A stretch of DNA of 64,000 bases from Rubrivivax gelatinosus (GTDB lineage Bacteria > Pseudomonadota > Gammaproteobacteria > Burkholderiales > Burkholderiaceae_C), in assembly GCF_016583785.1 (NCBI RefSeq), contig NZ_NRRU01000008.1, forward strand, positions 1-64,000, read 5' to 3'. Position 1 is the first letter of the stretch. Every line of letters starts with the position of its first letter. Under the pieces are notes generated by a model, which was not told the origin of the DNA, did not search any database, and saw nothing but the letters and a program-made list of their open reading frames with translations. Shown here piece by piece: positions 1 to 64,000 of the stretch. Made by a program: the position numbers and the translations under genes.

Positions 1-206
1 CGGCCGACGGCGCACCCGACTGGCAGCGTGCCGTCTTCGTCGAAAAAGACATCCAGATCGGGCAGGGCCTCGGCGGGCAGGGCGGGGCTCCAGCCGCTGT
101 CGTCGTCGGCTGGCGCGGGCGGCTGGGGCGCGGGTTCGGCCGCGGGCCAATCGGCCTCGCCGAACAGCGGCAGCGTGTCTTCGTCGGGGCGGCGTCGGCG
201 GCTCAT
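1..206 (-). CDS. recD: RecD, exodeoxyribonuclease V alpha subunit (N-terminus only)
   Basis: Reads off the left edge; only the first 68 codons are present. The ATG at 204-206 overlaps the recB stop in an ATGA junction, the same coupling used between recC and recB. The visible residues (MSRRRRPDEDTLPLFGE, then an acidic, proline-rich stretch) hold no helicase motif, so the call rests on order: recC-recB-recD is the usual layout in betaproteobacteria. RecD would be the 5'-3' helicase subunit of the RecBCD repair enzyme. Confidence 0.7.
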   Translation of the reverse strand, partial: MSRRRRPDEDTLPLFGEADWPAAEPAPQPPAPADDDSGWSPALPAEALPDLDVFFDEDGTLPVGCAVG

Positions 207-3200
207 CGCAGGTCCTCCACGGCGTCGAACAGGGCCGACAGGCGTTCGATCAGCGCGACGTCGGGGCGCAGGCTCCAGACGCCGGCGGCGCTGCCGTCGG
301 GGTTGCGCCAGCCCGGGCGCACGCCGCGCACGAACAGCACCATCGCGCCGCCGAGGTGGCGCTCGGGGTCGTAGGCCGAACGCCGCGCGCGCTGCCAGCG
401 GTGCAGCGCGACCAGGTACAGCAGCGCCTGCAACTGGTAGCCGTGGGCGGCGACTTCGCGCGCCACCGGGGCCGGGCCGTAGTCGGCGGCGTTCCAGCCC
501 AGGTGGTTGGACTTCCAGTCGAGCACGTGGCAGCGGCCCTGGTGTTCGAACACCAGGTCCATGAAACCGCGCAGATAACCGTGCAGCGTGCTGAAAGCCA
601 GCGCCGGCACCGGCAGCCCGGCGTCGCGCAGCACCGCGGCCAGTGCGTCGGCACGCAAGGCCGGCGCCGGCAGGCTGAACTCAAGCTCGGCCAAGCGTTT
701 GCCGCGCGCCAGGTCGGCGAGCACGACACCACCCGGCAGCCGGGTCGCGAGCACGTCGCCGAGCAGGTTTTCCAGCATCGGCGCCAGGCGGGCGCTGTCG
801 GCGCCGTCGGCCGGCGGCTGGGCCTTCAGCGCACGCGCGGCGGCTTCGGGCCAGCGGGCGGCGTCGGCGAAATCGGCGTGTTCGAACAGGTGGTGCAGGC
901 ATTCGCCGGCGGCGGCGCCGCGTGGGAAACGCAGCACGTCGTCGGCCGCGAGGCCCGGCGGCGGCGCCGCGCGTGCACCGCGTTCGGCGCCGTCGTGGTC
1001 CAGCGCCGCGCCTTCGTGGCGCAAGCCCTGGGTCAGGCTGCTGTAGCTGCCGATCCACCACGCCGGCGGGATGCGCGCCGGCGGCGCCAGCGCCTGGATC
1101 TTGTCGGGGTCGGCGCGTTCGGGCGCCACCGGCGTGCCGGGGCCGGCCGGCAGCGCACGCAGCGCGACCTGCGGCGAGTTCGCTTCGGCGAAAGCCTGCC
1201 AGGCGGCGGCGATCTGCTCCGGCGTGCGCCTGGCCTGCAGCCAGGCGGCGGGCTCGCTGGCGCCGTCGTCGACCAGCCAGTGGATCAGCGCCTTGCCGCT
1301 TTCCTTGCTCGAACGTTTGCACTGGTAGCTGCCGACGACCAGCACCAGCCGGTGCACCGCGCGTGTCAGCGCGACGTAGATCAGGCGCAGCGTCTCGGCC
1401 GCCTGCTCGACCGCAGCGCGGTCGGCGGCGCCGGGGTCGGTTTCGGCGTCGCCGAAGACCCAGAGCTGGCGGCCGTCGGCGTCGTGCAGCTCCTGGCCTT
1501 CGCCGCTGGCGCCACCGCCGGGGTGGCCGTCCCAGACGAAGGGGCAGAAGACCACCGGGTACTCCAGCCCCTTGCTCTTGTGGATGGTGACGATCTGCAC
1601 CAGGTTGCGGTCGGACTCGAGACGCAGCTGGGTTTCTTCGTCGCCGCCGGGTGCCTGGCGTTCGTCGTGCAGCCAGCGCTGCAGCGCCTCAGGCGCCAGG
1701 CCGGTCTCGGCGGCGCGCTGCAGGCATTCGGCCAGGTGCAGCCAGTTGGTCATCCGGCGTTCGCCGTCGGCGCGTGCCAGCAGGCGGGCGGCGACGCCTT
1801 CGTCCTGCATCCAGCGCCGCAGCATCACCGCGACGCCGCGTGTGAACCAGGTTTCGCGGTAGGCGGCAAAACGCTGCACCCGTTCGCTGAGCGCGGCTTC
1901 GTCGTCGGCGAGCGCGGCGATGGCCGCGGCCTCGGCGCCCATCGCTTCGGTCGCGAGCGCGGCGCGCAGGCGTGCGGCGTTGGCCGGCTCCAGCACCGCG
2001 GCGAGCACACGCTCCAGGTCTTCGGCGTCGGGGCTGGCGAAGACGCTGGCCTGCGACAGCTCGACGCTGCCCACACCCAGCGCCGCCAGCGCCTGGCGCA
2101 TGCGCCAGCCCTGGCGGTGGCTGCGTACCAGCACCGCGATGTCGCCGGCGGCCAGGCCCCGCGCGCCCAGCGTCGCGTCGCCGCGCCGGCCGGCTGCCAC
2201 CAGGCGTGCGATTTCGGCGGCGCAGGCCTGGGCGGCCCGCGCCTGGGCCTGCGGCTTGGCCAGCGGCTGGCCTTCGTCGTCGGCCGGCAGCTGCCAGAGT
2301 TCGAGCGCGGCGCGCCCGGCGCCGGGGTCGGCGAAGGGTGTGCGCGGTTTGGCGCCGCAGCCCACACGCTGGTAATCCAGCCCCTCGAGCATGAAGGCGC
2401 GCGGCTGCTGCGCGAACAAGGCGTTCAGCGCGTCCAGCAGCGGCGCCGACGAACGCTGGTTCTCGGCCAGCGTCCAGTGCGCGCCGGCACGCTCGCGCGC
2501 CGCCAGATAGGTGTGCAGGTCGGCGTTGCGGAAGCTGTAGATCGCCTGCTTGGGGTCGCCGATCAGGAACAGCGGCGCCTCGCCGCCGCCGTAGACGGTC
2601 TCGAAGATAGCCCACTGCAGCGGGTCGGTGTCCTGGAACTCGTCGATCAGCGCCGCCGGGAACCGTGCGCGCAGCGCCGCCGCCAGCCCGGGGCAGTGGC
2701 CGCTGCACAGGCGCTCGTGCAGGTTCTGCAGCATGTCGTCGAAGGCGACGACGCGGCGTTCGCGTTTCAGTTCCCGCAGCCGCGCCGGCGCTTCAGTGAG
2801 CAGGTCCCGCAGCAGCCGCAGGCGTTCGGCTTCGAGCGCGGCGCGCGTGGCGGCCAGCGCCTCCAGCAGCGCGTCGGCGAGTTCGAAAAAGGCGTGCGCT
2901 GCCGGCGGCGCCTGGTCCTTCTTCGGCTTGAGCCGCGTCTTGCCGAGCAGCGGCGCCTTCTCGACCGCTTTGGCCGGTGGCGCCAGCAGCGCCTGCGGCG
3001 CGGCCGTGATCTGGTCCCAGGCGCGCGCCGCGGCGGCGACGCTGTCGGCCTTGTAGATGTTGGCCGGCAGCCGCGGCAGCGCCTCGTGCACGATCGCGAG
3101 AATGCGTTCGCGCTCGCCGCGCCACAGGCTGCGCGCGTCCGCGAACAGTGCGTCCAGCACCGTCGTGTCGCCGCCGCCGGCGGGCGCGTCCAGCGCCTCG

Positions 3201-3850
3201 GGCCAGACCAGCCGCGCCAGCGGCCGGGCACCACGGCGGCGCAGCAGCTCGGTCCATTTCTCGGGCGTGTCGCCGCGCGACAGCAGCAGCGCCGCCAGCG
3301 CCGGCGACAGGCCTTCGCCGGCGACACGCCGGCGCCAGAAGTCGAGCACGACCTCGCGCCGCAGCGCCGCGTCGTCGGCCAGTTCCAGCTGCATCGGCAT
3401 CGCCGACGCGAAGGGCGTGTCGGCCAGCGCGCGCTGGCAGAAGCCGTGGATCGTGAAGATCGAGGCTTCGTCGAAGGTCTGCAGCGCACGTTCGATGCGC
3501 TGGTGCATCTCGGCGTCGGCGAGTTCGACCCCGGGCCGGCGCAGCGCCTGCAGCAGCCCGGCGACGAAGGGGTCGGCCAGCGCCGCGGCGTGGCCGTCCA
3601 GCGCCGCCAGCACGTCGACCAGGCGCGCGCGGATGCGTTCGCGCAGTTCGGCGGTGGCGGCGTTGGTGAAGGTGACGACCAGCACCTGCTGCAGCTCCAG
3701 CCGTTTTTCCAGCAGCAGGCGCAGCACCAGGCCGCAGAGGTTCCAGGTCTTGCCGGTGCCGGCCGAGGCTTCGACCAGCGCGATGCCGTCCAGCGGGCAG
3801 GCGAAGACGTCCAGCGGGCGGGCGACGGCGGCGGGCGTGAAGGCGTTCAT
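203..3850 (-). CDS. recB: RecB, exodeoxyribonuclease V beta subunit
   Basis: A 1215-residue UvrD-type superfamily 1 helicase with a C-terminal nuclease, close to the usual RecB length. Visible motifs are Walker A SAGTGKT (residues 29-35), DEFQDTDP (about 400), GDPKQAIYSFR (about 434), TIHKSKGLEYPVVF in the second helicase half, and the nuclease signature LDWKSN at about residue 1108. In RecBCD this subunit is the 3'-5' motor and the only nuclease, resecting double-strand ends and loading RecA. The start overlaps the recC stop by four bases, so translation is probably coupled across the operon. Confidence 0.95.
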   Translation of the reverse strand: MNAFTPAAVARPLDVFACPLDGIALVEASAGTGKTWNLCGLVLRLLLEKRLELQQVLVVTFTNAATAELRERIRARLVDVLAALDGHAAALADPFVAGLLQALRRPGVELADAEMHQRIERALQTFDEASIFTIHGFCQRALADTPFASAMPMQLELADDAALRREVVLDFWRRRVAGEGLSPALAALLLSRGDTPEKWTELLRRRGARPLARLVWPEALDAPAGGGDTTVLDALFADARSLWRGERERILAIVHEALPRLPANIYKADSVAAAARAWDQITAAPQALLAPPAKAVEKAPLLGKTRLKPKKDQAPPAAHAFFELADALLEALAATRAALEAERLRLLRDLLTEAPARLRELKRERRVVAFDDMLQNLHERLCSGHCPGLAAALRARFPAALIDEFQDTDPLQWAIFETVYGGGEAPLFLIGDPKQAIYSFRNADLHTYLAARERAGAHWTLAENQRSSAPLLDALNALFAQQPRAFMLEGLDYQRVGCGAKPRTPFADPGAGRAALELWQLPADDEGQPLAKPQAQARAAQACAAEIARLVAAGRRGDATLGARGLAAGDIAVLVRSHRQGWRMRQALAALGVGSVELSQASVFASPDAEDLERVLAAVLEPANAARLRAALATEAMGAEAAAIAALADDEAALSERVQRFAAYRETWFTRGVAVMLRRWMQDEGVAARLLARADGERRMTNWLHLAECLQRAAETGLAPEALQRWLHDERQAPGGDEETQLRLESDRNLVQIVTIHKSKGLEYPVVFCPFVWDGHPGGGASGEGQELHDADGRQLWVFGDAETDPGAADRAAVEQAAETLRLIYVALTRAVHRLVLVVGSYQCKRSSKESGKALIHWLVDDGASEPAAWLQARRTPEQIAAAWQAFAEANSPQVALRALPAGPGTPVAPERADPDKIQALAPPARIPPAWWIGSYSSLTQGLRHEGAALDHDGAERGARAAPPPGLAADDVLRFPRGAAAGECLHHLFEHADFADAARWPEAAARALKAQPPADGADSARLAPMLENLLGDVLATRLPGGVVLADLARGKRLAELEFSLPAPALRADALAAVLRDAGLPVPALAFSTLHGYLRGFMDLVFEHQGRCHVLDWKSNHLGWNAADYGPAPVAREVAAHGYQLQALLYLVALHRWQRARRSAYDPERHLGGAMVLFVRGVRPGWRNPDGSAAGVWSLRPDVALIERLSALFDAVEDLR

Positions 3851-6800
3851 GCGAGCGCGCTCCCGCCGGCGTGCGCCAGCAGCGGTTCGAACACCGCACG
3901 GGCGAGCGCCGGGAACTCGCCGCCCAGCGCGTCGGCGATGTGGCCACGCAGCGCCAGCCGGTGCGCTTCTTCGCCGCCTTCGGCCCAGGGTGTGCGTTCG
4001 GTCGTGGTCCAGACCTTGGCGGCGTCGAGCTCGCCGTGCTGCACCAGCGCCAGCGCGCTCTTCGGATAGAAGGGCAGAGGCTTGACCAGCCCGCGGCGGT
4101 ACAGCGCCATCAGCCCGGCCAGCAGCGTGCGCGGCGAATCGGGTGCACGCAGCTCCAGCTCGCCATTGGCCAGGATCCAGCGTGTGCGTGGCGCGACGCC
4201 GGCCGGCGCGGCTGCGGCGATCACCAGGTGCTGGAGCCAGGCTTCGAGCAGATCGGGCGCACGCAGCGTGCGCCAGCGCCAGCGCAGCAGGCCGCTGGCG
4301 CGCAGGTCGGCAAAACCGGCGGCCAGCGTCCAGCGTTCGCCGGCGAGATCGAACACCAGCTCGGCGCCGACGGCCGGCAGCAGCGGCTCGGCACCGGCTT
4401 CGCGCACCTGCGCAGCGAAGGCGCCCAGGCGCGCGAGCTCGGCTTCACGTTGCTGGCGGCCGAGCACACCGGCCGGCAGTTCGGTGCCGGCTTCGGCCAG
4501 CGCCGCGGCCTGCTCAGGCGTGGCGCCGGCCAGCAGCGCCGGCAGCAGGCGTTCGGCGAGTGCGTTGCGCGCCAGCGCGTCGGCCACCAACGGCTCCTCG
4601 TCCTGCAGCGCCTCTTCGTCGTGGCGCAGCGCGATCTGCAGCCGCCGGCGCAGCAGGTAGCGGCAGGGCTGGCGGAAGAACTCGACCAACTGCTCCAGCG
4701 TCGTGCTGCGCCACTCGTCGCCGGGCGGCGGCAGCGGCAGCGTGAAGAAGGGTGCGGCGGGGTCGGCCGGCGTGGCCTCGTCTTCGTCGTCGGCGTCGGC
4801 CGGCAGCGGCGCCAGTGCTGGCACCGCGGCGGCGGCGCCGTGGCGCAGCGCGGCGGCGAGTTCGGCGTCGTGGCTGCGGCGGCGGGCATCGCCATCGGCG
4901 CCGAAGAGTTCGAGCGCGAAAGACTGCAGCGGGTGTTCGACCGTCAGCGCCGCACGTGCCGCGGCCAGCGACGCCGGGTTCTCGGGATCGTCGGCGACCG
5001 CTGGCGCCAGCACGTCCAGCAGCTCGGCCACCAGCACCGAAGGCGGCAGCGGCGCGTTGTCGCGCACGCTGCGGCCACGCCAGCTCAGGTGCAGGCGCTC
5101 GCGTGCCGCCAGCAGCAGGTCGAGGAAGACGTTGCGTTCGTCGAGGCGGCGCTGGCGGTCGCCGCGCCGCGGCGCCAGCGCGACCAGGTCGAACTCGGGC
5201 GCACGCGCTGTCGTCGGGAAGGCACCGTCGTCCAGGCCGATCGCGCAGACCACGCGGTAGGGCAGGCTGCGCAGGCTGGACATCGCCGCGAAGCAGACTG
5301 CGCCGCCGGGCACGCCACCGCGTGCCGGGTCGTCCAGGCGGTCTTCGAGTGCACGCCGCAGCACCGCCAGCGGCAGCGGCGTGGCGCCGGCGCCGGCTTC
5401 GATGTCGGCGCCCAGCTGCAGCAGCGTGCCGCGCAGCTCGCGCAGTGCCGGCAGCTCGTCGCCGGCCGGGTCGAAGAATCGTTCGGTCGCGGCCAGCAGC
5501 AGCCGGCTCCAGGCGGCCGCCGGGCGCGGTGCCGCGGCCTCGTCGTGCAGCGCCTGCAGCGCCCGGGCGTAGGACCAGAAGGCGCCGAGCGCGACCGCGC
5601 CTGAACCTTCGGCGCCGCCGGCGGGCAGCAGCCCGGCGAAGGGCTGGCCGGTATGCGCCGGCAGCACGTGGCCGAGGAACAGGCGCTCCAGCGCGTCGGC
5701 CAGCGTGTGCCGCGGCTCGGCCGGCAGGCCGTAGCCGGCGCGGTGCGCGGCGTCGAAACCCCAGCGCAGGCCGCTCGCCAGCAGCCAGCCGTGCAGGCGT
5801 TCGAGCGCGGGCTCGTCGAGGCCGAAACGGCGCGCCACCAGCGGCTGCTGCAGCAGCGCGAACAGCTCGCTCGCCGGCAGCCGCGACTCCACCAGTGCCA
5901 GCAGCGCCAGCAGCGCCCGCGCCACCGGGTCGCTGCCGCTGCGGCCGCGGCCGGTGATGCCGTAGGGGATGCGGCGCGACGCCGGCGCGGTGCCGAAGAC
6001 GGCGTCGACCAGCGGCGCGGTGGCTTCCAGGTCGGGCGTGACGACGAGCACGTCGGCCGGCGCGAGCGTCGGGTCGGCGGCGAACAGTGCCAGCAGCCGG
6101 TCGTGCAGCGCCTCCAGCTCGCGGGTGCGCGAATGCGCGACGTGGAACTCGATGCTGCGGTCGCCGGCCAGATCGGCGGCCGAGGCGGGTTCGAGCTCGG
6201 CCGAGTCGAGGATGCTGTTCTGCAGCCGCCCGAGCAGGGTGTCGCCGGGGTGTTCGAGGAACAGATGTTCGTCGACGGCGGCGGCATCGGCGGCTTCCAG
6301 CAGGACGTCGATCTGGGCCTGCGTCTGCTGGCCCCAGCCGGCGAGCAGCCGGTTGCCGATCTCGTGGCCGGCGTCGCGGCCGGCGGCACGCAGCCAGGCC
6401 AGGCGGCGGGCGTCGACGAGCTCGAACCAGTACTCGCGGCAGGGGTTGAGCACGTAGACCTCGACCTCGATCGCCTGGCCCAGCGCCGCCAGCAGCCGCG
6501 CGTGCAGCGGCGGCATCGTCGGCAGCGCGAACACGTGCACCCGCTCGGGCAGGCCGGCTTCACGCGCACGCGCCGCGCCGCCCGGGCGCGACAGCGTCTC
6601 GATGAAACCTTCGATCGGGTGCCGGCCCGAGACGCCGGTCTCGGCGACGATGCGCCGCCACAGCGCGGCCTGCCAGTCGGCGTCGGCCGCCGCGGCATCG
6701 CCGGGGAAGGCGACGCTGCGCCCGGTCAGCCACTCGGCCAGCCATTCGGGGCGGTAGGTCACGTACTGCTCGACGACACGCGCGATGCGCAGCGCCAGCT

Positions 6801-7173
6801 CCCAGCGCATCACCGCGTCGGCCTGCGCCAGGTAGCCGGCCAGGCGCGGGTGCGGTGCCACCCACTCGGCGTCGCCGAGCGCACGCCAGACGCGCCAGGC
6901 CAGCACTTCGGGCGCGAACGGCGACTGCGCCTCGTCGATGCCGGGCACGACCCGCGCGATCTGGCGCCACAGCCACTGCGCGAGGTAGTCGAACTGCAGG
7001 TGCGCGCAGACACCCTCGGCGTCGGCGAAGGCCAGCGTCAGCCGCCGGCGCAGCGCCGCGCTGGGCACGACCAGCTGGTCGGCGACGAACAGGTCGGCAC
7101 GTGGCTCGGCCAGGCGTGCGCCCAGCAGCGCGGCAAGCGCCTCGAAGCGGTTGGAGAAATGCAGCGTCAGCAT
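3847..7173 (-). CDS. recC: RecC, exodeoxyribonuclease V gamma subunit
   Basis: A 1108-residue protein matching the RecC family in length, in its opening (MLTLHFSNRFEALAALL) and in lying directly upstream of recB with an ATGA overlap. RecC has the fold of an inactive helicase-nuclease; it splits the duplex and recognises Chi. No intact Walker A is visible, as expected. It is the first gene of the recCBD operon. The 230-bp gap to the divergent aerotaxis gene should hold its promoter, but I cannot point to a clear one. Confidence 0.93.
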   Translation of the reverse strand: MLTLHFSNRFEALAALLGARLAEPRADLFVADQLVVPSAALRRRLTLAFADAEGVCAHLQFDYLAQWLWRQIARVVPGIDEAQSPFAPEVLAWRVWRALGDAEWVAPHPRLAGYLAQADAVMRWELALRIARVVEQYVTYRPEWLAEWLTGRSVAFPGDAAAADADWQAALWRRIVAETGVSGRHPIEGFIETLSRPGGAARAREAGLPERVHVFALPTMPPLHARLLAALGQAIEVEVYVLNPCREYWFELVDARRLAWLRAAGRDAGHEIGNRLLAGWGQQTQAQIDVLLEAADAAAVDEHLFLEHPGDTLLGRLQNSILDSAELEPASAADLAGDRSIEFHVAHSRTRELEALHDRLLALFAADPTLAPADVLVVTPDLEATAPLVDAVFGTAPASRRIPYGITGRGRSGSDPVARALLALLALVESRLPASELFALLQQPLVARRFGLDEPALERLHGWLLASGLRWGFDAAHRAGYGLPAEPRHTLADALERLFLGHVLPAHTGQPFAGLLPAGGAEGSGAVALGAFWSYARALQALHDEAAAPRPAAAWSRLLLAATERFFDPAGDELPALRELRGTLLQLGADIEAGAGATPLPLAVLRRALEDRLDDPARGGVPGGAVCFAAMSSLRSLPYRVVCAIGLDDGAFPTTARAPEFDLVALAPRRGDRQRRLDERNVFLDLLLAARERLHLSWRGRSVRDNAPLPPSVLVAELLDVLAPAVADDPENPASLAAARAALTVEHPLQSFALELFGADGDARRRSHDAELAAALRHGAAAAVPALAPLPADADDEDEATPADPAAPFFTLPLPPPGDEWRSTTLEQLVEFFRQPCRYLLRRRLQIALRHDEEALQDEEPLVADALARNALAERLLPALLAGATPEQAAALAEAGTELPAGVLGRQQREAELARLGAFAAQVREAGAEPLLPAVGAELVFDLAGERWTLAAGFADLRASGLLRWRWRTLRAPDLLEAWLQHLVIAAAAPAGVAPRTRWILANGELELRAPDSPRTLLAGLMALYRRGLVKPLPFYPKSALALVQHGELDAAKVWTTTERTPWAEGGEEAHRLALRGHIADALGGEFPALARAVFEPLLAHAGGSALA

Positions 7174-7326
7174 CGGGTGGCGGCGGGAGTCTAGGGCCGG
7201 CGCAGGCTGCGGGCCTTGTCGACGGGCGGGTGCCGTGCGGGCAGTGTCGGTCCTCGGTGGCTCAGGGTATGAGCCCGGCGCGAGCGGCGCCGCGAGAACT
7301 AGTGCCAGAGTTTTCTTCAGTTCGGT

Positions 7327-7353
7327 TCAAGTCCGCTGATCGGGCGCCGAAAT
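7327..7353 (+). promoter_or_regulatory. Sigma-28 (FliA) type promoter for the Aer-like receptor
   Basis: TCAAGTCC (7327-7334), an 11-base spacer, then GCCGAAAT (7346-7353). This is close to the flagellar sigma-28 consensus (TAAAGTTT, 11 bases, GCCGATAA; TCAAG is a common -35 form in pseudomonads and relatives). It lies 50 bp before the receptor start, which fits a late flagellar/chemotaxis gene. Confidence 0.6.
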
Positions 7354-7403
7354 CTCGAAATACCCCGGTTCGCCTGAGCCGGAGACAAGAAAGGTCTAGC
7401 GGC

Positions 7404-8957
7404 ATGCGCGTGAACGAGCCCGTCACCCAGCGCGAAGTGGAAATGGCTGAAGGCAGCGTGCTGGTCTCGACGACCGATGCGAAGGGCCGCATCACGCACT
7501 GCAACAACGCCTTCGTGCGCATCAGCGGCTTCGACTACGACGAACTGATAGGCCAGCCGCACAACCTGGTGCGCCATCCGGACATGCCGCCGGAAGCGTT
7601 CAAAGACATGTGGATGACGATCAGCAACGGCCGGCCCTGGACCGGCGTCGTCAAGAACCGCTGCAAGAACGGCGACCACTACTGGGTTGTCGCCAACGTC
7701 ACGCCGGTGCTGGAGAACGGCAAGCCGGCGAGCTATATGTCGGTGCGGCTGAAACCGACGCGCGAGCAGATCCGCGACGCCGAGGCCTTGTACGCCCAGG
7801 TGAAGGCGGAGCGCGAGTCGGGGCGGCACACGATCCGCTTGCATGCCGGCGGCGTGCGCTTCCACGGGCTGCGCGACATCCCGTACCGGCTGTTCCGGAT
7901 GTCGCTGACGGTGCGGCTGTTCGGCGCGCTGTTCGCGCTGGTCGCCGGCACCGCCGCGGCGGGCTGGTTGTTCGACAGCGTCTGGGCCCAGGTCGCCGCG
8001 ACGCTGGTCGGCTGCATCGTCATCGGCAGCTGGTTCCACGTCTCGATTGCCCGGCGCCTGGACGAGTGCACGCGCACCGCGGCCCAGATCGCCGGCTGCA
8101 ACCTGACCGGCCGCATCGACTACGACCCGCGCCACCCGCTGGGCAAGCTGACGCGCAACATCTGGCTCGCCAACCTGAACATGCAGGCCATCGTCGCCGA
8201 CGTGCGTGTCGAGGTCGCGGGCATGACCTCGGCGTCCAAGGAGATCGCCCAGGGCAGCAACGACCTGTCGCAGCGCACCGAGACCCAGTCGTCCGAAGTC
8301 CAGCGCACGGCTTCGGTGATGGAACAGATCACCGGCACCGTCAAGGCGACGGCCGGCACCGCGCAGCAGGTGGCGCGTGTCAGCCAGGACGCGACCGAGG
8401 TCGCCGGCCGCGGCGGTGCTGCGGTGGTCGAGCTCGTCAAGACGATGGAGTCGATCGAGAGCTCGTCCAAGCGGGTGGCCGAGGTCATCCAGGTGATCGA
8501 AGGCATCGCCTTCCAGACCAACATCCTGTCGCTCAACGCCGCGGTCGAGGCCGCGCGTGCCGGCGAGCAGGGGCGCGGTTTTGCCGTCGTCGCCAGCGAG
8601 GTGCGCGCGCTGGCGCAGCGCAGCAGCCAGGCGGCCAAGGAGATCCGCGAGCTGATCGGCAGTTCGGTCGAGCAGGTGACCGACGGCGCCCGCCGGGTGC
8701 AGACCGCCGAGGGCGTGATCGCCGAGGTCGTGCAGTCGGTGCACCGCGTCGGCACGCTGGTGGCCGAGATCACGCACGCCACCGGCGAGCAGTCGCAGGG
8801 CATCGCCGAGGTCAACGGCGCGATCTCGACGATAGACCAGTCGACGCAGCAGAACGCCGCGCTCGCGGAGCAGGCCGCCGCGGCCTGCGTCGCGCTCGAG
8901 GCCCGCGCGGCGACGCTGGTGCGTGCGGTTCAGATCTTCCGCGTCGCGACGAACTGA
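7404..8957 (+). CDS. aer: Aer-like aerotaxis receptor (PAS-HAMP-MCP)
   Basis: 517 residues. The N-terminal PAS domain (about 15-120) carries NLVRHPDMP with Arg57, His58 and Asp60 at the same numbers as the FAD-binding residues of E. coli Aer, and NGDHYWV. Two membrane helices (about 171-190 and 195-213) with almost no periplasmic loop are followed by a HAMP-like linker and an MCP signalling tip (FQTNILSLNAAVEAARAGEQ). Aer senses cell redox state through FAD and signals to CheA. ATG 7404 was chosen because the homologous region starts there and the sigma-28 promoter lies just upstream; the frame stays open further 5'. It has no C-terminal CheR-docking pentapeptide. Confidence 0.88.
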   Translation: MRVNEPVTQREVEMAEGSVLVSTTDAKGRITHCNNAFVRISGFDYDELIGQPHNLVRHPDMPPEAFKDMWMTISNGRPWTGVVKNRCKNGDHYWVVANVTPVLENGKPASYMSVRLKPTREQIRDAEALYAQVKAERESGRHTIRLHAGGVRFHGLRDIPYRLFRMSLTVRLFGALFALVAGTAAAGWLFDSVWAQVAATLVGCIVIGSWFHVSIARRLDECTRTAAQIAGCNLTGRIDYDPRHPLGKLTRNIWLANLNMQAIVADVRVEVAGMTSASKEIAQGSNDLSQRTETQSSEVQRTASVMEQITGTVKATAGTAQQVARVSQDATEVAGRGGAAVVELVKTMESIESSSKRVAEVIQVIEGIAFQTNILSLNAAVEAARAGEQGRGFAVVASEVRALAQRSSQAAKEIRELIGSSVEQVTDGARRVQTAEGVIAEVVQSVHRVGTLVAEITHATGEQSQGIAEVNGAISTIDQSTQQNAALAEQAAAACVALEARAATLVRAVQIFRVATN

Positions 8958-9054
8958 CTTCTTGGACGCCGCGATGGTGCCAATGGGCACCTCCGGCGCA
9001 TCAAGCCGGCAGCGCCAAGCGGCCGCCGTGGACCGGCTTTGCCGGGCCACTGGC

Positions 9055-9078
9055 GGCGCCCCCTCGAGGGGGTGCGCC
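9055..9078. terminator. Bidirectional hairpin between convergent genes (REP-like)
   Basis: A near-perfect palindrome centred on CCCCCTCGAGGGGG, flanked by GGCG and GCGCC, in the 141-bp gap where aer and ggt converge. No T-run follows on either strand, so if it terminates transcription it is not a classic intrinsic terminator. From memory, palindromes of this CTCGAG type recur between genes in Comamonadaceae and Rubrivivax-like genomes; this is the only copy in the window. Confidence 0.5.
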
Positions 9079-9098
9079 GAAGGCGCTGCGGGGGTGGG

Positions 9099-10976
9099 TC
9101 ATTTCCGTTTGGGCAGTGCGATGACCGTGCCTTCGCGGCGCGGGTCGGCGGCGCCGTACTGGCGCCCCGTCGCCGGGTCGACCAGCACCGCCTGCACCGA
9201 GCCGATGTCGGTGATCGACACCGTGTAGCCCAGCGCCTTCAGCGCGTCGACCGTGGCCTGCGGCATCGCCGCCTCGGTGGCGACGCTGCTGCCGGCACCG
9301 GCGACCGATACGCGCGGCGCGTCTATCGCCTGCTGCAGCCCCATCTTGTGGTCGACGAGGTTCAGCGTCACGTTGAACACCGAGTTGATGATGGTCGCGC
9401 CGCCGGGCGAGCCGTAGGCCACGACCGGCTGGCCCTCGGGCGTGAACAGCATCGTCGGCGCCATGCTGCTGCGCGGGCGCTTGCCGGGCTGCACGTCGTT
9501 GTAGCCGGCGCTGCCGGTGTAGGGGTTGGTGCTGGGCGCGAGGTTGAAGTCGGTCAGCTCGTTGTTCAGCAGGAAGCCGAAGCTGCGGAACGAACCGTCC
9601 TCGCGCTTGTAGCCGGCGAACACGCCGATGCCGTGCGAGGACTCGATCGTGTTCGTGTACGAGACCATGTTGCCCCAGCGGTCGACGACCGAGAAATGGG
9701 TCGTGGTCTCGCCCGGGCCGGTCACCGGGGCGGCGACGGCGAGCTTGCGGCCGGCCTTCAGCGGCGCGCCGTCGTAGGGCCGCGGGTCGCCGGCCGTCGG
9801 GTCGGGCTGCTGGCGCACGCCGGGCACGATCAGCGCGCTGCGCTGGGCGACGTACTGCGGGTGCAGCAGGCCGCGCACCGGCACCGGCACGAAATCGGGG
9901 TCGCCGGCCCAGACGGCGCGGTCGGCGAAGGCCACGCGCATGGTTTCGGCCATGGTCTGCACGGTCTTGGCTTCGCCGAAGCCCCAGCCCTGGCTGGCGT
10001 CGCCGATGGGGAAACGTTCGATCAGGCCCAGCATCTGCAGCACCGTCGTGCCGCCCGAGGACGGCGGCGGCATGGTCTTGAGCTTCCAGCCGTGGTAGCC
10101 GCCTTCGACCGGCGTGCGCAGTGCCGGGGCGTAGGCCGCGAGGTCGGGGTAGTCCATGCTGCCGCCCTTGCTGCCGGGCTCGGTGCGCTGGAACTTCTGG
10201 CCCTCGACAATGCCGCGTGCGATGTCGCAGCCGATCTCGGGCTTGAGCTGGTAGAAGCAGTCGGGGCCGCGTGATGCGATCAGCCGCAGCGTCTGCGCCA
10301 GCGGTTCGTTGACGATCAGCTGGCCGACCTCGGGCGGCACGCCGCCGGGGCAGAAGAAGGCCTCGGCTTCGGGCGAGTTGCGTGCGCGTGAGTTGCAGCT
10401 GGCGCTGACGTAACGCGGCGTGGCCTCGAAGCCGTCGGCGGCGAGCCGGATCGCCGGCAGCATCACCCGGCCCAGGCCGAGCTTGCCCCAGCGTTCGACG
10501 GCATAGGCGGTGCCGCGCACCATGCCCGGCACGCCGACGGCCACGCCCTGCAGCGTGGGGTTGGGCACGCCGACGAACATGTCCGGCGTCGCGCCAGCGG
10601 GTGCGGTTTCGCGGCTGTCGACGATGAAGGTTTCGCCGCTCTCGGCCAGGTGGACCATCATGAAACCGCCGCCGCCGATGCCCGCCGACTGCGGCTCGAC
10701 GACGTTGAGCGCGTAGGCGATGCCGACCGCCGCGTCGACCGCGTTGCCGCCCCAGCCGAGGATGCGTGCGCCGGCTTCGGCAGCGTAGGGGTTGGCCGCC
10801 GAGACGACGCCGCGGCGCAGGCCCTCGACCTTGGCCGCTTGGGCGACCGCGGCCAGTTGCGGCGCCGGGCGCGCGGCCGGCGCGGCGTCGCGTGCACAGG
10901 CGGCTTCGGCCAGCAGCAGCAGCGCGGCCAGCGGCAGTGCGGCGGCGGCGCGGGAAACGGGCGTCTTCGGCATCAC
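9099..10976 (-). CDS. ggt: Gamma-glutamyltransferase precursor
   Basis: 625 residues; periplasmic Ntn-hydrolase that cleaves and transfers gamma-glutamyl groups from glutathione and similar peptides. A signal peptide covers about residues 1-28 (hydrophobic LPLAALLLLAEAACA). The precursor self-cleaves before the nucleophile Thr in TTHFSVVD (Thr426 here), giving large and small subunits. SAGIGGGGFM and SPGGATIIN are further family signatures, the latter being the oxyanion and substrate loop. It appears to be a single gene, preceded by a hairpin that separates it from the small gene upstream. Confidence 0.93.
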   Translation of the reverse strand: MMPKTPVSRAAAALPLAALLLLAEAACARDAAPAARPAPQLAAVAQAAKVEGLRRGVVSAANPYAAEAGARILGWGGNAVDAAVGIAYALNVVEPQSAGIGGGGFMMVHLAESGETFIVDSRETAPAGATPDMFVGVPNPTLQGVAVGVPGMVRGTAYAVERWGKLGLGRVMLPAIRLAADGFEATPRYVSASCNSRARNSPEAEAFFCPGGVPPEVGQLIVNEPLAQTLRLIASRGPDCFYQLKPEIGCDIARGIVEGQKFQRTEPGSKGGSMDYPDLAAYAPALRTPVEGGYHGWKLKTMPPPSSGGTTVLQMLGLIERFPIGDASQGWGFGEAKTVQTMAETMRVAFADRAVWAGDPDFVPVPVRGLLHPQYVAQRSALIVPGVRQQPDPTAGDPRPYDGAPLKAGRKLAVAAPVTGPGETTTHFSVVDRWGNMVSYTNTIESSHGIGVFAGYKREDGSFRSFGFLLNNELTDFNLAPSTNPYTGSAGYNDVQPGKRPRSSMAPTMLFTPEGQPVVAYGSPGGATIINSVFNVTLNLVDHKMGLQQAIDAPRVSVAGAGSSVATEAAMPQATVDALKALGYTVSITDIGSVQAVLVDPATGRQYGAADPRREGTVIALPKRK

Positions 10977-11052
10977 GGTCCTTCGCAGTTCGGGCCGGGG
11001 CCCTGGGCGAACCGATGCTGCCTTCGCCGCCTATGGGCGGCAAGCGTGCCGA

Positions 11053-11068
11053 CCCCCGGCACCGGGGG
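11053..11068 (-). terminator. GC hairpin after the 104-residue unknown gene
   Basis: CCCCC at 11053-11057 pairs with GGGGG at 11064-11068 around a six-base loop, ten bases past the stop of the minus-strand gene at 11078. There is no T-run, so termination strength is uncertain. Confidence 0.35.
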
Positions 11069-11077
11069 CGATCGGTA

Positions 11078-11392
11078 TCAGAAGGTGACCAGCCCGGCCT
11101 CGGCGTCGACCTTGACCATTGGCCGCGCCAGCGCGCCGGCGGCGGCGCGCGCGTAGTCCTGGCGGAAGTTTTCGTCGTCGTGGAAACCGCGCCAGCCCAC
11201 GGCGCGTGCGATCGCGGCCAGCTTGTCGGCCACCAGCACCTTGCCGAGCGCGCGCAGCGGCTCGCAGTCGTTGGCGATGAACTGCTCGTCGAGCCAGCGC
11301 CGGGCGACGTCGGGCGCCCACGGCGAGTCGTGGTCGGGCAGGTTCACGGTCAGCTCTTCGGGGCCGAACACGAGGCGCACGGTCGCTCTCAT
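11078..11392 (-). CDS. Conserved hypothetical protein, 104 residues
   Basis: A soluble acidic protein (MRATVRLVFGPEELTVNLP at the start, VDAEAGLVTF at the end) with no family I can name, no signal peptide and no membrane segment. The frame also opens at a GTG at 11410, but GGAGGA lies inside that extension at proper spacing from the ATG at 11392, so the ATG is preferred. It lies alone, divergent from the chemosensory operon. The HDDENFRQDYARAAA stretch suggests a helical C-terminal half. No function is assigned. Confidence 0.65.
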   Translation of the reverse strand: MRATVRLVFGPEELTVNLPDHDSPWAPDVARRWLDEQFIANDCEPLRALGKVLVADKLAAIARAVGWRGFHDDENFRQDYARAAAGALARPMVKVDAEAGLVTF

Positions 11393-11538
11393 CGAAGCTC
11401 TCTCCTCCACCAGCGGGTCGGGCCAGTCTAGGGCGCCGCGCCACGCGCGCCCATCGGGCCTTCCCTGCGGGCCTCGTGCTCGATCCGGCAGCGGAGAAAG
11501 TATCAGTTTAAGTTAATTGAATATAGCAAAAATGCCAA

Positions 11539-11562
11539 TTCCTTCGCGGTTTCGTGAAGGAA
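11539..11562. promoter_or_regulatory. Inverted repeat in an AT-rich upstream region
   Basis: TTCCTTCGCG (11539-11548) and CGTGAAGGAA (11553-11562) form ten-base arms with one mismatch and a GTTT loop. It sits beside an unusually AT-rich patch (11500-11540) in an otherwise GC-rich region, about 130 bp before the chemosensory operon. It could be an operator or a transcript-leader hairpin. The rest of 11393-11694 holds no gene. Confidence 0.45.
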
Positions 11563-11596
11563 TGCGTGCGGGCCCCGACGCCCGATTAAGGCGTGC

Positions 11597-11623
11597 TACA
11601 GCGGGGTCGCCTGGAGTCGATAG
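11597..11623 (+). promoter_or_regulatory. Possible sigma-28 type promoter of the chemosensory operon
   Basis: TACAGCGG (11597-11604), 11 bases, then GTCGATAG (11616-11623). It agrees with the sigma-28 consensus at three of four key -35 bases and six of eight -10 bases, with exact spacing, 72 bp before the first operon start. The match is weaker than the one upstream of aer. Confidence 0.4.
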
Positions 11624-11694
11624 GCGTATGCATACGGCAAACCAATACGGTGGGCCGTCCCGCCAACCCCTCCCTCGCTCGAAACGACCTGTCC

Positions 11695-12888
11695 ATGACG
11701 GAACTCTCCCTGCCGCGCCCCCGCACCGCCTTGGCCGCGGCGCGTCCGAGGCTGTCGCTGCGCCGCTGGCGGGCGACGACGGTCGCGCTGCCGCTGGTGC
11801 TGCTGCTCGGCGCCGCCGCCTCGGGCGAATGGGTGGGCTGGCTGGCGCTGCTGGCGCTGCTCGCCGTCGCCGTCTGGAGCGACCGGCGCAGCGCCGCCCA
11901 GGAGCGCCGCCACCAGGACGAGATGCGCAGCTGGCTCGACGGCCAGACCGCGCTCGGCCGGGATCTGGCGCCGCTGTGGTCGGCCCACGTCGACGGCGCG
12001 CGTGGCCAGATGGAGAGCGCGATCGTCGCGCTCACCGACCGTTTCGGCGGCATCGTCTCCAGCCTGGACACGGCGCTGGCTGCCGCCGGCTCGGGCGGTG
12101 ACCACGGCGCCTCCGAAGTCCAGGGGCGCAGCCGCCGCGACCTGGAAGGCGTGCTCGGCTCGCTGCAGGCGGCGATGGACGGCAACGCCGTGCTGCGCCA
12201 GGCGGTGCAGCAGCTCGCGCCTTTCGTCGCCGAACTGCGCGAGATGGCCACCGAGGTCTCGGCGATCGCCTCCAAGACCAACCTGCTGGCGATCAACGCC
12301 GCGATCGAGGCCGCCCACGCCGGCCCCGAGGGCCGCGGCTTCGGCGTGCTGGCGCAGGAGGTGCGCAAGCTCTCGGCGCAGTCGGCGACGACCGGCGAAC
12401 GCATGGCGCGCGACGTCGACGCGATCTCCAAGGCCATCGTGCAGGCCTGCGGCAACGCCGACCGGGCGGCCGCGACCGAAACGCAGACGCTGGCCGCGTC
12501 GCAGTCGGCGATCCATGGCGTGCTCGCCGACTTCGAGGGCGTCACGCGTTCGCTCGAAGCGGCGGCCGCGCGGCTGCAGACCGAGAGCCAGGGCATACAG
12601 GGCGAGGTCGTGCAGGCGCTGGTGCAGCTGCAATTCCAGGACCGCGTCAGCCAGCGCCTGAGCCACGTGCGCGACAGCCTGCTGCACCTGGCCGCGCTCA
12701 GCGACAGCGTGCGCCAACGATTCGAACAACAGGGCAGCAGCGCGCCGCTGGACACCGGCGTGCTGCTCGAGGAGCTGCGCAGCAGCTATGCGATGTCCGA
12801 CGAGCACCTGACGGAGACGGCCGCCGGCACCCCCGCCGCCACGCCGGCGCCTGCCGCGCCGGCCGAAGACGCCGTCACCTTCTTCTGA
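11695..12888 (+). CDS. Membrane-anchored MCP-like signalling protein without sensor domain
   Basis: 397 residues. Two close hydrophobic segments (about residues 27-60) anchor it in the inner membrane with no room for a periplasmic sensor domain. The cytoplasmic part holds the MCP tip that contacts CheA/CheW (TNLLAINAAIEAAHAGPEG at about 200-218), followed by coiled coil and a proline/alanine tail ending TFF. With no recognised input domain it may sense a membrane or cytoplasmic cue, or serve as a scaffold. ATG 11695 is preferred over an upstream in-frame start because the candidate promoter lies inside that extension. First gene of the operon. Confidence 0.8.
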   Translation: MTELSLPRPRTALAAARPRLSLRRWRATTVALPLVLLLGAAASGEWVGWLALLALLAVAVWSDRRSAAQERRHQDEMRSWLDGQTALGRDLAPLWSAHVDGARGQMESAIVALTDRFGGIVSSLDTALAAAGSGGDHGASEVQGRSRRDLEGVLGSLQAAMDGNAVLRQAVQQLAPFVAELREMATEVSAIASKTNLLAINAAIEAAHAGPEGRGFGVLAQEVRKLSAQSATTGERMARDVDAISKAIVQACGNADRAAATETQTLAASQSAIHGVLADFEGVTRSLEAAAARLQTESQGIQGEVVQALVQLQFQDRVSQRLSHVRDSLLHLAALSDSVRQRFEQQGSSAPLDTGVLLEELRSSYAMSDEHLTETAAGTPAATPAPAAPAEDAVTFF

Positions 12889-12917
12889 ACAACCGCCTCA
12901 CACCAGGAACAGCGGAC

Positions 12918-13286
12918 ATGGGCAAGACCATCATGATCGTCGACGACTCGGCCTCCTTGCGGCAGGTCGTCGCCATCGCGTTGCGCGGTGCCGGCTACGA
13001 CGTGCTCGAGGCCTGCGACGGTGCCGACGGGCTGCGCAAGCTCGTCGGCCAGAAGGTGCACCTGATCGTCAGCGACGTGAACATGCCCAACCTCGACGGC
13101 ATCTCGTTCGTGAAGGCGGTCAAGCAGCTGGCGGCCTACCGCTTCACGCCGATCGTGATGCTGACCACCGAGTCGGCCGCGAACCGCAAGGCCGAAGGCC
13201 AGGCCGCCGGCGCCAAGGCCTGGGTGGTCAAGCCCTTCAACCCGCCGCAGCTGCTGGCGGTGGTGCAGAAGCTGGTGCTGCCGTAG
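12918..13286 (+). CDS. cheY: CheY-type single-domain response regulator
   Basis: 122 residues, a lone receiver domain. The acidic pair is in IVDDS near residue 9, the phospho-acceptor is Asp53 (VSDVNMPN), the conserved Thr is in MLTTES and the Lys in VVKPF. CheY is phosphorylated by CheA and would act on the flagellar motor or another output. It starts 29 bases after the preceding gene. No CheZ phosphatase gene lies in the operon. Confidence 0.92.
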   Translation: MGKTIMIVDDSASLRQVVAIALRGAGYDVLEACDGADGLRKLVGQKVHLIVSDVNMPNLDGISFVKAVKQLAAYRFTPIVMLTTESAANRKAEGQAAGAKAWVVKPFNPPQLLAVVQKLVLP

Positions 13287-13312
13287 CCCGCCGGCCGCCG
13301 CAAGGAGCCCCG

Positions 13313-13618
13313 ATGACCCCGACAGACACCTTCGCCATCGACGGCGAACTGAGCATCTACCGCGCGGGCGAGCTGCGCGAGGCGCTGCTCGCCCGGCTCG
13401 CCGAAGCCGTCGCACACCCGCTGGAGATCGACCTGGCGGGTGTCACCGAGTTCGACAGCGCCGGCGTGCAGCTGCTGTTTGCCGCCAGGAAGAGCGCTGC
13501 CGCCCGCGGCCGCGAGCTGCGCCTCGTGCGCCACAGCCCGGCGGTGCTGGAGGTGTTCCAGGCGCTGGACCTCGCCGGCCACTTCGGCAACGCGCCGAAC
13601 CTGCCCGCCGCGCGCTGA
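13313..13618 (+). CDS. STAS-domain protein (anti-sigma-antagonist type)
   Basis: 101 residues forming a single STAS domain. The phosphorylatable position of SpoIIAA-like proteins is occupied by Ser49 (EFDSAGVQLL), suggesting regulation by a Ser kinase or phosphatase. STAS genes sit inside several chemosensory operons of beta- and gammaproteobacteria, where their role is poorly defined. It is 26 bases after cheY and 26 before cheA, clearly co-transcribed. No partner kinase is in the window. Confidence 0.85.
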   Translation: MTPTDTFAIDGELSIYRAGELREALLARLAEAVAHPLEIDLAGVTEFDSAGVQLLFAARKSAAARGRELRLVRHSPAVLEVFQALDLAGHFGNAPNLPAAR

Positions 13619-13644
13619 CGCCGGGCCACCAGGGAGACGACAAC

Positions 13645-15780
13645 GTGGACATGGACGACGCACTGAAGACCTTCTTCAGCGAGGCGCGCGAGCTGCTCGC
13701 CGAGATGGAGACGGCGCTGCTCACGGCCGAAGAGAGCGGCGGCGCCGCGGCCGACGTCAACGCCATCTTCCGCGCTGCGCACACGATCAAGGGTTCGGCC
13801 GGGCTGTTCGGGCTGGACGCGCTGGTGCGCTTCACCCATGCGCTGGAGAGCGTGCTCGACGACGTGCGCGCCGGCACCCTGCCGCTGGCCGGGCCGCTGC
13901 TGCCGCTGCTGCTGCGCTGCTGCGACCACCTGGCCAGTGGCATAGACACGATCGAGGCCGGCAGCGAACCCGATGCCGGCCACCTGGAGGAGGAGCGGGC
14001 GCTGCTGGTGCGCCTGGGCGACTTCGGTGCCGCCGGTGCCGCCGAGGCTGCGGCCGCGGTGCAGCCGCGCACCGAAACCCGGCCCGGCGAAGGCCAGTGG
14101 CATCTGTCGCTGCGCTTCGGCCCCGACGTGCTGCGCAACGGCATGGACCCGCTGTCCTTCATCCGCTACCTGTCCACGCTGGGCCGGGTCGAGCGCATCG
14201 TCACGCTGCCCGACGCCGTGCCCACGCTCGAGGGGCTGGACGCCGAGGCCTGCTGCCTGGGCTTCGAGATCGCACTCGTCACCGCGGCCGACCGGGCGAC
14301 GATCGAGAGCGTGTTCGAGTTCGTCATCGACGACTGCGAGCTGCGCGTGGTGCCGCCCGAGAGCCGCATCGCCGAGTACGTCGACCTGATCCACGCGCTG
14401 CCCGAAGGCCCCGAGCGCATCGGCGAGATCCTGGTGCGCTGCGGCAGCGTCACCGAGCGCGAGCTCGAGGAGGCGCTGGGCCGCCAGCGCCAGGCCGACC
14501 CGGCGCCGCGTCTGGGCGCCATCCTCGCCGAGCAGGCGCAGCTCGCGCCCGAGGTCGTCGAGGCCGCGCTCGAGAAGCAGCGCCAGACGCGCGAGCACCG
14601 CTCGCAGGACGCGGCCACGATCCGCGTCGACGCCAGCCGGCTCGATCGCCTGATCACGCTGGTGGGCGAACTCGTCATCGCCGCCGCCGGCGCACAGCAG
14701 GCCGGCCGCCGCGTGCGCGACCTGGAGCTGCAGGCCGCGCATGCGACGCTGGCCGAACTGGTGCAGGAGGTGCGTGACGGCGCGCTCAACCTGCGCATGG
14801 TGCGCATCGGCGCCACCTTCTCGCGCTACAAGCGTGTCGTGCACGACGTCGCCCGGGAGCTGGGCAAGGACATCGAACTGCGCATCAGCGGCGAGGACGC
14901 CGAGCTCGACAAGACCGTGGTCGAGAAGCTGGGCGACCCGCTGATGCACCTGGTGCGCAACGCCATCGACCACGGCATCGACTCGCCCGAGCAGCGCCAG
15001 GCGCGCGGCAAGCCGGCGCGCGGCGTCGTCGCGCTCAACGCCTTCCACGACTCGGGGTCGATCGTGATCGAGGTCAGCGACGACGGCGGCGGCCTGGACC
15101 GCGAACGCATCCTGAAGAAGGCGCGCGAACGCGGCCTGGTCGCGCCCGACCACACGCCCAGCGAACACGAGATCGACCAGCTGATCTTCGAGCCCGGCTT
15201 CTCCACCGCCGAGCAGGTGACCAACCTGTCGGGCCGCGGTGTCGGCATGGACGTCGTCAAGCAGAACATCGCCGCGCTGCGCGGCAGCGTCGAGCTGCGC
15301 ACGCGGCCTGGGCTGGGCACGACCGTCACCGTGCGCCTGCCGCTGACGCTGGCGATCATCAACGGCTTCCAGGTCGCGGTCGGCGGCTCGATGTTCGTCG
15401 TGCCGATGGAGATGGTCGACGAGTGCGTGGCCTACAGCTGCGCCGACGGCCACGACTACACCGACCTGCGTGGCCGCGTGCTGCCGCTGCTGCGTCTGCG
15501 CGAGCAGTTCCGCCTCGGCGGCCAGCCGCCGGCGCGCCAGAACATCGTCGTCGTGCAGGCCGCCGGCGCGCGCTGCGGGCTCGTCGTCGACGCGCTCCAC
15601 GGCGAGAGCCAGACCGTCATCAAGCCGCTGTCGCGCATGTTCCAGCGCATCCGCGGCATCAGCGGCTCGAGCCTGCTGGGCTCGGGCGACGTTGCACTGA
15701 TCCTGGACGTGCCCGCGCTGCTGGCTCAGGCCGGCCCGGGCTCCCATTCAACCCTCGAGCGCCGCGCGGTCACCGCGTGA
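13645..15780 (+). CDS. cheA: CheA chemotaxis histidine kinase
   Basis: 711 residues. Domains in order: Hpt with phospho-acceptor His46 (AAHTIKGSAG); a spacer of about 200 residues; dimerisation helices (SRLDRLITLVGELV); HATPase with N box (HLVRNAIDHGID), G1 box (DDGGGLD) and G2 box (GRGVGMDVVK); and a C-terminal CheW-like domain that couples to receptors. GTG 13645 is the likely start because GGGAG lies eight bases before it and 14 before the ATG two codons later. It phosphorylates CheY, CheB and probably the REC-EAL protein of this operon. Confidence 0.95.
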   Translation: MDMDDALKTFFSEARELLAEMETALLTAEESGGAAADVNAIFRAAHTIKGSAGLFGLDALVRFTHALESVLDDVRAGTLPLAGPLLPLLLRCCDHLASGIDTIEAGSEPDAGHLEEERALLVRLGDFGAAGAAEAAAAVQPRTETRPGEGQWHLSLRFGPDVLRNGMDPLSFIRYLSTLGRVERIVTLPDAVPTLEGLDAEACCLGFEIALVTAADRATIESVFEFVIDDCELRVVPPESRIAEYVDLIHALPEGPERIGEILVRCGSVTERELEEALGRQRQADPAPRLGAILAEQAQLAPEVVEAALEKQRQTREHRSQDAATIRVDASRLDRLITLVGELVIAAAGAQQAGRRVRDLELQAAHATLAELVQEVRDGALNLRMVRIGATFSRYKRVVHDVARELGKDIELRISGEDAELDKTVVEKLGDPLMHLVRNAIDHGIDSPEQRQARGKPARGVVALNAFHDSGSIVIEVSDDGGGLDRERILKKARERGLVAPDHTPSEHEIDQLIFEPGFSTAEQVTNLSGRGVGMDVVKQNIAALRGSVELRTRPGLGTTVTVRLPLTLAIINGFQVAVGGSMFVVPMEMVDECVAYSCADGHDYTDLRGRVLPLLRLREQFRLGGQPPARQNIVVVQAAGARCGLVVDALHGESQTVIKPLSRMFQRIRGISGSSLLGSGDVALILDVPALLAQAGPGSHSTLERRAVTA

Positions 15781-15814
15781 CGCCGGCTCCCACCCCGTTT
15801 CCTAAGGACCTGTC

Positions 15815-17461
15815 ATGTTCGGAAAAATGAAAGTCGCCACCCGACTGACCCTCGGGTTCGGTCTGGTCATCGCGCTGCTGGTCGCGCTGTCGGTGCTGGG
15901 CATCACGCGCATGCAGGACGCTGCCAACGCCCTGGGCGTGATCGTCGACGACCGCGTGCCCAAGACCGCGGCCGGCGAGGGCATGCTGAAGAAAGCCATC
16001 GACAACGGCCGCCAGGCCCGTGCGCTGCTGCTGGCGCGCGACGACGCCGAGATGCAGAAGGCGCAGAAGACCATCCAGGACAACCTGGCCGCCAGTGCCG
16101 AAGCCTCGGCCAAGGTCAAGGCGATGTCCTCGAACCCCAAGGGCCTCGAGTTGGTCGCCGCGACGGACAAAGTGCGCGAGGACCTCGTCGGCAAGTTCCC
16201 GGCGTTCTTCGCGCTCGCCCGCCAGGACCGGACCAAGGCGATCGAGTACATGGTGGCCGAGATTGCGCCGGTGAACACCGCTTATCAGCGGGCCGTGCAG
16301 GCCCAGCTCGACTACTACGAAGAGCAGATGAAGGAGGCCTCGACCACGGCGCAGGCCGAGGTCGCCGAGGGCATCAAGCTCATCATCATGCTGGCCGTCG
16401 CCGCGATCGTCGTCGCCGTGCTCGTGGCGCTGCTGATCACGCGCAACCTCGTGCGCACCCTCGGCGGCGAGCCGGCCTATGCGGCCGACGTGCTGGGCCG
16501 TGTCGCTCAGGGCGACCTGACGGTCGAGGTCGCGACCAAGGCCGGCGACGAACGCAGCATGCTGTTCGCGGTGAAGAACATGGTGGCCAAGCTCTCGCAG
16601 GTCGTCACCGAGGTCAACCAGAGCGCCGAGGCGCTGGCCGGTGCGTCCGAGGAGGTCAGCGCGACCGCGCAGTCGCTGTCGCAGTCGGCCAGCGAGCAGG
16701 CCGCCGGCGTCGAGGAGACCAGCGCCTCCATGGAGCAGATGACGGCGTCGATCGCGCAGAACACCGAGAACGCCAAGGTCACCGACGGCATGGCCACGAA
16801 GGCTGCGACCGAAGCCCAGGAAGGCGGCGAATCGGTCAAGTCCACGGTCTCGGCGATGAAGCAGATCGCGCAGAAGATCTCGATCATCGACGACATCGCC
16901 TACCAGACCAACCTGCTGGCGCTGAACGCCGCGATCGAAGCCGCGCGGGCCGGTGAACACGGCAAGGGCTTCGCCGTCGTCGCCGCCGAGGTGCGCAAGC
17001 TGGCCGAACGCAGCCAGGTCGCGGCGCAGGAGATCGGCGACGTCGCCGGCTCCAGCGTCGAACTGGCCGAACGTGCCGGCCGCCTGCTCGACCAGATCGT
17101 GCCCAACATCCAGAAGACCTCCGACCTGGTGCAGGAGATCACGGCCGCGTCGCAGGAGCAGTCCACCGGCGTCGGCCAGATCAACGCCGCTGTGACCCAG
17201 CTGAGCCAGACGACGCAGCAGAACGCCTCGAGCTCGGAAGAGCTGGCGGCCACGGCCGAGGAGATGAGCAGCCAGGCCGAGCAGTTGCAGCAGGCGATGG
17301 CCTTCTTCAAGCTGAGCAGCGCGCCGGCGGCGCGTTCGCGCCAGCCGGCCGCGCGTGCCGACAGCCCCGAGCGCCGGGCCGCGGCCGTGATCCGGCGCGC
17401 CGCGGCACCGGCCGGCGGCAGCGCCGCCACGGTCGACGAGTCGGACTACGTCAACTTCTGA
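15815..17461 (+). CDS. Methyl-accepting chemotaxis protein
   Basis: 548 residues with classical receptor topology: membrane helix about 11-30, a periplasmic four-helix-bundle-like domain to about 187, a second helix about 188-212 ([18 protein letters not shown]), HAMP, methylation helices and the signalling tip ([20 protein letters not shown]). It ends DESDYVNF, not the NWETF-type CheR tether. Lying between cheA and cheW, it is presumably the cognate receptor of this array. The ligand cannot be told from sequence. Confidence 0.92.
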
Positions 17462-17474
17462 CGGGGGCGCCGCG

Positions 17475-18002
17475 ATGATGCCCACTCTCGTGTCCCCGGG
17501 CGCCGCGGTGCTGCGCCCGGTGCCCCCGGCCGACGCCGACCCCGGCCAGGTCCTGACCTTCGTGCTCGGCGGCGAGTTGTTCGCGATCGCGATCCTCGCG
17601 ATCAAGGAGATCATCGAATACCGCGCACCCACCGAGGTGCCGGCGATGCCGCAGGCGGTGCTCGGCGTCATCAACCTGCGCGGCGCGGTCGTGCCGGTGA
17701 TGGACCTGCAGGCGCGTCTGGGCCGCAGCCGCTCCACGGTCGGCCGGCGCTCGTGCATCGTCATCGTCGAGATCGCCGACGGCGACGGCTCGCAGGTCGT
17801 CGGCGTCGTTGTCGACGCCGTCAGCGAGGTGCTGGAGATCCCGGCCAGCGAGATCGAGCCGCCGCCGAGCTTCGGTTCGCGCGTCCCGGCCGACTTCATC
17901 CTCGGCATGGGCAAGGTGCGCGGGCGCTTCGTGATCCTGCTCGACGTCGCGCGCGTGCTGGCGATCGACGACCTGATCGGCGCCGCCGCGCTGGCCGCCT
18001 GA
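17475..18002 (+). CDS. cheW: CheW coupling protein
   Basis: 175 residues, a CheW domain after about 25 extra N-terminal residues. The family core is visible: LTFVLGGELFAIAI, then IKEIIEYR, then the GVINLRGAVVPVMDL segment. CheW links receptors to CheA in the array. It begins 13 bases after the receptor stop. Two adjacent ATGs (17475 and 17478) are possible starts. Confidence 0.94.
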   Translation: MMPTLVSPGAAVLRPVPPADADPGQVLTFVLGGELFAIAILAIKEIIEYRAPTEVPAMPQAVLGVINLRGAVVPVMDLQARLGRSRSTVGRRSCIVIVEIADGDGSQVVGVVVDAVSEVLEIPASEIEPPPSFGSRVPADFILGMGKVRGRFVILLDVARVLAIDDLIGAAALAA

Positions 18003-18022
18003 CGCCTGCGCGGGAACAGCCC

Positions 18023-19252
18023 ATGTCCTCGGCTCGTGTCGCCTTCGATTCGATCCTCGTCGTCGACGACAGCGACGTGCAGCGGCGCCACGCCGCCGGG
18101 CTGTGCCTGGAACTGGGCGTGCGGCGCGTGCACGAAGCCCCCGGCGGCGCCGAGGCGCTGGCGCTGCTGCAGGAGCTGAAGCCGCCGCCGCAGGTCGTCT
18201 TCGTCGACCTCGAGATGCCGGAGATGGACGGCATCGAGCTGATCGAGACGATGCAGCGCCGCGGGCACCTGCTGCCGCTGGTCGTGCTGTCGGCCCGCGA
18301 CGGCGCGCTGATCCACTCGGTGGAGGTGCTGGCGCGCGAGATCGGCATGCCGGTGCTGGCGGCGCTGTCCAAGCCGCTGGCGCGCGACGCGCTGGCCGCG
18401 GTGCTGCTGCGCCAGGCCAGACCGCGCCCGCACCGGCGGCCCGATGCCCAGCTGCCGCCGGCCGCCGACCTGGCCGAAGCGATCCGCACCGGCCAGGTGG
18501 CGGTGCACTACCAGCCCAAGGTCGATCTGCGCACCGGGCTGTTGCGTGGCGTCGAGGCGCTGGCGCGCTGGCGCCATCCGGTGGCCGGCGACGTGCCCGC
18601 CGGCGGCTTCGTCGAGCTCGCCGAGAACAGCGGCCTGATCCGCGACCTGAGCTATTCCGTCATCGACAGCGCGCTGGCCTGCGTCGCGTACTGGAATGCC
18701 CGCGGGCTGCGGATGTCGATGGCGCTGAACCTGTCGCCGCGACTGCTCGGTGCGCCCGACCTCGTCGGCGAGCTGCTGGCGCGGGTGCAGGGCCACGGTC
18801 TGGAGCCGCCGCAGATCGTGTTCGAGCTGACCGAGGGTTCGGTCGTGCAGTCCTACGACGGCGGCATCGGCGTGCTGACGCGGCTGCGCCTGAAGGGCTT
18901 CGGGCTGTCGATCGACGACTTCGGCACCGGCTACGCGTCGATGAGCCAGCTCGCGCGCATCCCGTTCAGCGAACTGAAGATCGACCGCCGTTTCGTGCAC
19001 GGCGCCTCGGTGCGCCACGCCCAGCGCATGCTGGTCGAGTCGGCGCTGGAGACGGCGCGCCGGTTCGAGCTCGTCAGCGTCGCCGAAGGCGTCGAGTGCC
19101 TGGCCGACTGGCAGCTGCTGCAGAACGCAGGCTGCAACGTCGCCCAGGGTTATCTGATCGCGCGCCCGATGCCGGCCGAGGACCTGCCCGGCTGGCTCAA
19201 GAGCCATCAGGCGCGGCTGCCCGAGCTGCGCGCACCCCAGTCTGCCGTCTGA
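18023..19252 (+). CDS. REC-EAL response regulator, c-di-GMP phosphodiesterase
   Basis: 409 residues: a receiver domain (about 10-130; phospho-acceptor Asp62 in FVDLEMPEMDG) joined to an EAL domain. The EAL residues needed for catalysis are all visible: Glu178 (VEALAR), Asn in NLSP, Glu in ELTE, the Asp pair in DDFGTGY, Lys in LKID, Glu in AEGVE and Gln in AQGYL. The protein should therefore hydrolyse c-di-GMP, with activity controlled by phosphorylation, plausibly by the CheA of this operon. This would tie chemosensing to the switch between motility and attachment. Confidence 0.9.
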   Translation: MSSARVAFDSILVVDDSDVQRRHAAGLCLELGVRRVHEAPGGAEALALLQELKPPPQVVFVDLEMPEMDGIELIETMQRRGHLLPLVVLSARDGALIHSVEVLAREIGMPVLAALSKPLARDALAAVLLRQARPRPHRRPDAQLPPAADLAEAIRTGQVAVHYQPKVDLRTGLLRGVEALARWRHPVAGDVPAGGFVELAENSGLIRDLSYSVIDSALACVAYWNARGLRMSMALNLSPRLLGAPDLVGELLARVQGHGLEPPQIVFELTEGSVVQSYDGGIGVLTRLRLKGFGLSIDDFGTGYASMSQLARIPFSELKIDRRFVHGASVRHAQRMLVESALETARRFELVSVAEGVECLADWQLLQNAGCNVAQGYLIARPMPAEDLPGWLKSHQARLPELRAPQSAV

Positions 19253-19259
19253 AGGACCG

Positions 19260-20066
19260 ATGAACGATCCCGCCATCTCCGAACGCGAGTTCGAGCGTTT
19301 CCAGCTTTTCATCCACGAAGCCGCCGGCATCCGTCTGTCGCCGGCGAAGAAGGCCCTGGTCAGCGGCCGGCTCTCGCGCAGGTTGCGTGAACACGGCCTG
19401 GGCAGCTACGAGGAGTACTACAGCCTGCTGCACAGCGGCGACGCGCCCGGCGAGTTCCAGACCGCGATCGACCTGCTGACGACCAACGAGACCTACTTCT
19501 TCCGCGAACCTCGCCATTTCGATCTGCTGGAACAGATCGCGCGCGAGGCCGCGGCCGAGGCCCGGCCGCTGCGCGTCTGGAGCGCGGCCTGCTCCAGCGG
19601 CGAGGAGTGCTACACGATCGCGATGGTGCTGGCCGAGACCATGGGCACGACGTCGTGGGAGGTGATGGGTAGCGACATCAGCAGCCGCGTGCTGGAACGC
19701 GCGCGCAGCGCGCGCTACCCGATGGAGCGCGCGCGCCAGGTGCCGCCGGCGCTGCTCAGGCGCCATTGCCTGCGCGGCCAGGGGCCGGCCGACGGCACGC
19801 TGCTGGTGGCGCGTGCGCTGCGCGAGCGTGTCAGCTTCGCCCAGCTCAACCTGAACCGGCCGCTGCCGGCGATCGGCCGCTTCGACATCGTCTTCCTGCG
19901 CAACGTGATGATCTATTTCGACGCCGACAAGAAGCGCGAGGTCGTCGCCCGCGTGCTCGGCCAGCTCGTGACCGGCGGGCACCTGCTGATTGGGCACTCG
20001 GAGACCCTGCACGGCGTCAGCAACGCGGTGCGCCAGGTGGCGCCGTCCACCTACGTCAAGGTCTGA
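19260..20066 (+). CDS. cheR: CheR receptor methyltransferase
   Basis: 268 residues. It transfers methyl groups from S-adenosylmethionine to receptor glutamates for adaptation. The N-terminal helical domain (LSREF-like start, [11 protein letters not shown]) and the SAM-binding core ([29 protein letters not shown]) are typical and the length is normal. The start lies seven bases after the REC-EAL stop. Confidence 0.95.
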
Positions 20067-20071
20067 ACGCG

Positions 20072-21142
20072 GTGGCGGTCAAGCCGATACAGGTTCTCGT
20101 CGTCGACGACTCCGCGGTGGTGCGCCAGGTGCTGGGCGCGCTGTTCGCGCAGACGCCCGACTTCGAGGTCACGACCGCGTCCGACCCGATCATCGCGATG
20201 GAGCGCATGCAGCGCGCCTGGCCCGACGTCCTCGTGCTCGACGTCGAGATGCCGCGCATGGACGGCCTGACCTTTTTGCGCAAGCTGATGCACGAGCGGC
20301 CGACGCCGGTCGTGATCTGCTCGACGCTGACCGAGAAGGGCGCGCGCACGACGATGGAGGCGCTGGCGGCCGGCGCGGTGGCCATCGTCACCAAGCCGCG
20401 CCTGGGGCTCAAGCAGTTCCTCGGCGAAGCCGCCGCCGAGCTGGTGGCGACCGTGCGCGGCGCCGCCCAGGCGCGGCTGCATCCGCGGCGGGCGCCGGCC
20501 GAGCCGGCGCCGGTGCCGGCCAAGCTGAACGCCGACGCGGTGCTGCCGCCCTCGGGCGCACGCGCGATGTCGCAGACCACCGAACGCATCGTCGCGCTCG
20601 GCACCTCGACCGGCGGCACCCAGGCGCTGGAGCGGGTGTTGACGGCGCTGCCGCGTGTCTGCCCAGGCATCGTGCTGGTGCAGCACATGCCCGAACGTTT
20701 CACCGCCGCCTTCGCCCAGCGCCTGGACTCGGTCTGCGAGGTCGAGGTGCGCGAGGCCGGCACTGGCGACCGAGTCATCCCGGGCCGGGTTCTGATCGCC
20801 CCCGGCGGCCGCCACCTGGTGCTACGGCGCAGCGGCGCCTACTACCACGTCGACGTCGTCGACGGCCCGCCGGTCAACCGCCACCGGCCCTCGGTCGACG
20901 TGCTGTTCCGCTCGGTCGCACGTGCCGCCGGCGCCAATGCCACCGGCATCATCATGACCGGCATGGGCGACGATGGCGCCGCCGGGCTGCTGGAGATGCG
21001 CCAGGCCGGCTCGCGCACGCTGGCCCAGGACGAGGCGAGCTGCGTTGTCTATGGAATGCCGAAGGAAGCGGTTCGACGTGGATCTGTCGAACGCTCCGTT
21101 GGGCTGGATCAAATCGCCCGCGAGATCGTCGCTTCGGCCTGA
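20072..21142 (+). CDS. cheB: CheB receptor methylesterase/glutamine deamidase
   Basis: 356 residues: receiver domain ([11 protein letters not shown]; Asp57 in [10 protein letters not shown]) and a C-terminal methylesterase with the Ser motif [19 protein letters not shown] and [11 protein letters not shown]. The GTG at 20072 is the likely start: it lies five bases after the cheR stop and begins [13 protein letters not shown] at the expected place. CheB reverses CheR methylation when phosphorylated by CheA. Last gene of the operon; no cheD or cheZ follows. Confidence 0.93.
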
Positions 21143-21167
21143 AGTCCGGCCCCTAAACCGTCGCCAG

Positions 21168-21184
21168 CGTGACGTATCGTGACG
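21168..21184. repeat. Direct repeat CGTGACG upstream of the TetR gene
   Basis: CGTGACG occurs at 21168-21174 and 21178-21184, one helical turn apart, about 70-80 bp before the TetR-family start. It could be part of a self-regulation site. TetR operators are usually inverted repeats, so this is weak. Confidence 0.25.
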
Positions 21185-21251
21185 GCAGGGCGTGCCTAGA
21201 CTGCCCTTCCTATCGGTTCACCGCGGCCCGGCCGCTGTACTCCAGCGCGCC

Positions 21252-21905
21252 ATGGCCGTCCGTCGTTCCGCTTCGCCCCCGCCCAAACCCCGCCGCCGCA
21301 GTGCTCAGGCGCAAGCGGCGTTCCGCCAGTCGCTGGTCGACGAGGCCAAACGCCTGCTGATCGAGCACGGGCCGGATGCGGTGACGATCCGCGCCGTGAC
21401 CGAGCCGCTTGGCGCCTCGCTGATGGCCTTCTACACCTACTTCGACGGCAAACAGGCCCTGCTGCGTGCGGTCTGGGGCGAGTACATGAGCGAACTGCAG
21501 CAGGTGCTTCTGGCCGCGGCGCCCGAGGGCACGCCGCCGCTGCAGGCCTTGCGCGCCCATGCCGAAGCCTTCATCGGCTACTGGGAGGCCCATCCGGACC
21601 TGTACCGCATCGCCTACCAGCCGGCGCTCAGCGTGGAGTCGACCACCGAGACGGCGCGCACCGATCCGGTTTATTACGAGATGCTGGAGCTCGGCCGCCG
21701 CCGTGTCGCCGCCGTCGTCGGCCGCGAGCCGCATGACCACGAGGTGCTGACGCTGGGCGAGTTGCTGTTCACCAAGGGCGTCGGCTATTTGCACACGGTG
21801 CTCGTGCTGTCCCGCTATCCGATCGATGACCGCAAGCGCCTGCGCCGCGAGGTCATAGACGACATCGTCGAGACCTTCCGCCGACGGCAGCGGGCCACGG
21901 GCTGA
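21252..21905 (+). CDS. TetR/AcrR-family transcriptional regulator
   Basis: 217 residues with an N-terminal helix-turn-helix (about 20-65: TIRAVTEPLGASLMAFYTYF) and a variable helical ligand domain rich in aromatic residues. The recognition helix has the usual YTYF in place of the family's YYHF. ATG 21252 was chosen as the start nearest the DNA-binding domain; it is preceded by a basic tail. The ligand and target genes are unknown: the flanking genes are cheB and minC, neither an obvious target. Confidence 0.87.
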   Translation: MAVRRSASPPPKPRRRSAQAQAAFRQSLVDEAKRLLIEHGPDAVTIRAVTEPLGASLMAFYTYFDGKQALLRAVWGEYMSELQQVLLAAAPEGTPPLQALRAHAEAFIGYWEAHPDLYRIAYQPALSVESTTETARTDPVYYEMLELGRRRVAAVVGREPHDHEVLTLGELLFTKGVGYLHTVLVLSRYPIDDRKRLRREVIDDIVETFRRRQRATG

Positions 21906-21927
21906 TCGCGGCAAGCGGCTGGCGGCC

Positions 21928-21948
21928 ATGGGCGCCCAAACCGCCCAT
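21928..21948 (+). terminator. Hairpin after the TetR gene
   Basis: ATGGGCG (21928-21934) pairs perfectly with CGCCCAT (21942-21948). It begins 23 bases after the TetR stop and 73 before minC. It may end the tetR transcript or act as an operator at the minC promoter, which must lie nearby. Confidence 0.4.
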
Positions 21949-22020
21949 AGTAGACTTTGCCCGCGGTATCTCCCGTGCGGCATCCGGCACGCGCGGGCCG
22001 CAGCGATTCCCCGTCTTGCC

Positions 22021-22779
22021 ATGTCCCATCTGCCGGCTGTCCCCCTCTTCGACCTCAAAAGCACCGCCTGGCTGCTGACCGCGCTGCGCCTGCACAGCGC
22101 CGACGCCGCCGCGCTCGGTGCCGCGCTCGACCAGCGTTTCGCCGACAGCCCCGGCCTCTTCGACGACGAACCGCTGGTCGTCGACCTGAGTCCGCTGCGC
22201 GACGGCGAGGCCGTGCCCGACTTCGCGGCGCTGCTGGCGCATCTGGCACGCCACCGCATGCGCGCCGTCGCCGCCCAGGGCGGCAACGCGGCGCAGATGG
22301 ACGCGGCGCGTGCCGCCGGCCTGCCGCCGGCGACCGAGCCCGAGGTCCGCCACGAGGCCCGCCCCGAGCCCGAGACGCGCGAGGTCGTGCGCGAAGTCGA
22401 GGTGATCCGCGAGGTCGAGGTCCCGGTGCCCGCCGCGGCGGCCACGACGCTGATCGTCGACAAGCCGCTGCGCTCGGGCCAGCGCGTCTACGCACGCGGC
22501 GGCGACCTGGTCGTGCTCTCGGTCGTCAGCTTCGGCGCCGAGGTCATCGCCGACGGCAGCATCCACGTCTACGCGCCGCTGCGCGGCCGCGCCATCGCCG
22601 GCGCACGCGGCGACGCCGACGCCCGCATCTTCAGCACCTGCATGGAGCCGCAGCTGGTTTCGGTGGCCGGCATGTACCGCACCACCGAGACGCCGCTGGC
22701 GGACGACGTGCTCGGCAAACCCGCGCAGGTGCGCCTGGAAGGCGAGCGGCTCGTGATCGAGCCGCTGGCCGTGTCCTGA
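22021..22779 (+). CDS. minC: MinC septum-site inhibitor
   Basis: 252 residues. MinC blocks FtsZ assembly away from midcell and is carried to the membrane by MinD. The N-terminal domain (FDLKSTAWLL...) and the beta-helical C-terminal domain (SGQRVYARGGDLVVLSVVS, GSIHVYAPLRGRAIAG) are both recognisable, joined by a charged linker rich in Glu, Arg and Val (about 110-145). The start at 22021 aligns with the family N-terminus; the frame is open upstream. Confidence 0.94.
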   Translation: MSHLPAVPLFDLKSTAWLLTALRLHSADAAALGAALDQRFADSPGLFDDEPLVVDLSPLRDGEAVPDFAALLAHLARHRMRAVAAQGGNAAQMDAARAAGLPPATEPEVRHEARPEPETREVVREVEVIREVEVPVPAAAATTLIVDKPLRSGQRVYARGGDLVVLSVVSFGAEVIADGSIHVYAPLRGRAIAGARGDADARIFSTCMEPQLVSVAGMYRTTETPLADDVLGKPAQVRLEGERLVIEPLAVS

Positions 22780-22823
22780 GGGCGCGCCGCGCCTTCTTCA
22801 TCCCACAGAGGAAACCCAACACG

Positions 22824-23639
22824 ATGAGCCGAATCATTGTCGTCACGTCCGGCAAGGGCGGCGTGGGCAAGACCACCACCAGCGCCAGCTTCGCCTCGGG
22901 CCTGGCGCTGCGCGGCCACAAGACCGCGGTGATCGATTTCGACGTCGGCCTGCGCAACCTCGACCTGATCATGGGCTGCGAGCGCCGCGTGGTCTACGAC
23001 CTGATCAACGTGATCCACGGCGAGGCCAAGCTGCAGCAGGCGCTGATCAAGGACAAGAACTGCGAGAACCTGTTCGTGCTCGCCGCCAGCCAGACGCGCG
23101 ACAAGGACGCGCTGGTGCAGGACGGCGTCGAACGGGTGCTGGCCGAACTCGCCGAGCTCGGCTTCGACTACGTCATCTGCGACTCGCCGGCGGGCATCGA
23201 GACCGGCGCGCTGATGGCGATGCACTTCGCTGACGAAGCGCTGATCGTCACCAACCCCGAGGTCTCGTCGGTGCGCGACAGCGACCGCATCCTGGGCATG
23301 CTGTCGTCGAAGACGCGGCGCGCGATCGACGGCAAGGAACCGGTCAAGGAGCACCTGCTGATCACGCGCTACGACCCCGAGCGTGTCGAGGACGGGCAGA
23401 TGCTGTCGCTCAAGGACGTGCAGGAGATCCTGCGCATCCCGCTGATCGGCGTCGTGCCCGAGAGCGAGGCGGTGCTCAGCGCCAGCAACCAGGGCCTGCC
23501 GGCGATCCACCTGAAGGACACCGACGTCGCCGAGGCGTACAAGGACGTGGTCGCGCGCTTTCTCGGCGAGGAGCGCCCGATGCGCTTCACCGACTACCAG
23601 AAGCCCGGCTTCTTCAAGCGCCTGTTCGGCGGGAGGTAA
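22824..23639 (+). CDS. minD: MinD septum-site ATPase
   Basis: 271 residues, ParA/MinD-type ATPase with a deviant Walker A (GKGGVGKTTTSA), a switch segment at DFDVGLRNLD, and the amphipathic membrane-binding tail FFKRLFGGR at the C-terminus. It cycles on and off the membrane under MinE control and recruits MinC. AGAGGA lies 11 bases before the ATG. Confidence 0.97.
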   Translation: MSRIIVVTSGKGGVGKTTTSASFASGLALRGHKTAVIDFDVGLRNLDLIMGCERRVVYDLINVIHGEAKLQQALIKDKNCENLFVLAASQTRDKDALVQDGVERVLAELAELGFDYVICDSPAGIETGALMAMHFADEALIVTNPEVSSVRDSDRILGMLSSKTRRAIDGKEPVKEHLLITRYDPERVEDGQMLSLKDVQEILRIPLIGVVPESEAVLSASNQGLPAIHLKDTDVAEAYKDVVARFLGEERPMRFTDYQKPGFFKRLFGGR

Positions 23640-23645
23640 CACGCG

Positions 23646-23909
23646 ATGTCCTTCCTCTCGTTCTTCCTCGGAGAGAAGAAGCAGACCGCGACGGTCGCCA
23701 AGGAGCGGCTGCAGATCATCCTGGCGCACGAGCGCTCGGGGCGCGGCACGCCGCGCGCCGACTACCTGCCCAAGCTGCAGCAGGAACTGATGGCCGTGAT
23801 CAGCAAGTACGTGAAGATCGCGCCCGAGGACGTGAAGGTCAGCGTCGAACGCCAGGACAACTTCGAGATCCTCGAAGTCAAGATCGAGCTGCCCGACGAG
23901 CTGCGCTGA
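23646..23909 (+). CDS. minE: MinE topological specificity factor
   Basis: 87 residues, normal length. MinE stimulates MinD ATPase and drives pole-to-pole oscillation. The N-terminal [15 protein letters not shown] is the membrane/MinD-contact region with the [10 protein letters not shown] segment following; the rest is the dimerisation domain. It starts six bases after minD. Confidence 0.96.
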
Positions 23910-23913
23910 AGCG

Positions 23914-23932
23914 CGCGGCCGCTGCGGCCGCG
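23914..23932. terminator. Perfect palindrome between convergent minE and mrpG
   Basis: CGCGGCCGC (23914-23922) and GCGGCCGCG (23924-23932) fill the 24-base gap between the minE stop and the mrpG stop. Such placement suits a terminator used by both transcripts, though no T-run is present. Confidence 0.5.
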
Positions 23933-23933
23933 T

Positions 23934-24311
23934 TCAGTCGTCCTGGCGGTCGAGGTCGCGCGCGCGCTTCGGCTTGTCGCCGGCCAGCGGCGGCGGCAGT
24001 TCGTCGCCGGCGTGGCGGCGGCGGAACAGCGCCGCACGCGCCAGCACGATGGTCGTCACCGGCGCCGTGATCGACAGCAGCATCACCGTCAGCCAGACGT
24101 GCAGCGAGAGCTGGCCTTCACGCGCGGTGAAATGCACGATCGAGGCCGCGACGACGAGCCAGGCCGCCAGCGTCGAGGCCAGCGCCGGCGCGTGCATGCG
24201 GGTGAAGAAGTCCTTCAGCCGCCACAGCCCGAGCGCCGAGGTCAGCACCACGCCGCCGCTGGCCAGCAGCAGCAGCGCGACGACGATGTCGCTCCAGGGG
24301 GGCATCGTCAT
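23934..24311 (-). CDS. mrpG: Mrp/Pha cation:proton antiporter subunit G
   Basis: 125 residues with three predicted membrane helices (VVALLLLASGGVVLTSALGL; LASTLAAWLVVAASIV; LTVMLLSITAPVTTIV), the MnhG/PhaG pattern including RLKDFFTRMHAP. The soluble tail ends KRARDLDRQDD. Last gene of a six-gene antiporter operon, overlapping mrpF by four bases. Confidence 0.92.
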   Translation of the reverse strand: MTMPPWSDIVVALLLLASGGVVLTSALGLWRLKDFFTRMHAPALASTLAAWLVVAASIVHFTAREGQLSLHVWLTVMLLSITAPVTTIVLARAALFRRRHAGDELPPPLAGDKPKRARDLDRQDD

Positions 24312-24586
24312 TCGATCGCCTCCCCGCGCAGCAGGAACTTGGCCAGCGCCACCGAGCCGACGAAGCCGAACAGCACCATCAGCAGCGCGCCTTCGAAGTA
24401 CATGCGGCTGTCGTAGCGGATCGCCAGCGCCAGCATCATCAGCATGCCGACGATGTAGATGAAGTCGAGCGCAAGCACGCGGTCCTGCGCGCTCGGGCCG
24501 CGCAGCAGCCGCGCCAGCGCGATCGCCATCGCCAGCGCGTACAGCGCCAGCGTGCCGGCGATGGCCCAGGTCAGCAGCGGCGTCAT
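24308..24586 (-). CDS. mrpF: Mrp/Pha cation:proton antiporter subunit F
   Basis: 92 residues, three membrane helices, with the conserved GPSAQDRVLALDFI motif of MnhF/PhaF. Start and stop overlap the neighbouring mrpE and mrpG genes (ATGA junctions), which fixes the start and indicates coupled translation. Confidence 0.9.
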   Translation of the reverse strand: MTPLLTWAIAGTLALYALAMAIALARLLRGPSAQDRVLALDFIYIVGMLMMLALAIRYDSRMYFEGALLMVLFGFVGSVALAKFLLRGEAIE

Positions 24587-25071
24587 TCGAAGATCTCCTT
24601 GAGCGGGCGTTCGTAGCGCTGCTTGAAATGGGCGACGAATTCGGCCTCGCCGGCGAGGTCGAAGACGTGCAGCCGCAGCGCGCTGCGGTCGGGCGCCAGT
24701 TCGCACCACACGGTGCCGGGCACGACGGTCGTGATCATCGCCAGCGCCGCCAGCGCGTGCACGTCGCGCAGCTCCAGCGGCACGGTGACGAAGCTGCCGC
24801 GCGGCGGCTGCCGCCCCGAACGCAGTACGCCGCGCAAGACGTCCAGCGCCGACTGGACGACGTCGACGCCGACGGCGGCGACCAGCCGCAGCACGACCAG
24901 CGGCCGCCGCACCGGCCCAGCCGGCGGGCGCAGCGGCGACATCAGCTTGGGCATCAGCAGCGCCAGCAGCAGGCCCAGCGCCAGCGAGCCGGGCGCCAGC
25001 GATGGCCGCAGCAGCAGCCACATCCCGAACAGCCCGATCGACACCAGCGGCGCCGGCAGCCAGCGTTTCAT
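24583..25071 (-). CDS. mrpE: Mrp/Pha cation:proton antiporter subunit E
   Basis: 162 residues. Two N-terminal membrane helices (to about residue 45) are followed by a cytoplasmic domain with TTVVPGTVWCELAPDR, the usual MnhE/PhaE signature. It starts inside the mrpD stop (ATGA). Confidence 0.92.
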   Translation of the reverse strand: MKRWLPAPLVSIGLFGMWLLLRPSLAPGSLALGLLLALLMPKLMSPLRPPAGPVRRPLVVLRLVAAVGVDVVQSALDVLRGVLRSGRQPPRGSFVTVPLELRDVHALAALAMITTVVPGTVWCELAPDRSALRLHVFDLAGEAEFVAHFKQRYERPLKEIFE

Positions 25072-26711
25072 CGTGCCACCTCCACCAGCGGCGCCGGCAG
25101 CGGCTGCGCCGCCGTCACCGCGTCGATGTAGCCCTGGGGCGAAAGCAGCGCCTCGGCGGTGGCGCGCGTGTACACGAGCACCGGCTCGCCGCCGACGACG
25201 AGCGCCGCCAGCACCGCCAGCAGCGCCGCGATCGGCAGGCCTTCGATGACACGCAGCCGCGGCGCCGGGCGGTCGCCCAGGGTCCAGAAGTGGCGGATGC
25301 CGATGCGCACCAGCGCCGTCGCCGCCATCAGCCCCGAGACGATCAGCAGCGCGAACAGCACCCAGGCCGCCAGGTCGCGCCGCGGCAGCAGCGCCGACAG
25401 CATCGCCAGCTTGCCGACGAAACCCGACAGCGGCGGCAGCCCCGACAGGCCGATGGCGCAGATGCCGAAGGCGACGCCGACGAAAGCCAGCGCGGCCGGG
25501 ATCGCGCGGCCGATCAGCACCTCCTCGTCGTCGTCGAGGTTGACGGTGCGCGGCGGCGCGGTGTCGACGAAGTCGGGCAGCACCTCGTCGCCCGGGTCGG
25601 CCTGCGGTGGCGCGGTCTCGACCTCGCGCGCACGCTCGAGCAACTCGACCACCAGGAACATCGCCGCGCCGGCCAGCGTCGAGCTCGCCAGGTAGTACAG
25701 CGCGCCGCCGGCCAGCGCCGTCTCGTGCAGCCCGATCGCCGCGATCAGCGTGCCCGACGAAGCGATGACGCTGTAGCCCGCCAGCCGCCCCGGCTGCTGC
25801 GAAGCCAGCATGCCGACCGAGCCGTAGGCCAGCGTCGCGATGCCGCCCCAGGCCAGCAGGTCGCCGCCGTAGAAGGCCGAGGCGCCGGCGCTCTCGGGGA
25901 AACACAGCGTCCACAGCCGCAGCACCGCGTAGACGCCGACCTTGGTCAGGATCGCGAACACCGCCGCCGACGGCGCGCCGGCCGCGGCATAAGCCGGCGG
26001 CAGCCAGAAGTTCAGCGGCCACAGCGCCGCCTTGGCGAAAAAGGCCACGCCGAGGATGGACGCGCCCGCCAGCAGCAGGCCGCGGTCGGAGTCCGCCACC
26101 AGCGCCAGCTTGCGCGCGATGTCGGCCATGTTCAGCGTGCCGGTGACGCCGTAGAGCACCGCCACGCCGATCAGGAACAGCAGCGAGGCGACGAGGTTGA
26201 TCGCGATGTAGTGCAGCCCGGCGCGCACCCGCTCGGGCCCGCCGCCGTGCAGCAGCAGCGCGTAGCTGGCCGCCAGCAGCACCTCGAAGAAAACGAAGAG
26301 ATTGAACAGGTCGGCGGTCAGGAACACGCCGTACAGCCCCATCAGCTGGAGCTGGAACAGCACGTGGAAATAGACCCCGGCCCGGTGCCAGCGTGCCAGT
26401 GCGAACAGCAGCGCGCCGAGCGCGACGCAGCCGGTCAGCACCATCATCAGCGCCGAGAGCCGGTCGACGACGAGCACGATGCCGTAGGGCACCGGCCAGT
26501 TGCCCGGCAGGTAGACCGAGTAGACCGCCGGTGCGTCCTGGGTGTTAACGCCTTGCAGCAGCAGCAGCGCGATCACGAGCCCGGCGCCGGTCGACAGCGT
26601 GTTGAACACCGCCTTGATGCCGCGGCGCTGCTCGCCCAGCAGCAGCATCGCCGCGGCCGTGAACAGCGGCAGCAGCACCGGGGCGGCGATCCAGTCGGGA
26701 GCCAGCGTCAT
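25068..26711 (-). CDS. mrpD: Mrp/Pha cation:proton antiporter subunit D
   Basis: 547 residues, about 14 membrane helices, homologous to the NuoM/NuoN proton-pumping subunits of complex I. The TM7-8 region keeps the channel Lys in FFAKAALWPLNFWLP. It differs from many MrpD proteins in a hydrophilic insert of about 40 residues rich in Asp/Glu (roughly 355-395). With MrpA it forms the ion pathway that exports Na+ or K+ in exchange for protons. Confidence 0.92.
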   Translation of the reverse strand: MTLAPDWIAAPVLLPLFTAAAMLLLGEQRRGIKAVFNTLSTGAGLVIALLLLQGVNTQDAPAVYSVYLPGNWPVPYGIVLVVDRLSALMMVLTGCVALGALLFALARWHRAGVYFHVLFQLQLMGLYGVFLTADLFNLFVFFEVLLAASYALLLHGGGPERVRAGLHYIAINLVASLLFLIGVAVLYGVTGTLNMADIARKLALVADSDRGLLLAGASILGVAFFAKAALWPLNFWLPPAYAAAGAPSAAVFAILTKVGVYAVLRLWTLCFPESAGASAFYGGDLLAWGGIATLAYGSVGMLASQQPGRLAGYSVIASSGTLIAAIGLHETALAGGALYYLASSTLAGAAMFLVVELLERAREVETAPPQADPGDEVLPDFVDTAPPRTVNLDDDEEVLIGRAIPAALAFVGVAFGICAIGLSGLPPLSGFVGKLAMLSALLPRRDLAAWVLFALLIVSGLMAATALVRIGIRHFWTLGDRPAPRLRVIEGLPIAALLAVLAALVVGGEPVLVYTRATAEALLSPQGYIDAVTAAQPLPAPLVEVAR

Positions 26712-27054
26712 GGCTGCTCCTCTTCCTGGCCGTCGACGTGGTCGCCGCCGGACAGCCCGCGCAGCGCCAGCAGCACGACGAGGAACAGCGCCGTCGTCGC
26801 GAAGCCGATGACGATGGCCGTCAGCACCAGCGACTGCGGCAGCGGGTCGGTGTAGTTCAGCAGGTCGGGCGCGACGCCGGGCACGACGATGGGCTCGCGG
26901 TCGACCGCCAGGCTGCCGACGCTGAAGATGAACAGGTTGACCGCGTAGGACAGCAGCGACAGCCCGACCAGCACCTGGAAGGTCCGCGGCCTGAGGATCA
27001 GCCAGACGCCGGCCCCGGTGAGCACGCCGATCGCGAGCGAGACCACGACTTCCA

Positions 27055-27055
<1 letters not shown>
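26708..27055 (-). CDS. mrpC: Mrp/Pha cation:proton antiporter subunit C
   Basis: 115 residues, three membrane helices, a NuoK-like subunit (LVGLSLLSYAVNLFIF; PLPQSLVLTAIVIGFATTA). The start overlaps the mrpAB stop by one base. The charged tail (HVDGQEEEQP) is cytoplasmic. Confidence 0.92.
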
Positions 27056-29955
<2,900 letters not shown>

Positions 29956-30068
29956 CGAGGCCCGAGTCTAGTGGCGAAAGACCGCCGGCCCGCGATGCGC
30001 GCCGAAAAACGCCGCAGATTCAAGGACTTGCGAGAAGTTCCGTGAGTTTGGGCGAAGGTCGGCGGTGC

Positions 30069-30082
30069 TTGCCGCGCATCAA
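30069..30082. promoter_or_regulatory. FNR/Anr-type box upstream of the stress protein
   Basis: TTGCC, four bases, ATCAA: eight of ten matches to TTGAT-N4-ATCAA, 91 bp before the USP start. Tandem universal stress proteins are frequent targets of Anr/FNR in proteobacteria, which supports the site. It also lies 114 bp upstream of the divergent mrpA. Confidence 0.45.
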
Positions 30083-30172
30083 GCGAAAGAGCCCGCGGTG
30101 GCCGGGGCGGCGCAGGGGCTTCAGACAATCCCGAGATCGGCGCCGGCCGCGCCGCAGCCCAGGAGGACGCCC

Positions 30173-31063
30173 GTGCCACAGCCCGCATCCTTGCTCGCCG
30201 CCACCGACTTCTCGCCCCAGGCGCGCCAGGCCGGAGAACGCGCCGCGCGCCTGGCGCGCGAGACCGGCGCGCCGCTGGCGCTGGTGCACGTGCTGCCCGG
30301 CGACACGCTGGCGGCGCTGCGCGACTGGCTGGGCGCCGGCACCCAGCCCGAACAGGCGATGCACGACGAAGCCGCGGCCGCGCTGGCGCAGCAGGCTGCC
30401 ACGCTGCAGGCAGGGCGCCACGTGGTGCCCGACGCCGTCTGCGCCAGCGGCGCGGTGCTCGACGAGATCCTGCGCGAGGCCGGGCAACGCCGGGCGGCGC
30501 TGCTGGTGCTGGGTGCCAGCGGCACCGGCTTTCTGCGCCGGCTGGTGCCGGGCAGCACCGCCGAGCGCCTGATGCGGCGCAGCACGCTGCCGCTGCTGGT
30601 CGTGCGCCAGCCGCCGCACGAGCCTTACCGGCGGGCGCTGGTGGCGGTCGACTTCTCGCCCTGGTCGCAGCCGGCGGTGGCGCTGGCGCACCGCTTCGCG
30701 CCGCATGCGCAGCTGGTGCTGCTGGCGGTCTACGAAGTGCCGTTCGGCGAGAAGCTGCGCTACGCCGGCGTGGACGAAGCCACCGTCGAGCGTTACCGCG
30801 AGCAGGCGCGCGCCGACGCCGCACACCGGCTGCAGGCGCTGGCCGATGCCTGCGGCCTGCGCCCGGCGCAGTGGCGGCCCTGCATCGTCGAAGGCAATGC
30901 CTCGCTGCGCATCGTCGAGCAGGAGCAGGAGCTGGGCTGCGACCTCGTCGTGCTCGGCAAACACGGCCGCGCGGCGAGCGTCGACCTGCTGCTGGGCAGC
31001 ACGACGCGGCACGTGCTGGCCGAAGGGGCCGTGGACGTGCTGGTGTCCACGGCGCGCGACTGA
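30173..31063 (+). CDS. Universal stress protein, tandem UspA domains
   Basis: 296 residues, two UspA domains in tandem. Each half has the nucleotide-binding G-X2-G-X9-G(S/T) pattern: GASGTGFLRRLVPGST in the first and GKHGRAASVDLLLGST in the second, so both may bind ATP. GTG 30173 is the start because AGGAGG lies six bases before it and the fold begins there; the frame stays open upstream. Such proteins aid survival under oxygen or energy limitation, in keeping with the FNR-type box upstream. Confidence 0.9.
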   Translation: MPQPASLLAATDFSPQARQAGERAARLARETGAPLALVHVLPGDTLAALRDWLGAGTQPEQAMHDEAAAALAQQAATLQAGRHVVPDAVCASGAVLDEILREAGQRRAALLVLGASGTGFLRRLVPGSTAERLMRRSTLPLLVVRQPPHEPYRRALVAVDFSPWSQPAVALAHRFAPHAQLVLLAVYEVPFGEKLRYAGVDEATVERYREQARADAAHRLQALADACGLRPAQWRPCIVEGNASLRIVEQEQELGCDLVVLGKHGRAASVDLLLGSTTRHVLAEGAVDVLVSTARD

Positions 31064-31097
31064 ACCTGGCGGCCACCCCGCGCCGTTCAGACGTTCA

Positions 31098-31135
31098 CGC
31101 AAAATCTCGCAAAATAATCCGCAACATCGTGCGAT
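31098..31135. repeat. Repeated CGCAAAAT sites upstream of fic
   Basis: CGCAAAAT at 31098-31105 and 31108-31115 (one helical turn apart), the variant CGCAACAT at 31120-31127, then the palindrome ATCGTGCGAT at 31126-31135. The 10-mer AAATCTCGCA occurs at 31102-31111 and again at 31161-31170, next to the fic start. This AT-richer patch looks like an operator region for fic. Confidence 0.45.
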
Positions 31136-31171
31136 ATTCATAGGTGAAATGGAACACCAGAAATCTCGCAG

Positions 31172-32404
31172 ATGAAGTCGCAAGAAATCGATCGCGACGA
31201 CGCGCTACAGCAATTCGAACCGCTGATGCCGTCGGCGTCGAAGCTCGAACCTTTGCTCGAGCAGGCGAGCGACCTCGTGCGCGAGGCGGCGGTGCTCGGC
31301 GCATCGGCCGCTCCGGCGGCGCGCAGCGAACTGCGTGCGTTGCTGCGCAGCATGAATTCGTACTACACGAACCGCATCGAAGGCGAGCAAACCCGCCCGT
31401 CGGAGATCGAGCGTGCGCTGCTGCAGGACTACTCCGGCGATGCCGACCTCGCTCGCCGCCAGCGCCTGGCGGTGGCCCACATCGAGACCGAGCAGCAGTG
31501 CGAAGACCGGCTCGACGGCCTGCTCGCCGAAAGCCGTGAAGCGGCGCCTCGCTGGCTGTATTCCGCGGAGTGTGTCCAGTGGCTGCACGAGCGCCTGTTC
31601 TCGGGGCTGGGCGAACAAGACCTGCGTCTGGCTGACGGCTCGCTGATGGTCCCCGGCCGGTTCCGCGAGCGCCAGGTCGCCGTGGGACGGCACGAAGCGC
31701 CGCTGCACACCACGCTGGACGCCTTCGTGAGCCGCTGGGCGCAGGTTTACGGCAGCGTGCGCCGCGGCGAAGCCAGCGTCGTCGCGGCCATGGCCTCGCA
31801 TCACCGTCTGGCCTGGGCCCACCCTTTCGCCGACGGCAATGGCCGGGTCTGCCGTCTGCACACCCATCTGGTGTTGCACGCCGCCGGGCTGACGCACGGC
31901 CTGTGGTCGCCGCTGCGCGGCTTCGCGCGCAGCCAGCCCCGCTACAAACAACTGCTGCAGGCCGCCGACGAGCACCGCCAAGGTGACCTGGACGGGCGCG
32001 GCAATCTCACCGAAGCCGGTTTCGTCGCCTGGATCGGCTACGCGCTGGAGACCTGCCTGGATCAGGCGCGCTTCATGCGCCAGATGCTGGACGTCGCCGA
32101 CATCCAGGGCCGCATCGACGCCGCGCTGAGCTTCGAGCAGTCGGCGCGCCAGTCCGGCGTGCGGCGCGAGGCGCTGCGGCCTCTGCATTACCTGTTTGCC
32201 ACCCAGACCGAACTGGCGCGTGCCGACTTCAAGGCGATGACCGGCTTGGGCGACCGGCTGGCGACCGGGCTGGTGTCAGCGCTGATCGGCCGCGGTTTCC
32301 TGCGGTCGGACACGCCGTACGGCAAGCTGCGCTTCGCCGTCCCGCAGCACGCGCTGCGTTTCTACTTCCCGAACCTCTGGCCGGAAGCCGAGGCCGAGGT
32401 CTGA
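31172..32404 (+). CDS. Fic-domain AMP-transferase (class II, self-inhibited)
   Basis: 410 residues. The Fic core HPFADGNGRVCR places the catalytic His at residue 217. Fic enzymes usually transfer AMP from ATP to a hydroxyl of a target protein. An inhibitory motif of the form (S/T)xxxE(G/N) lies N-terminal to the core (TNRIEG, Thr66-Gly71), which marks class II proteins held inactive by their own helix. A winged-helix-like C-terminus (FKAMTGLGDRLATGLVSAL) may bind DNA, as in many proteins of this architecture. No separate antitoxin gene is adjacent. The target is unknown. Confidence 0.88.
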   Translation: MKSQEIDRDDALQQFEPLMPSASKLEPLLEQASDLVREAAVLGASAAPAARSELRALLRSMNSYYTNRIEGEQTRPSEIERALLQDYSGDADLARRQRLAVAHIETEQQCEDRLDGLLAESREAAPRWLYSAECVQWLHERLFSGLGEQDLRLADGSLMVPGRFRERQVAVGRHEAPLHTTLDAFVSRWAQVYGSVRRGEASVVAAMASHHRLAWAHPFADGNGRVCRLHTHLVLHAAGLTHGLWSPLRGFARSQPRYKQLLQAADEHRQGDLDGRGNLTEAGFVAWIGYALETCLDQARFMRQMLDVADIQGRIDAALSFEQSARQSGVRREALRPLHYLFATQTELARADFKAMTGLGDRLATGLVSALIGRGFLRSDTPYGKLRFAVPQHALRFYFPNLWPEAEAEV

Positions 32405-32491
32405 GCGGGTTGCCTCCGGTTTGCGCCAACCCGGGGCGCGCATGACCTTGCTCAAGCTAGAGTCGGTGTTTTCGTCCGACTCCGAGAGCGC

Positions 32492-33334
32492 ATGAGCACG
32501 ACCGAACTGCCGCCCGTCCCCACCTGGACCGCCGTCGCCGGCTATGGCGACATCGTCTACGAGAAGTGCGACGAGGGCATCGCCAAGATCACGATCAACC
32601 GCCCCGAGGTGCGCAACGCCTTCCGCCCGGAGACGGTGCAGGAGATGGAGCGTGCCTTCGGCGACGCGCGCGACGACGAGAACGTCGGCGTCATCATCCT
32701 CACCGGTGCCGGCAAGGACGCCTTCTGCTCCGGCGGCGACCAGCGCGTGCGCGGCCACGGCGGTTATGTCGGCGGCGACGGTGTGCCGCGCCTGAACGTG
32801 CTGGACCTGCAGCGCCAGATCCGCACGCTGCCCAAACCCGTCGTCGCGATGGTGGCCGGCTACGCGATCGGCGGCGGCCACGTGCTGCACATGATTTGCG
32901 ACCTGACGATCGCCGCCGACAACGCGCGTTTCGGCCAGACCGGCCCGCGTGTCGGCAGCTTCGACGGCGGCTACGGCGCCAGCTACATGGCGCGCATCGT
33001 CGGCCAGAAGAAGGCGCGCGAGATCTGGTTCCTGTGCCGCCAGTACGGCGCGCAGGAGGCGCTGGACATGGGCCTGGTGAACTGCGTCGTGCCTTACGAG
33101 CGGCTGGAAGAAGAGACCGTGCAGTGGTGCCGCGAAATGCTGGCCAACAGCCCGATCGCGCTGCGCTGCCTGAAGGCGGCGCTGAACGCCGACTGCGACG
33201 GCCAGGCCGGGCTGCAGGAGCTGGCCGGCAACGCCACGCTGCTGTACTACCTCTCCGAAGAAGGCAAGGAAGGCAAGAACGCCTTCCTGGAAAAGCGCAA
33301 GCCCGACTTCCGCAAGTTCCCGCGCCTGCCGTGA
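32492..33334 (+). CDS. menB: MenB, 1,4-dihydroxy-2-naphthoyl-CoA synthase
   Basis: 280 residues, crotonase fold. It closes the second ring in menaquinone synthesis from o-succinylbenzoyl-CoA. MenB-specific signatures separate it from ordinary enoyl-CoA hydratases: [14 protein letters not shown], the [11 protein letters not shown] segment and [18 protein letters not shown], plus a C-terminal [13 protein letters not shown]. It overlaps menE by four bases. The upstream 87 bp hold a short leader only. Confidence 0.95.
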
Positions 33335-34656
33335 GCGCCGGCGCGCTGTCGATCCGCGCCGCCGCGCGCGACGCGGGCGCTGCGCCGGCCGTCGTCGACG
33401 GCGACGGCCGCATCTGGACCTATGCCGAACTGGCCGCCGCCGTCGAGCCGCGGCTGGCCGGGCTGCAAGGTGGCGCCCGGCCCGGCCAGGCGTTGCCGGT
33501 CGTCGGCCACAACACGCTGGACACGCTGCTGCAGCTGTACGCGCTGTTCGAGCTGGGCCTGCCGGCGCTGCTGCTGCACCCGCGTGCGACGGTGGCCGAA
33601 CACGCCGCCGAGACCGCCGTGGCGGCCGCCGCCGGGCCGCTGCCGGACGGCGCGGCCGCGGTGCTGTTCACCTCGGGCACGACGGGGCGCGCACGCGGCG
33701 CGGTGCTGACGCGTGCGGCCTTCGCCGCGTCGGCCGCGGCGCACGCCGCCAATGTCGGCTGGATGCCGGGCGACCGCTGGCTGCTGGCGATGCCGGTGGC
33801 CCGCATCGGCGGGCTGTCCATCGTCACGCGCTGCCTGGCGGCACGCGCGACGCTGGTGCTGGCGCCACGTTTCGATGCAGGCGCGCTGCCGGGGCTGATC
33901 GTGCGCGAACGCATCACGCTGCTGTCGCTGGTGCCGACGATGCTGACGCTGACGCTGGACGCCAACCCCGGCTGGACCGCGCCGCCGCACTTGCGCACGC
34001 TGCTGCTGGGCGGCTCGGCGGCCTCGCCGCGGCTGTTCGCCCGGGCGCGCGCGGCGCAGTTGCCGGTCGTCGTCACCTATGGCTGCACCGAGACCTGCTC
34101 GCAGGTCGTCGCCACGCCCTACGAAGCGCGTTTCGACCCCGCGCCCTGGGGCTGCGGCACGGTGCTGCCCGGCGCCGAACTGCGCGCCGACGGCGAGCGC
34201 CTGCAGGTGCGCGGCGCGATGCGCATGCACGGCTACCTGGGCGAGCCGGCGCTGGACCCCGAGGCATGGTTCGACACCGGCGACCACGGTTGCGTGCATC
34301 CGGACGGGCATGTCGAACTGTTCGGCCGCCGCCACGACCTGATCGTCAGCGGCGGCGAAAACGTCTATCCGGCCGAGGTGGAGCGCGTGCTCGAAGCGCT
34401 GCCCGGCATTGCCGCTGCGGCGGTGTTCGGTGTGGCCGACGAGACCTGGGGGCAGACGGTCGCCGCGGCGCTGGTGGCCGTCGGGCGCAGGCCGGACGAT
34501 GCGGTGATCGTCGCCCATCTGGCGGCTCAGTTGGCGCGGCACAAGCGGCCGCGTTCGGTTGTGTGGGTGGACGCGCTGCCGGTCACGTCGGCGGGCAAGC
34601 CGGACCGGGCGGCTGTGGCGGGCCTGGCGCCTGAGCTCAGGGCGCTGAAGGGCTAG
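33331..34656 (+). CDS. menE: MenE, o-succinylbenzoate-CoA ligase
   Basis: 441 residues, ANL adenylating enzyme that makes the substrate of MenB. The AMP-binding P-loop is [11 protein letters not shown]; later motifs are [17 protein letters not shown] and the acceptor Lys region TSAGKPDR. The GTG at 33331 overlaps the menB stop (GTGA) and gives a protein of normal MenE length. The other men genes are not in the window. Confidence 0.9.
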
Positions 34657-34671
34657 CGGACGGGTGGTGCC

Positions 34672-34732
34672 GTTGCTCGCGCCGGGGCGGGCACCTGACC
34701 GACGCCGTCGGTGACGGCTGCGCGCGGGCAAC
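34672..34732. terminator. Branched inverted repeat between convergent genes
   Basis: An outer stem (34672-34682 with 34722-34732, one mismatch) encloses an inner perfect stem, GCCGTC with GACGGC (34704-34718). It lies between the menE stop and the end of the minus-strand lipoprotein gene and may terminate both. Confidence 0.45.
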
Positions 34733-34766
34733 GAGGCCCGGCGCAGCGGCCCATCACCCAAGGTCT

Positions 34767-35660
34767 CTAGCGCATCGCGAACGAGACCGACCGGATCTGC
34801 TGCGCGAAGATCTGGGCGCTTTCGAACTGCGGGTCAGCCTGGCCCTGCGCCTCGACGATCGCCCGCAGCACGACGTCGCAGCGGGCCACCGCGCCACGCG
34901 GATGGGTGGTGCTGAAGCTGAGCCCGTCCACCGCCGCGCCGATATCCAGCGAGTAGGACACACCGGTTGAATCGGCGCTGGCGCTGCCGGGCACCACCTT
35001 CAACCCGGGCGTGCCCGACGCCGTGTTGCCGTTGACGTCGGTGCAGTTGAAGGTCGTCGTTTCGTGCTTCGTGGCCGGCGCCGTGGCGGTCAGTCTGACG
35101 GGCAGCGTGCGCGCGGTGATGGCCAGCGTCGTGCCCGACGCGGGGCTCGTGATCTTGAACGGCGCCGGCAGCTCCACCGAGGAGACCAGCGTCGTGCTGC
35201 CGCGGATGAACTGAAACTGCATCGGCGCCGCGCCCGATGGCGGATCCACCTCGGACAGATACGGCTTGGCGCCGGCGATGAGCGTGAACAGCGCGTCGCC
35301 AATGACGGTGGTCACGTCGCCCGCCGGGATATGAAAGCCCTGCGTCCCTTTGGGCGTGACCAGGCGCAGGCTGTCGCTGCCGTCGATCTCGACGTTGAAG
35401 CGCAGATCGCTGCCGCTGCTGAAACCGGCCTGGGCCTGCACGCGTTTGCCGTCACCGACGACCACGAACGACGGCCGGAGTTTGTTCGAGGCCAGCGTAC
35501 TGGAGGATTTGCAGCCCGTCGCGCAGATGAGGCGGCCCGCCTCGCCGTTGTCGTCCTGGGTGCCGCCCCCGCAGGCCGCGAGGGTGCAAAGCAGTGCCGC
35601 TCCGGCCAATGTGCGAATGGATAGCGCTTTCGTCGATTCGGGCATCTTGGCAACTTTCAT
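34767..35660 (-). CDS. Putative secreted lipoprotein of unknown function
   Basis: 297 residues. A signal peptide ends in a lipobox (TLAACGGG, lipidated Cys30), so the protein should be membrane-anchored outside the cytoplasm. The rest is beta-rich with many Thr/Ser and no domain I recognise; two Cys pairs (ICATGC; FNCTDV with a later ARCDV) could form disulfides. ATG 35660 is favoured by GGGAG six bases upstream and by the signal peptide; the frame is open further upstream. It stands alone at the edge of the accessory stretch. Confidence 0.7.
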   Translation of the reverse strand: MKVAKMPESTKALSIRTLAGAALLCTLAACGGGTQDDNGEAGRLICATGCKSSSTLASNKLRPSFVVVGDGKRVQAQAGFSSGSDLRFNVEIDGSDSLRLVTPKGTQGFHIPAGDVTTVIGDALFTLIAGAKPYLSEVDPPSGAAPMQFQFIRGSTTLVSSVELPAPFKITSPASGTTLAITARTLPVRLTATAPATKHETTTFNCTDVNGNTASGTPGLKVVPGSASADSTGVSYSLDIGAAVDGLSFSTTHPRGAVARCDVVLRAIVEAQGQADPQFESAQIFAQQIRSVSFAMR

Positions 35661-35755
35661 TATTTCTCCCTTGTTTGCCAACATCAAACCTCTGCCATCG
35701 TATCCCGAGACAGCACCGCCGTCGTGCGGTCGCGAGTGTGTAATCGATAGGCGGG

Positions 35756-35774
35756 GGACAGTTTCGCGCTGTCC
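35756..35774. repeat. Short inverted repeat upstream of the lipoprotein gene
   Basis: GGACAG (35756-35761) and CTGTCC (35769-35774) form a six-base stem, 96 bp before the lipoprotein start on the minus strand. The surrounding 35661-35948 holds no gene that I can support. Confidence 0.3.
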
Positions 35775-35948
35775 AAATTCGAGGTGAGGCGCGGCAGGCA
35801 GCGAGGCGCTGGGTCCGCTCGAAAGATGAGAGACCGCGCCCCGATGCGGGTTCGGCCTTTTGCCGTTGGGACGGATCCTGTTTCTCAAGACGGGACAGGC
35901 CGTCTTCCACCAGAGTGAAACAAGGTCCCAGTACGCTCCAGCGAAGGG

Positions 35949-36146
35949 TTATGGCGCCCGCTTGGCGAGGGCTGCTTCAATCTTCTTGTCAGTCTTGTAC
36001 TGGCTCAAGGCGTAGACGGCCCAAATGGCGGCGGGAACCCACCCGAGCACAGTGATCTGAAGGATGAGGCAAATGATCCCAGCGAACGGGCGACCAATGG
36101 TGAAGAAGGCGAGGAACGGCAGGAAGATGGCGAGTAGGAGTCGCAT
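35949..36146 (-). CDS. Pmp3/YqaE-family small membrane protein
   Basis: 65 residues, two membrane helices (LLLAIFLPFLAFFTIG; IICLILQITVLGWVPAAIW) with the family signature GRPFAGIICLI and a charged tail YKTDKKIEAALAKRAP. Pmp3/YqaE proteins are small, widely spread, often stress-induced inner-membrane proteins linked to membrane potential and salt tolerance. GAGAG lies about ten bases before the ATG. Confidence 0.9.
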   Translation of the reverse strand: MRLLLAIFLPFLAFFTIGRPFAGIICLILQITVLGWVPAAIWAVYALSQYKTDKKIEAALAKRAP

Positions 36147-36338
36147 GCGTGGTCTCTCGTTAGTTCTGCTGCGTCGACCGCTGCTGAGGGCAGGTTACGC
36201 AGCTCGTGAGTGTATGCCGCGTTGTGCTGAATCGGAGAACTGAAAGAGGCGCTCGGGATCGATTGCTTCTGACTCAGTGGAGTGCGATCGCCCGACGGTA
36301 AAAGGTAGCTTTGGTCGGACGCGGACTGGATCCGACGA

Positions 36339-36497
36339 ATGGGCTCGGTGGAGCCGGTCTTCGCCAACCTGCGCCACAACAAGGGGCTGCGGCACTTCAC
36401 GCTGCGCGGGCAGACCAAGGTCGACGCCCAGTTCAAGCTCTTCTGCCTGGTGCACAACATCGAGAAGTTGGCCAAGGCCGGGTACGGGACGAGGTGA
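36339..36497 (+). pseudogene. Remnant of an IS1182-type transposase (C-terminus only)
   Basis: 52 codons encode VEPVFANLRHNKGLRHFTLR followed by KVDAQFKLFCLVHNIEKLA, the C-terminal tail typical of IS1182-family (DDE) transposases. The rest of the gene, including the catalytic residues, is missing and no matching terminal repeats are visible. A perfect GTGAGCCC/GGGCTCAC hairpin at 36507-36527 follows the stop. It shows past insertion at the edge of the accessory region. Upstream, 36147-36338, I see no gene. Confidence 0.75.
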
Positions 36498-36604
36498 AAG
36501 CGCGGGGTGAGCCCTTCTCGGGCTCACGGGCGGCATCTGCCGCGACAACCGGCCTGCGGAGTCGATTCGGCCACTCGATCGCGAAATCAGTACCGCCCAA
36601 TGAA

Positions 36605-36627
36605 ACGGCGCCCGAAGTGGGCGCCGT
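36605..36627. repeat. Perfect nine-base hairpin
   Basis: ACGGCGCCC (36605-36613) and GGGCGCCGT (36619-36627) with loop GAAGT, in the gene-free stretch between the transposase remnant and the first attC-like site. It may be a terminator left from an earlier cassette. Confidence 0.4.
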
Positions 36628-36654
36628 GTCGTGTTCGGGGCTGCAAAACATGGT

Positions 36655-36802
36655 TTTGCTACAGCCTCAACGTTCGAGCTAAGCCGCGTGCTGCGGCAGG
36701 ACGCTTGGCCGGCAAGGACGAGAATAGCTTGCGCCAGCCTTGTCGGCCTTGTCGGCCAGGTGGCCTGCCGTAGCGCGTCGGCGCTTGAGCGAGGTGTTAG
36801 GC
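36655..36802 (-). other. attC-like recombination site A (integron cassette end)
   Basis: Read on the minus strand the site opens with GCCTAAC (36802-36796), right after the stop of the gene at 36804, and closes with AACGTTGAGG near 36671-36665. The arms GAGCTAAGCCGCG and CGGCGCTTGAGCG pair imperfectly around a long internal stem. The plus-strand end CTTGAGCGAGGTGTTAGGC closely resembles the matching end of the aadA attC. Its other end shares TTTGCTACAGCCTCAACGTT and nearby bases with site B. Confidence 0.7.
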
Positions 36803-36803
36803 T

Positions 36804-37247
36804 TCAATTGCGGCTTGGCAGGGACAAGATCCTGTCTTCGAATTGACGGAATCGCTGCACGGACGAGCCAAAGCTGACTTCGTATTTCCCCTCTGGCACA
36901 CGAAATACCCAGGCCCGAACGTACTTCTTGCAGAGTTTTTTGGGCTCTGGTGCGTCGGGATAGCGTGGATGCCATTCAAAGTTCAGAACCACATGAAGTC
37001 GGTCAACCGTCCAGACCGGATTAGCAGGGATCCAGGTGCCACATGGGGCCGCTTGAGTGAACATGACTTCTAGGTCACCCTCTCGCCATTGGACCGACCG
37101 GATGCTGGGATCAAGTGACGGAGCTTCCAAGGGCTCTTCATCTTGGTACTGCCAGATCTGTACTCGTTCCTCCTTGCTGGCCACGGCGGCGGTGCCGGGC
37201 AGCGCCAGTGCAAGTGCTATAGGGAGGAAAAATGCGAGGTTGCGCAT
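36804..37247 (-). CDS. Cassette gene: small exported protein of unknown function
   Basis: 147 residues. A signal peptide (RNLAFFLPIALALALPGTAA) is cleaved probably after AVA or TAA near residue 23. The mature part is Trp- and Pro-rich (IWQYQDEEP; VVLNFEWHPRYPDAPEP) with two Cys that might pair. I recognise no family. The stop lies one base from attC-like site A, and GTTAGGC sits 19 bases before the start on the minus strand, so this is a typical single-gene cassette. Promoterless cassettes rely on an outside promoter. Confidence 0.7.
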   Translation of the reverse strand: MRNLAFFLPIALALALPGTAAVASKEERVQIWQYQDEEPLEAPSLDPSIRSVQWREGDLEVMFTQAAPCGTWIPANPVWTVDRLHVVLNFEWHPRYPDAPEPKKLCKKYVRAWVFRVPEGKYEVSFGSSVQRFRQFEDRILSLPSRN

Positions 37248-37265
37248 GGAGGCGATTTCTGTGTG

Positions 37266-37272
37266 GCCTAAC
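37266..37272 (-). other. Cassette boundary GTTAGGC
   Basis: GTTAGGC on the minus strand (R' form GTTRRRY) just upstream of the first cassette gene, where the previous site should end. The 150 bp to site B (37273-37414) hold no gene and no clear second attC stem. Confidence 0.5.
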
Positions 37273-37414
37273 GAGGTCGTAGAAAAAGCCCGATCACTTC
37301 AAAGCAAGACGGAATCGGGGGGCGCCGACCCTTGCCGGGCCACCGATCGGCGCTCCTGGAGCGATCTGAGAGGTCGATTTTTCGGCTCAAGCATGCGGTC
37401 CGAGCTTCAGAGGG

Positions 37415-37536
37415 TTTGCTACAGCCTCAACGTTTGAGCTAACCGGACCGTTGCGGTATGTGGCTAAAGGCCCAGAATGAAATGGAGGGCCTTTAGCCAC
37501 ATGCCGCAATGGGTCCGGTTGAGCGAATGGTTAGGC
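37415..37536 (-). other. attC-like recombination site B (integron cassette end)
   Basis: On the minus strand it runs from GCCTAAC (37536-37530), four bases past the stop of the gene at 37541, to AACGTTGAGG at 37431-37425. The outer arms GCTAACCGGACC and GGTCCGGTTGAGC pair with one unpaired base, the extrahelical base typical of attC. The inner stem (GTGGCTAAAGGCCC with GGGCCTTTAGCCAC) is perfect. About 112 bp folds into one long hairpin. This is the clearer of the two sites. Confidence 0.8.
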
Positions 37537-37540
37537 CCCA

Positions 37541-38365
37541 CTAGCTCACACGTTGGACGACTTCATTCATGGTGTAGTGAACGAATTGCTTTCCCAGCTC
37601 GGTAAGGACGTACGGCTTGGAGTCTTCAAACGCGGACTCCATGGTACCTCCAGCTAGCTTGCGATTGCGCACGGGGCGCCTGCGAAGGAAGCGGCCGTCG
37701 GCAGTGGTTTCCCGTTCTTGCCGGATCACGCCACCTGTGCTCAAGTCTCTAATGAGTAGTTTGTATAGGTCAGCGTCAGCAGAATCCTCTCGCGTCGGTG
37801 CTCCATAAAGGCCCTCCCAGATTTCAAAACGTGTAGAGCCGGGATTGGTGTAGATCTCACGCATGACGGCAAAGTGTATTTCGTGATAGAGGTTAAGCCA
37901 ATCTATGAAGAGCCGCACTACGTCGTCCGAACAAAGACGGGTTCCTGCCGCGTTGGAAACCAGATTGGCAACATAGCGCCGCTTGTCTTCGGTCTCTGCT
38001 CGTTCCCAAGTTCGAAATGCTGATCGAACCAAGCCTAGATATTCTTCGCTTTGAATCCGGTCATCGACCGTGTCGCCGAGGTTGTCAAGCCTGCTAGCAA
38101 CTTCGTTGAGGGCACCCATGAGTTGATGCATTTTCTTTGAGTGTTCTTCTAGCCATTTGGTCTGCAGATTGTCCTTTTCTGCATTTCGTTGTTCAACTTT
38201 GATGCTCGCTGCAGCGCTGATGAATCCACCCACCCAGGGAATGCTCCCCAATGCCGCTAAGACAAATTTCTCGACCACTTTGCGTTTTGTCGAGACCGAT
38301 GTTTTATCCAAGGCAGCTTGAATCTCGATGAGCGCCTTGTCTTCAGACGGTTCGGGAAGTGACAC
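37541..38365 (-). CDS. Cassette gene: 274-residue protein of unknown function
   Basis: 274 residues, soluble and helical, with lower GC than its neighbours, a sign of foreign origin. The N-terminal third has a Gly/Ala-rich, possibly membrane-inserting helix (FVLAALGSIPWVGGFISAAA) followed by a coiled coil; the rest looks like a winged-helix region ending ELGKQFVHYTMNEVVQRVS. No family is assigned; the helix-plus-coil design recalls pore-forming or defence effectors but this is a guess. GTG 38365 is the start: AGGAG lies seven bases before it and the cassette boundary GTTAGGC 15 bases before. Confidence 0.7.
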   Translation of the reverse strand: MSLPEPSEDKALIEIQAALDKTSVSTKRKVVEKFVLAALGSIPWVGGFISAAASIKVEQRNAEKDNLQTKWLEEHSKKMHQLMGALNEVASRLDNLGDTVDDRIQSEEYLGLVRSAFRTWERAETEDKRRYVANLVSNAAGTRLCSDDVVRLFIDWLNLYHEIHFAVMREIYTNPGSTRFEIWEGLYGAPTREDSADADLYKLLIRDLSTGGVIRQERETTADGRFLRRRPVRNRKLAGGTMESAFEDSKPYVLTELGKQFVHYTMNEVVQRVS

Positions 38366-38380
38366 GGTATCTCCTGTGGG

Positions 38381-38387
38381 GCCTAAC
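38381..38387 (-). other. Cassette boundary GTTAGGC upstream of the second cassette gene
   Basis: GTTAGGC on the minus strand followed by CCCACAGGAGATACC and the GTG start: the compact 5' end usual for integron cassettes. A full attC beyond it (higher coordinates) cannot be drawn with confidence. A perfect GACGCCG/CGGCGTC hairpin lies at 38521-38538. Confidence 0.55.
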
Positions 38388-38636
38388 GTGTTGTAGACGG
38401 CGCCCAAACGCCGCTTATCACACCCCACGCCCGCGTAACAGCCCCCGGCCGGGGCACCTCAAGTGCTTGTCGGATCACACTTTTCTCCCTGTTGACCGAG
38501 CCCGGCAGCGGCGTAAAAGTGACGCCGAAAGCGGCGTCGGTTACAGGTCATTCTGATCCCGCGCATCAGAGCCTCCAAGCCTGCCACCCGCCTTCGAGGG
38601 GAGGAGTCGGGCAGGCGCACAGACCCCGCACCGCCC

Positions 38637-38739
38637 TGCCGCGGGCGCCGGGTGACCGGTGGAGTGAAGTATTAGGAGGAGGGCGGGCGCAGCCCGCCCG
38701 GGGGACATGAACGGAACCGGCCACCCGGTGACCGCGGCA
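38637..38739. repeat. Large nested inverted repeat
   Basis: Outer arms of 24 bases (38637-38660 and 38716-38739) match with three mismatches. An inner perfect stem GGGCGGGC/GCCCGCCC (38681-38699) has almost the same centre. The left part also reads CCGGTGGAGTGAAG then TATTAGGAGG, resembling the R'' end of sites A and B. It could be a decayed attC, a mobile-element end or a folded RNA. The stretch 38388-38806 has no gene I can support; a further seven-base stem lies at 38579-38616. Confidence 0.55.
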
Positions 38740-38806
38740 CACCGCAACGGTGACGCGCATAACCGTGCCAAACAGCCTGATGCAGCCGACTGGCAAATCA
38801 ATGGCG

Positions 38807-39140
38807 TGTCGTCGTGGAATCAGCCCCCAGCGGTCGAAGGTCGTGCATGGACGCCCGACACCGAATCCGACGAGGGCGCCCACAGCGCCAAAGCATCACC
38901 CCGTCGGCCGCGTCCACCCAGGCGTGCTGGTACGACAGCGCCACAGTCTTGTTCCCAACGGCAGCGCGCGCGGCGCCGCGGCGCCGCGGCGCCGCGCGGG
39001 CCACCAAACCAGCGGCCGCGGCAGTTTCAGGTCGTGCGATAGGTCGCGTTTGCCGGCGGCGAAGATCGCGCGGCCCAGCGCCAGCGCGGTCTCGGAGTCG
39101 ACCCGTGTGTAGAAGTCGACGGCCGGGTCGGCCCGCACCA
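38807..39140 (-). pseudogene. Decayed partial copy of the amino-acid deaminase gene
   Basis: This stretch matches the 3' part of the intact gene at 40389-41702 over long runs (for example the segments coding TTFDRW, AWVDAADG and AAGKRDLSHD). Two internal deletions join distant parts: one at the repeat GATCGCxCGGCC, fusing the AAGKRDLS end to ALGRAI, a second fusing on to DFYTxVDSE. A (GGCGCCGC)x3 expansion at 38972-38995 breaks the frame further. No usable start or full domain remains, so it cannot encode the enzyme. Confidence 0.8.
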
Positions 39141-39198
39141 TCATGGCCGGGCAGCATCACCGACGGGGTCACGTCTCGCCGCACGCCAATCCGGACTG

Positions 39199-39225
39199 CA
39201 GCGTCGGGTCGTCCACCCGACGCTG
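39199..39225 (-). terminator. Eleven-base perfect hairpin
   Basis: CAGCGTCGGGT (39199-39209) and ACCCGACGCTG (39215-39225) with a five-base loop, 70 bp past the stop of the minus-strand gene at 39296. A likely terminator for it, without a T-run. Confidence 0.45.
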
Positions 39226-39295
39226 TGCGAGCGGGCTGCCCCGGGGCGACGGCTTCTTTGTGACCGCCTGGTCGCCGATGGTGAGTGCGGTCGCT

Positions 39296-39688
39296 TCAGC
39301 GGCGGTGGGTGTCGGGTGTCTGCCCGAGGCCGGTCGTGCCGAGGCTGTCCCAGTCCGGCAGGCGATGCTTCTGCCGGTCACGTGCGTAATACGAGCTCAT
39401 GAGCAAGCCGAAACACGCGCCCCCGAAGGCGCTCGCGCCCAAGGCGGCCATCGGGGACCAGCGTGCGTTGTGCCACACCAGCAGCCACATGAGGGCTCCC
39501 CAGCCGATGGCGGAAAACGTACCGGCGAAGACGGCTGTTGCGCCGAAGCCTGCGAAGTGCGGTGGACGGACTTGAAAGCCCAGGTGCCACAAGAGGCGCA
39601 GCAGCGGCGGGCGGTAGTTGGATTCTGGAATGCCCGTTGCCTTGAGAATGCGAAGTGCTGTCTCGCGCCGGACTTCGAAATCGCTCAC
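39296..39688 (-). CDS. Small membrane protein, DUF6404-like
   Basis: 130 residues. A soluble N-terminus (ALRILKATGIPESNYRPPLL then RLLWHLGFQVRPPHF) precedes two membrane helices (about 48-70 and 78-98). The N-terminal pattern ATG...SNY.PP..RLLW.LG..PPHF fits the DUF6404 family as I remember it; function unknown. GTG 39688 with GGAGG four bases upstream is the start. It lies in the accessory stretch between the pseudogene and an acetyltransferase. Confidence 0.65.
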   Translation of the reverse strand: MSDFEVRRETALRILKATGIPESNYRPPLLRLLWHLGFQVRPPHFAGFGATAVFAGTFSAIGWGALMWLLVWHNARWSPMAALGASAFGGACFGLLMSSYYARDRQKHRLPDWDSLGTTGLGQTPDTHRR

Positions 39689-39767
39689 GGATCCTCCGGA
39701 TGCTGCGTCCTGGACGTTTTTGATGGTGCCGTAAAGGCGCTGGTTTGATTCTGCCCCTGGAAGCTTG

Positions 39768-40313
39768 CTACTCGACGCCCTCGTTCAACAGCACGTAATG
39801 CTGATGATCTTCCCAGACGTCGTTGATCTTCAGATATTTCCGGCTGCTGCCTTCCAGCTCGAAACCGAGCCGTTCCAGCACCCGCTTCGACGCCAGATTC
39901 CGCGGCATCACGTTCGCTTCGATTCGATGCAGCTGGAGTGACTCGAACACCCACCGGATCGCGGCCCTCAGCCCTTCCTGCATCAGCCCCTGGCCCTCGT
40001 TGCCCTGGCTCGAGCGATAACCCAGGAAGCAAGACAGGAAGCAGCCGTAGACGATGTTCGAGAACCCGATGGTGCCGATGACGTCCGCGCTTCCCTGCCG
40101 CGCGAGGTAGAAGTTGATGCCTGTGCGCGCGCGGAACTGTTCCTGCTGCGCCTCGACCATCCTCGAAATCGTCGAGAGATCGTAGTAATCGTCCGACCGT
40201 CTCGGCTCCCAGTCGGCCAAGAACGCCCGGTTGGCGACGAAGTAGCGCTGAACCGCCTCGGCGGAGACTTCCTCCGGCGTCAGCAGATTCAAGCGCGCGG
40301 TTTCGATCGGCAT
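39768..40313 (-). CDS. GNAT acetyltransferase (RimJ/RimL type)
   Basis: 181 residues. The acetyl-CoA loop region is present in the RimJ-type form (GYRSSQGNEGQGLMQEGLRA) followed by HRIEANVMPRNLASKRVLER and LGFELEGSSRKYLKIN. Such enzymes acetylate protein N-termini or small substrates; the family often includes RimJ and spermidine or antibiotic acetylases. The substrate cannot be told. Start ATG 40313. Confidence 0.87.
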   Translation of the reverse strand: MPIETARLNLLTPEEVSAEAVQRYFVANRAFLADWEPRRSDDYYDLSTISRMVEAQQEQFRARTGINFYLARQGSADVIGTIGFSNIVYGCFLSCFLGYRSSQGNEGQGLMQEGLRAAIRWVFESLQLHRIEANVMPRNLASKRVLERLGFELEGSSRKYLKINDVWEDHQHYVLLNEGVE

Positions 40314-40388
40314 CAGTTCACTCCAACGAATCTTCTCAACCGAGGCGCACCGCGTGTCGCCGTGGATCCGTCTCGGTGCCGAGGACGC

Positions 40389-41702
40389 TCAGAAAAACGT
40401 CCTCACCCCACCCGTCACCCGATACCCGTTATCCACCGTCAGCAGCAGCCCCCACCGGTCGAACGTCGTGCACGGATGCCCGACGCCGAATCCGACCAGG
40501 TCGCCGACGCGCCACGGCATCGCCCCGTCGGCCGCGTCCACCCAGGCGTGCTGGTCCGACAGCGCCACGGTCTTGATCCCTGACGGCACCGCGCGCGGCG
40601 CCGCCTCGCCCGCCGACCACCAGCCCAACGGCTGCGGCAGCATCAAGTCGTGCGACAGGTCGCGTTTGCCGGCGGCGCAGATCGCGCGGCCGGGTTCGGG
40701 TACCGACTGCACGACGGTCCAGACCTCCAGCGCTTTGCGCAGCCCCGGGCCGCGGCCCCACGCCGCCCCGGCGCGCTGCCGCAGCCGCTCCTGCATGCGT
40801 TCGTAATGCAGCGCGTCGTGCGACAGGTAGCAGCCGCTGCGCAGCACCGGGCGCACCGCCGGGCCGCCCGGGTGCGCGGCCACGGCCGCCAGCACCTGCG
40901 CCGCCAGGTCGAAGAACTGCGAGCCGCCGGCCGAGACGATCACCTCGCCGGGCGCGAACCAGCCCTCGGCGACGCCGGCAGCGGCGATGTCGCCGATCTG
41001 CTCGATCAGCGTCAGCGCCGCCAGCTCGACCGCGGCTTCGCCATCGCCCGGCACCACGCCCTCGTAAGCCTCGATCCCGCGCAGCACGACAGCCGGCGCG
41101 GCGGCGCGGATCGCACGGCCCAGCGCCAGCGCGGCGTCGCGCCCGCGCACGCCGGTGCGCGCGCCCGGCGCGCCCAGTTCCAGCAGCACCTGCAGCGGCC
41201 GGCCGATCGGCCGGCGCGCCAGCCCGGCCAGCAGCTCGGCCAGTGCGGCTTCGGAGTCGACCAGCGTGTAGAAGTCGAACGCCGGGTCGGCCTCCAGTTC
41301 CGCCAGCACCAGGTCGACGTTGGCCGCGCCGACCAGCTGATTCGCCAGCAGCACACGCGGCACACCGAAGCGGCGATACGTGCGCACATGGCCGGCGGTG
41401 GCGGCGGTGATGCCCCAGGCGCCGTCGGCGAGCTGGCGCTCGAAGAGCTGCGGCGCCATCGTCGTCTTGCCGTGCGGGCACAGGCTGACGCCGGCACGGG
41501 CGCAGAAGTCGCGCATCCAGGCGCTGTTGTGCGCCAGCGCAGTGTCCTTCAGCAGCGCCACCGGCCACGGCAGCTCGCCGCCGTCCAGCCGCAGGCCCAG
41601 CGTGCCCAGCTCGGCCAGCGGCCGGCCGACGGCGCGCGCCGGCAGGCCCTTGGTCGTGGCCTCCAGCGGGGCGGCCAGCAGCGCGGCCAGGTCCAGGGTC
41701 AT
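40389..41702 (-). CDS. PLP-dependent amino-acid deaminase (D-serine dehydratase-like)
   Basis: 437 residues, alanine-racemase-type barrel plus a C-terminal D-serine dehydratase-like domain. The PLP lysine is in CPHGKTTMAPQLF near residue 78. The C-terminal domain keeps the His/Cys metal-binding pair seen in DSD/D-threonine aldolase proteins (GHPCTTFDRW). Expected activity is removal of ammonia from a D-amino acid or a 3-hydroxy amino acid; the substrate is uncertain. Its ATG lies inside the stop of the upstream S4 gene (ATGA). A ruined partial duplicate lies 1.2 kb away. Confidence 0.85.
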   Translation of the reverse strand: MTLDLAALLAAPLEATTKGLPARAVGRPLAELGTLGLRLDGGELPWPVALLKDTALAHNSAWMRDFCARAGVSLCPHGKTTMAPQLFERQLADGAWGITAATAGHVRTYRRFGVPRVLLANQLVGAANVDLVLAELEADPAFDFYTLVDSEAALAELLAGLARRPIGRPLQVLLELGAPGARTGVRGRDAALALGRAIRAAAPAVVLRGIEAYEGVVPGDGEAAVELAALTLIEQIGDIAAAGVAEGWFAPGEVIVSAGGSQFFDLAAQVLAAVAAHPGGPAVRPVLRSGCYLSHDALHYERMQERLRQRAGAAWGRGPGLRKALEVWTVVQSVPEPGRAICAAGKRDLSHDLMLPQPLGWWSAGEAAPRAVPSGIKTVALSDQHAWVDAADGAMPWRVGDLVGFGVGHPCTTFDRWGLLLTVDNGYRVTGGVRTFF

Positions 41703-41923
41703 GCGGCGGCGCCAGTGATGTTCAGCGCCCGGCCTTCGTATTCGACGCGGTCGCCGGCGCGCAGCTTGCGGCCGCGGCGCGTCTCGGGTTCGCCGTTGAC
41801 AAGCGCCCGGCCCTCGGCGATGGCGGTCTTGGCCTCGCCGCCGCTGGAAGCCCAGCCGGCGGCTTTGAGCAGCGCGTCCAGCGTGATGTATTCGGTGCGC
41901 AGTGCGAAGTCGGTGGTGTCCAT
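41699..41923 (-). CDS. S4-domain RNA-binding protein (YbcJ-like)
   Basis: 74 residues, an S4 domain: YITLDALLKAAGWASSGGEA, then AIAEGRALVNGEPETRRGRK and LRAGDRVEYEG. Small proteins of this type bind structured RNA, perhaps ribosome-related. ATG 41923 gives the family length. The stop overlaps the deaminase start. Its start lies 153 bp from the divergent permease gene. Confidence 0.87.
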   Translation of the reverse strand: MDTTDFALRTEYITLDALLKAAGWASSGGEAKTAIAEGRALVNGEPETRRGRKLRAGDRVEYEGRALNITGAAA

Positions 41924-42076
41924 CGCCCGGATTGTCGCCCGCAGCTCCCGCCGCCGCCCCCTGAGAGAATGCGCGCCTTCGGCCACCGGCCGGGCACCGT
42001 CGGCCGACGGTGCGAGGGCGCCCGCGGCAGCGCCGACCAGACCCACTCCTTGCCCGCCCGGGGCTGCCGCTTCCCG

Positions 42077-42835
42077 ATGGATCTCGTCCTCGTCACTTTC
42101 GCTTCGTTCTTCGCCGGCCTCGTCGACTCCATCGTCGGCGGCGGCGGGCTGATCCTGGTGCCGGCGCTGTTCGCCGCCTACCCCACGGCACCGGCGGCCA
42201 CGCTGTTCGGCACCAACAAGAGCGCGTCGATCTGGGGCACCTCGTTCGCCGCCTGGCAGTTCAGCCGGCGCGTCGAGCTGCGCTGGGCGGTGCTGGCCCC
42301 CGCCGCCGGCGCGGCGCTGGCCGGCGGGCTGCTGGGCGCCTGGGCGGTGACGCTGGTGGACCCCGGTTTCCTGCGCAAGGCGCTGCCGCTGATCCTGCTG
42401 GCGGTGCTGCTCTACACGCTGGCGCGCAAGGACCTGGGCCAGCACCACGCGCCGATCGCGTCGCGCGCGGCGGAGACGGCGGGCGCCGCCGCCATCGGCC
42501 TGGTCATCGGCTTCTACGACGGCTTCTTCGGCCCGGGCACCGGCAGCTTCTTCATCTTCCTGTTCGTGCGCTTCCTGGGCTACGACTTCCTCAACGCCTC
42601 GGCCTCGGCCAAGCTGCTGAACGTCGCCACCAACCTGGCCGCCATTGGCCTCTTCGCCGCCAAGGGCCACGTCTGGTGGCACATCGGCCTGACGATGGCG
42701 GTGGCCAACGTCGCCGGCAGCGTCATCGGCTCGCGCCTGGCGCTCAAACACGGCGCGGGTTTCGTGCGCCAGGTGTTCATCGTCGTCGTCGGGGCGCTGA
42801 TCCTGAAGACCGGGTACGACGCGTTCATTCGCTGA
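42077..42835 (+). CDS. TSUP-family permease (TauE/SafE, YfcA-like)
   Basis: 252 residues, about eight membrane helices with the internal repeat typical of TSUP (LVDSIVGGGGLILVPAL early; GFYDGFFGPGTGSFFIF later). The family moves sulfur- or carbon-containing anions; YfcA-type members have no settled substrate. ATG 42077 is the start of the first helix; upstream in-frame codons look non-coding. Confidence 0.9.
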   Translation: MDLVLVTFASFFAGLVDSIVGGGGLILVPALFAAYPTAPAATLFGTNKSASIWGTSFAAWQFSRRVELRWAVLAPAAGAALAGGLLGAWAVTLVDPGFLRKALPLILLAVLLYTLARKDLGQHHAPIASRAAETAGAAAIGLVIGFYDGFFGPGTGSFFIFLFVRFLGYDFLNASASAKLLNVATNLAAIGLFAAKGHVWWHIGLTMAVANVAGSVIGSRLALKHGAGFVRQVFIVVVGALILKTGYDAFIR

Positions 42836-42846
42836 GCTCGGGCCTG

Positions 42847-42898
42847 CGATGGCGGTAGCGCGATGTCTTGCGCTGGCTGCCGGGCCGTGTCGCCATCG
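42847..42898. terminator. Inverted repeat between convergent permease and hipA
   Basis: CGATGGCG (42847-42854) and CGCCATCG (42891-42898) enclose a smaller AGCGC/GCGCT stem in the 81-bp convergent gap. Possible two-way terminator without T-runs. Confidence 0.4.
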
Positions 42899-42916
42899 GC
42901 GATCCGCCCGCCAGCC

Positions 42917-44251
42917 CTAGGCGATCTCGGCCAGCCCTGCATCCCAGGCCACGAGCTGCCGTCGGAGCCCGGCGAAGATGGCGTCTGCGGTGCGCTGCGG
43001 GAAGCCGGCCGGCAGCTCCGCCTCGACGGCGGCGATCGCGGGCTCGACACCGGCCACCAGCGCCTGCATCGCTTCCCAGGTGTCGGCCACGCCGCTGCGG
43101 CGGGCGAGCGCGTGCCAGTGCCGCGTCTGGATGCGCCCCAGCTCGTAATGCACGTTCTTCGAGCGCAGCGCCATCGCGAGCCGAGCTTCCTGCCAGCGGA
43201 TCTGGTTGGGGCCTTCACCCACCACCGGCCAGATGGACAGCACGTCGTACAGCGGCGTCATCCGGTAGGCGCCCCCCGGCAGCATGAAGACGGAGAAGTT
43301 CTTCGCGTGGCCATCGGTCGCCGCGAGCAGCCAGAACGCCAGCTGCGTGCACAGGAAGTTCCGGATGTCGGCATCGCGGCTGCGGCTGCCGCGCAGCAGC
43401 TGCAGGCAGCGCGCCAGGCCCGGCCCGCCCTGGGCTTCGTACTTGTCGTCGGACGGCAGGCCCAGCGCCTGGCAGAAGTCCTCCTGCGGAATGCGGGCGA
43501 TCCAGCGCTGCGGCGTGTCCAGCCACTGGCGGTCGAAACGCTCGACCATCAGCGCCGTCTCGTCGCCGAAGCGGGCGATCTCGCTCGTGGCCACCGGCAG
43601 GCCCAGCGCGCGCAGCAGCCGCGCGCACAGCCATTCGTTGTGCACCGAGTGCCGGAGGTCCAGCCGCCGTCCGCCGACCAGCCCCAGCGGCAGCTTGAGG
43701 ATGTGTGTGGTCGGCGTCGCGCCCTGCGGCCGGCACCAGCGGCCGTCGACCTTCAGCAGCGCGGTCTTCTCCTGCGCGCCGGCGATGGAGATGCGCAGCT
43801 CGTCGGCCGCAGGCTGCCAGCCCGGCCCGGGGTCGACCGCCACGCCGCGCAGGTGCCGGGCGACGGCCTCGTCGTCCATGGCCTCGTAGCGCAGCGCGTC
43901 GAATCCGGTGGGCGGCTGTCCTGCAGGCAGCAGCTGCACCGCGCCGACGCAGTCCCGGCCGATCGCCTGGAGCAGCTCGAATGCCTCGGTCGAGCCGACA
44001 CGAAAGCGCGCGCCGACGCGCCGCCGGATGCGCTCGTCGTCGGGCAGCAGGTTGTCGAAGAAGTGGCCGACGACCGGCCCGCTGACGGCACGATCGGGCG
44101 TGAAGGGCAGCGACAGCGACAGCGGCCTTGCCCTCGGCGAGGCGAGCCAGGAGTTCTCGTACACCAGACGGTGGCCGCCGCTGCGCGGGCGCTGCCAGAC
44201 GGCGACGTGCTCGCCGTTCATCCAGACCCAGAGTTCGCGTGCGTCAGACAT
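42917..44251 (-). CDS. hipA: HipA serine/threonine kinase toxin
   Basis: 444 residues and close to E. coli HipA throughout. E. coli HipA phosphorylates glutamyl-tRNA synthetase, stalls translation and promotes persistence. Key sites are present: Ser155 in RISIAGAQEKTALL (autophosphorylation site, Ser150 in E. coli), catalytic Asp313 in ATDGHAKNFS, and metal-binding Asp336 in TPLYDVLS. ATG 44251 aligns with the E. coli start; a GTG at 44308 overlapping the hipB stop would add 19 residues and is possible. Paired with hipB. Confidence 0.92.
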   Translation of the reverse strand: MSDARELWVWMNGEHVAVWQRPRSGGHRLVYENSWLASPRARPLSLSLPFTPDRAVSGPVVGHFFDNLLPDDERIRRRVGARFRVGSTEAFELLQAIGRDCVGAVQLLPAGQPPTGFDALRYEAMDDEAVARHLRGVAVDPGPGWQPAADELRISIAGAQEKTALLKVDGRWCRPQGATPTTHILKLPLGLVGGRRLDLRHSVHNEWLCARLLRALGLPVATSEIARFGDETALMVERFDRQWLDTPQRWIARIPQEDFCQALGLPSDDKYEAQGGPGLARCLQLLRGSRSRDADIRNFLCTQLAFWLLAATDGHAKNFSVFMLPGGAYRMTPLYDVLSIWPVVGEGPNQIRWQEARLAMALRSKNVHYELGRIQTRHWHALARRSGVADTWEAMQALVAGVEPAIAAVEAELPAGFPQRTADAIFAGLRRQLVAWDAGLAEIA

Positions 44252-44304
44252 GGCAGGCCGTGCGCTTGCGCCAGGTGTTCGGTCGCCGCCGCGGCGCGGG
44301 CGGT

Positions 44305-44586
44305 TCACCAGGCGCCGCGCGGGCCATCGTCGTCCGGCGGCGTGGCGGGCGGCGTCGTCGCGGCGGCGGCCTCGAGGTCCTGGATCAGCAGTTGCGCGCC
44401 CAGGATGGACAGCAGCTGCAGCAGCTGCTCCACGCTGACCGAGCCCGGGTCACGCTCGATGTCCGCCACGCGCGACTGCACCACGCCCAGCCGGCGCGCG
44501 AGCTCGGTCTGCGTCAGCCCGCGCGACTTGCGCAGCGACTTCAGGAACTGCGGCAGCTGGCTGCTGAGGTGGACGGGGTAGTCCAT
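44305..44586 (-). CDS. hipB: HipB antitoxin and repressor (XRE family)
   Basis: 93 residues. A Cro/CI-type helix-turn-helix (GLTQTELARRLGVVQSRVAD) with a C-terminal strand (GAQLLIQDLE) and a long disordered tail ending PRGAW; in E. coli the HipB tail ends in a Trp that is degraded by Lon and packs on HipA. HipB neutralises HipA and represses the operon. The operator array starts four bases upstream of its ATG. Confidence 0.92.
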   Translation of the reverse strand: MDYPVHLSSQLPQFLKSLRKSRGLTQTELARRLGVVQSRVADIERDPGSVSVEQLLQLLSILGAQLLIQDLEAAAATTPPATPPDDDGPRGAW

Positions 44587-44590
44587 GGAA

Positions 44591-44689
44591 TATCGGCTCC
44601 TGGCGATATATTCACTGTATCGCCTTGGGGCGATATCCGCAAGAAATCGCTTGAAGCCGATATCGGACTGAAATCGGTTCTGAGCGATG
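44591..44689. promoter_or_regulatory. Four hipBA operators in phase
   Basis: TATCG-N8-CGATA occurs exactly at 44591-44608 and 44618-44635; AATCG-N8-CGATA at 44645-44662; AATCG-N8-CGATG at 44672-44689. Starts are exactly 27 bp apart. E. coli HipB binds four sites of the form TATCC-N8-GGATA upstream of hipBA, so the layout is equivalent with an altered half-site. The hipB promoter must lie within the array. Confidence 0.85.
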
Positions 44690-44704
44690 GGCGCGCCGAG
44701 GCTT

Positions 44705-45535
44705 TCAGTTCAGCGCCTCGATCAGCGCCGCCTGCCATTCGTCGGGCGCATCGAGATAAGCCAGGTGCCCCGCCCCGGGCACGACGCACAGCGTGGACGC
44801 CGGCAGCGCCTGGTGCGCCGCCCGTGCGCCTTCGACGGCGAAGCGGGCGTCGTATTCGCCATGCACCAGCCGCACGCGGGCACCGAGGGCACCCAGCGAC
44901 GCCAGCGTCCCGCGTCGGCCGGCCAGGCCGTGCTGGCGTACCGCGCTCAGCCACTCGCCGGAGAAGCCCACCGCGCCGACCAGCCGGCGCGCGGCCTCCA
45001 GCGCCTCGGTGCGGTGCACGTCGAGTTCCAGCGTTTCCAGCGCCAGCCGACGTGTCGCGGTCAGCGGGTCGGCTTCGGTGTCGAAGATGCGCCTCCACAG
45101 AGCCCGCAGCTCGGGCCGCCCAGGCAACGGGGGCGTGTCGGCGGGCACCGGGTAAGCGGTCGACGCCAGTACCAGGCGGTCGATGCGCCCGGGCTGCTGC
45201 GCCGCCAGCGCCTGCGCGACGACGCCGCCGAAGCTGAAACCGAGCACGTCCGCCTGGGCCAGCCCCAGCGCGTCCAGCAGTTCGACGATGTCGCCGACGA
45301 CGGCGTCGACGCTGTAGCCGCGGCTGTCGGCGCAGCGCAGCGAGCGCCCGCAGCCACGCAGGTCGAACAGCAGGGGCCGGATGCCGTGATCCGGCAGCGC
45401 CGCGACCGCGGGCAGCAGGTAGCTGTGGTCCCAGTCGGGGCCGCCGTGCACGACCAGCAGCGGCCGGCCCGGCCTGCGTGCCTGCACGACGTGCAGCGCG
45501 CCGCCGCGGATGGGGATGTCGGAGTGCTCGAACAC
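44705..45535 (-). CDS. Alpha/beta hydrolase (prolyl aminopeptidase-like)
   Basis: 276 residues. HGGPDWDHSY forms the oxyanion-hole region; the nucleophile Ser is in GFSFGG, with the acid in HGEYDARF and the His in GAGHLAYLD, a complete triad. The HGGPD opening and DLRGCGRS are usual in prolyl iminopeptidase-type enzymes, but many esterases share them, so the substrate is open. Soluble, no signal peptide. Its end lies 16 bp from the outermost hipBA operator. Confidence 0.85.
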   Translation of the reverse strand: MFEHSDIPIRGGALHVVQARRPGRPLLVVHGGPDWDHSYLLPAVAALPDHGIRPLLFDLRGCGRSLRCADSRGYSVDAVVGDIVELLDALGLAQADVLGFSFGGVVAQALAAQQPGRIDRLVLASTAYPVPADTPPLPGRPELRALWRRIFDTEADPLTATRRLALETLELDVHRTEALEAARRLVGAVGFSGEWLSAVRQHGLAGRRGTLASLGALGARVRLVHGEYDARFAVEGARAAHQALPASTLCVVPGAGHLAYLDAPDEWQAALIEALN

Positions 45536-45562
45536 CGGTCCTCCTGTCGTCGCTGACGAGCC

Positions 45563-47839
45563 TCAGCGCCGCTGCACCCGCCACCACCCCGGCAGCAGCG
45601 CCCGCACCTCGGCGCGGCCGAAACGGTCGTCGACCAGGTGCAGCACGCCGCGGTCCTCGGGGGTGCGGATCACGCGGCCGGCGGCCTGCACCACCTTCTG
45701 CAGCCCGGGCACGAGGTAGGTGTAGTCCCAGCCGGTGCCGAAACGGGCGTCCAGCCGGGTCTTCATCGCTTCCTGCACGGCGTCCACCGGCGGCAGCCCC
45801 AGCGTCGCGACGAAGGCGCCGACGAGGCGCGTGCCCGGCAGGTCTATGCCTTCGCCAAAGGCGCCGCCCAGCACCGCGAACGCGATCTGGCGCCCGTCTT
45901 CGGTGAACGAGGCGATGAAGTCCTGGCGCTCGGCTTCGCCCATGCGCCGCTGCTGGCAGCGCAGCGGCAGCTCGGGCGCGGCCGCCTGCAGCACCGCGGC
46001 GGCACGCTCCAGGTAGTCGAAGCTGCTGAAGAACGCCAGGTAGTTGCCCGGCCGCTCCCGGTACTGGCCGGCGATCAGCGCCGCCAGCGGCGCCAGCGAG
46101 GCCTGCCGGTCGGCCCAGCGCGTCGACAGCCGGCTGATGTTCACCTGCAGCTGCGCGGCGTCGAAGGGCGAATCGCAGTCCAGCCAGGCCGTGCCCTCGG
46201 GCAGGCCGAGCAGGTCGCGCTGGTACGGGGCCGGCGCCAGCGTCGCCGAGAACAGCACCGCCGTGTGCAGCGCCTGCAGCCGCGGCTTCAGAAAGGGCGC
46301 CGGCACGATGTTGCGCACGCAGGCCACCGCCTCGGGTTTGCCGCGCAGGCCCGGGCGGCGTGTCAGGTCGAACTGGCTGCTGGCCGCATCCAGCGCCTCG
46401 GCCAGTTCGGCAAAACGCAGCGCGTCGAAGTGCAGCTGCAGCGCGTCACCCGCCAGCGCCGCCGGCGCCTGCACCGCCAGCTCGGCCGCGGCCGAGACGT
46501 AGCCGCGCAGCGCGTCCAGCAGCTTGTCGGGTGCGGCGTCGGCCACCTCGAAGGGTGCGTCGCCGGCCTTGGCGAGCGCAGCCAGCGCCCGTGCGATGCG
46601 TTCGGCCGGGCGCTTCAGCGCCGCCGGCGCGCTGCGTTTGGCGGCGCGCACCGCGGCCACGTCCAGCGTCGCGCTGTACATCTCGCGCGCCCGCGGCACC
46701 AGGTTGTGCGCCTCGTCAACCAGCGCCACGGCGCGCCAGCCGTTCTCCTGCACCAGCGCGTGCAGCAGCGCGCCCGAGTCGAAGACGTAGTTGTAGTCGC
46801 CGACGACGACGTCGGCCCAGCGTGCCATCTCCTGCGCCAGGTAGTAGGGGCAGACGGCGTGCGCGGCCGCGACCGCGGGCAGCGCGGCGCCGTCGGGGAC
46901 TAGCGCGGCCAGCGCCGCTTCGCGCGCCGCCGGCAGCCGGTCGTAAAAGCCGCGCGCCAGCCGGCAGTCGTCGCCGTGGCAGGCGCGGCCGGGTTCGGCG
47001 CAGGCTTTGTCGCGCGCCACCAGCTGCAGCACACGCAGCGGCCGCGCGCCGCCGGCCTGCAGAGTCGCCAGCGCGTCCAGCGCCAGGCGCCGGCCGGGGG
47101 TCTTGGCGCTGACGAAGAAGACGCGGTCCAGGCGCTGCCCCGGCATGGCCTTGAGCACCGGGAACAGCGTCGCCATCGTCTTGCCGATGCCGGTGGGCGC
47201 CTGCGCCAGCAGCGGCCGGCCGGAGCGCGCGGCGTTGTAGACGGCGGTTGCCAGCTCACGCTGGCCGGCGCGGTAGCCCGGGTGCGGCCAGGCCAGCGCC
47301 GCCAGCGCTGTGTCGCGCGCCGCGCGATGCACCAGCTCGGCGTCGGCCCAGGCGGCAAAACGCCCGCACAAGGTCTCGAAGTGGGCCTGCAGCTCGGCCG
47401 CGTCCAGCGTCTCGTCGAAGGCGGTTTCGGTCTGGCGGTCGACGTCGAAGTACAGCACGCGCACCGTCACCCGCGGCAGCGCGTGCGCCGCGGCCAGCAG
47501 CCAGCCATAGATGCGCGCCTGGGCACGGTGCAGCGCGCGGTGGTGTTCGGGCACACGCTCGACCGGGCCGCGGTGGGTCTTCACCTCTTCGACCAGCGCA
47601 CGCGAGAGGTCGACGCCGTCGGCGCGGCCGCGCACGCGCAGGTGGCGCCAGGCCGCTTCCAGCGTCACCTCGGCCTGTTGCGCGGCGCCGCGGCGCGTGG
47701 CGACGATGCGGTGGCCGGCGATGCCTTCGGCCGCGCTCGGCGCCGGCGTGAAACGCAGGTCCAGGTCGCCGGTCTTGGCCGCGAACGCACACAGCGTGCG
47801 CACCGGCACGGTGTAGGCGGGGGCGGCGGGGGCGTCCAT
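45563..47839 (-). CDS. DinG/XPD-type Fe-S helicase with N-terminal PD-(D/E)XK nuclease domain
   Basis: 758 residues. The N-terminal 170 residues carry a Cas4/RecB-like nuclease pattern (GRADGVD, then VEEVKTHRG). The helicase part has Walker A APTGIGKT, DEAH in LVDEAHNLV, four Cys (in DKACAEPGRACHGDDC and AVCPYY) expected to hold a 4Fe-4S cluster, and the last motifs QAAGRVIRT. It should unwind and perhaps cut DNA during repair. ATG 47839 was chosen since upstream codons overlap the divergent gene. Its substrates are unknown. Confidence 0.88.
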   Translation of the reverse strand: MDAPAAPAYTVPVRTLCAFAAKTGDLDLRFTPAPSAAEGIAGHRIVATRRGAAQQAEVTLEAAWRHLRVRGRADGVDLSRALVEEVKTHRGPVERVPEHHRALHRAQARIYGWLLAAAHALPRVTVRVLYFDVDRQTETAFDETLDAAELQAHFETLCGRFAAWADAELVHRAARDTALAALAWPHPGYRAGQRELATAVYNAARSGRPLLAQAPTGIGKTMATLFPVLKAMPGQRLDRVFFVSAKTPGRRLALDALATLQAGGARPLRVLQLVARDKACAEPGRACHGDDCRLARGFYDRLPAAREAALAALVPDGAALPAVAAAHAVCPYYLAQEMARWADVVVGDYNYVFDSGALLHALVQENGWRAVALVDEAHNLVPRAREMYSATLDVAAVRAAKRSAPAALKRPAERIARALAALAKAGDAPFEVADAAPDKLLDALRGYVSAAAELAVQAPAALAGDALQLHFDALRFAELAEALDAASSQFDLTRRPGLRGKPEAVACVRNIVPAPFLKPRLQALHTAVLFSATLAPAPYQRDLLGLPEGTAWLDCDSPFDAAQLQVNISRLSTRWADRQASLAPLAALIAGQYRERPGNYLAFFSSFDYLERAAAVLQAAAPELPLRCQQRRMGEAERQDFIASFTEDGRQIAFAVLGGAFGEGIDLPGTRLVGAFVATLGLPPVDAVQEAMKTRLDARFGTGWDYTYLVPGLQKVVQAAGRVIRTPEDRGVLHLVDDRFGRAEVRALLPGWWRVQRR

Positions 47840-47966
47840 CTCGGCTGTATTTTCGTCCAGTGGGGCGGCGGCCGGGGCGTTGCTTCTTGCGCCGCTGCAA
47901 GGCCGCGCCACCTGACGCCGGATAAGGTGCACGCACCCGCCGCCCAGCGGCCCCGACGCCTTGCCG

Positions 47967-48737
47967 ATGACCGTCGACACCGACTCCGCCGCAGCCGACC
48001 TGCCCGCAGGCGACGACCTCGACTTCTACCGCGCGCTGCACCGCGCATTCGACAGCACGCTGGCCCAGGGCCGCGGCACGACCACCGGCATCGAGCGCCT
48101 GATGGCGCAGGCGCTGGACACCTTCGACGGCAACCTGCGCCTGCGCTGCGCCGACGAGCCGCCACCCGCCTGCCGCAAGGCCTGCGCCACCTGCTGCCAG
48201 CTGCGTGTCGTCGCCAGCACGCCCGAGGTGCTGCTGGCGGCGCATTTCCTCGCCCGCGTCGCGCCGCCGTTGGCCGACCGCGGCATCGACCTGGTCGGCG
48301 CGCTGCGTGCCGCCGAGGCGCGAACGCATCGCCGCAGCGAAGCCGAACGTGCCGCGGCGCCGGTGCGCTGCCCCTTCCTCGCCCAGGGCGTCTGCGTGAT
48401 CTACCCGGTGCGGCCGCTGGCCTGCCGCGGCCACGCGTCCAGCGACGCACGCGCCTGCGCCGAGGCCGCGGCCGGCCGCCGCGCCGAGGTTCCGGTGAGC
48501 AGTGACCACCGCCAGGTGCGCGCGCTGGTGCAGAACGCGCTGCAGTCGGCGCTGCGCGAAGCCGGCCTGGCCTGGGAGCTGTACGAGTTCAACGAGGCGT
48601 TGGTGACGGCGCTGGACCACCCCGGCCCGGCGGCCGCCTGGTGGGCCGGCGAGGACCCGCTGGCCGGTGCGCGCTGCGACGAGGTCGCACCGGCTGAGCA
48701 GCAGGCGGTGTTCGACCGCCTGCGGCCGCTGTACTGA
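47967..48737 (+). CDS. YkgJ-family Cys-cluster protein
   Basis: 256 residues. The family signature is seen as CRKACATCCQ, RCPFLAQGVCVIY and RPLACRGHAS, a set of Cys thought to hold zinc or an Fe-S cluster. Function is not settled in the family. The start ATG 47967 is two codons after a TTG that could also serve. It is divergent from the helicase-nuclease gene, 127 bp away. Confidence 0.82.
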   Translation: MTVDTDSAAADLPAGDDLDFYRALHRAFDSTLAQGRGTTTGIERLMAQALDTFDGNLRLRCADEPPPACRKACATCCQLRVVASTPEVLLAAHFLARVAPPLADRGIDLVGALRAAEARTHRRSEAERAAAPVRCPFLAQGVCVIYPVRPLACRGHASSDARACAEAAAGRRAEVPVSSDHRQVRALVQNALQSALREAGLAWELYEFNEALVTALDHPGPAAAWWAGEDPLAGARCDEVAPAEQQAVFDRLRPLY

Positions 48738-48844
48738 GCGGCGCGCCGGCGCGGCCGGCGGCGCGGCGATTGCCCGGGCGGCACAGGCCCCGCGCCGTCG
48801 CCGGGCACGCCACCCATGCCCGCGCCGCGGGCCGAAAGCCGCCG

Positions 48845-49174
48845 ATGAAACACGACACCGAACAAGCCTGCCTGGATGCCTGCACTGCCTGCGCCGAGGC
48901 CTGCGAACGCTGCGCCGCCGCCTGCCTGAAGGAGGACGACGTGACGATGCTGGCGCGCTGCATCGTGCTCGACCTGGACTGCGCGGCGATCTGCCGGCTG
49001 TCCGCGAGCTACATCGCCCACGGCAGCGAGTCCGCCGCCTCGGCCTGCGTGCTGTGCGAGGACGTCTGCCGCCGCTGCGCCGACGAGTGCGGGCGCCACG
49101 AACACGCCCACTGCCGGCGCTGCGCCAAGGCCTGCCTCGCCTGCGCCGAAGCCTGCGCCGCGATGTCGGCCTGA
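48845..49174 (+). CDS. Csp-like four-helix copper-storage protein (DUF326)
   Basis: 109 residues with 19 Cys, mostly in CxxxC and CxxC spacing along helices (ACLDACTACAEACERCAAAC; CVLCEDVCRRCADEC; CRRCAKACLACAEAC). This is the pattern of Csp proteins, whose four-helix bundle is filled with Cu(I) bound by Cys. No signal peptide is present, so it would be a cytosolic Csp3-type store. ATG 48845 begins just before the first Cys helix. No copper pump or regulator lies beside it. Confidence 0.85.
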   Translation: MKHDTEQACLDACTACAEACERCAAACLKEDDVTMLARCIVLDLDCAAICRLSASYIAHGSESAASACVLCEDVCRRCADECGRHEHAHCRRCAKACLACAEACAAMSA

Positions 49175-49181
49175 GGACGGA

Positions 49182-50204
49182 TCAGCCGAACTCGGCCGCC
49201 AGCGCCACCAGCGCCGGTGGCGGCGGGCCGTGGCTGACGATGCGCAGGTCCAGCCCGGCGGCAGCCGGCGAGGCGAAGGCGCGGCGCATCGCGGCGTCGA
49301 TCCAGGCGTCGCGGTTGCCGAAGGCGCCGCCGCCCAGGCGCGTCAGCAGCACGAGCGGCGGTTTGCCGGCCGCCGCGGCCAGCCGTGCCTCCCACAGCGT
49401 GGCCTCGTAGGCGGCTTCGAGCACCAGCGTCGCGAAGCCTGCCCAGGGCGCGCCGTGATGGCGCGAATACGCCACCGGCAGCGCCGAGCAGAAGGCCTGC
49501 GACACGCGCGGCCCCGGTGCGTCGGCGACGTCGGTGACCTCGAGGTCGCGGTGCACGCCGATCGCCAGCTGCGCGCGCAGCGCGTCGCGGCCGGTTTCGT
49601 CCAGTGCCGCCAGGTGCGCGTCGACCGCCTCCAGCCCGGCGCGCGAGGGCAGCGCGTAGCCGTTGCGCATCGTCCAGAGCGCCGCGCGCGGCAGCCCGGT
49701 CGCCGCGGCCAGCGCGTCGCCCAGGCCGGCGAGCGCGTCGATCTGGCGCTCTGCCGTCTGCCCCGGGCCGCCGGCCACCGGCACGAAGTAGTTGCGCACG
49801 ATGGTCGCGGCGCCGCAGGCCACGGCGCAGGCGGGGCCCTGGGTGTGGTCGCCTTCGTAGCGGCCGACGCCGTCTTCGGGCCCGACTTCGGGGCCGACCA
49901 TCTCCAGCAGGTTGAACTGCGAAGCCACCTGGAACAGCGCGCCGGCGTGCGCCGGGTCGCGGTGCAGCGCCCGCACGTCGCCCTGCACGACGCGGCAGGC
50001 CGGCGCGCCGACGTCGGGCAGCGCGGCGGCGCGCTGGCGCAGTTCGCCCAGCGTGATCAGTTCCAGCTCGCCGACGGCCCAGCGCCGGCCGTTGGCGCGT
50101 GAATGCAGATGGCCGTCGTGCCAGGCGAGGTCGCGGCGCACCTGCGTGGGCGAGGTCTCGGCGACGCCGGTCAGGCGTTCGAACCAGGTGGCGCGGGGTG
50201 TCAT
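49182..50204 (-). CDS. Uncharacterised protein with macro-domain-like motifs
   Basis: 340 residues. Segments recall macro (ADP-ribose-binding) domains: VVQGDVRAL followed by VASQFNLL, then GDHTQGPACAVACG, and late VLLTRLGGGAFGN, like the loop motifs GD(I/V), V-A/N-x-x-N and G-G-x-F-G. I cannot confirm the fold by eye. It ends eight bases from the convergent Csp gene and begins 20 bases after the sirtuin gene, clearly in one operon. If the call is right, the pair would handle ADP-ribose or acetyl-ADP-ribose. Confidence 0.6.
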   Translation of the reverse strand: MTPRATWFERLTGVAETSPTQVRRDLAWHDGHLHSRANGRRWAVGELELITLGELRQRAAALPDVGAPACRVVQGDVRALHRDPAHAGALFQVASQFNLLEMVGPEVGPEDGVGRYEGDHTQGPACAVACGAATIVRNYFVPVAGGPGQTAERQIDALAGLGDALAAATGLPRAALWTMRNGYALPSRAGLEAVDAHLAALDETGRDALRAQLAIGVHRDLEVTDVADAPGPRVSQAFCSALPVAYSRHHGAPWAGFATLVLEAAYEATLWEARLAAAAGKPPLVLLTRLGGGAFGNRDAWIDAAMRRAFASPAAAGLDLRIVSHGPPPPALVALAAEFG

Positions 50205-50224
50205 CGTCGTGGCGGGGCCGGGTT

Positions 50225-51058
50225 TCAGCCGGCGGCGAGCGCCGCGTCCAGCGCCAGCAGGCCGTCGAGCGCACCCGCCGCCAGGCCGACGTGCAGCGCG
50301 CCGGGCACGCGGCTCTCGCGCGGGTTCAGCCGGATCAGGCAGCCGTCGTGTTCGTGCAGCACCTGGTGCGTGAAATGCCGCACCGAGGGCACGGCGGTGC
50401 CGGCGCCGATCTCGACGACGACCGGCCGGCGCACGCCGCGCAGCCAGCCGGCGAGTGCGTCGAGCTGGGCGGCGCTGCGCCCGGGCAGCCAGGCGCCGTC
50501 GCCGAACATCAGGATGTTGGGCCGCGCCCCGGCGCCGCAGCGCGGGCAGCGCGGCAGCGGCGCACGCCAGCGGCAGGCGGCGGCGTCGATCTCGACCACC
50601 AGTTCGTCCGCCGGCCAGAGCGTGTCGCTGCAGGGGCGCGTGCATTGCAGCCAGTGGATCGAGCCGTGGCATTCGGCGATGCGCCCGGCCGCCAGGCCGG
50701 CGCGCTGGAACTGGCCGTCGACGTTGCTGGTGAAGACGAAGCCGCCGGCCGGCGCGCGTTCAGTCCAGCGCCGCAGGATGTCGAAACCGGCGTGCGGCAC
50801 GGTGCGCCGGTACAGGTCCAGCCGGTGGCCGTAGAAGCCCCAGGCGAGCTCGGGGTCCGTGGCGAAGCTGTCGGGGCACGCGATCTCGGCAAAACGCAGC
50901 CCGGCGGCGGCGAGCGCCGGGTAGGCGTTCCAGAAGCCGGTGTCGCCGCGGAAGTCGGGCAGGCCCGAGTCGACGCCGATGCCGGCACCGGCGGCGACGA
51001 CGACGGCGTCGGCCTGATCCAGGATTTCGGCTGCGTGGGCGAGACTGCGGGGGTCCAT
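50225..51058 (-). CDS. Sirtuin (Sir2-family NAD-dependent deacylase)
   Basis: 277 residues. NAD-binding GAGIGVDSGLPDFRG, catalytic-loop TSNVDGQF and the active His in ECHGSIHW are clear; four zinc Cys are in CTRPC and CPRC. Sirtuins remove acyl groups from lysine and release acyl-ADP-ribose, or in some bacterial lineages transfer ADP-ribose. The start ATG 51058 opens just before the Rossmann strand. It is the first gene of a two-gene operon with the macro-like protein. Confidence 0.88.
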   Translation of the reverse strand: MDPRSLAHAAEILDQADAVVVAAGAGIGVDSGLPDFRGDTGFWNAYPALAAAGLRFAEIACPDSFATDPELAWGFYGHRLDLYRRTVPHAGFDILRRWTERAPAGGFVFTSNVDGQFQRAGLAAGRIAECHGSIHWLQCTRPCSDTLWPADELVVEIDAAACRWRAPLPRCPRCGAGARPNILMFGDGAWLPGRSAAQLDALAGWLRGVRRPVVVEIGAGTAVPSVRHFTHQVLHEHDGCLIRLNPRESRVPGALHVGLAAGALDGLLALDAALAAG

Positions 51059-51112
51059 CGGCTTGGCAAGTGGTGGGCGCCGCGCAGAATAGCCGGCCTC
51101 CACCCAGCCGAC

Positions 51113-51655
51113 ATGCAACCCGTACTCGACACCCCCCGCCTGCTGCTGCGCCCCTTCGTGCCGGCCGATGCTCCCGATGTCCAGCGCCTGGCCGGCGACG
51201 CCCGCGTTGCCGAGACGACGCTGGCGATCCCGCACCCCTACCCCGACGGCGCCGCCGGAGCCTGGATCGCCAGCCATGCCGCCGGCTGGGCCGACGGCAG
51301 CGAGATCAGCTGGGCCATCGTGCGCCGCGAAGACGGCGCACTGCTGGGCGCGGCGGCGCTGATGGGCATCAACGCACGCCACGCCAGTGCCGAGCTCGGC
51401 TACTGGGTCGGCCACGAACACTGGGGCCTGGGTTATGCGAGCGAGGCGGCACGCGCGCTGGCGGCCTTCGCCGACGGCCAACTGGGCCTGAGCCGCGTCG
51501 TCGGCCGCTGCTTGGCGCGCAACCCGGCCTCGGCGCGTGTGCTGGAGAAAGCCGGGCTGCGCGCCGAAGGCCGGCTCGTGCGCCACCTCTATGTCGGCGG
51601 CGTGTTCGAGGACGTGCTGCTCTTCGGCTGGGTGCGGCCTTCGCGCCTGGGCTGA
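51113..51655 (+). CDS. GNAT acetyltransferase (RimJ/RimL type)
   Basis: 180 residues: LDTPRLLLRPFVPADAPDV at the start, the acetyl-CoA loop GYWVGHEHWGLGYASEAARA, then NPASARVLEKAGLRAEG. This is a RimJ/RimL-type N-acetyltransferase of unknown target. ATG 51113; the 54 bp to the divergent sirtuin gene must hold both promoters. Confidence 0.88.
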   Translation: MQPVLDTPRLLLRPFVPADAPDVQRLAGDARVAETTLAIPHPYPDGAAGAWIASHAAGWADGSEISWAIVRREDGALLGAAALMGINARHASAELGYWVGHEHWGLGYASEAARALAAFADGQLGLSRVVGRCLARNPASARVLEKAGLRAEGRLVRHLYVGGVFEDVLLFGWVRPSRLG

Positions 51656-51728
51656 AACCGGTGTCCGGGCTCAAGCCCGCTGCGGCAGCGACGCCTTAGC
51701 CTCGGCGCATCACCGCGCCGACGTCCCG

Positions 51729-52886
51729 ATGACCGAGATCCCCGACCCCCACCACGGCATCCTGCCCTTCTACGGCCAGCCCGAACGGGTGCTGCAACGC
51801 GCGCGCGGCTGCCGCCTCGTCGACGACCAGGGGCGGCGCTACCTGGACTTCGAGTCCGGCGTCTGGGCCGCCAACCTGGGCCATGCGCACCCGGCGGTGA
51901 ACCGCGCGCTGCGCCGCAGCCTGGGCACGGTGCTGCACCAGGGCTACGCCTTCCGCAGCGCCGAAGCCGAGGCGCTGGCCGCCAACCTGGCGCGGCTGCA
52001 CGCCATGCCGGGCGGGCGCAGCGTCTTCCTGTCCTCGGGCTCGGAGGCGGTCAACCTCGGGGTGCAGGTGGCGATGCACCTGAGCGGGCGCCAGCGCCTC
52101 GCCCGCATCGACAGCAGCTACCTCGCGGCCTTCGGCTACGGCCGGCTGGCGGCCGACAACGGCCACCGCGTCGACATCCGCTGCGACGACCTGGCGGCGG
52201 TCGACGCGGTCGACTGGAGCACGGTCGCGGCGCTGGTGCTGGAGCTGGGCGGCGCGTCGATCGAGACCGTGCGTTTCCCGCGCGCCGACTTCGTGCAGCA
52301 CCTGGTCGAAGCCGCGCGCCGCGGCGGCGCCTACGTCGTCGCCAACGAGGTGACCACCGGCTTCGGCCGCAGCGGGTGCTGGTTCGCCTACCAGCACGAA
52401 GGCCTGGCGCCGCAGCTGGTGGCCTGCGGCAAGGCGCTGGGCAACGGCTATCCGGTGAGCGCGCTGACGGTGGATGCCGGCGTCGCCGCCGCGCTGGATG
52501 CTCAGCCGCTGCGTTATGCCCAGTCGCACCAGAACGACCCCGCCGGCTGCGCCGCGGCGAACGCGGTGATCGCGGCCTTCGAGGCCGAGGGTGTGGTCGA
52601 ACGTGCCGCCGCCACCGGCGAGTACTTCCTCGCGCGGCTGCAGGCGCTGCAGGCGCGCCATGCGCAGCAGGTGGTTCAGGTGCGCGGCCGCGGGCTGATG
52701 CTGGCGCTGCAGCTTGCCGACGAGGCGCTGGCGCGCCAGCTCGCGGCCGGGCTGTTCGACGCCGGTTTCGTCGTCGGCCAGCGTGCTGCCAGCCTGCGTT
52801 TCATGCCGCCGCTGGTCGTGACGCGGGTGATGGTCGACGCGCTGCTGCGGGCGATCGGGCGGCTGCTCGTTCAGCGCCCGGCCTGA
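51729..52886 (+). CDS. Class III PLP aminotransferase
   Basis: 385 residues, fold type I. The PLP Lys is in ACGKALGNGYPVSA; the cofactor Asp of the ...DE.. motif is replaced here by NEVTTGFGRSG (Asn for Asp), which is unusual and could alter chemistry. The opening HHGILPFYGQP and LDFESGVWAANLGHAHP are ordinary. Related enzymes act on acetylornithine, GABA or diamines. The end overlaps the convergent AraC gene by 16 bp. Confidence 0.85.
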   Translation: MTEIPDPHHGILPFYGQPERVLQRARGCRLVDDQGRRYLDFESGVWAANLGHAHPAVNRALRRSLGTVLHQGYAFRSAEAEALAANLARLHAMPGGRSVFLSSGSEAVNLGVQVAMHLSGRQRLARIDSSYLAAFGYGRLAADNGHRVDIRCDDLAAVDAVDWSTVAALVLELGGASIETVRFPRADFVQHLVEAARRGGAYVVANEVTTGFGRSGCWFAYQHEGLAPQLVACGKALGNGYPVSALTVDAGVAAALDAQPLRYAQSHQNDPAGCAAANAVIAAFEAEGVVERAAATGEYFLARLQALQARHAQQVVQVRGRGLMLALQLADEALARQLAAGLFDAGFVVGQRAASLRFMPPLVVTRVMVDALLRAIGRLLVQRPA

Positions 52887-53650
52887 AGCCAGTCGCCCGG
52901 CGTGTAGCCGAAGGCGCGGCGGAACCAGCGTGTGAAATGCGCCTGGTCGGCAAAACCGCAGGCCGCGGCGACCTCGGCCAGGCTCTCGCCCGCGTCCAGG
53001 CGTTGCCGCGCCTGGTGCAGCCGCGCCTGGCGCAGGTAGTCCGACGGCGACGTGCCGGTCCAGCGCACGAGCACCTGGTGCAGCCGGCGGCGGCCGATGC
53101 CGCAGCGCTGCGCGAGCGCGGCGACGCGGGTCTCGCCGGCCGTCACCGCGGCGCGCAGGCCGGCGAGCACCTGGTGTTCGGCCGCCGTCGGCCCCGGGCC
53201 GGTTTCGGCCGCGGCCAGCCCGGCGCCGAGTTCGGCGACGGCGGCGTGCAGCCAGGCCTGCACGGCGTCGAGCGTGTCCAGCGCCGCGGCTCGTGCCGCC
53301 AGCTCCGGGGCCGGCACGAGCCCGCTGGCCGCAGGCGGCACCAGCCCGGCGCGGCGCAGCCAGCGCCCGGGCACGTAGAACATCACCACCAGCACCGGCG
53401 CGCCGGTGGCTTCGAGCACGCCGGTGTGCACCGTGCCCGGCGCGATCGCGATCAGGTCGCCGGCACGGGGCTGCCAGCGCTGCCCGCCGACGCTGCAGCG
53501 GCAGCGGCCCTGCACGACGGCGCCGAAGGACCAGTCCTCGTGCCAGTGCGGCACCCATTCCTGCCCGGCCTGGGTGTGGCGCACCTGTTCCAGGTCGACG
53601 AGCTGCAGCCGGCGCACCGTCGAGCGTGCCGGCGGCGCGTGTTCAGGCAT
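52871..53650 (-). CDS. AraC-family transcriptional regulator
   Basis: 259 residues: N-terminal cupin (HWHEDWSFGAVVQGR, PRAGDLIAIAPGTVHTG) and a C-terminal pair of helix-turn-helix motifs (RVAALAQRCGIGRRRLHQVL; LAEVAAACGFADQAHFTRWF). It probably responds to a small molecule. It starts eight bases inside the end of the decarboxylase-like gene, so both share a transcript, and it may control that gene. Confidence 0.9.
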   Translation of the reverse strand: MPEHAPPARSTVRRLQLVDLEQVRHTQAGQEWVPHWHEDWSFGAVVQGRCRCSVGGQRWQPRAGDLIAIAPGTVHTGVLEATGAPVLVVMFYVPGRWLRRAGLVPPAASGLVPAPELAARAAALDTLDAVQAWLHAAVAELGAGLAAAETGPGPTAAEHQVLAGLRAAVTAGETRVAALAQRCGIGRRRLHQVLVRWTGTSPSDYLRQARLHQARQRLDAGESLAEVAAACGFADQAHFTRWFRRAFGYTPGDWLQAGR

Positions 53651-54425
53651 CGAGCGCTCCGGCGACGCTGATGCCGATCCAGCCGGCGCTGGCCTCGACG
53701 GCCCGCACCGCGCCCAGCGCGTCCAGTTCCTCGTGCGGATGCGCCAGCAGCTGCAGCGAGGCCTCGGCCGCGTGCCAGCCGGAGCCGATGCGGTCGCGTA
53801 TGTCGGGGCGCAGCAGGCGCGGCTCGGGCATCACGCCGGGCTGGCGCAGGTCGGGCCAGCCGACCGCGCCCAGAGTCGGCAAGGCCAGGAAACCGAGCGG
53901 CCGGCCGGGTGCGCCGGTGAGCGTCGCGCGGGCTTCGAGCAGGCGGCGTTCGCGCACCGCCAGCGTCGCCCCCAGGCGCGTGCCGGCGGCCAGCGGCGCG
54001 GCGGCCGGGTGCGCCAGCGGCAGGCTGCGCGTCAGCCAGGTGCTGCCGGCCTTCTTCGGCCAGCCCTGCAGCAGCCCGCGTAGCAGCGAGATGTCCTGGT
54101 CGACCCAGATCGCCGGGCAGTAGTTGCAGCGGCTGCCGTCGGGGCGTTCGAGTTCGAGCACGACGATGGTTTCGCGGTACTGGGCCAGCACCGGGTCCAG
54201 CAGTTCGTGGCCGTCGGTGCAGGCCTGCCAGTCGGCGAAATGCACGCAGCCGCGGCCGAGCGCACGCCCGGCGGCCGGCGGCACCAGCGCCGCGGCGCCC
54301 GCGGCCTCGTGTTCGAAGGCGACGTTGAGCAGCCAGCCGGCGTAGTGCCAGGGCGGCGGCGGCACCAGCGCGGCGCGGCCGGCTGCTGTGAAGGGGGCGG
54401 TAAAGGCGTGCGACCAGGTGTTCAT
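53643..54425 (-). CDS. Acetoacetate decarboxylase-family protein
   Basis: 260 residues. The Schiff-base Lys region reads LQGWPKKAGS, and IWVDQDISLLRG is shared by many family members. True acetoacetate decarboxylase makes acetone; relatives such as the Cyclase/dehydratase branch do other aldol chemistry, so the substrate is not settled. It lies between the nucleosidase and the AraC gene on the minus strand. Confidence 0.75.
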   Translation of the reverse strand: MNTWSHAFTAPFTAAGRAALVPPPPWHYAGWLLNVAFEHEAAGAAALVPPAAGRALGRGCVHFADWQACTDGHELLDPVLAQYRETIVVLELERPDGSRCNYCPAIWVDQDISLLRGLLQGWPKKAGSTWLTRSLPLAHPAAAPLAAGTRLGATLAVRERRLLEARATLTGAPGRPLGFLALPTLGAVGWPDLRQPGVMPEPRLLRPDIRDRIGSGWHAAEASLQLLAHPHEELDALGAVRAVEASAGWIGISVAGALDA

Positions 54426-54457
54426 CGCGCCACTGTGCGCCGGCCCCGCGGCCGCGG

Positions 54458-55267
54458 CTAGAACGCTGGGGAACGGGCGCCGGCCGGCGGCGGCGCGTCG
54501 GCCAGCAGCCGCCGCACGACCGCGGCACCGTAGCGCGCGCAGACCTCGCGCAGGAAACGCGAGAAGTCGGCGTGGGCGTCGTCGTCGGCGCGGTCCGAGA
54601 TCGCGCGGATCGCGACGAAGGGCAGGCCCCATTCGTGGCAGACCTGGGCGATCGCCGCGCCTTCCATCTCGACCGCCAGCGCGTCGGGCAGCGCCTGGCG
54701 CAGCGTGTCGCTGTCCTGGCGCGTGCGCACGAAGCGGTCGCCGCTGACGATGAGCCCGGTGTGCACGGTCGGCGCATGCAGCCCGAAGGCCTGCACCGTC
54801 TGCGCGCCGAACAGTGCCAGCGGGTCGGCCAGCGCCGCGCGCGCGGCGGCAGCGGCGCGTTCGACCAGCGCCGCGTCGGCAGGAAAACGCGAGACCCCCG
54901 TCAGCGGCACCTCCCAGCGCGGGAAGAAGGGCGAGCCGTCGAGGTCGTGCTGCAGCAGTTCGCTCGAGACGACGACATCGCCGACCGCGACCCCGGGCGC
55001 CAGCGCCCCGGCGATGCCGGTCAGCACCACCGCGCCGACGCCGTAGTGCGCGATCAGCGTCGCCGTCGTCGCCGCCGCGGCCACCTTGCCGACGCGCGAC
55101 TGCACCGCGACCACCGCATGCCCCTCCAGTTCGCCCAGCCAGAACTCGCGGTTGCCGATGATCCGGCGCTGCGCGCCCGGCATCAGCTCGAGCAGTTCGC
55201 GCAGCTCCTGGCGCAGCGCGGCGACGAGGCCCAGCGGGGCGGGTGGGGCAGGGTGGGCGCTGTCCAT
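54458..55267 (-). CDS. 5'-methylthioadenosine/S-adenosylhomocysteine nucleosidase-like protein
   Basis: 269 residues, PNP/UDP fold. The family's GIAGALAPGVAVGDVVVS, VEMEGAAIAQVC and AISDRADDDAHADF are present, including the catalytic Glu-Met-Glu and Asp. The enzyme cleaves adenine from SAH or MTA and helps recycle methyl donors. It is longer than E. coli Pfs (232) by an N-terminal lead and C-terminal tail. ATG 55267; 118 bp from the divergent Crp gene. Confidence 0.85.
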   Translation of the reverse strand: MDSAHPAPPAPLGLVAALRQELRELLELMPGAQRRIIGNREFWLGELEGHAVVAVQSRVGKVAAAATTATLIAHYGVGAVVLTGIAGALAPGVAVGDVVVSSELLQHDLDGSPFFPRWEVPLTGVSRFPADAALVERAAAAARAALADPLALFGAQTVQAFGLHAPTVHTGLIVSGDRFVRTRQDSDTLRQALPDALAVEMEGAAIAQVCHEWGLPFVAIRAISDRADDDAHADFSRFLREVCARYGAAVVRRLLADAPPPAGARSPAF

Positions 55268-55384
55268 GGCGGTCGCGGGTGTGGGCAGCGAGCATCGCAC
55301 GACTTCGGGCTGTCCCCGGCGCGTCGCGCCGCGGCCGGCGGCTGCGCTACCGTCGGGCGCCATCCCGCTGCGAACCTGTCTGCC

Positions 55385-56080
55385 ATGCCCGCGCCCCTGC
55401 TGCCCGCCAAACTCGCCGACACCGTGCGTGCCGGCGCCTGGTTCGCGTCGCTGCCCGAAGACCTGGCCGACCACCTGCTGGCGCTCGCGCGCCCGCAGCA
55501 GCTGGCCGCCGGCAAGCGGCTGTTCGCCCGCGGCGACGCAGCCGACGGCCTGTACGCCATCGTGCGCGGCGTGATGCGTTTCGGCGCCGTCACCGGCCCG
55601 GGGCAGGAGGCGCTGCTGGCGATGCTGGAGCCGCCGCAGTGGTTCGGCGAGATCGCGCTCTTCGACGGCGCGGCGCGCACCCACGACGCCTGGGCCGAGA
55701 GCGACTGCACGCTGCTGCACGTGCCGCAGCACGAACTGGTGCGGCTGCTGGCGGCGCGCCCGCGCCACTGGCAGGCTTTCGGCCGGCTGCTGACGAACAA
55801 GCTGCGCCTGACCTTCGCCGCCGTCGAAGAACTGGCGCTGCTGCCGCCGACACCGCGGCTGGCGCGCCGGCTGGCGGCGATGGCCGGCGGCTACGGCGCC
55901 TGGCAGGGGCGCAGCAAACGCGTGCTCGAGGTCTCGCAGGAGCAGCTCGGGCTGATGCTGGCGCTGTCGCGGCAGACGGTGAACCAGTCGCTGAAGGAGC
56001 TGGAAGCCGCCGGCCTGCTGCGCCGCAGCCGCGGCGCGATCGAGATCCTGGACTTGGCGCGGCTGGCCGGCGGCGGCTGA
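55385..56080 (+). CDS. Crp/Fnr-family regulator without Fe-S cysteines
   Basis: 231 residues: a cNMP-type beta-barrel (AAGKRLFARGDAADGLYAIV; WFGEIALFDG) and a C-terminal winged helix (VSQEQLGLMLALSRQTVNQS, KELEAAGLL). There is only one Cys and no N-terminal Cys cluster, so it is not an oxygen-sensing FNR; ligand may be a cyclic nucleotide or other. The recognition helix SRQTVNQ is closer to CRP (SRETVGR) than to FNR (SRETISR). It abuts the convergent ThDP gene with no gap. Confidence 0.87.
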   Translation: MPAPLLPAKLADTVRAGAWFASLPEDLADHLLALARPQQLAAGKRLFARGDAADGLYAIVRGVMRFGAVTGPGQEALLAMLEPPQWFGEIALFDGAARTHDAWAESDCTLLHVPQHELVRLLAARPRHWQAFGRLLTNKLRLTFAAVEELALLPPTPRLARRLAAMAGGYGAWQGRSKRVLEVSQEQLGLMLALSRQTVNQSLKELEAAGLLRRSRGAIEILDLARLAGGG

Positions 56081-57826
56081 TCAGGCCGGTGTGACGACGC
56101 GGCGCCAGGCGGCGCGGGCCACCAGCCGCAGCTTGTTGCCGACGCTCATGCGCGCCAGGTTGGTCTTGATGATGCCCTGCGTGAAACGCGTCTGCTTCGT
56201 GTAGTCGACGTGCACGTCGACGACCACCGGCACTCCCTGCGCGGCCTCGCTGCGCGCCGCCTGCAGCACGCGTTCGATGTCGGCGTCGCTTTCCATGCGC
56301 AGGTAGCGTGCGCCGGAAGCCCGCGCGATGCCTTCGATGCGGATCTCGGGCAACACGGTGCAGGCCTTGCGGTTGTAGGGCAGCTGCTGGGCCTGCGAGA
56401 TTTGCGCCAGTTCGCCGTCGTTGAAGACGCAGACGACGACACCCAGCCCGTGTTCGGCGGCGGTGCTGAGCTCGATGCCGGTCATCAGGAAGGCGCCGTC
56501 GCCGACGATCGCGACCACCGGCTGCTCGCGGTGCGTCAGCTGGATCGCGACGGCCGCCGGCACGCCGTAGCCCATGCAGTTGAAGTCGGTCGGCGACACC
56601 AGATGGCGCGCACGCCGCGACTCGAAGAGTTCGGCGGTCAGGAAGGTGTGGTTGCCGTCGTCGGTGACGACCCAGGCCTCGTCGGGCAGCGCGGCGCGCA
56701 GCGCCTGGAAAAACCGCGCCGGGTTGACGCGGCCGCGGCTGTCGTGGCGCAGCCACTCGTCGTGGTAGGCCTGCTTGGCCGCGGCGATGCGCTGCGCGAC
56801 TTCGGCACCACGCACCGCCGGCGCATCGCCGCCGAGTGCCTGCAGCCGCGCCGCCAGCGCCGGCAGCACCCGGCGCGCGTCGCCGGCGATCGTGATCTCG
56901 GCCGGGTAGTTGGCGTTGAACACCGCCGGGTTGATGTCCACGTGCACCAGGCGCCAGCCGCCGCGCAGGCCGTAGCTGCCGGTGGCGATCTCGCCGAAAC
57001 GGTTGCCGACGGCCAGCAGCACGTCGCAGTCGGCAAACGCCTGCTCGGCCGCCGGCACCGCCGCCGGGCCTATGCCCATGCCGGCGTGCAGCGGGTGGTT
57101 GCCGGGGAAGGCGCTCAGGCCCTGCAGCGTCGTCGCCACCGGCGCGCCCAGGCGCTCGGCGATGGTGGCGATGCTCGCGCCGCAGTCGACCGCGCCCCAG
57201 CCGACGAACAGGCCCGGGCGGCGCGCCTGCAGCAGCAGCCGCGCGGCGGCTTCGATCGCGCCGTCGTCGAAGGCCTCGGTTTGCGGCCCGGGGTCGAAGG
57301 CGGGCAACTCGTCGACCTCGCCCGGGATCATCTGCAGGTCCACCGGGATCTCGACGAACACCGGCCCGGGCTCGCCGCGTTTCGCGGTGCGCCAGGCTTC
57401 GTACAGCGTCGGCACGACGTCGCGGTGGCGCGTGATCCGCCAGGCGCCCTTGGTCACCGGTTTCACCCAGGCGAGCTGGTCGATCTCGTGCAGCTGGTAC
57501 TTGAAGCCGTGGCTGCCGTGCGTGCCGCCGGAGATCACCAGCATCGGGATGCCGTCGAGAAAGGCCTCGCCGATGCCGGCCATCGCCAGCGCGGTGCCGG
57601 CGGCGGGCACGATCAGCAGCGTGCCCAGGTGTTCGTTGGTGCGGCTGACGGCGTCGGCCATGAAGGCGGCGTTGCCTTCGTGGGTGACGCGGATCGGGCG
57701 CACCGTCGCCGAGCCGGCGAGCGCGTCGTAGGTCTCGGTGTTGTGCACGCCCGGGATGCCGAAGGTGTGGCGCACCCCCAGCTGTTCGAGCGCGTGGCGC
57801 ACCAGTTCGGCGGCGGTCTTCTTCAT
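56081..57826 (-). CDS. Thiamine-diphosphate enzyme (acetolactate synthase-like)
   Basis: 581 residues with the three-domain layout of the ThDP decarboxylase group: N-terminal Pyr domain with catalytic Glu in VTHEGNAAFMADA; central domain; C-terminal PP domain with GDGAFLMTGIELSTAAEHGL and the N-D/E metal pattern in FNDGE. The family ranges from acetolactate synthase to benzoylformate decarboxylase and sulfo-acetaldehyde enzymes, so the substrate is unknown. Its ATG overlaps the stop of the FAD dehydrogenase, an operon of two. Confidence 0.85.
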   Translation of the reverse strand: MKKTAAELVRHALEQLGVRHTFGIPGVHNTETYDALAGSATVRPIRVTHEGNAAFMADAVSRTNEHLGTLLIVPAAGTALAMAGIGEAFLDGIPMLVISGGTHGSHGFKYQLHEIDQLAWVKPVTKGAWRITRHRDVVPTLYEAWRTAKRGEPGPVFVEIPVDLQMIPGEVDELPAFDPGPQTEAFDDGAIEAAARLLLQARRPGLFVGWGAVDCGASIATIAERLGAPVATTLQGLSAFPGNHPLHAGMGIGPAAVPAAEQAFADCDVLLAVGNRFGEIATGSYGLRGGWRLVHVDINPAVFNANYPAEITIAGDARRVLPALAARLQALGGDAPAVRGAEVAQRIAAAKQAYHDEWLRHDSRGRVNPARFFQALRAALPDEAWVVTDDGNHTFLTAELFESRRARHLVSPTDFNCMGYGVPAAVAIQLTHREQPVVAIVGDGAFLMTGIELSTAAEHGLGVVVCVFNDGELAQISQAQQLPYNRKACTVLPEIRIEGIARASGARYLRMESDADIERVLQAARSEAAQGVPVVVDVHVDYTKQTRFTQGIIKTNLARMSVGNKLRLVARAAWRRVVTPA

Positions 57827-59439
57827 CGCATCTCCTGTCGGCCGGTGATGTGGCGCACGGCGGCGTGGGCGGTGAGCAGGCAGCCCGGCAGGAAGCTGCC
57901 TTCGAGCGACTTGCGCCCGCTGGCGCCGCCGCCGCCGAAACCCGCCGCCTCGCCGACGGCGTAGAGCCCGGCGATCGGCGTGCCGGCCCCGTCCAGCACG
58001 CGGCTCGCGAGGTCGGTCTGCAGACCGCCCATGGACTTGCGCGTCAGGATGCGGCAGCGCACCGCCAGCAGCGGCCCGGCGTCGGGGTCGAGGATGCGCT
58101 GGTAGCGGCAGGTGCGCACGCGGTCGCCGCGCCAGCGCCGCAGCTGCTCGATGCGGCGCAGCTGGTCGTCGTCGTGGAAACGCGGGCCGCGCGCGATCTG
58201 GGCGTCGTAGGGCGCGATCTGCGCCGCCAGCGTCTGCGCGCTGATGCGCTTGTCACCCGCGACGGCGTTCATGCGCTCGGCCAGCCGCTCCAGCGTGCCG
58301 GCCTGGACGACGTCGGGGCAGCGGGCCAGCAGTTCGTCGACGAGTTCGGGCTGGCCGCGCACGAGCTGGCGCAGGAAACCGAAGACGCGGCGTTCGCGGA
58401 TCTGCGGGTTGTGTTCGGCGCCCGAGGCGGCCAGCTCCTTGACCGCGATGCGCCGGTTCATCAGCTGCCAGGTCCAGGGCCAGGCTTCGCGGGCGATGCG
58501 CGCCACCATCGCATGGGTGTCGAAGCCGGTGACGAAGGGTTGCGGGCCGATGCGCTGTCCGTCCGGGTCCAGCCACAGCGCCGAACGTGCCGGCACCAGG
58601 CTCAGGCCGTGGCCGTCGAACTGCGGGTTGGGGTGCTGCACGCCGGCGGCGTAGTTCCACATCCGGCCCAGGTGCGTGAGGCGCGCGCCGCGGCGTGCGG
58701 CGGCGTCGTGCAGCCGGCCGTCGGCGTGCGGGTGCGAGCCGTTGAGCAGCTCGCGCGGCGCCGCGCCGTCGGCGGCGGGCCAGTGGGCGCGCACACGCGC
58801 CAGGTCGCCGGTCAGGCCGCCGGCGGCGACGATCACGGTGTCGGCTTCGAGCTCGAACTCGCGGGCGCTGGCTTCGGCCACGCCGCGCACGCCGGCGATG
58901 CGGCCGCCGCTGGTGGAGAAGTCGTCGACGCGGTGCCGCAGCCGCAGCTCCAGCCGCGCCGCCTGCGGGTGCTGGCGCAGCGCGGCGATCAGCGTCGCCG
59001 TCATGTGGCGCGCCGTGCCCCAGAGCACGTGGTAGCGCGGCAGGCTGTTGCCCGGGCGCGTGTCGCCGCGTTCGACCCACTGCACCGCCGGGATGAAACG
59101 CAGGCCGCGGGCGTGCAGCCACTCGTAGACCTCGGGCACGCAGCGTTCGACGTAGTGCTCGGCCCAGCGCCGCGGCCAGACGTCGCCGGCGTCGAACTCG
59201 GCGAACGACAGCCAGTCGGCCAGCGCCAGCGCCGGGCTGTCGGGAATGCCGGCGCGGCGCTGCAGCGGCGTGCCGCACAAGGCCATGCCGCCGAACGCGT
59301 GCAGCCCCAGGCCGCCGGGCTCGGGGCCGCGTTCGAGCAGCGTCACCGCGTGGCCGGCGTCTAGCAGGCCGAGCGCGGCCGCCAGCCCGGCGGGGCCGGC
59401 GCCGACGACGAGGGTGCGGGAGGAGGCGGCGGGAGGCAT
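57823..59439 (-). CDS. FAD-dependent dehydrogenase (3-ketosteroid dehydrogenase/flavocytochrome-like)
   Basis: 538 residues. A Rossmann FAD motif (VVGAGPAGLAAALGLLDAGH) near the start, a middle substrate domain, and the C-terminal GLYAVGEAAGFGGGGASGRK typical of KstD/fumarate reductase-type flavoproteins. The start is ATG 59439, which opens just before the FAD strand; a GTG at 59514 would add 25 low-complexity residues. The partner ThDP enzyme gene follows with a four-base overlap. Together they may oxidise and cleave an alicyclic or keto acid, but no substrate is clear. Confidence 0.8.
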   Translation of the reverse strand: MPPAASSRTLVVGAGPAGLAAALGLLDAGHAVTLLERGPEPGGLGLHAFGGMALCGTPLQRRAGIPDSPALALADWLSFAEFDAGDVWPRRWAEHYVERCVPEVYEWLHARGLRFIPAVQWVERGDTRPGNSLPRYHVLWGTARHMTATLIAALRQHPQAARLELRLRHRVDDFSTSGGRIAGVRGVAEASAREFELEADTVIVAAGGLTGDLARVRAHWPAADGAAPRELLNGSHPHADGRLHDAAARRGARLTHLGRMWNYAAGVQHPNPQFDGHGLSLVPARSALWLDPDGQRIGPQPFVTGFDTHAMVARIAREAWPWTWQLMNRRIAVKELAASGAEHNPQIRERRVFGFLRQLVRGQPELVDELLARCPDVVQAGTLERLAERMNAVAGDKRISAQTLAAQIAPYDAQIARGPRFHDDDQLRRIEQLRRWRGDRVRTCRYQRILDPDAGPLLAVRCRILTRKSMGGLQTDLASRVLDGAGTPIAGLYAVGEAAGFGGGGASGRKSLEGSFLPGCLLTAHAAVRHITGRQEMR

Positions 59440-59619
59440 CGGCGGCGGGGCCTGAAACGGTGAGGCTGGAGTCTCGGCCGCCGGCGCGCCATCCGTCTGT
59501 CCAAAGGCCGACACGGCGAGGCCGGGGCAGCGAGGGCAAACCCGGCACGGGGTGTGGGTGGCCGGGTTGGCGCCTCGCTGGAGGGTTGTCTTAAGGCTCC
59601 CTGAACCCCGGTGGCCGAC

Positions 59620-59633
59620 TTGTGCCAGATCAA
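59620..59633 (+). promoter_or_regulatory. FNR/Anr-type box upstream of the redox operon
   Basis: TTGTG-N4-ATCAA: eight of ten matches to TTGAT-N4-ATCAA, 78 bp upstream of the reductase start. It suggests induction at low oxygen. Confidence 0.5.
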
Positions 59634-59711
59634 GCGGCGGGATCCGGCCGGGAAGACGATGAAGATTCCGGCGCGTTTGCCCTCGGGCGGCGCGCGTCGA
59701 CAGGCTGCTGG

Positions 59712-60932
59712 ATGACTGCTCTGCAACTCTTCGGATGGATCGTCGCTGCCGCGCTGCTTCAGGTCGGCGCTGCGATCGTGCTCGTCTGGTGGCGCAAGCG
59801 TGCAGCGGCTGCCGGGTTGCCTGCGCTCGCCGTCGGGACGTCGGCGCTGCCGCCGGATGCGGCCTGGGCCGGCTGGCGCGAGTTCCGCGTCACGCGCCGG
59901 GCCTACGAAGACGGCGCGCAAACCCAGTGCTCGTTCTATCTGGAGCCGCTTGAAGGCGGGCCGCTGCCGCCCTACCTTCCTGGGCGCTTCCTGACCTTCG
60001 CGGTGGACCTGCCGGGCGCCGACGGGCCACGCACGCTGACGCGCTGCTACTCCTTGTCGGACGCGCCCGATGCCCGGGCTTACCGGGTGACGATCAAGCG
60101 TGTGCCGCCTCCGCCGGGGCGGCCCGAGTTGCCGCCGGGTCAGGTGTCAGGCCACTTCCACGAGCGCGTGCAGGTCGGCGACGTGCTCAGGTTGCGGGCT
60201 CCGTCCGGGCACTTCGTGCTCGACGCGGAGGAGTCGCTGCCGGTGGTGCTGATCGCCGGCGGCATCGGCATCACGCCGATGCTGGCGATGCTGCGCTGCA
60301 GTCTGGCCGAGGCGCCGCAGCGGCCTGTGCACCTGTTCTACGGCGTGCGCAACGGCGCCGAACTCGCTTTCGGGGCCGACCTGGCGGCCCTGGCCCTGGC
60401 CCATCCGGCGTTTGCGCTGCACCGTGTCTTCAGCCAGCCGGCAGGTGGCGACGAGGCCGGGCGCGACTACGAACACACCGGCTTCGTCGGCGTCGAACTG
60501 CTCAAGCGCGCTTTGCCGCACGGGCGCCACCGGTTCTTCATCTGCGGGCCGCCGCCGATGATGCAGGCCCTGGTGCCCGCGCTCGGCGTCTGGGGCGTGC
60601 CGCCCGAGGATGTGCGCTACGAGGCCTTCGGCCCGGCCTCGATGGCGGCACCGGTCCAGGTGCCGGCGGCGCCGCTGGCGATCGAGGTGAGTTTCCGCCG
60701 TTCGGGCCGGACGCTGGTCTGGGACGGGCGCGACGCCACGCTGCTGGACTTCGCCGAGCGCAACGGCGTCAAGGTCGAGTCGGGTTGCCGCTCGGGCGGT
60801 TGCGGCGCCTGCGAGACGCGGGTGGCCAGCGGCAGCGTGCAGTACGCCCACCAGCCCGACCACGACGTCGCGCCGGGGCACTGCCTGCTGTGCGTGGGCA
60901 AGCCGACGTCGGCGCTGGTGCTGGAGGCCTGA
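59712..60932 (+). CDS. Membrane-anchored flavin/2Fe-2S NAD(P)H oxidoreductase
   Basis: 406 residues. An N-terminal membrane helix (about 6-24) places the rest in the cytoplasm. Next come an FAD barrel (FLTFAVDLPG, RCYSLSD), an NAD domain (IAGGIGITPMLAML; FICGPPPMMQ) and a plant-type 2Fe-2S domain (CRSGGCGAC, later CLLC). This is the layout of NADH:ferredoxin-type reductases such as Hcr or phenol hydroxylase reductase. It probably passes electrons from NAD(P)H to the cytochrome b encoded next. ATG 59712 begins at the helix. Confidence 0.88.
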   Translation: MTALQLFGWIVAAALLQVGAAIVLVWWRKRAAAAGLPALAVGTSALPPDAAWAGWREFRVTRRAYEDGAQTQCSFYLEPLEGGPLPPYLPGRFLTFAVDLPGADGPRTLTRCYSLSDAPDARAYRVTIKRVPPPPGRPELPPGQVSGHFHERVQVGDVLRLRAPSGHFVLDAEESLPVVLIAGGIGITPMLAMLRCSLAEAPQRPVHLFYGVRNGAELAFGADLAALALAHPAFALHRVFSQPAGGDEAGRDYEHTGFVGVELLKRALPHGRHRFFICGPPPMMQALVPALGVWGVPPEDVRYEAFGPASMAAPVQVPAAPLAIEVSFRRSGRTLVWDGRDATLLDFAERNGVKVESGCRSGGCGACETRVASGSVQYAHQPDHDVAPGHCLLCVGKPTSALVLEA

Positions 60933-60933
60933 G

Positions 60934-61512
60934 ATGCGCGCCCGCCTGCTGCAACGGGAAGTCCTGCCCCTGATCGCCGGGCTGACGGGGCTGGCGCTGC
61001 TCGCGCTGGCCATCGACGCCTTGCTGCACGCGCTCGACGCGGTCTGGGTCGGGCGCTACCTCGGCATTCCGGGCACGCTGATGATCATCGCGTCGACGGT
61101 CTACTCGCTGCGCAAGCGCAAGGTCCTCACCCGCGGCAACCCGGCGCAGCTGCTGCGTTTTCACGAGGTCGTGGCCTGGACGGGCTCGCTGCTGGTGCTG
61201 GTGCATGCCGGCGTGCACTTCCATGCCGTGCTCGGCTGGCTGGCCGTCATCGCGATGCTGATCAACGTCGGCAGCGGGCTCACCGGCAAGCTGCTGATCG
61301 AGCGCTCGCGCCGGCGCCTGGAAGACGCGCGGCAGCGCATGCAGGAGCGCGGCCTGTCGGCCGCCGAGCAGGACGAGCGGCTGTACTGGGACAGCTTCAC
61401 CTTCGACATCGTGCGCCAGTGGCGCGTGGTGCACTTCCCGATCACGCTCGCGTTCACGGTGCTCGCGATCGCGCACATCGTCGCCGTCTTCCTGTTCTGG
61501 GAGTGGGTATGA
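60934..61512 (+). CDS. Membrane b-type cytochrome-like protein
   Basis: 192 residues, about five membrane helices (LPLIAGLTGLALLALAIDAL; VVAWTGSLLVLVHAGVHFHA; LAVIAMLINVG; ITLAFTVLAIAHIVAVFLF). His residues placed in helices (FHEVV; VHAGVHFH; HFPIT; IAHIV) can bind two haems b, as in cytochrome b561 or ferric reductase-like proteins. The start is one base after the reductase stop and the stop overlaps the next ATG. It would carry electrons across the inner membrane. Confidence 0.82.
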   Translation: MRARLLQREVLPLIAGLTGLALLALAIDALLHALDAVWVGRYLGIPGTLMIIASTVYSLRKRKVLTRGNPAQLLRFHEVVAWTGSLLVLVHAGVHFHAVLGWLAVIAMLINVGSGLTGKLLIERSRRRLEDARQRMQERGLSAAEQDERLYWDSFTFDIVRQWRVVHFPITLAFTVLAIAHIVAVFLFWEWV

Positions 61513-62369
61513 AACACCCGCTCGCCCTGGCCATCATCGCGGTCAATCTCGTCGTGCTGATCGTGCTCGTGTTCGCCCGGCCGCAGCTGATGGTGAGCCC
61601 GGGCCCGCTGTCCAAGGGGCATGCCGAACTCGCCGGCGACTGTTTCGCCTGCCATGCGCCATGGCGCGGTACCGCGGCGGCCCGCTGCAGCAGCTGCCAC
61701 ACCCCGGCCGACGTCGGCCTGCGCACCACCAAGGGGGTGACGATCGTCGCCGCGGCGCCCCGCATCGCCTTTCACCAGCAGCTCGCGCAGCAGGACTGCG
61801 CCGGCTGTCACAGCGACCATCTCGGCCCGCGCCAGACGCTGCGCGACCGCAAGGGTTTCGCCCACGAGATGCTGCTGCCGGCGGTGCAGCAGCAGTGCGG
61901 CGGCTGCCATGCGCAGCCGCAGACCCGCATCCACGAGAACCTGAAGGAAGGCTGCGCGCAGTGCCATGGCACGCGCAGCTGGAAGGTCGGCGCCTTCGAC
62001 CACGCGCTGCTGGGCGCGAGCGCCGAGGCCCGCTGCCAGAGCTGCCACGCGCCGCCCCAGGACCGCCTGCATGCACGTCTGGACGGCCGCTGCGCCACCT
62101 GCCACGGCACGCAGGCCTGGACGCCCGCCACCTTCGACCATGACCGCCACTTCGTGCTCGACCGCGACCACAACGCCGAATGCCGCACCTGCCACGTCGG
62201 CAACGACTACAGCCGCTACACCTGCTACGGCTGCCATGAACACAGCCCCGCCAGCATCCGCTCCGAACACGCCGAGGAGGGGATCCGCAACTTCGACGAC
62301 TGCGTCGAATGCCACCGCAGCGCCGACGACGAAGGGCACGGCGGCGGCTCCCGCCGCGGGCGCGACTGA
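61509..62369 (+). CDS. Decahaem c-type cytochrome, membrane-anchored
   Basis: 286 residues with ten CxxCH haem sites: CFACH, CSSCH, CAGCH, CGGCH, CAQCH, CQSCH, CATCH, CRTCH, CYGCH, CVECH. An uncleaved-looking N-terminal helix (ALAIIAVNLVVLIVLVF) exports and anchors it on the periplasmic face. Extra His residues (FDHALL; FDHDRHFV) could be distal ligands. The ATG lies inside the stop of the cytochrome b gene. It is probably the electron exit of the module, or a wire to outer partners. Confidence 0.93.
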   Translation: MKHPLALAIIAVNLVVLIVLVFARPQLMVSPGPLSKGHAELAGDCFACHAPWRGTAAARCSSCHTPADVGLRTTKGVTIVAAAPRIAFHQQLAQQDCAGCHSDHLGPRQTLRDRKGFAHEMLLPAVQQQCGGCHAQPQTRIHENLKEGCAQCHGTRSWKVGAFDHALLGASAEARCQSCHAPPQDRLHARLDGRCATCHGTQAWTPATFDHDRHFVLDRDHNAECRTCHVGNDYSRYTCYGCHEHSPASIRSEHAEEGIRNFDDCVECHRSADDEGHGGGSRRGRD

Positions 62370-62621
62370 GGTGGCCGCGATGGCCCGCCGGGGCCCGCGC
62401 CGACCGCCTGGGACCGTGTCATCGTTGCCGTCGGGAGGTGGCCGGGGCATGGATCGGCGACGTCCTTGCGCGTTTTCCGAATGCCTATCCACGGCATGCG
62501 CAGTTCATCATTTCCAGATGTATCCCTAGGATGAATGAAAGCCGATGTCGCATGACGTCGGCGGAGGGAGTCGCCACCCCCAGCGGGCATCGGCGGCAGT
62601 CATCACCGGGAACCACATCAC

Positions 62622-64000
62622 ATGACCTGCGATAACAAGACGCGGCGCGCCGCTGCATGGCTGGCTGCGCTGGGGGTGGCGACGCTCGCGGCCTGCGGCG
62701 GCGGCGAGAACGGCCTGGATTCGAGCACCACGGTGACCGTCGGCACGCCGGCCAGCATCGCCGTCGAGTCCGCCGCGAGCTACGACGACAACCGTTACGG
62801 CCTGATCAGCGCCAAGACGCTGCGCGGCTGGATCGACAACTGGTCGGCGAACAAACCCGCCGGCATCAGCGGCAAGCTCGTCGTGCTGCAGGTGGCGGCC
62901 GGCCCGAGCGGGCGCCAGTACATCAAGGGCGACGACAGCAATGTCTTCGTCTACCTCGAAGGCGGCTGGACCGAGGACCGCTCCAACGGCGTCATCAAGA
63001 CCAGCACGATGGTGCTGACCGGCGCCAAGGTCGACGACCTGCTGGCGCGCTACGCGATCGACCCGCGCAAGGACCTCGTCGTCTGCGCCCAGGGCAGCGG
63101 CAATGCGTCGAACGCGATGACCCAGGGCCGCTGCTGGTACACGCTGCGCTACTGGGGCGTCGACGCGCGCCATGTCGCCGTGCTCAACGGCGGCAACCAG
63201 GCGCTGGGTGTCGACGACGGCTCGACCTGGACCAGCGAGCACTTCACCAGCGCCGAAGTCAGCCCGCGCCTGAACAAACGTGTCGCCAGCGTGCAGGACC
63301 TGGGCGTCGACAACACCGTGCTGCAGGCCACGCTGGAGGACGTGATCAACGTGCTGCCGCTGGCCGACCACAACGTGCTCGACGACGGCGTCTTCATCTG
63401 GGACGCACGCAGCCTGGCGCAGTACAGCGCCGGCCTGCGCGGCGCCTCCGTCAACGACATCCCGGCCAACGACGCCAGCGCGCTGGCGGCGAGCTTCCAG
63501 AACAACGGTTCGCGCCAGGGCCACCCGCGCGGCGCGCTGCAACTGGGCTACGACCAGCTGATCGACTCGGCCACCGGCAAGTACAAGAGCAAGGCCGACC
63601 TGGCCGCGCTGCTGGCCGGCGGCACGACGCCCTCGGGCCAGGGCTTCACCGACGGCCAGCTCGCGCTGCTGGGCAACGGCAAGGCCTACCAGAAGGGCGA
63701 CGTCGTCTACACCTACTGCGAGACGGCGATGCGGGCGATGATCACCGCGATCGCGTCCTCGGTCGTGCTGGGGCTGCCGACGCGCGTCTACGACGGCTCG
63801 ATGATCGAGTGGAACTCGCTCACGCGCACCCAGGACCGCAGCGGCAACTGGCTGATCCCGGCCGACTCGCGCTGGCGCACCGACGTGCTGTCCTGGTATC
63901 GGCTGAACCCGACGCCGGCCAACGTCGCGCCGCGCACCGACGCGAGCATCGTGCCGACCATCGTCGACGCCTACGCCGCCAATGCCGGCGCGGCGATCGC
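62622..64000 (+). CDS. Rhodanese-like lipoprotein (ExtH-like), C-terminus beyond the window
   Basis: 459 codons present, no stop before the edge. A signal peptide with lipobox LAACGGG (Cys25) makes it a lipoprotein. Two rhodanese-like domains follow: the first with VVCAQGSGNASNAM and VAVLNGGNQAL, the second with DARSLAQYSAG and an active-site-like Cys366 (YCETAMRA, then YDGSMIEW). Such two-domain rhodanese lipoproteins occur as ExtH in selenite/tellurite reduction operons of Geobacter. The 252-bp gap before it holds no gene. Confidence 0.72.
   Translation, partial: MTCDNKTRRAAAWLAALGVATLAACGGGENGLDSSTTVTVGTPASIAVESAASYDDNRYGLISAKTLRGWIDNWSANKPAGISGKLVVLQVAAGPSGRQYIKGDDSNVFVYLEGGWTEDRSNGVIKTSTMVLTGAKVDDLLARYAIDPRKDLVVCAQGSGNASNAMTQGRCWYTLRYWGVDARHVAVLNGGNQALGVDDGSTWTSEHFTSAEVSPRLNKRVASVQDLGVDNTVLQATLEDVINVLPLADHNVLDDGVFIWDARSLAQYSAGLRGASVNDIPANDASALAASFQNNGSRQGHPRGALQLGYDQLIDSATGKYKSKADLAALLAGGTTPSGQGFTDGQLALLGNGKAYQKGDVVYTYCETAMRAMITAIASSVVLGLPTRVYDGSMIEWNSLTRTQDRSGNWLIPADSRWRTDVLSWYRLNPTPANVAPRTDASIVPTIVDAYAANAGAAI

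Follow-up and report, generated by a model that had tools for sequence, protein, structure and literature searches.

A three-gene unit for a predicted membrane-anchored reductase, a putative diheme cytochrome b, and a multiheme cytochrome c recurs in proteobacteria

We analyzed a window of 64,000 nucleotides from Rubrivivax gelatinosus (contig NZ_NRRU01000008.1), toward the end of which three genes, here called A, B, and C, lie on the forward strand. Gene A (59712-60932; 406 amino acids) encodes a reductase, based on its open reading frame and domain matches. Gene B (60934-61512; 192 amino acids) encodes a membrane protein that we infer to be a diheme cytochrome b from its conserved histidines, and gene C (61509-62369; 286 amino acids) encodes a c-type cytochrome with ten CXXCH motifs. 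A single base (60933) separates A from B, and B and C overlap by the four bases ATGA (61509-61512); the tight packing described in the initial annotation is thus borne out by the coordinates. An FNR/Anr-like site, TTGTGCCAGATCAA, with 8 of 10 consensus bases, lies on the same strand at 59620-59633, 92 bases upstream of the A start codon. Downstream, 252 bases after C and again on the same strand, begins an Ext-type outer-membrane cluster that extends past the window; its first gene encodes an ExtH-like rhodanese lipoprotein (62622-64000 in the window, with the gene ending at contig position 64112). An Rfam scan of the window gave no match at the gathering threshold.

Based on its sequence, A appears to be an NAD(P)H reductase that is anchored in the membrane and carries FAD, NAD, and [2Fe-2S] domains. 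Its hydrophobic stretch is N-terminal (residues 7 to 25), and Pfam matches to NAD_binding_1 (66.6 bits) and to Fer2, the C-terminal [2Fe-2S] domain (45.1 bits), lie above their cutoffs, with FAD_binding_6 slightly below (21.0 bits; cutoff, 21.1). FAD_binding_6, NAD_binding_1, and Fer2 are the domain set that A has in common with PaaE, HCR, and BenC-like FAD/NAD/2Fe-2S reductases. A reached no family cutoff in NCBIfam, and the matches from a PDB sequence search with A were flavohemoglobin and oxygenase reductases.

The case for B as a cytochrome begins with four histidines, H77, H91, H167, and H181, which are invariant across 86 family sequences. They form two H-x13-H motifs (H77/H91 and H167/H181), a pattern of two stacked b hemes. 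Both motifs are found at set positions in 85 of the 86 sequences, the last being displaced by a different start, and shuffled controls gave paired motifs in only 3 of 4,300 cases. Clusters of basic residues in B are compatible with a cytoplasmic N terminus and cytoplasmic loops. No Pfam or NCBIfam family matched B above its cutoff; DUF4405 (PF14358) scored 14.2 bits against B and at best 21.5 bits among the four B proteins scanned (L122), where the cutoff is 26.7. The assignment as a cytochrome b therefore comes from the conserved histidines. The initial annotation had traced a path from NAD(P)H through FAD, 2Fe-2S, and heme b to heme c, and the domains, the likely topology, and the histidines agree with it, whereas the heme b step finds no support in family models. 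We consider B a putative diheme cytochrome b of an unnamed family.

Distant relatives of B keep similar company. Among 20 weak B matches, 19 loci have an adjoining multiheme c frame; 16 of the loci (type II) pair a B-like gene with a multiheme c gene and lack A, and three (type III) also have an A-like reductase gene before B. One match, L024, was a transporter and was rejected as a relative, and the B frame of L189 carries both H-x13-H motifs. The B types were related in profile comparisons at 97.7 to 98.3% probability, with three sequences in the type III set. Profile comparisons showed no relation of B to DUF4405 (5% probability; a set of seven sequences), to the ferric reductase set PF01794 (1.15% by hhalign), or to a b561 set. 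A PF01794 (Ferric_reduct) search with B gave no match at an E value of 1, and one type III relative matched PF01794 at 16.3 bits, below the cutoff of 28.

AlphaFold models of B had pLDDT values of 71.6 (13 sequences) and 72.4 (86 sequences), and none of the Foldseek matches listed for them had an E value of <0.001. The top VIA scores among the matches listed, Z 9.9 for TLNRD1 (helical, talin-like) and Z 8.0 for a designed porphyrin-binding bundle, are in the range of generic helix bundles, as are the comparisons of these models (pLDDT, ~72) with SpNOX, NOX5, and cytochrome b561. The model suggests five helices, versus three flagged by a hydropathy scan at a threshold of 1.5. A PDB sequence search with B gave nothing credible, and a plasmid search with B gave no match.

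C is probably periplasmic and anchored at its N terminus, as judged from its sequence. It exceeds the Pfam cutoffs for class III-type cytochromes (Cytochrom_c3_2, 52.3 bits; Cytochrom_CIII, 51.0 bits; Cytochrome_C7, 46.2 bits), and a PDB sequence search gave only weak multiheme matches. The ten c hemes of the initial annotation hold for this protein, with its ten CXXCH motifs, but eight are more usual: among 75 complete C frames, 56 have eight motifs, 17 have ten, and two have seven. With ten CXXCH motifs and a mass of about 30 kDa, C resembles the DmsE/MtrA-type decaheme cytochromes, and it matches TIGR03508 weakly; it differs from them in that this score is far below the cutoff (24.4 bits; cutoff, 192.2) and in that its orthologues mostly have eight motifs.

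The A-B-C unit is common in proteobacteria and not confined to this genome. In the best 80 of 410 loci, all from other species, B and C were adjacent in every case; A was present in 75 of these 80 and was not detected in five. Of A, locus L101 retains only a 45-residue frame that resembles the anchor. Carriers listed without a MAG label include Ideonella sp. A 288, Rubrivivax sp. A210, Piscinibacter caeni MQ-18, and Curvibacter delicatus NBRC 14919. Among 200 genomes sampled from the host's family, all 12 others with a close B had their genes arranged as A-B-C, the intergenic distances being -10 to +5 bases; five of these 12 are the same records as loci among the 80. Because the order is repeated in 12 of 12 family genomes and C lies by B in 80 of 80 loci, it is not due to chance.

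We found no constant terminal reductase or repair enzyme among the neighbors of these best 80 of 410 loci, and so no sign of the fixed association with a known terminal reductase that, according to the initial annotation, would undo its proposal. The recurring neighbors were a P-type cation ATPase (21 loci), a two-component system (16), and cytochrome b561 (10), followed by a CDF transporter (10), a DHC-type diheme cytochrome (8), and a PepSY-like protein (7); examples of four neighbor classes were checked, and the others were read by eye. Genes that by sequence reading are nifE/N-like (L032) and nifHDK-like (L042) lie near two module loci, and nif is not among the neighbor clusters listed for the 80 loci.

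The Ext neighborhood of A-B-C was seen in this genome only among the loci compared. An N-terminal piece of ExtI scored 236.4 bits (NCBIfam cutoff, 150), its reading frame being interrupted by an apparent frameshift near L002:14000, and the ExtH-like protein scored 106.2 bits, short of the NCBIfam cutoff of 200. In two reports on Geobacter (PMC5877670, PMC6148476), the cluster is given as extHIJKLMNOPQS, in which ExtO is a Rieske protein and ExtP a cytochrome b. The genes after C are like that cluster in having an ExtH-like rhodanese, an ExtI porin, multiheme cytochromes, and an inner-membrane electron module nearby; they differ in that A-B-C stands in front. Scans of A, B, C, and nine downstream proteins revealed neither a Rieske protein nor anything like ExtO or ExtP. 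Apart from one weak YedE-like match, no Ext genes lay beside the module in the 80 loci (at least 2 kb of sequence beyond C in 59 and at least 5 kb in 46) or in the 12 family loci (three on contigs of 6 kb or less). ExtI exceeded its cutoff in two of the 200 family genomes, one of them without the module, and A-B-C was not seen beside five ExtI loci from the host's order, so Ext can do without A-B-C. We therefore rejected A-B-C as a general part of an Ext operon, given the five ExtI loci and the lack of Ext neighbors elsewhere. In L133, which is one of these five and comes from the same genus, the first TusA-like gene is preceded at ~1.3 kb by a NapG/NapH-like pair; as L133 was the sole one scanned for such pairs, we did not count the pair as proof of module exchange.

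The low-oxygen role raised in the initial annotation gains support from FNR/Anr boxes, which are enriched upstream of family units. We searched for TTGAT-N4-ATCAA. Among upstream regions of 60 A starts, restricted to those with valid start codons, 24 had a box with at least 9 of 10 bases, compared to a mean of 0.05 and a maximum of 1 for 19 permuted half-sites. In a broader set, in which some A starts are misplaced, 26 of 71 module upstream regions had a box, versus 12 of 647 others. Our own site is weak taken alone, as the window holds 15 sites with two or fewer mismatches (2.6 expected), but it falls in the distance range of the better sites upstream of orthologues.

Module genomes also tend to encode outer-membrane conduits. 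MtrB/PioB was found in 9 of 13 module genomes and in 10 of 187 others (Fisher p = 5e-8, with genomes counted irrespective of descent), although heme-rich genomes share many such genes, which weighs against a specific link; four of the 13 showed no MtrB. The genome studied here also encodes an MtrB/PioB porin, which adjoins a protein with ten CXXCH motifs. The threshold (E < 1e-50; 19 of 200 genomes) was picked after the table had been seen. With the tool's cutoff (21 genomes) or an E value of 0.001 (27 of 200), the overlap was still 9 of 13. The DHC cytochrome was likewise enriched (11 of 13 versus 55 of 187; p = 1e-4), and the narG control gave 8 of 13 versus 77 of 187 (p = 0.13). Genomes with type II B, which lack A, show MtrB too (5 of 11 versus 14 of 189; p = 0.0015), a comparison in which genome G186, which has a type II-like locus, was not counted as type II. 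The MtrB, DHC, and narG overlaps were tallied by eye from search tables.

We lean toward reading A-B-C as a low-oxygen, quinone-independent, charge-moving gate that takes electrons from NAD(P)H to the periplasm and feeds periplasmic and outer-membrane cytochromes. The sequence data show the domains, the gene order, the conserved motifs, the FNR-box enrichment, and the co-occurrence, so that the architecture is well supported; the hemes in B, the direction of flow, and the final acceptor belong to the proposed scheme. In such a scheme, A, tethered by its N-terminal helix, would oxidize cytoplasmic NAD(P)H and pass single electrons from FAD through its [2Fe-2S] cluster to B. Two stacked b hemes in B would span the membrane, with H77 and H167 on the cytoplasmic side and H91 and H181 on the periplasmic side, and electrons would exit to the 8- to 10-heme C on the outer face of the inner membrane. 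C might then reduce periplasmic cytochromes and outer-membrane conduits, of the Mtr/Pio type in many species, with the adjacent Ext-type cluster perhaps a further acceptor in this genome. An FNR/Anr regulator would turn the gate on under low oxygen. As electrons would exit without protons, the gate should consume membrane potential, which would make it a redox outlet or a source of reductant and not a respiratory complex that conserves energy.

The same outward gate could instead serve as a safety valve or as a donor for periplasmic repair and detoxification, with C acting mainly on soluble partners in the periplasm (DHC/SHP-type cytochromes, metalloid oxyanions, or oxidized proteins) and not on conduits. 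We regard this as possible but rather unlikely. The upstream FNR boxes would suit it, as would the DHC enrichment and the recurring neighbors in the 80 loci, which include the ATPase, CDF, and DHC genes and no conduits. MsrPQ, with its cytosolic flavin reductase, membrane heme b, and periplasmic repair enzyme, is a precedent. However, a safety valve leaves the MtrB/PioB enrichment and the adjoining Ext cluster unexplained, and a repair enzyme or terminal reductase was never a constant neighbor.

Flow in the inward direction seems improbable to us. Here a conduit, sulfur species, or Fe(II) in the periplasm would supply electrons through C and B to A, which would generate NAD(P)H or other reduced carriers to be used in biosynthesis or nitrogen fixation. 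Mtr/Pio-type conduits serve electron uptake as well and nif-like genes lie near the modules of L032 and L042, but electrons would have to overcome the membrane potential and climb energetically to reach NAD(P)H, although no coupling subunit is visible, and nif is missing from the listed neighbor clusters. We give equally little credence to B and C being self-standing, reduced by other donors such as quinol or soluble reductases with A optional, for which the five loci with A undetected, the anchor-like remnant in L101, and the 16 type II loci speak, whereas 75 of the 80 loci do have A and an A-like reductase precedes B even in the three type III loci.

With respect to known systems, scans against NCBIfam and Pfam and searches of the open PMC literature agreed with the claim that no named three-protein system has this order, and we found no published description of the A-B-C module in that literature. 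MsrQ (YedZ) with its flavin reductase, NOX, and ferric reductases are similar in drawing on NAD(P)H and flavin in the cytosol, in a path through heme b held by paired histidines, and in having an acceptor outside. A-B-C is unlike them in its separate [2Fe-2S]-containing reductase, its multiheme c acceptor, and its division among several polypeptides. DUF4405 cytochromes are described as small membrane proteins that have four central histidines, and a role in moving electrons through the cytoplasmic membrane has been proposed for them; their partners are flavinylated proteins (PMC11334425). B is like these in being a small membrane protein with four conserved central histidines and a subthreshold DUF4405 match, whereas its partners would be a multiheme cytochrome c and a dedicated reductase.

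More tentatively, and as a proposal that could well fail, B may found a new diheme transmembrane superfamily of at least three types, beside multiheme c, and A-B-C may be a quinone-independent, NAD(P)H-driven entry to extracellular electron transfer that can be plugged into Mtr/Pio or Ext conduits. For Gram-negative bacteria, most models of extracellular electron transfer begin at the quinone pool, and such a module would add a second entry point, straight from NAD(P)H. It may be a missing inner-membrane link in bacteria that donate electrons to the outside. The B family, which neither Pfam nor NCBIfam matches above cutoff, would be marked as a probable cytochrome family. The module could also account for MtrA/MtrB-like clusters that have no adjoining inner-membrane donor.

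The initial annotation had placed the start and end of the three-gene module, the gap between A and B, and the overlap between B and C, and all of these were correct when the genes were re-read. On the forward strand, A (59712-60932) encodes a 406-residue reductase with an N-terminal hydrophobic stretch followed by FAD, NAD, and [2Fe-2S] domains. One base separates it from B (60934-61512), a 192-residue membrane protein that is helical in its structure model. C (61509-62369), which overlaps B at ATGA, encodes a 286-residue cytochrome with ten CXXCH motifs and, as in A, a hydrophobic stretch near the N terminus.

A-B-C is a conserved unit. Among 200 sampled genomes of the family, 13 from 13 genera, the window genome included, carry a close relative of B (E below 1e-60), and nine further genomes have weak matches only. 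The survey for the three-gene order that the initial annotation had called for found it in all 12 other family genomes with a close B, the gaps ranging from -10 to +5 bases; a contig end truncates C in locus L033 and A in locus L043. In a phylum sample of 349 genomes, B was found in 23 at E 1.3e-60 or better, with weak matches in five more. Scanning a single genome for each species gave 410 relatives of B, and we examined the best 80, which share five identical records with the 12 family loci. C adjoins B in 80/80 of these and A in 75/80 (tblastn, E 1e-5). By record title, the best 80 are mostly Beta- or Alphaproteobacteria; some are merely "Pseudomonadota" or "bacterium," one is a delta proteobacterium, and a few metagenome-bin titles are plainly mislabelled. 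At L070, L101, and L123, the module lies in metagenome bins whose titles name Bordetella parapertussis and Klebsiella pneumoniae, labels that look wrong and on which no conclusion rests. Eight CXXCH motifs are present in 56 of the 75 complete C frames, ten in 17, and seven in two; five more frames are truncated at contig ends. In the alignment, a two-motif insertion distinguishes the ten-motif from the eight-motif form.

B matched no Pfam or NCBIfam model over its cut-off. Across 86 aligned sequences, H77, H91, H95, H167, and H181 are invariant, and two H-x13-H motifs stand at fixed positions in 85 (shuffled sequences, 3/4300); in the remaining one, from L101, a different start shifts the numbering. 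This is the spacing of both haem pairs in cytochrome b and in ferric reductase/NOX proteins. The structure model has five long helices, and a hydropathy scan at 1.5 flagged three segments. Basic residues cluster at the N terminus and at 60-75 and 119-164, so these parts are probably cytoplasmic. Helices 3 and 5 would then run from inside to outside, which suggests an inner haem on H77 and H167 and an outer haem on H91 and H181. The AlphaFold models reach only intermediate quality, and no firm conclusion follows from their fold matches.

More distant relatives further support this reading of B. At 19 of 20 loci with a weak B match, a B-like protein with H-x13-H motifs adjoins a multihaem c reading frame; the remaining locus encodes a transporter and was rejected. 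Sixteen of the 19 (type II) have no reductase within the stretch covered, and their cytochrome frames hold 12 or more CXXCH motifs in 14 loci, nine (plus five in a second frame) in L022, and six in L025. In the other three (type III; L186, L188, and L189), an A-like FAD/NAD/[2Fe-2S] reductase precedes the B-like protein and the frame after it has six or seven CXXCH motifs (four in the called gene of L189), which reads as a distant version of the A-B-C order. Profile comparison related the three B types, counting that of A-B-C as type I, to one another at 97.7-98.3% probability; DUF4405, ferric reductase, b561, and control transporters showed no relation to them. Thus the pairing of a di-haem-type membrane protein with a multihaem cytochrome c recurs despite low sequence identity, and a reductase often accompanies it. 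At type II loci L017-L023, L026-L031, L185, and L187, the B-like proteins are longer, with two H-x13-H motifs, and adjoin large multihaem cytochromes without a reductase; by sequence, the pair looks to be an unnamed two-gene unit. At L025 (853-3205), the B-like protein is followed by a 497-residue protein with the six CXXCH motifs and, by eye, an FHA-domain-like N terminus, perhaps a further type.

No terminal reductase was a constant neighbour across the 80 species-scan loci, many of them short (5 kb covered upstream of A in 55 and past C in 46). Recurring genes near the module encode a P-type cation ATPase (21/80), a two-component system (each of two genes, 16/80), cytochrome b561 and a CDF transporter (10/80 each), a DHC-type dihaem cytochrome (8/80), a PepSY-like protein (7/80), and a 54-residue membrane protein (6/80). 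Some large, generic families recur as well: TctC-like receptors (8), ABC ATPases (7), and short-chain dehydrogenases (6). Examples of DHC, an SHP-like DUF1924 protein, b561, and the P-type ATPase were checked; other names come from sequence reading, as do the nif genes near the module in family loci L032 and L042. narG lies near the module of genome G199 (L034). A conserved 53-54 residue single-helix protein occurs near the module in L034, L037, L039, and six of L044-L123, where L034 and L054, and L037 and L111, are identical records.

In the window genome, the next gene after C, 252 bases on, encodes an ExtH-like rhodanese lipoprotein (106 bits; cut-off, 200), and the interval has no terminator-like site on the module strand. 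Past the window, the next three genes encode a TusA-like protein, a small protein that looks secreted, and a tri-haem cytochrome. After them come genes for an ExtI porin, a YedE-type transporter, a penta-haem cytochrome weakly similar to ExtKL, and a DUF442-type protein. The ExtI gene (L002:13218-14404; contig 65217-66403) reads in two frames, and each piece matches NF040900 (N-terminal piece, 236 bits; cut-off, 150); the apparent frameshift near L002:14000 may be an assembly error or mark a decayed gene. Geobacter extHIJKLMNOPQS includes its own Rieske/cytochrome b module (PMC5877670), so A-B-C here adjoins a cluster that has a different inner-membrane module in Geobacter; extI deletion there lowered selenite and tellurite reduction (PMC5877670). 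PMC6148476 describes extHIJKL as one among several outer-membrane conduit clusters. The adjacency was seen in the window genome only, and ExtI exceeded its cut-off in 2/200 family genomes, the other being without the module. A single genome, a rare ExtI, and a broken ExtI frame argue against giving the link too much weight. Five loci from the same taxonomic order (L133 and L158-L161) have Ext-type clusters (YedE, ExtH, multihaem ExtKL-like cytochrome, ExtI) with no A-B-C; four of them have TusA-like genes, and L158-L161 carry, after ExtI, a pair of kinase-like and response-regulator-like genes.

Co-occurrence was scored in the same 200 family genomes, with all statistics uncorrected for descent and genome size. 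MtrB/PioB porins (E below 1e-50) were detected in 19 genomes, namely, 9/13 module genomes versus 10/187 others (uncorrected Fisher p 5e-8), or 8/12 versus 10/187 without the window genome (uncorrected p 3e-7). DHC cytochromes occur in 11/13 versus 55/187 (uncorrected p 1e-4) and the control narG in 8/13 versus 77/187 (p 0.13). The MtrB link is weaker for type II genomes (5/11 versus 14/189, uncorrected p 0.0015); with these left out, the type I link persists (6/9 versus 8/180, uncorrected p 4e-6). On another contig of the window genome, L246 (G000:C50:26000-39487) encodes a ten-CXXCH protein, MtrA-like by sequence reading, beside an MtrB/PioB porin of ~937 residues, with two two-CXXCH cytochromes in the same row; none of the genes called in this 13.5-kb stretch looked like an inner-membrane donor.

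Among 60 loci where A has a valid start codon, 24 carry an FNR/Anr box (at least 9 of 10 consensus bases) within 250 bases upstream of A, 78 to 118 bases upstream in 17 of the 24; 19 permuted half-sites gave a mean of 0.05 and a maximum of 1. Such boxes precede A in 26/71 cases versus 12/647 upstream regions of other genes at the same loci. At 59620 (-92 from A), the window has a site, TTGTGCCAGATCAA, that matches 8 of 10 bases and would prove nothing alone.

We propose that A would oxidize NAD(P)H, that electrons would traverse B, and that C would gather them for periplasmic and outer-membrane cytochromes. Such an outward electron gate would consume membrane potential, as NOX enzymes do, because negative charge exits while protons stay; this cost argues for an outlet or reductant supply at low oxygen rather than primary respiration. 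Alternatively, the module could be a donor for periplasmic detoxification or repair, or an inward electron gate, or B and C could form a unit with interchangeable donors. The principle behind the outward gate, from cytosolic NAD(P)H through membrane haem b to an outside acceptor, is known for MsrQ and NOX, and it is close to that of DUF4405 cytochromes (PMC11334425). In Pfam, NCBIfam, and the open PMC literature, we found no name for the B family or for a dedicated [2Fe-2S] reductase combined with an 8- to 10-haem cytochrome. The module would therefore be a variation on a known theme, and the chance is fair that B represents a new family of cytochromes.

Elsewhere in the window, ARAGORN called a 91-base tRNA-Ala (agc) at 7251-7341, amid long open frames and possibly spurious.
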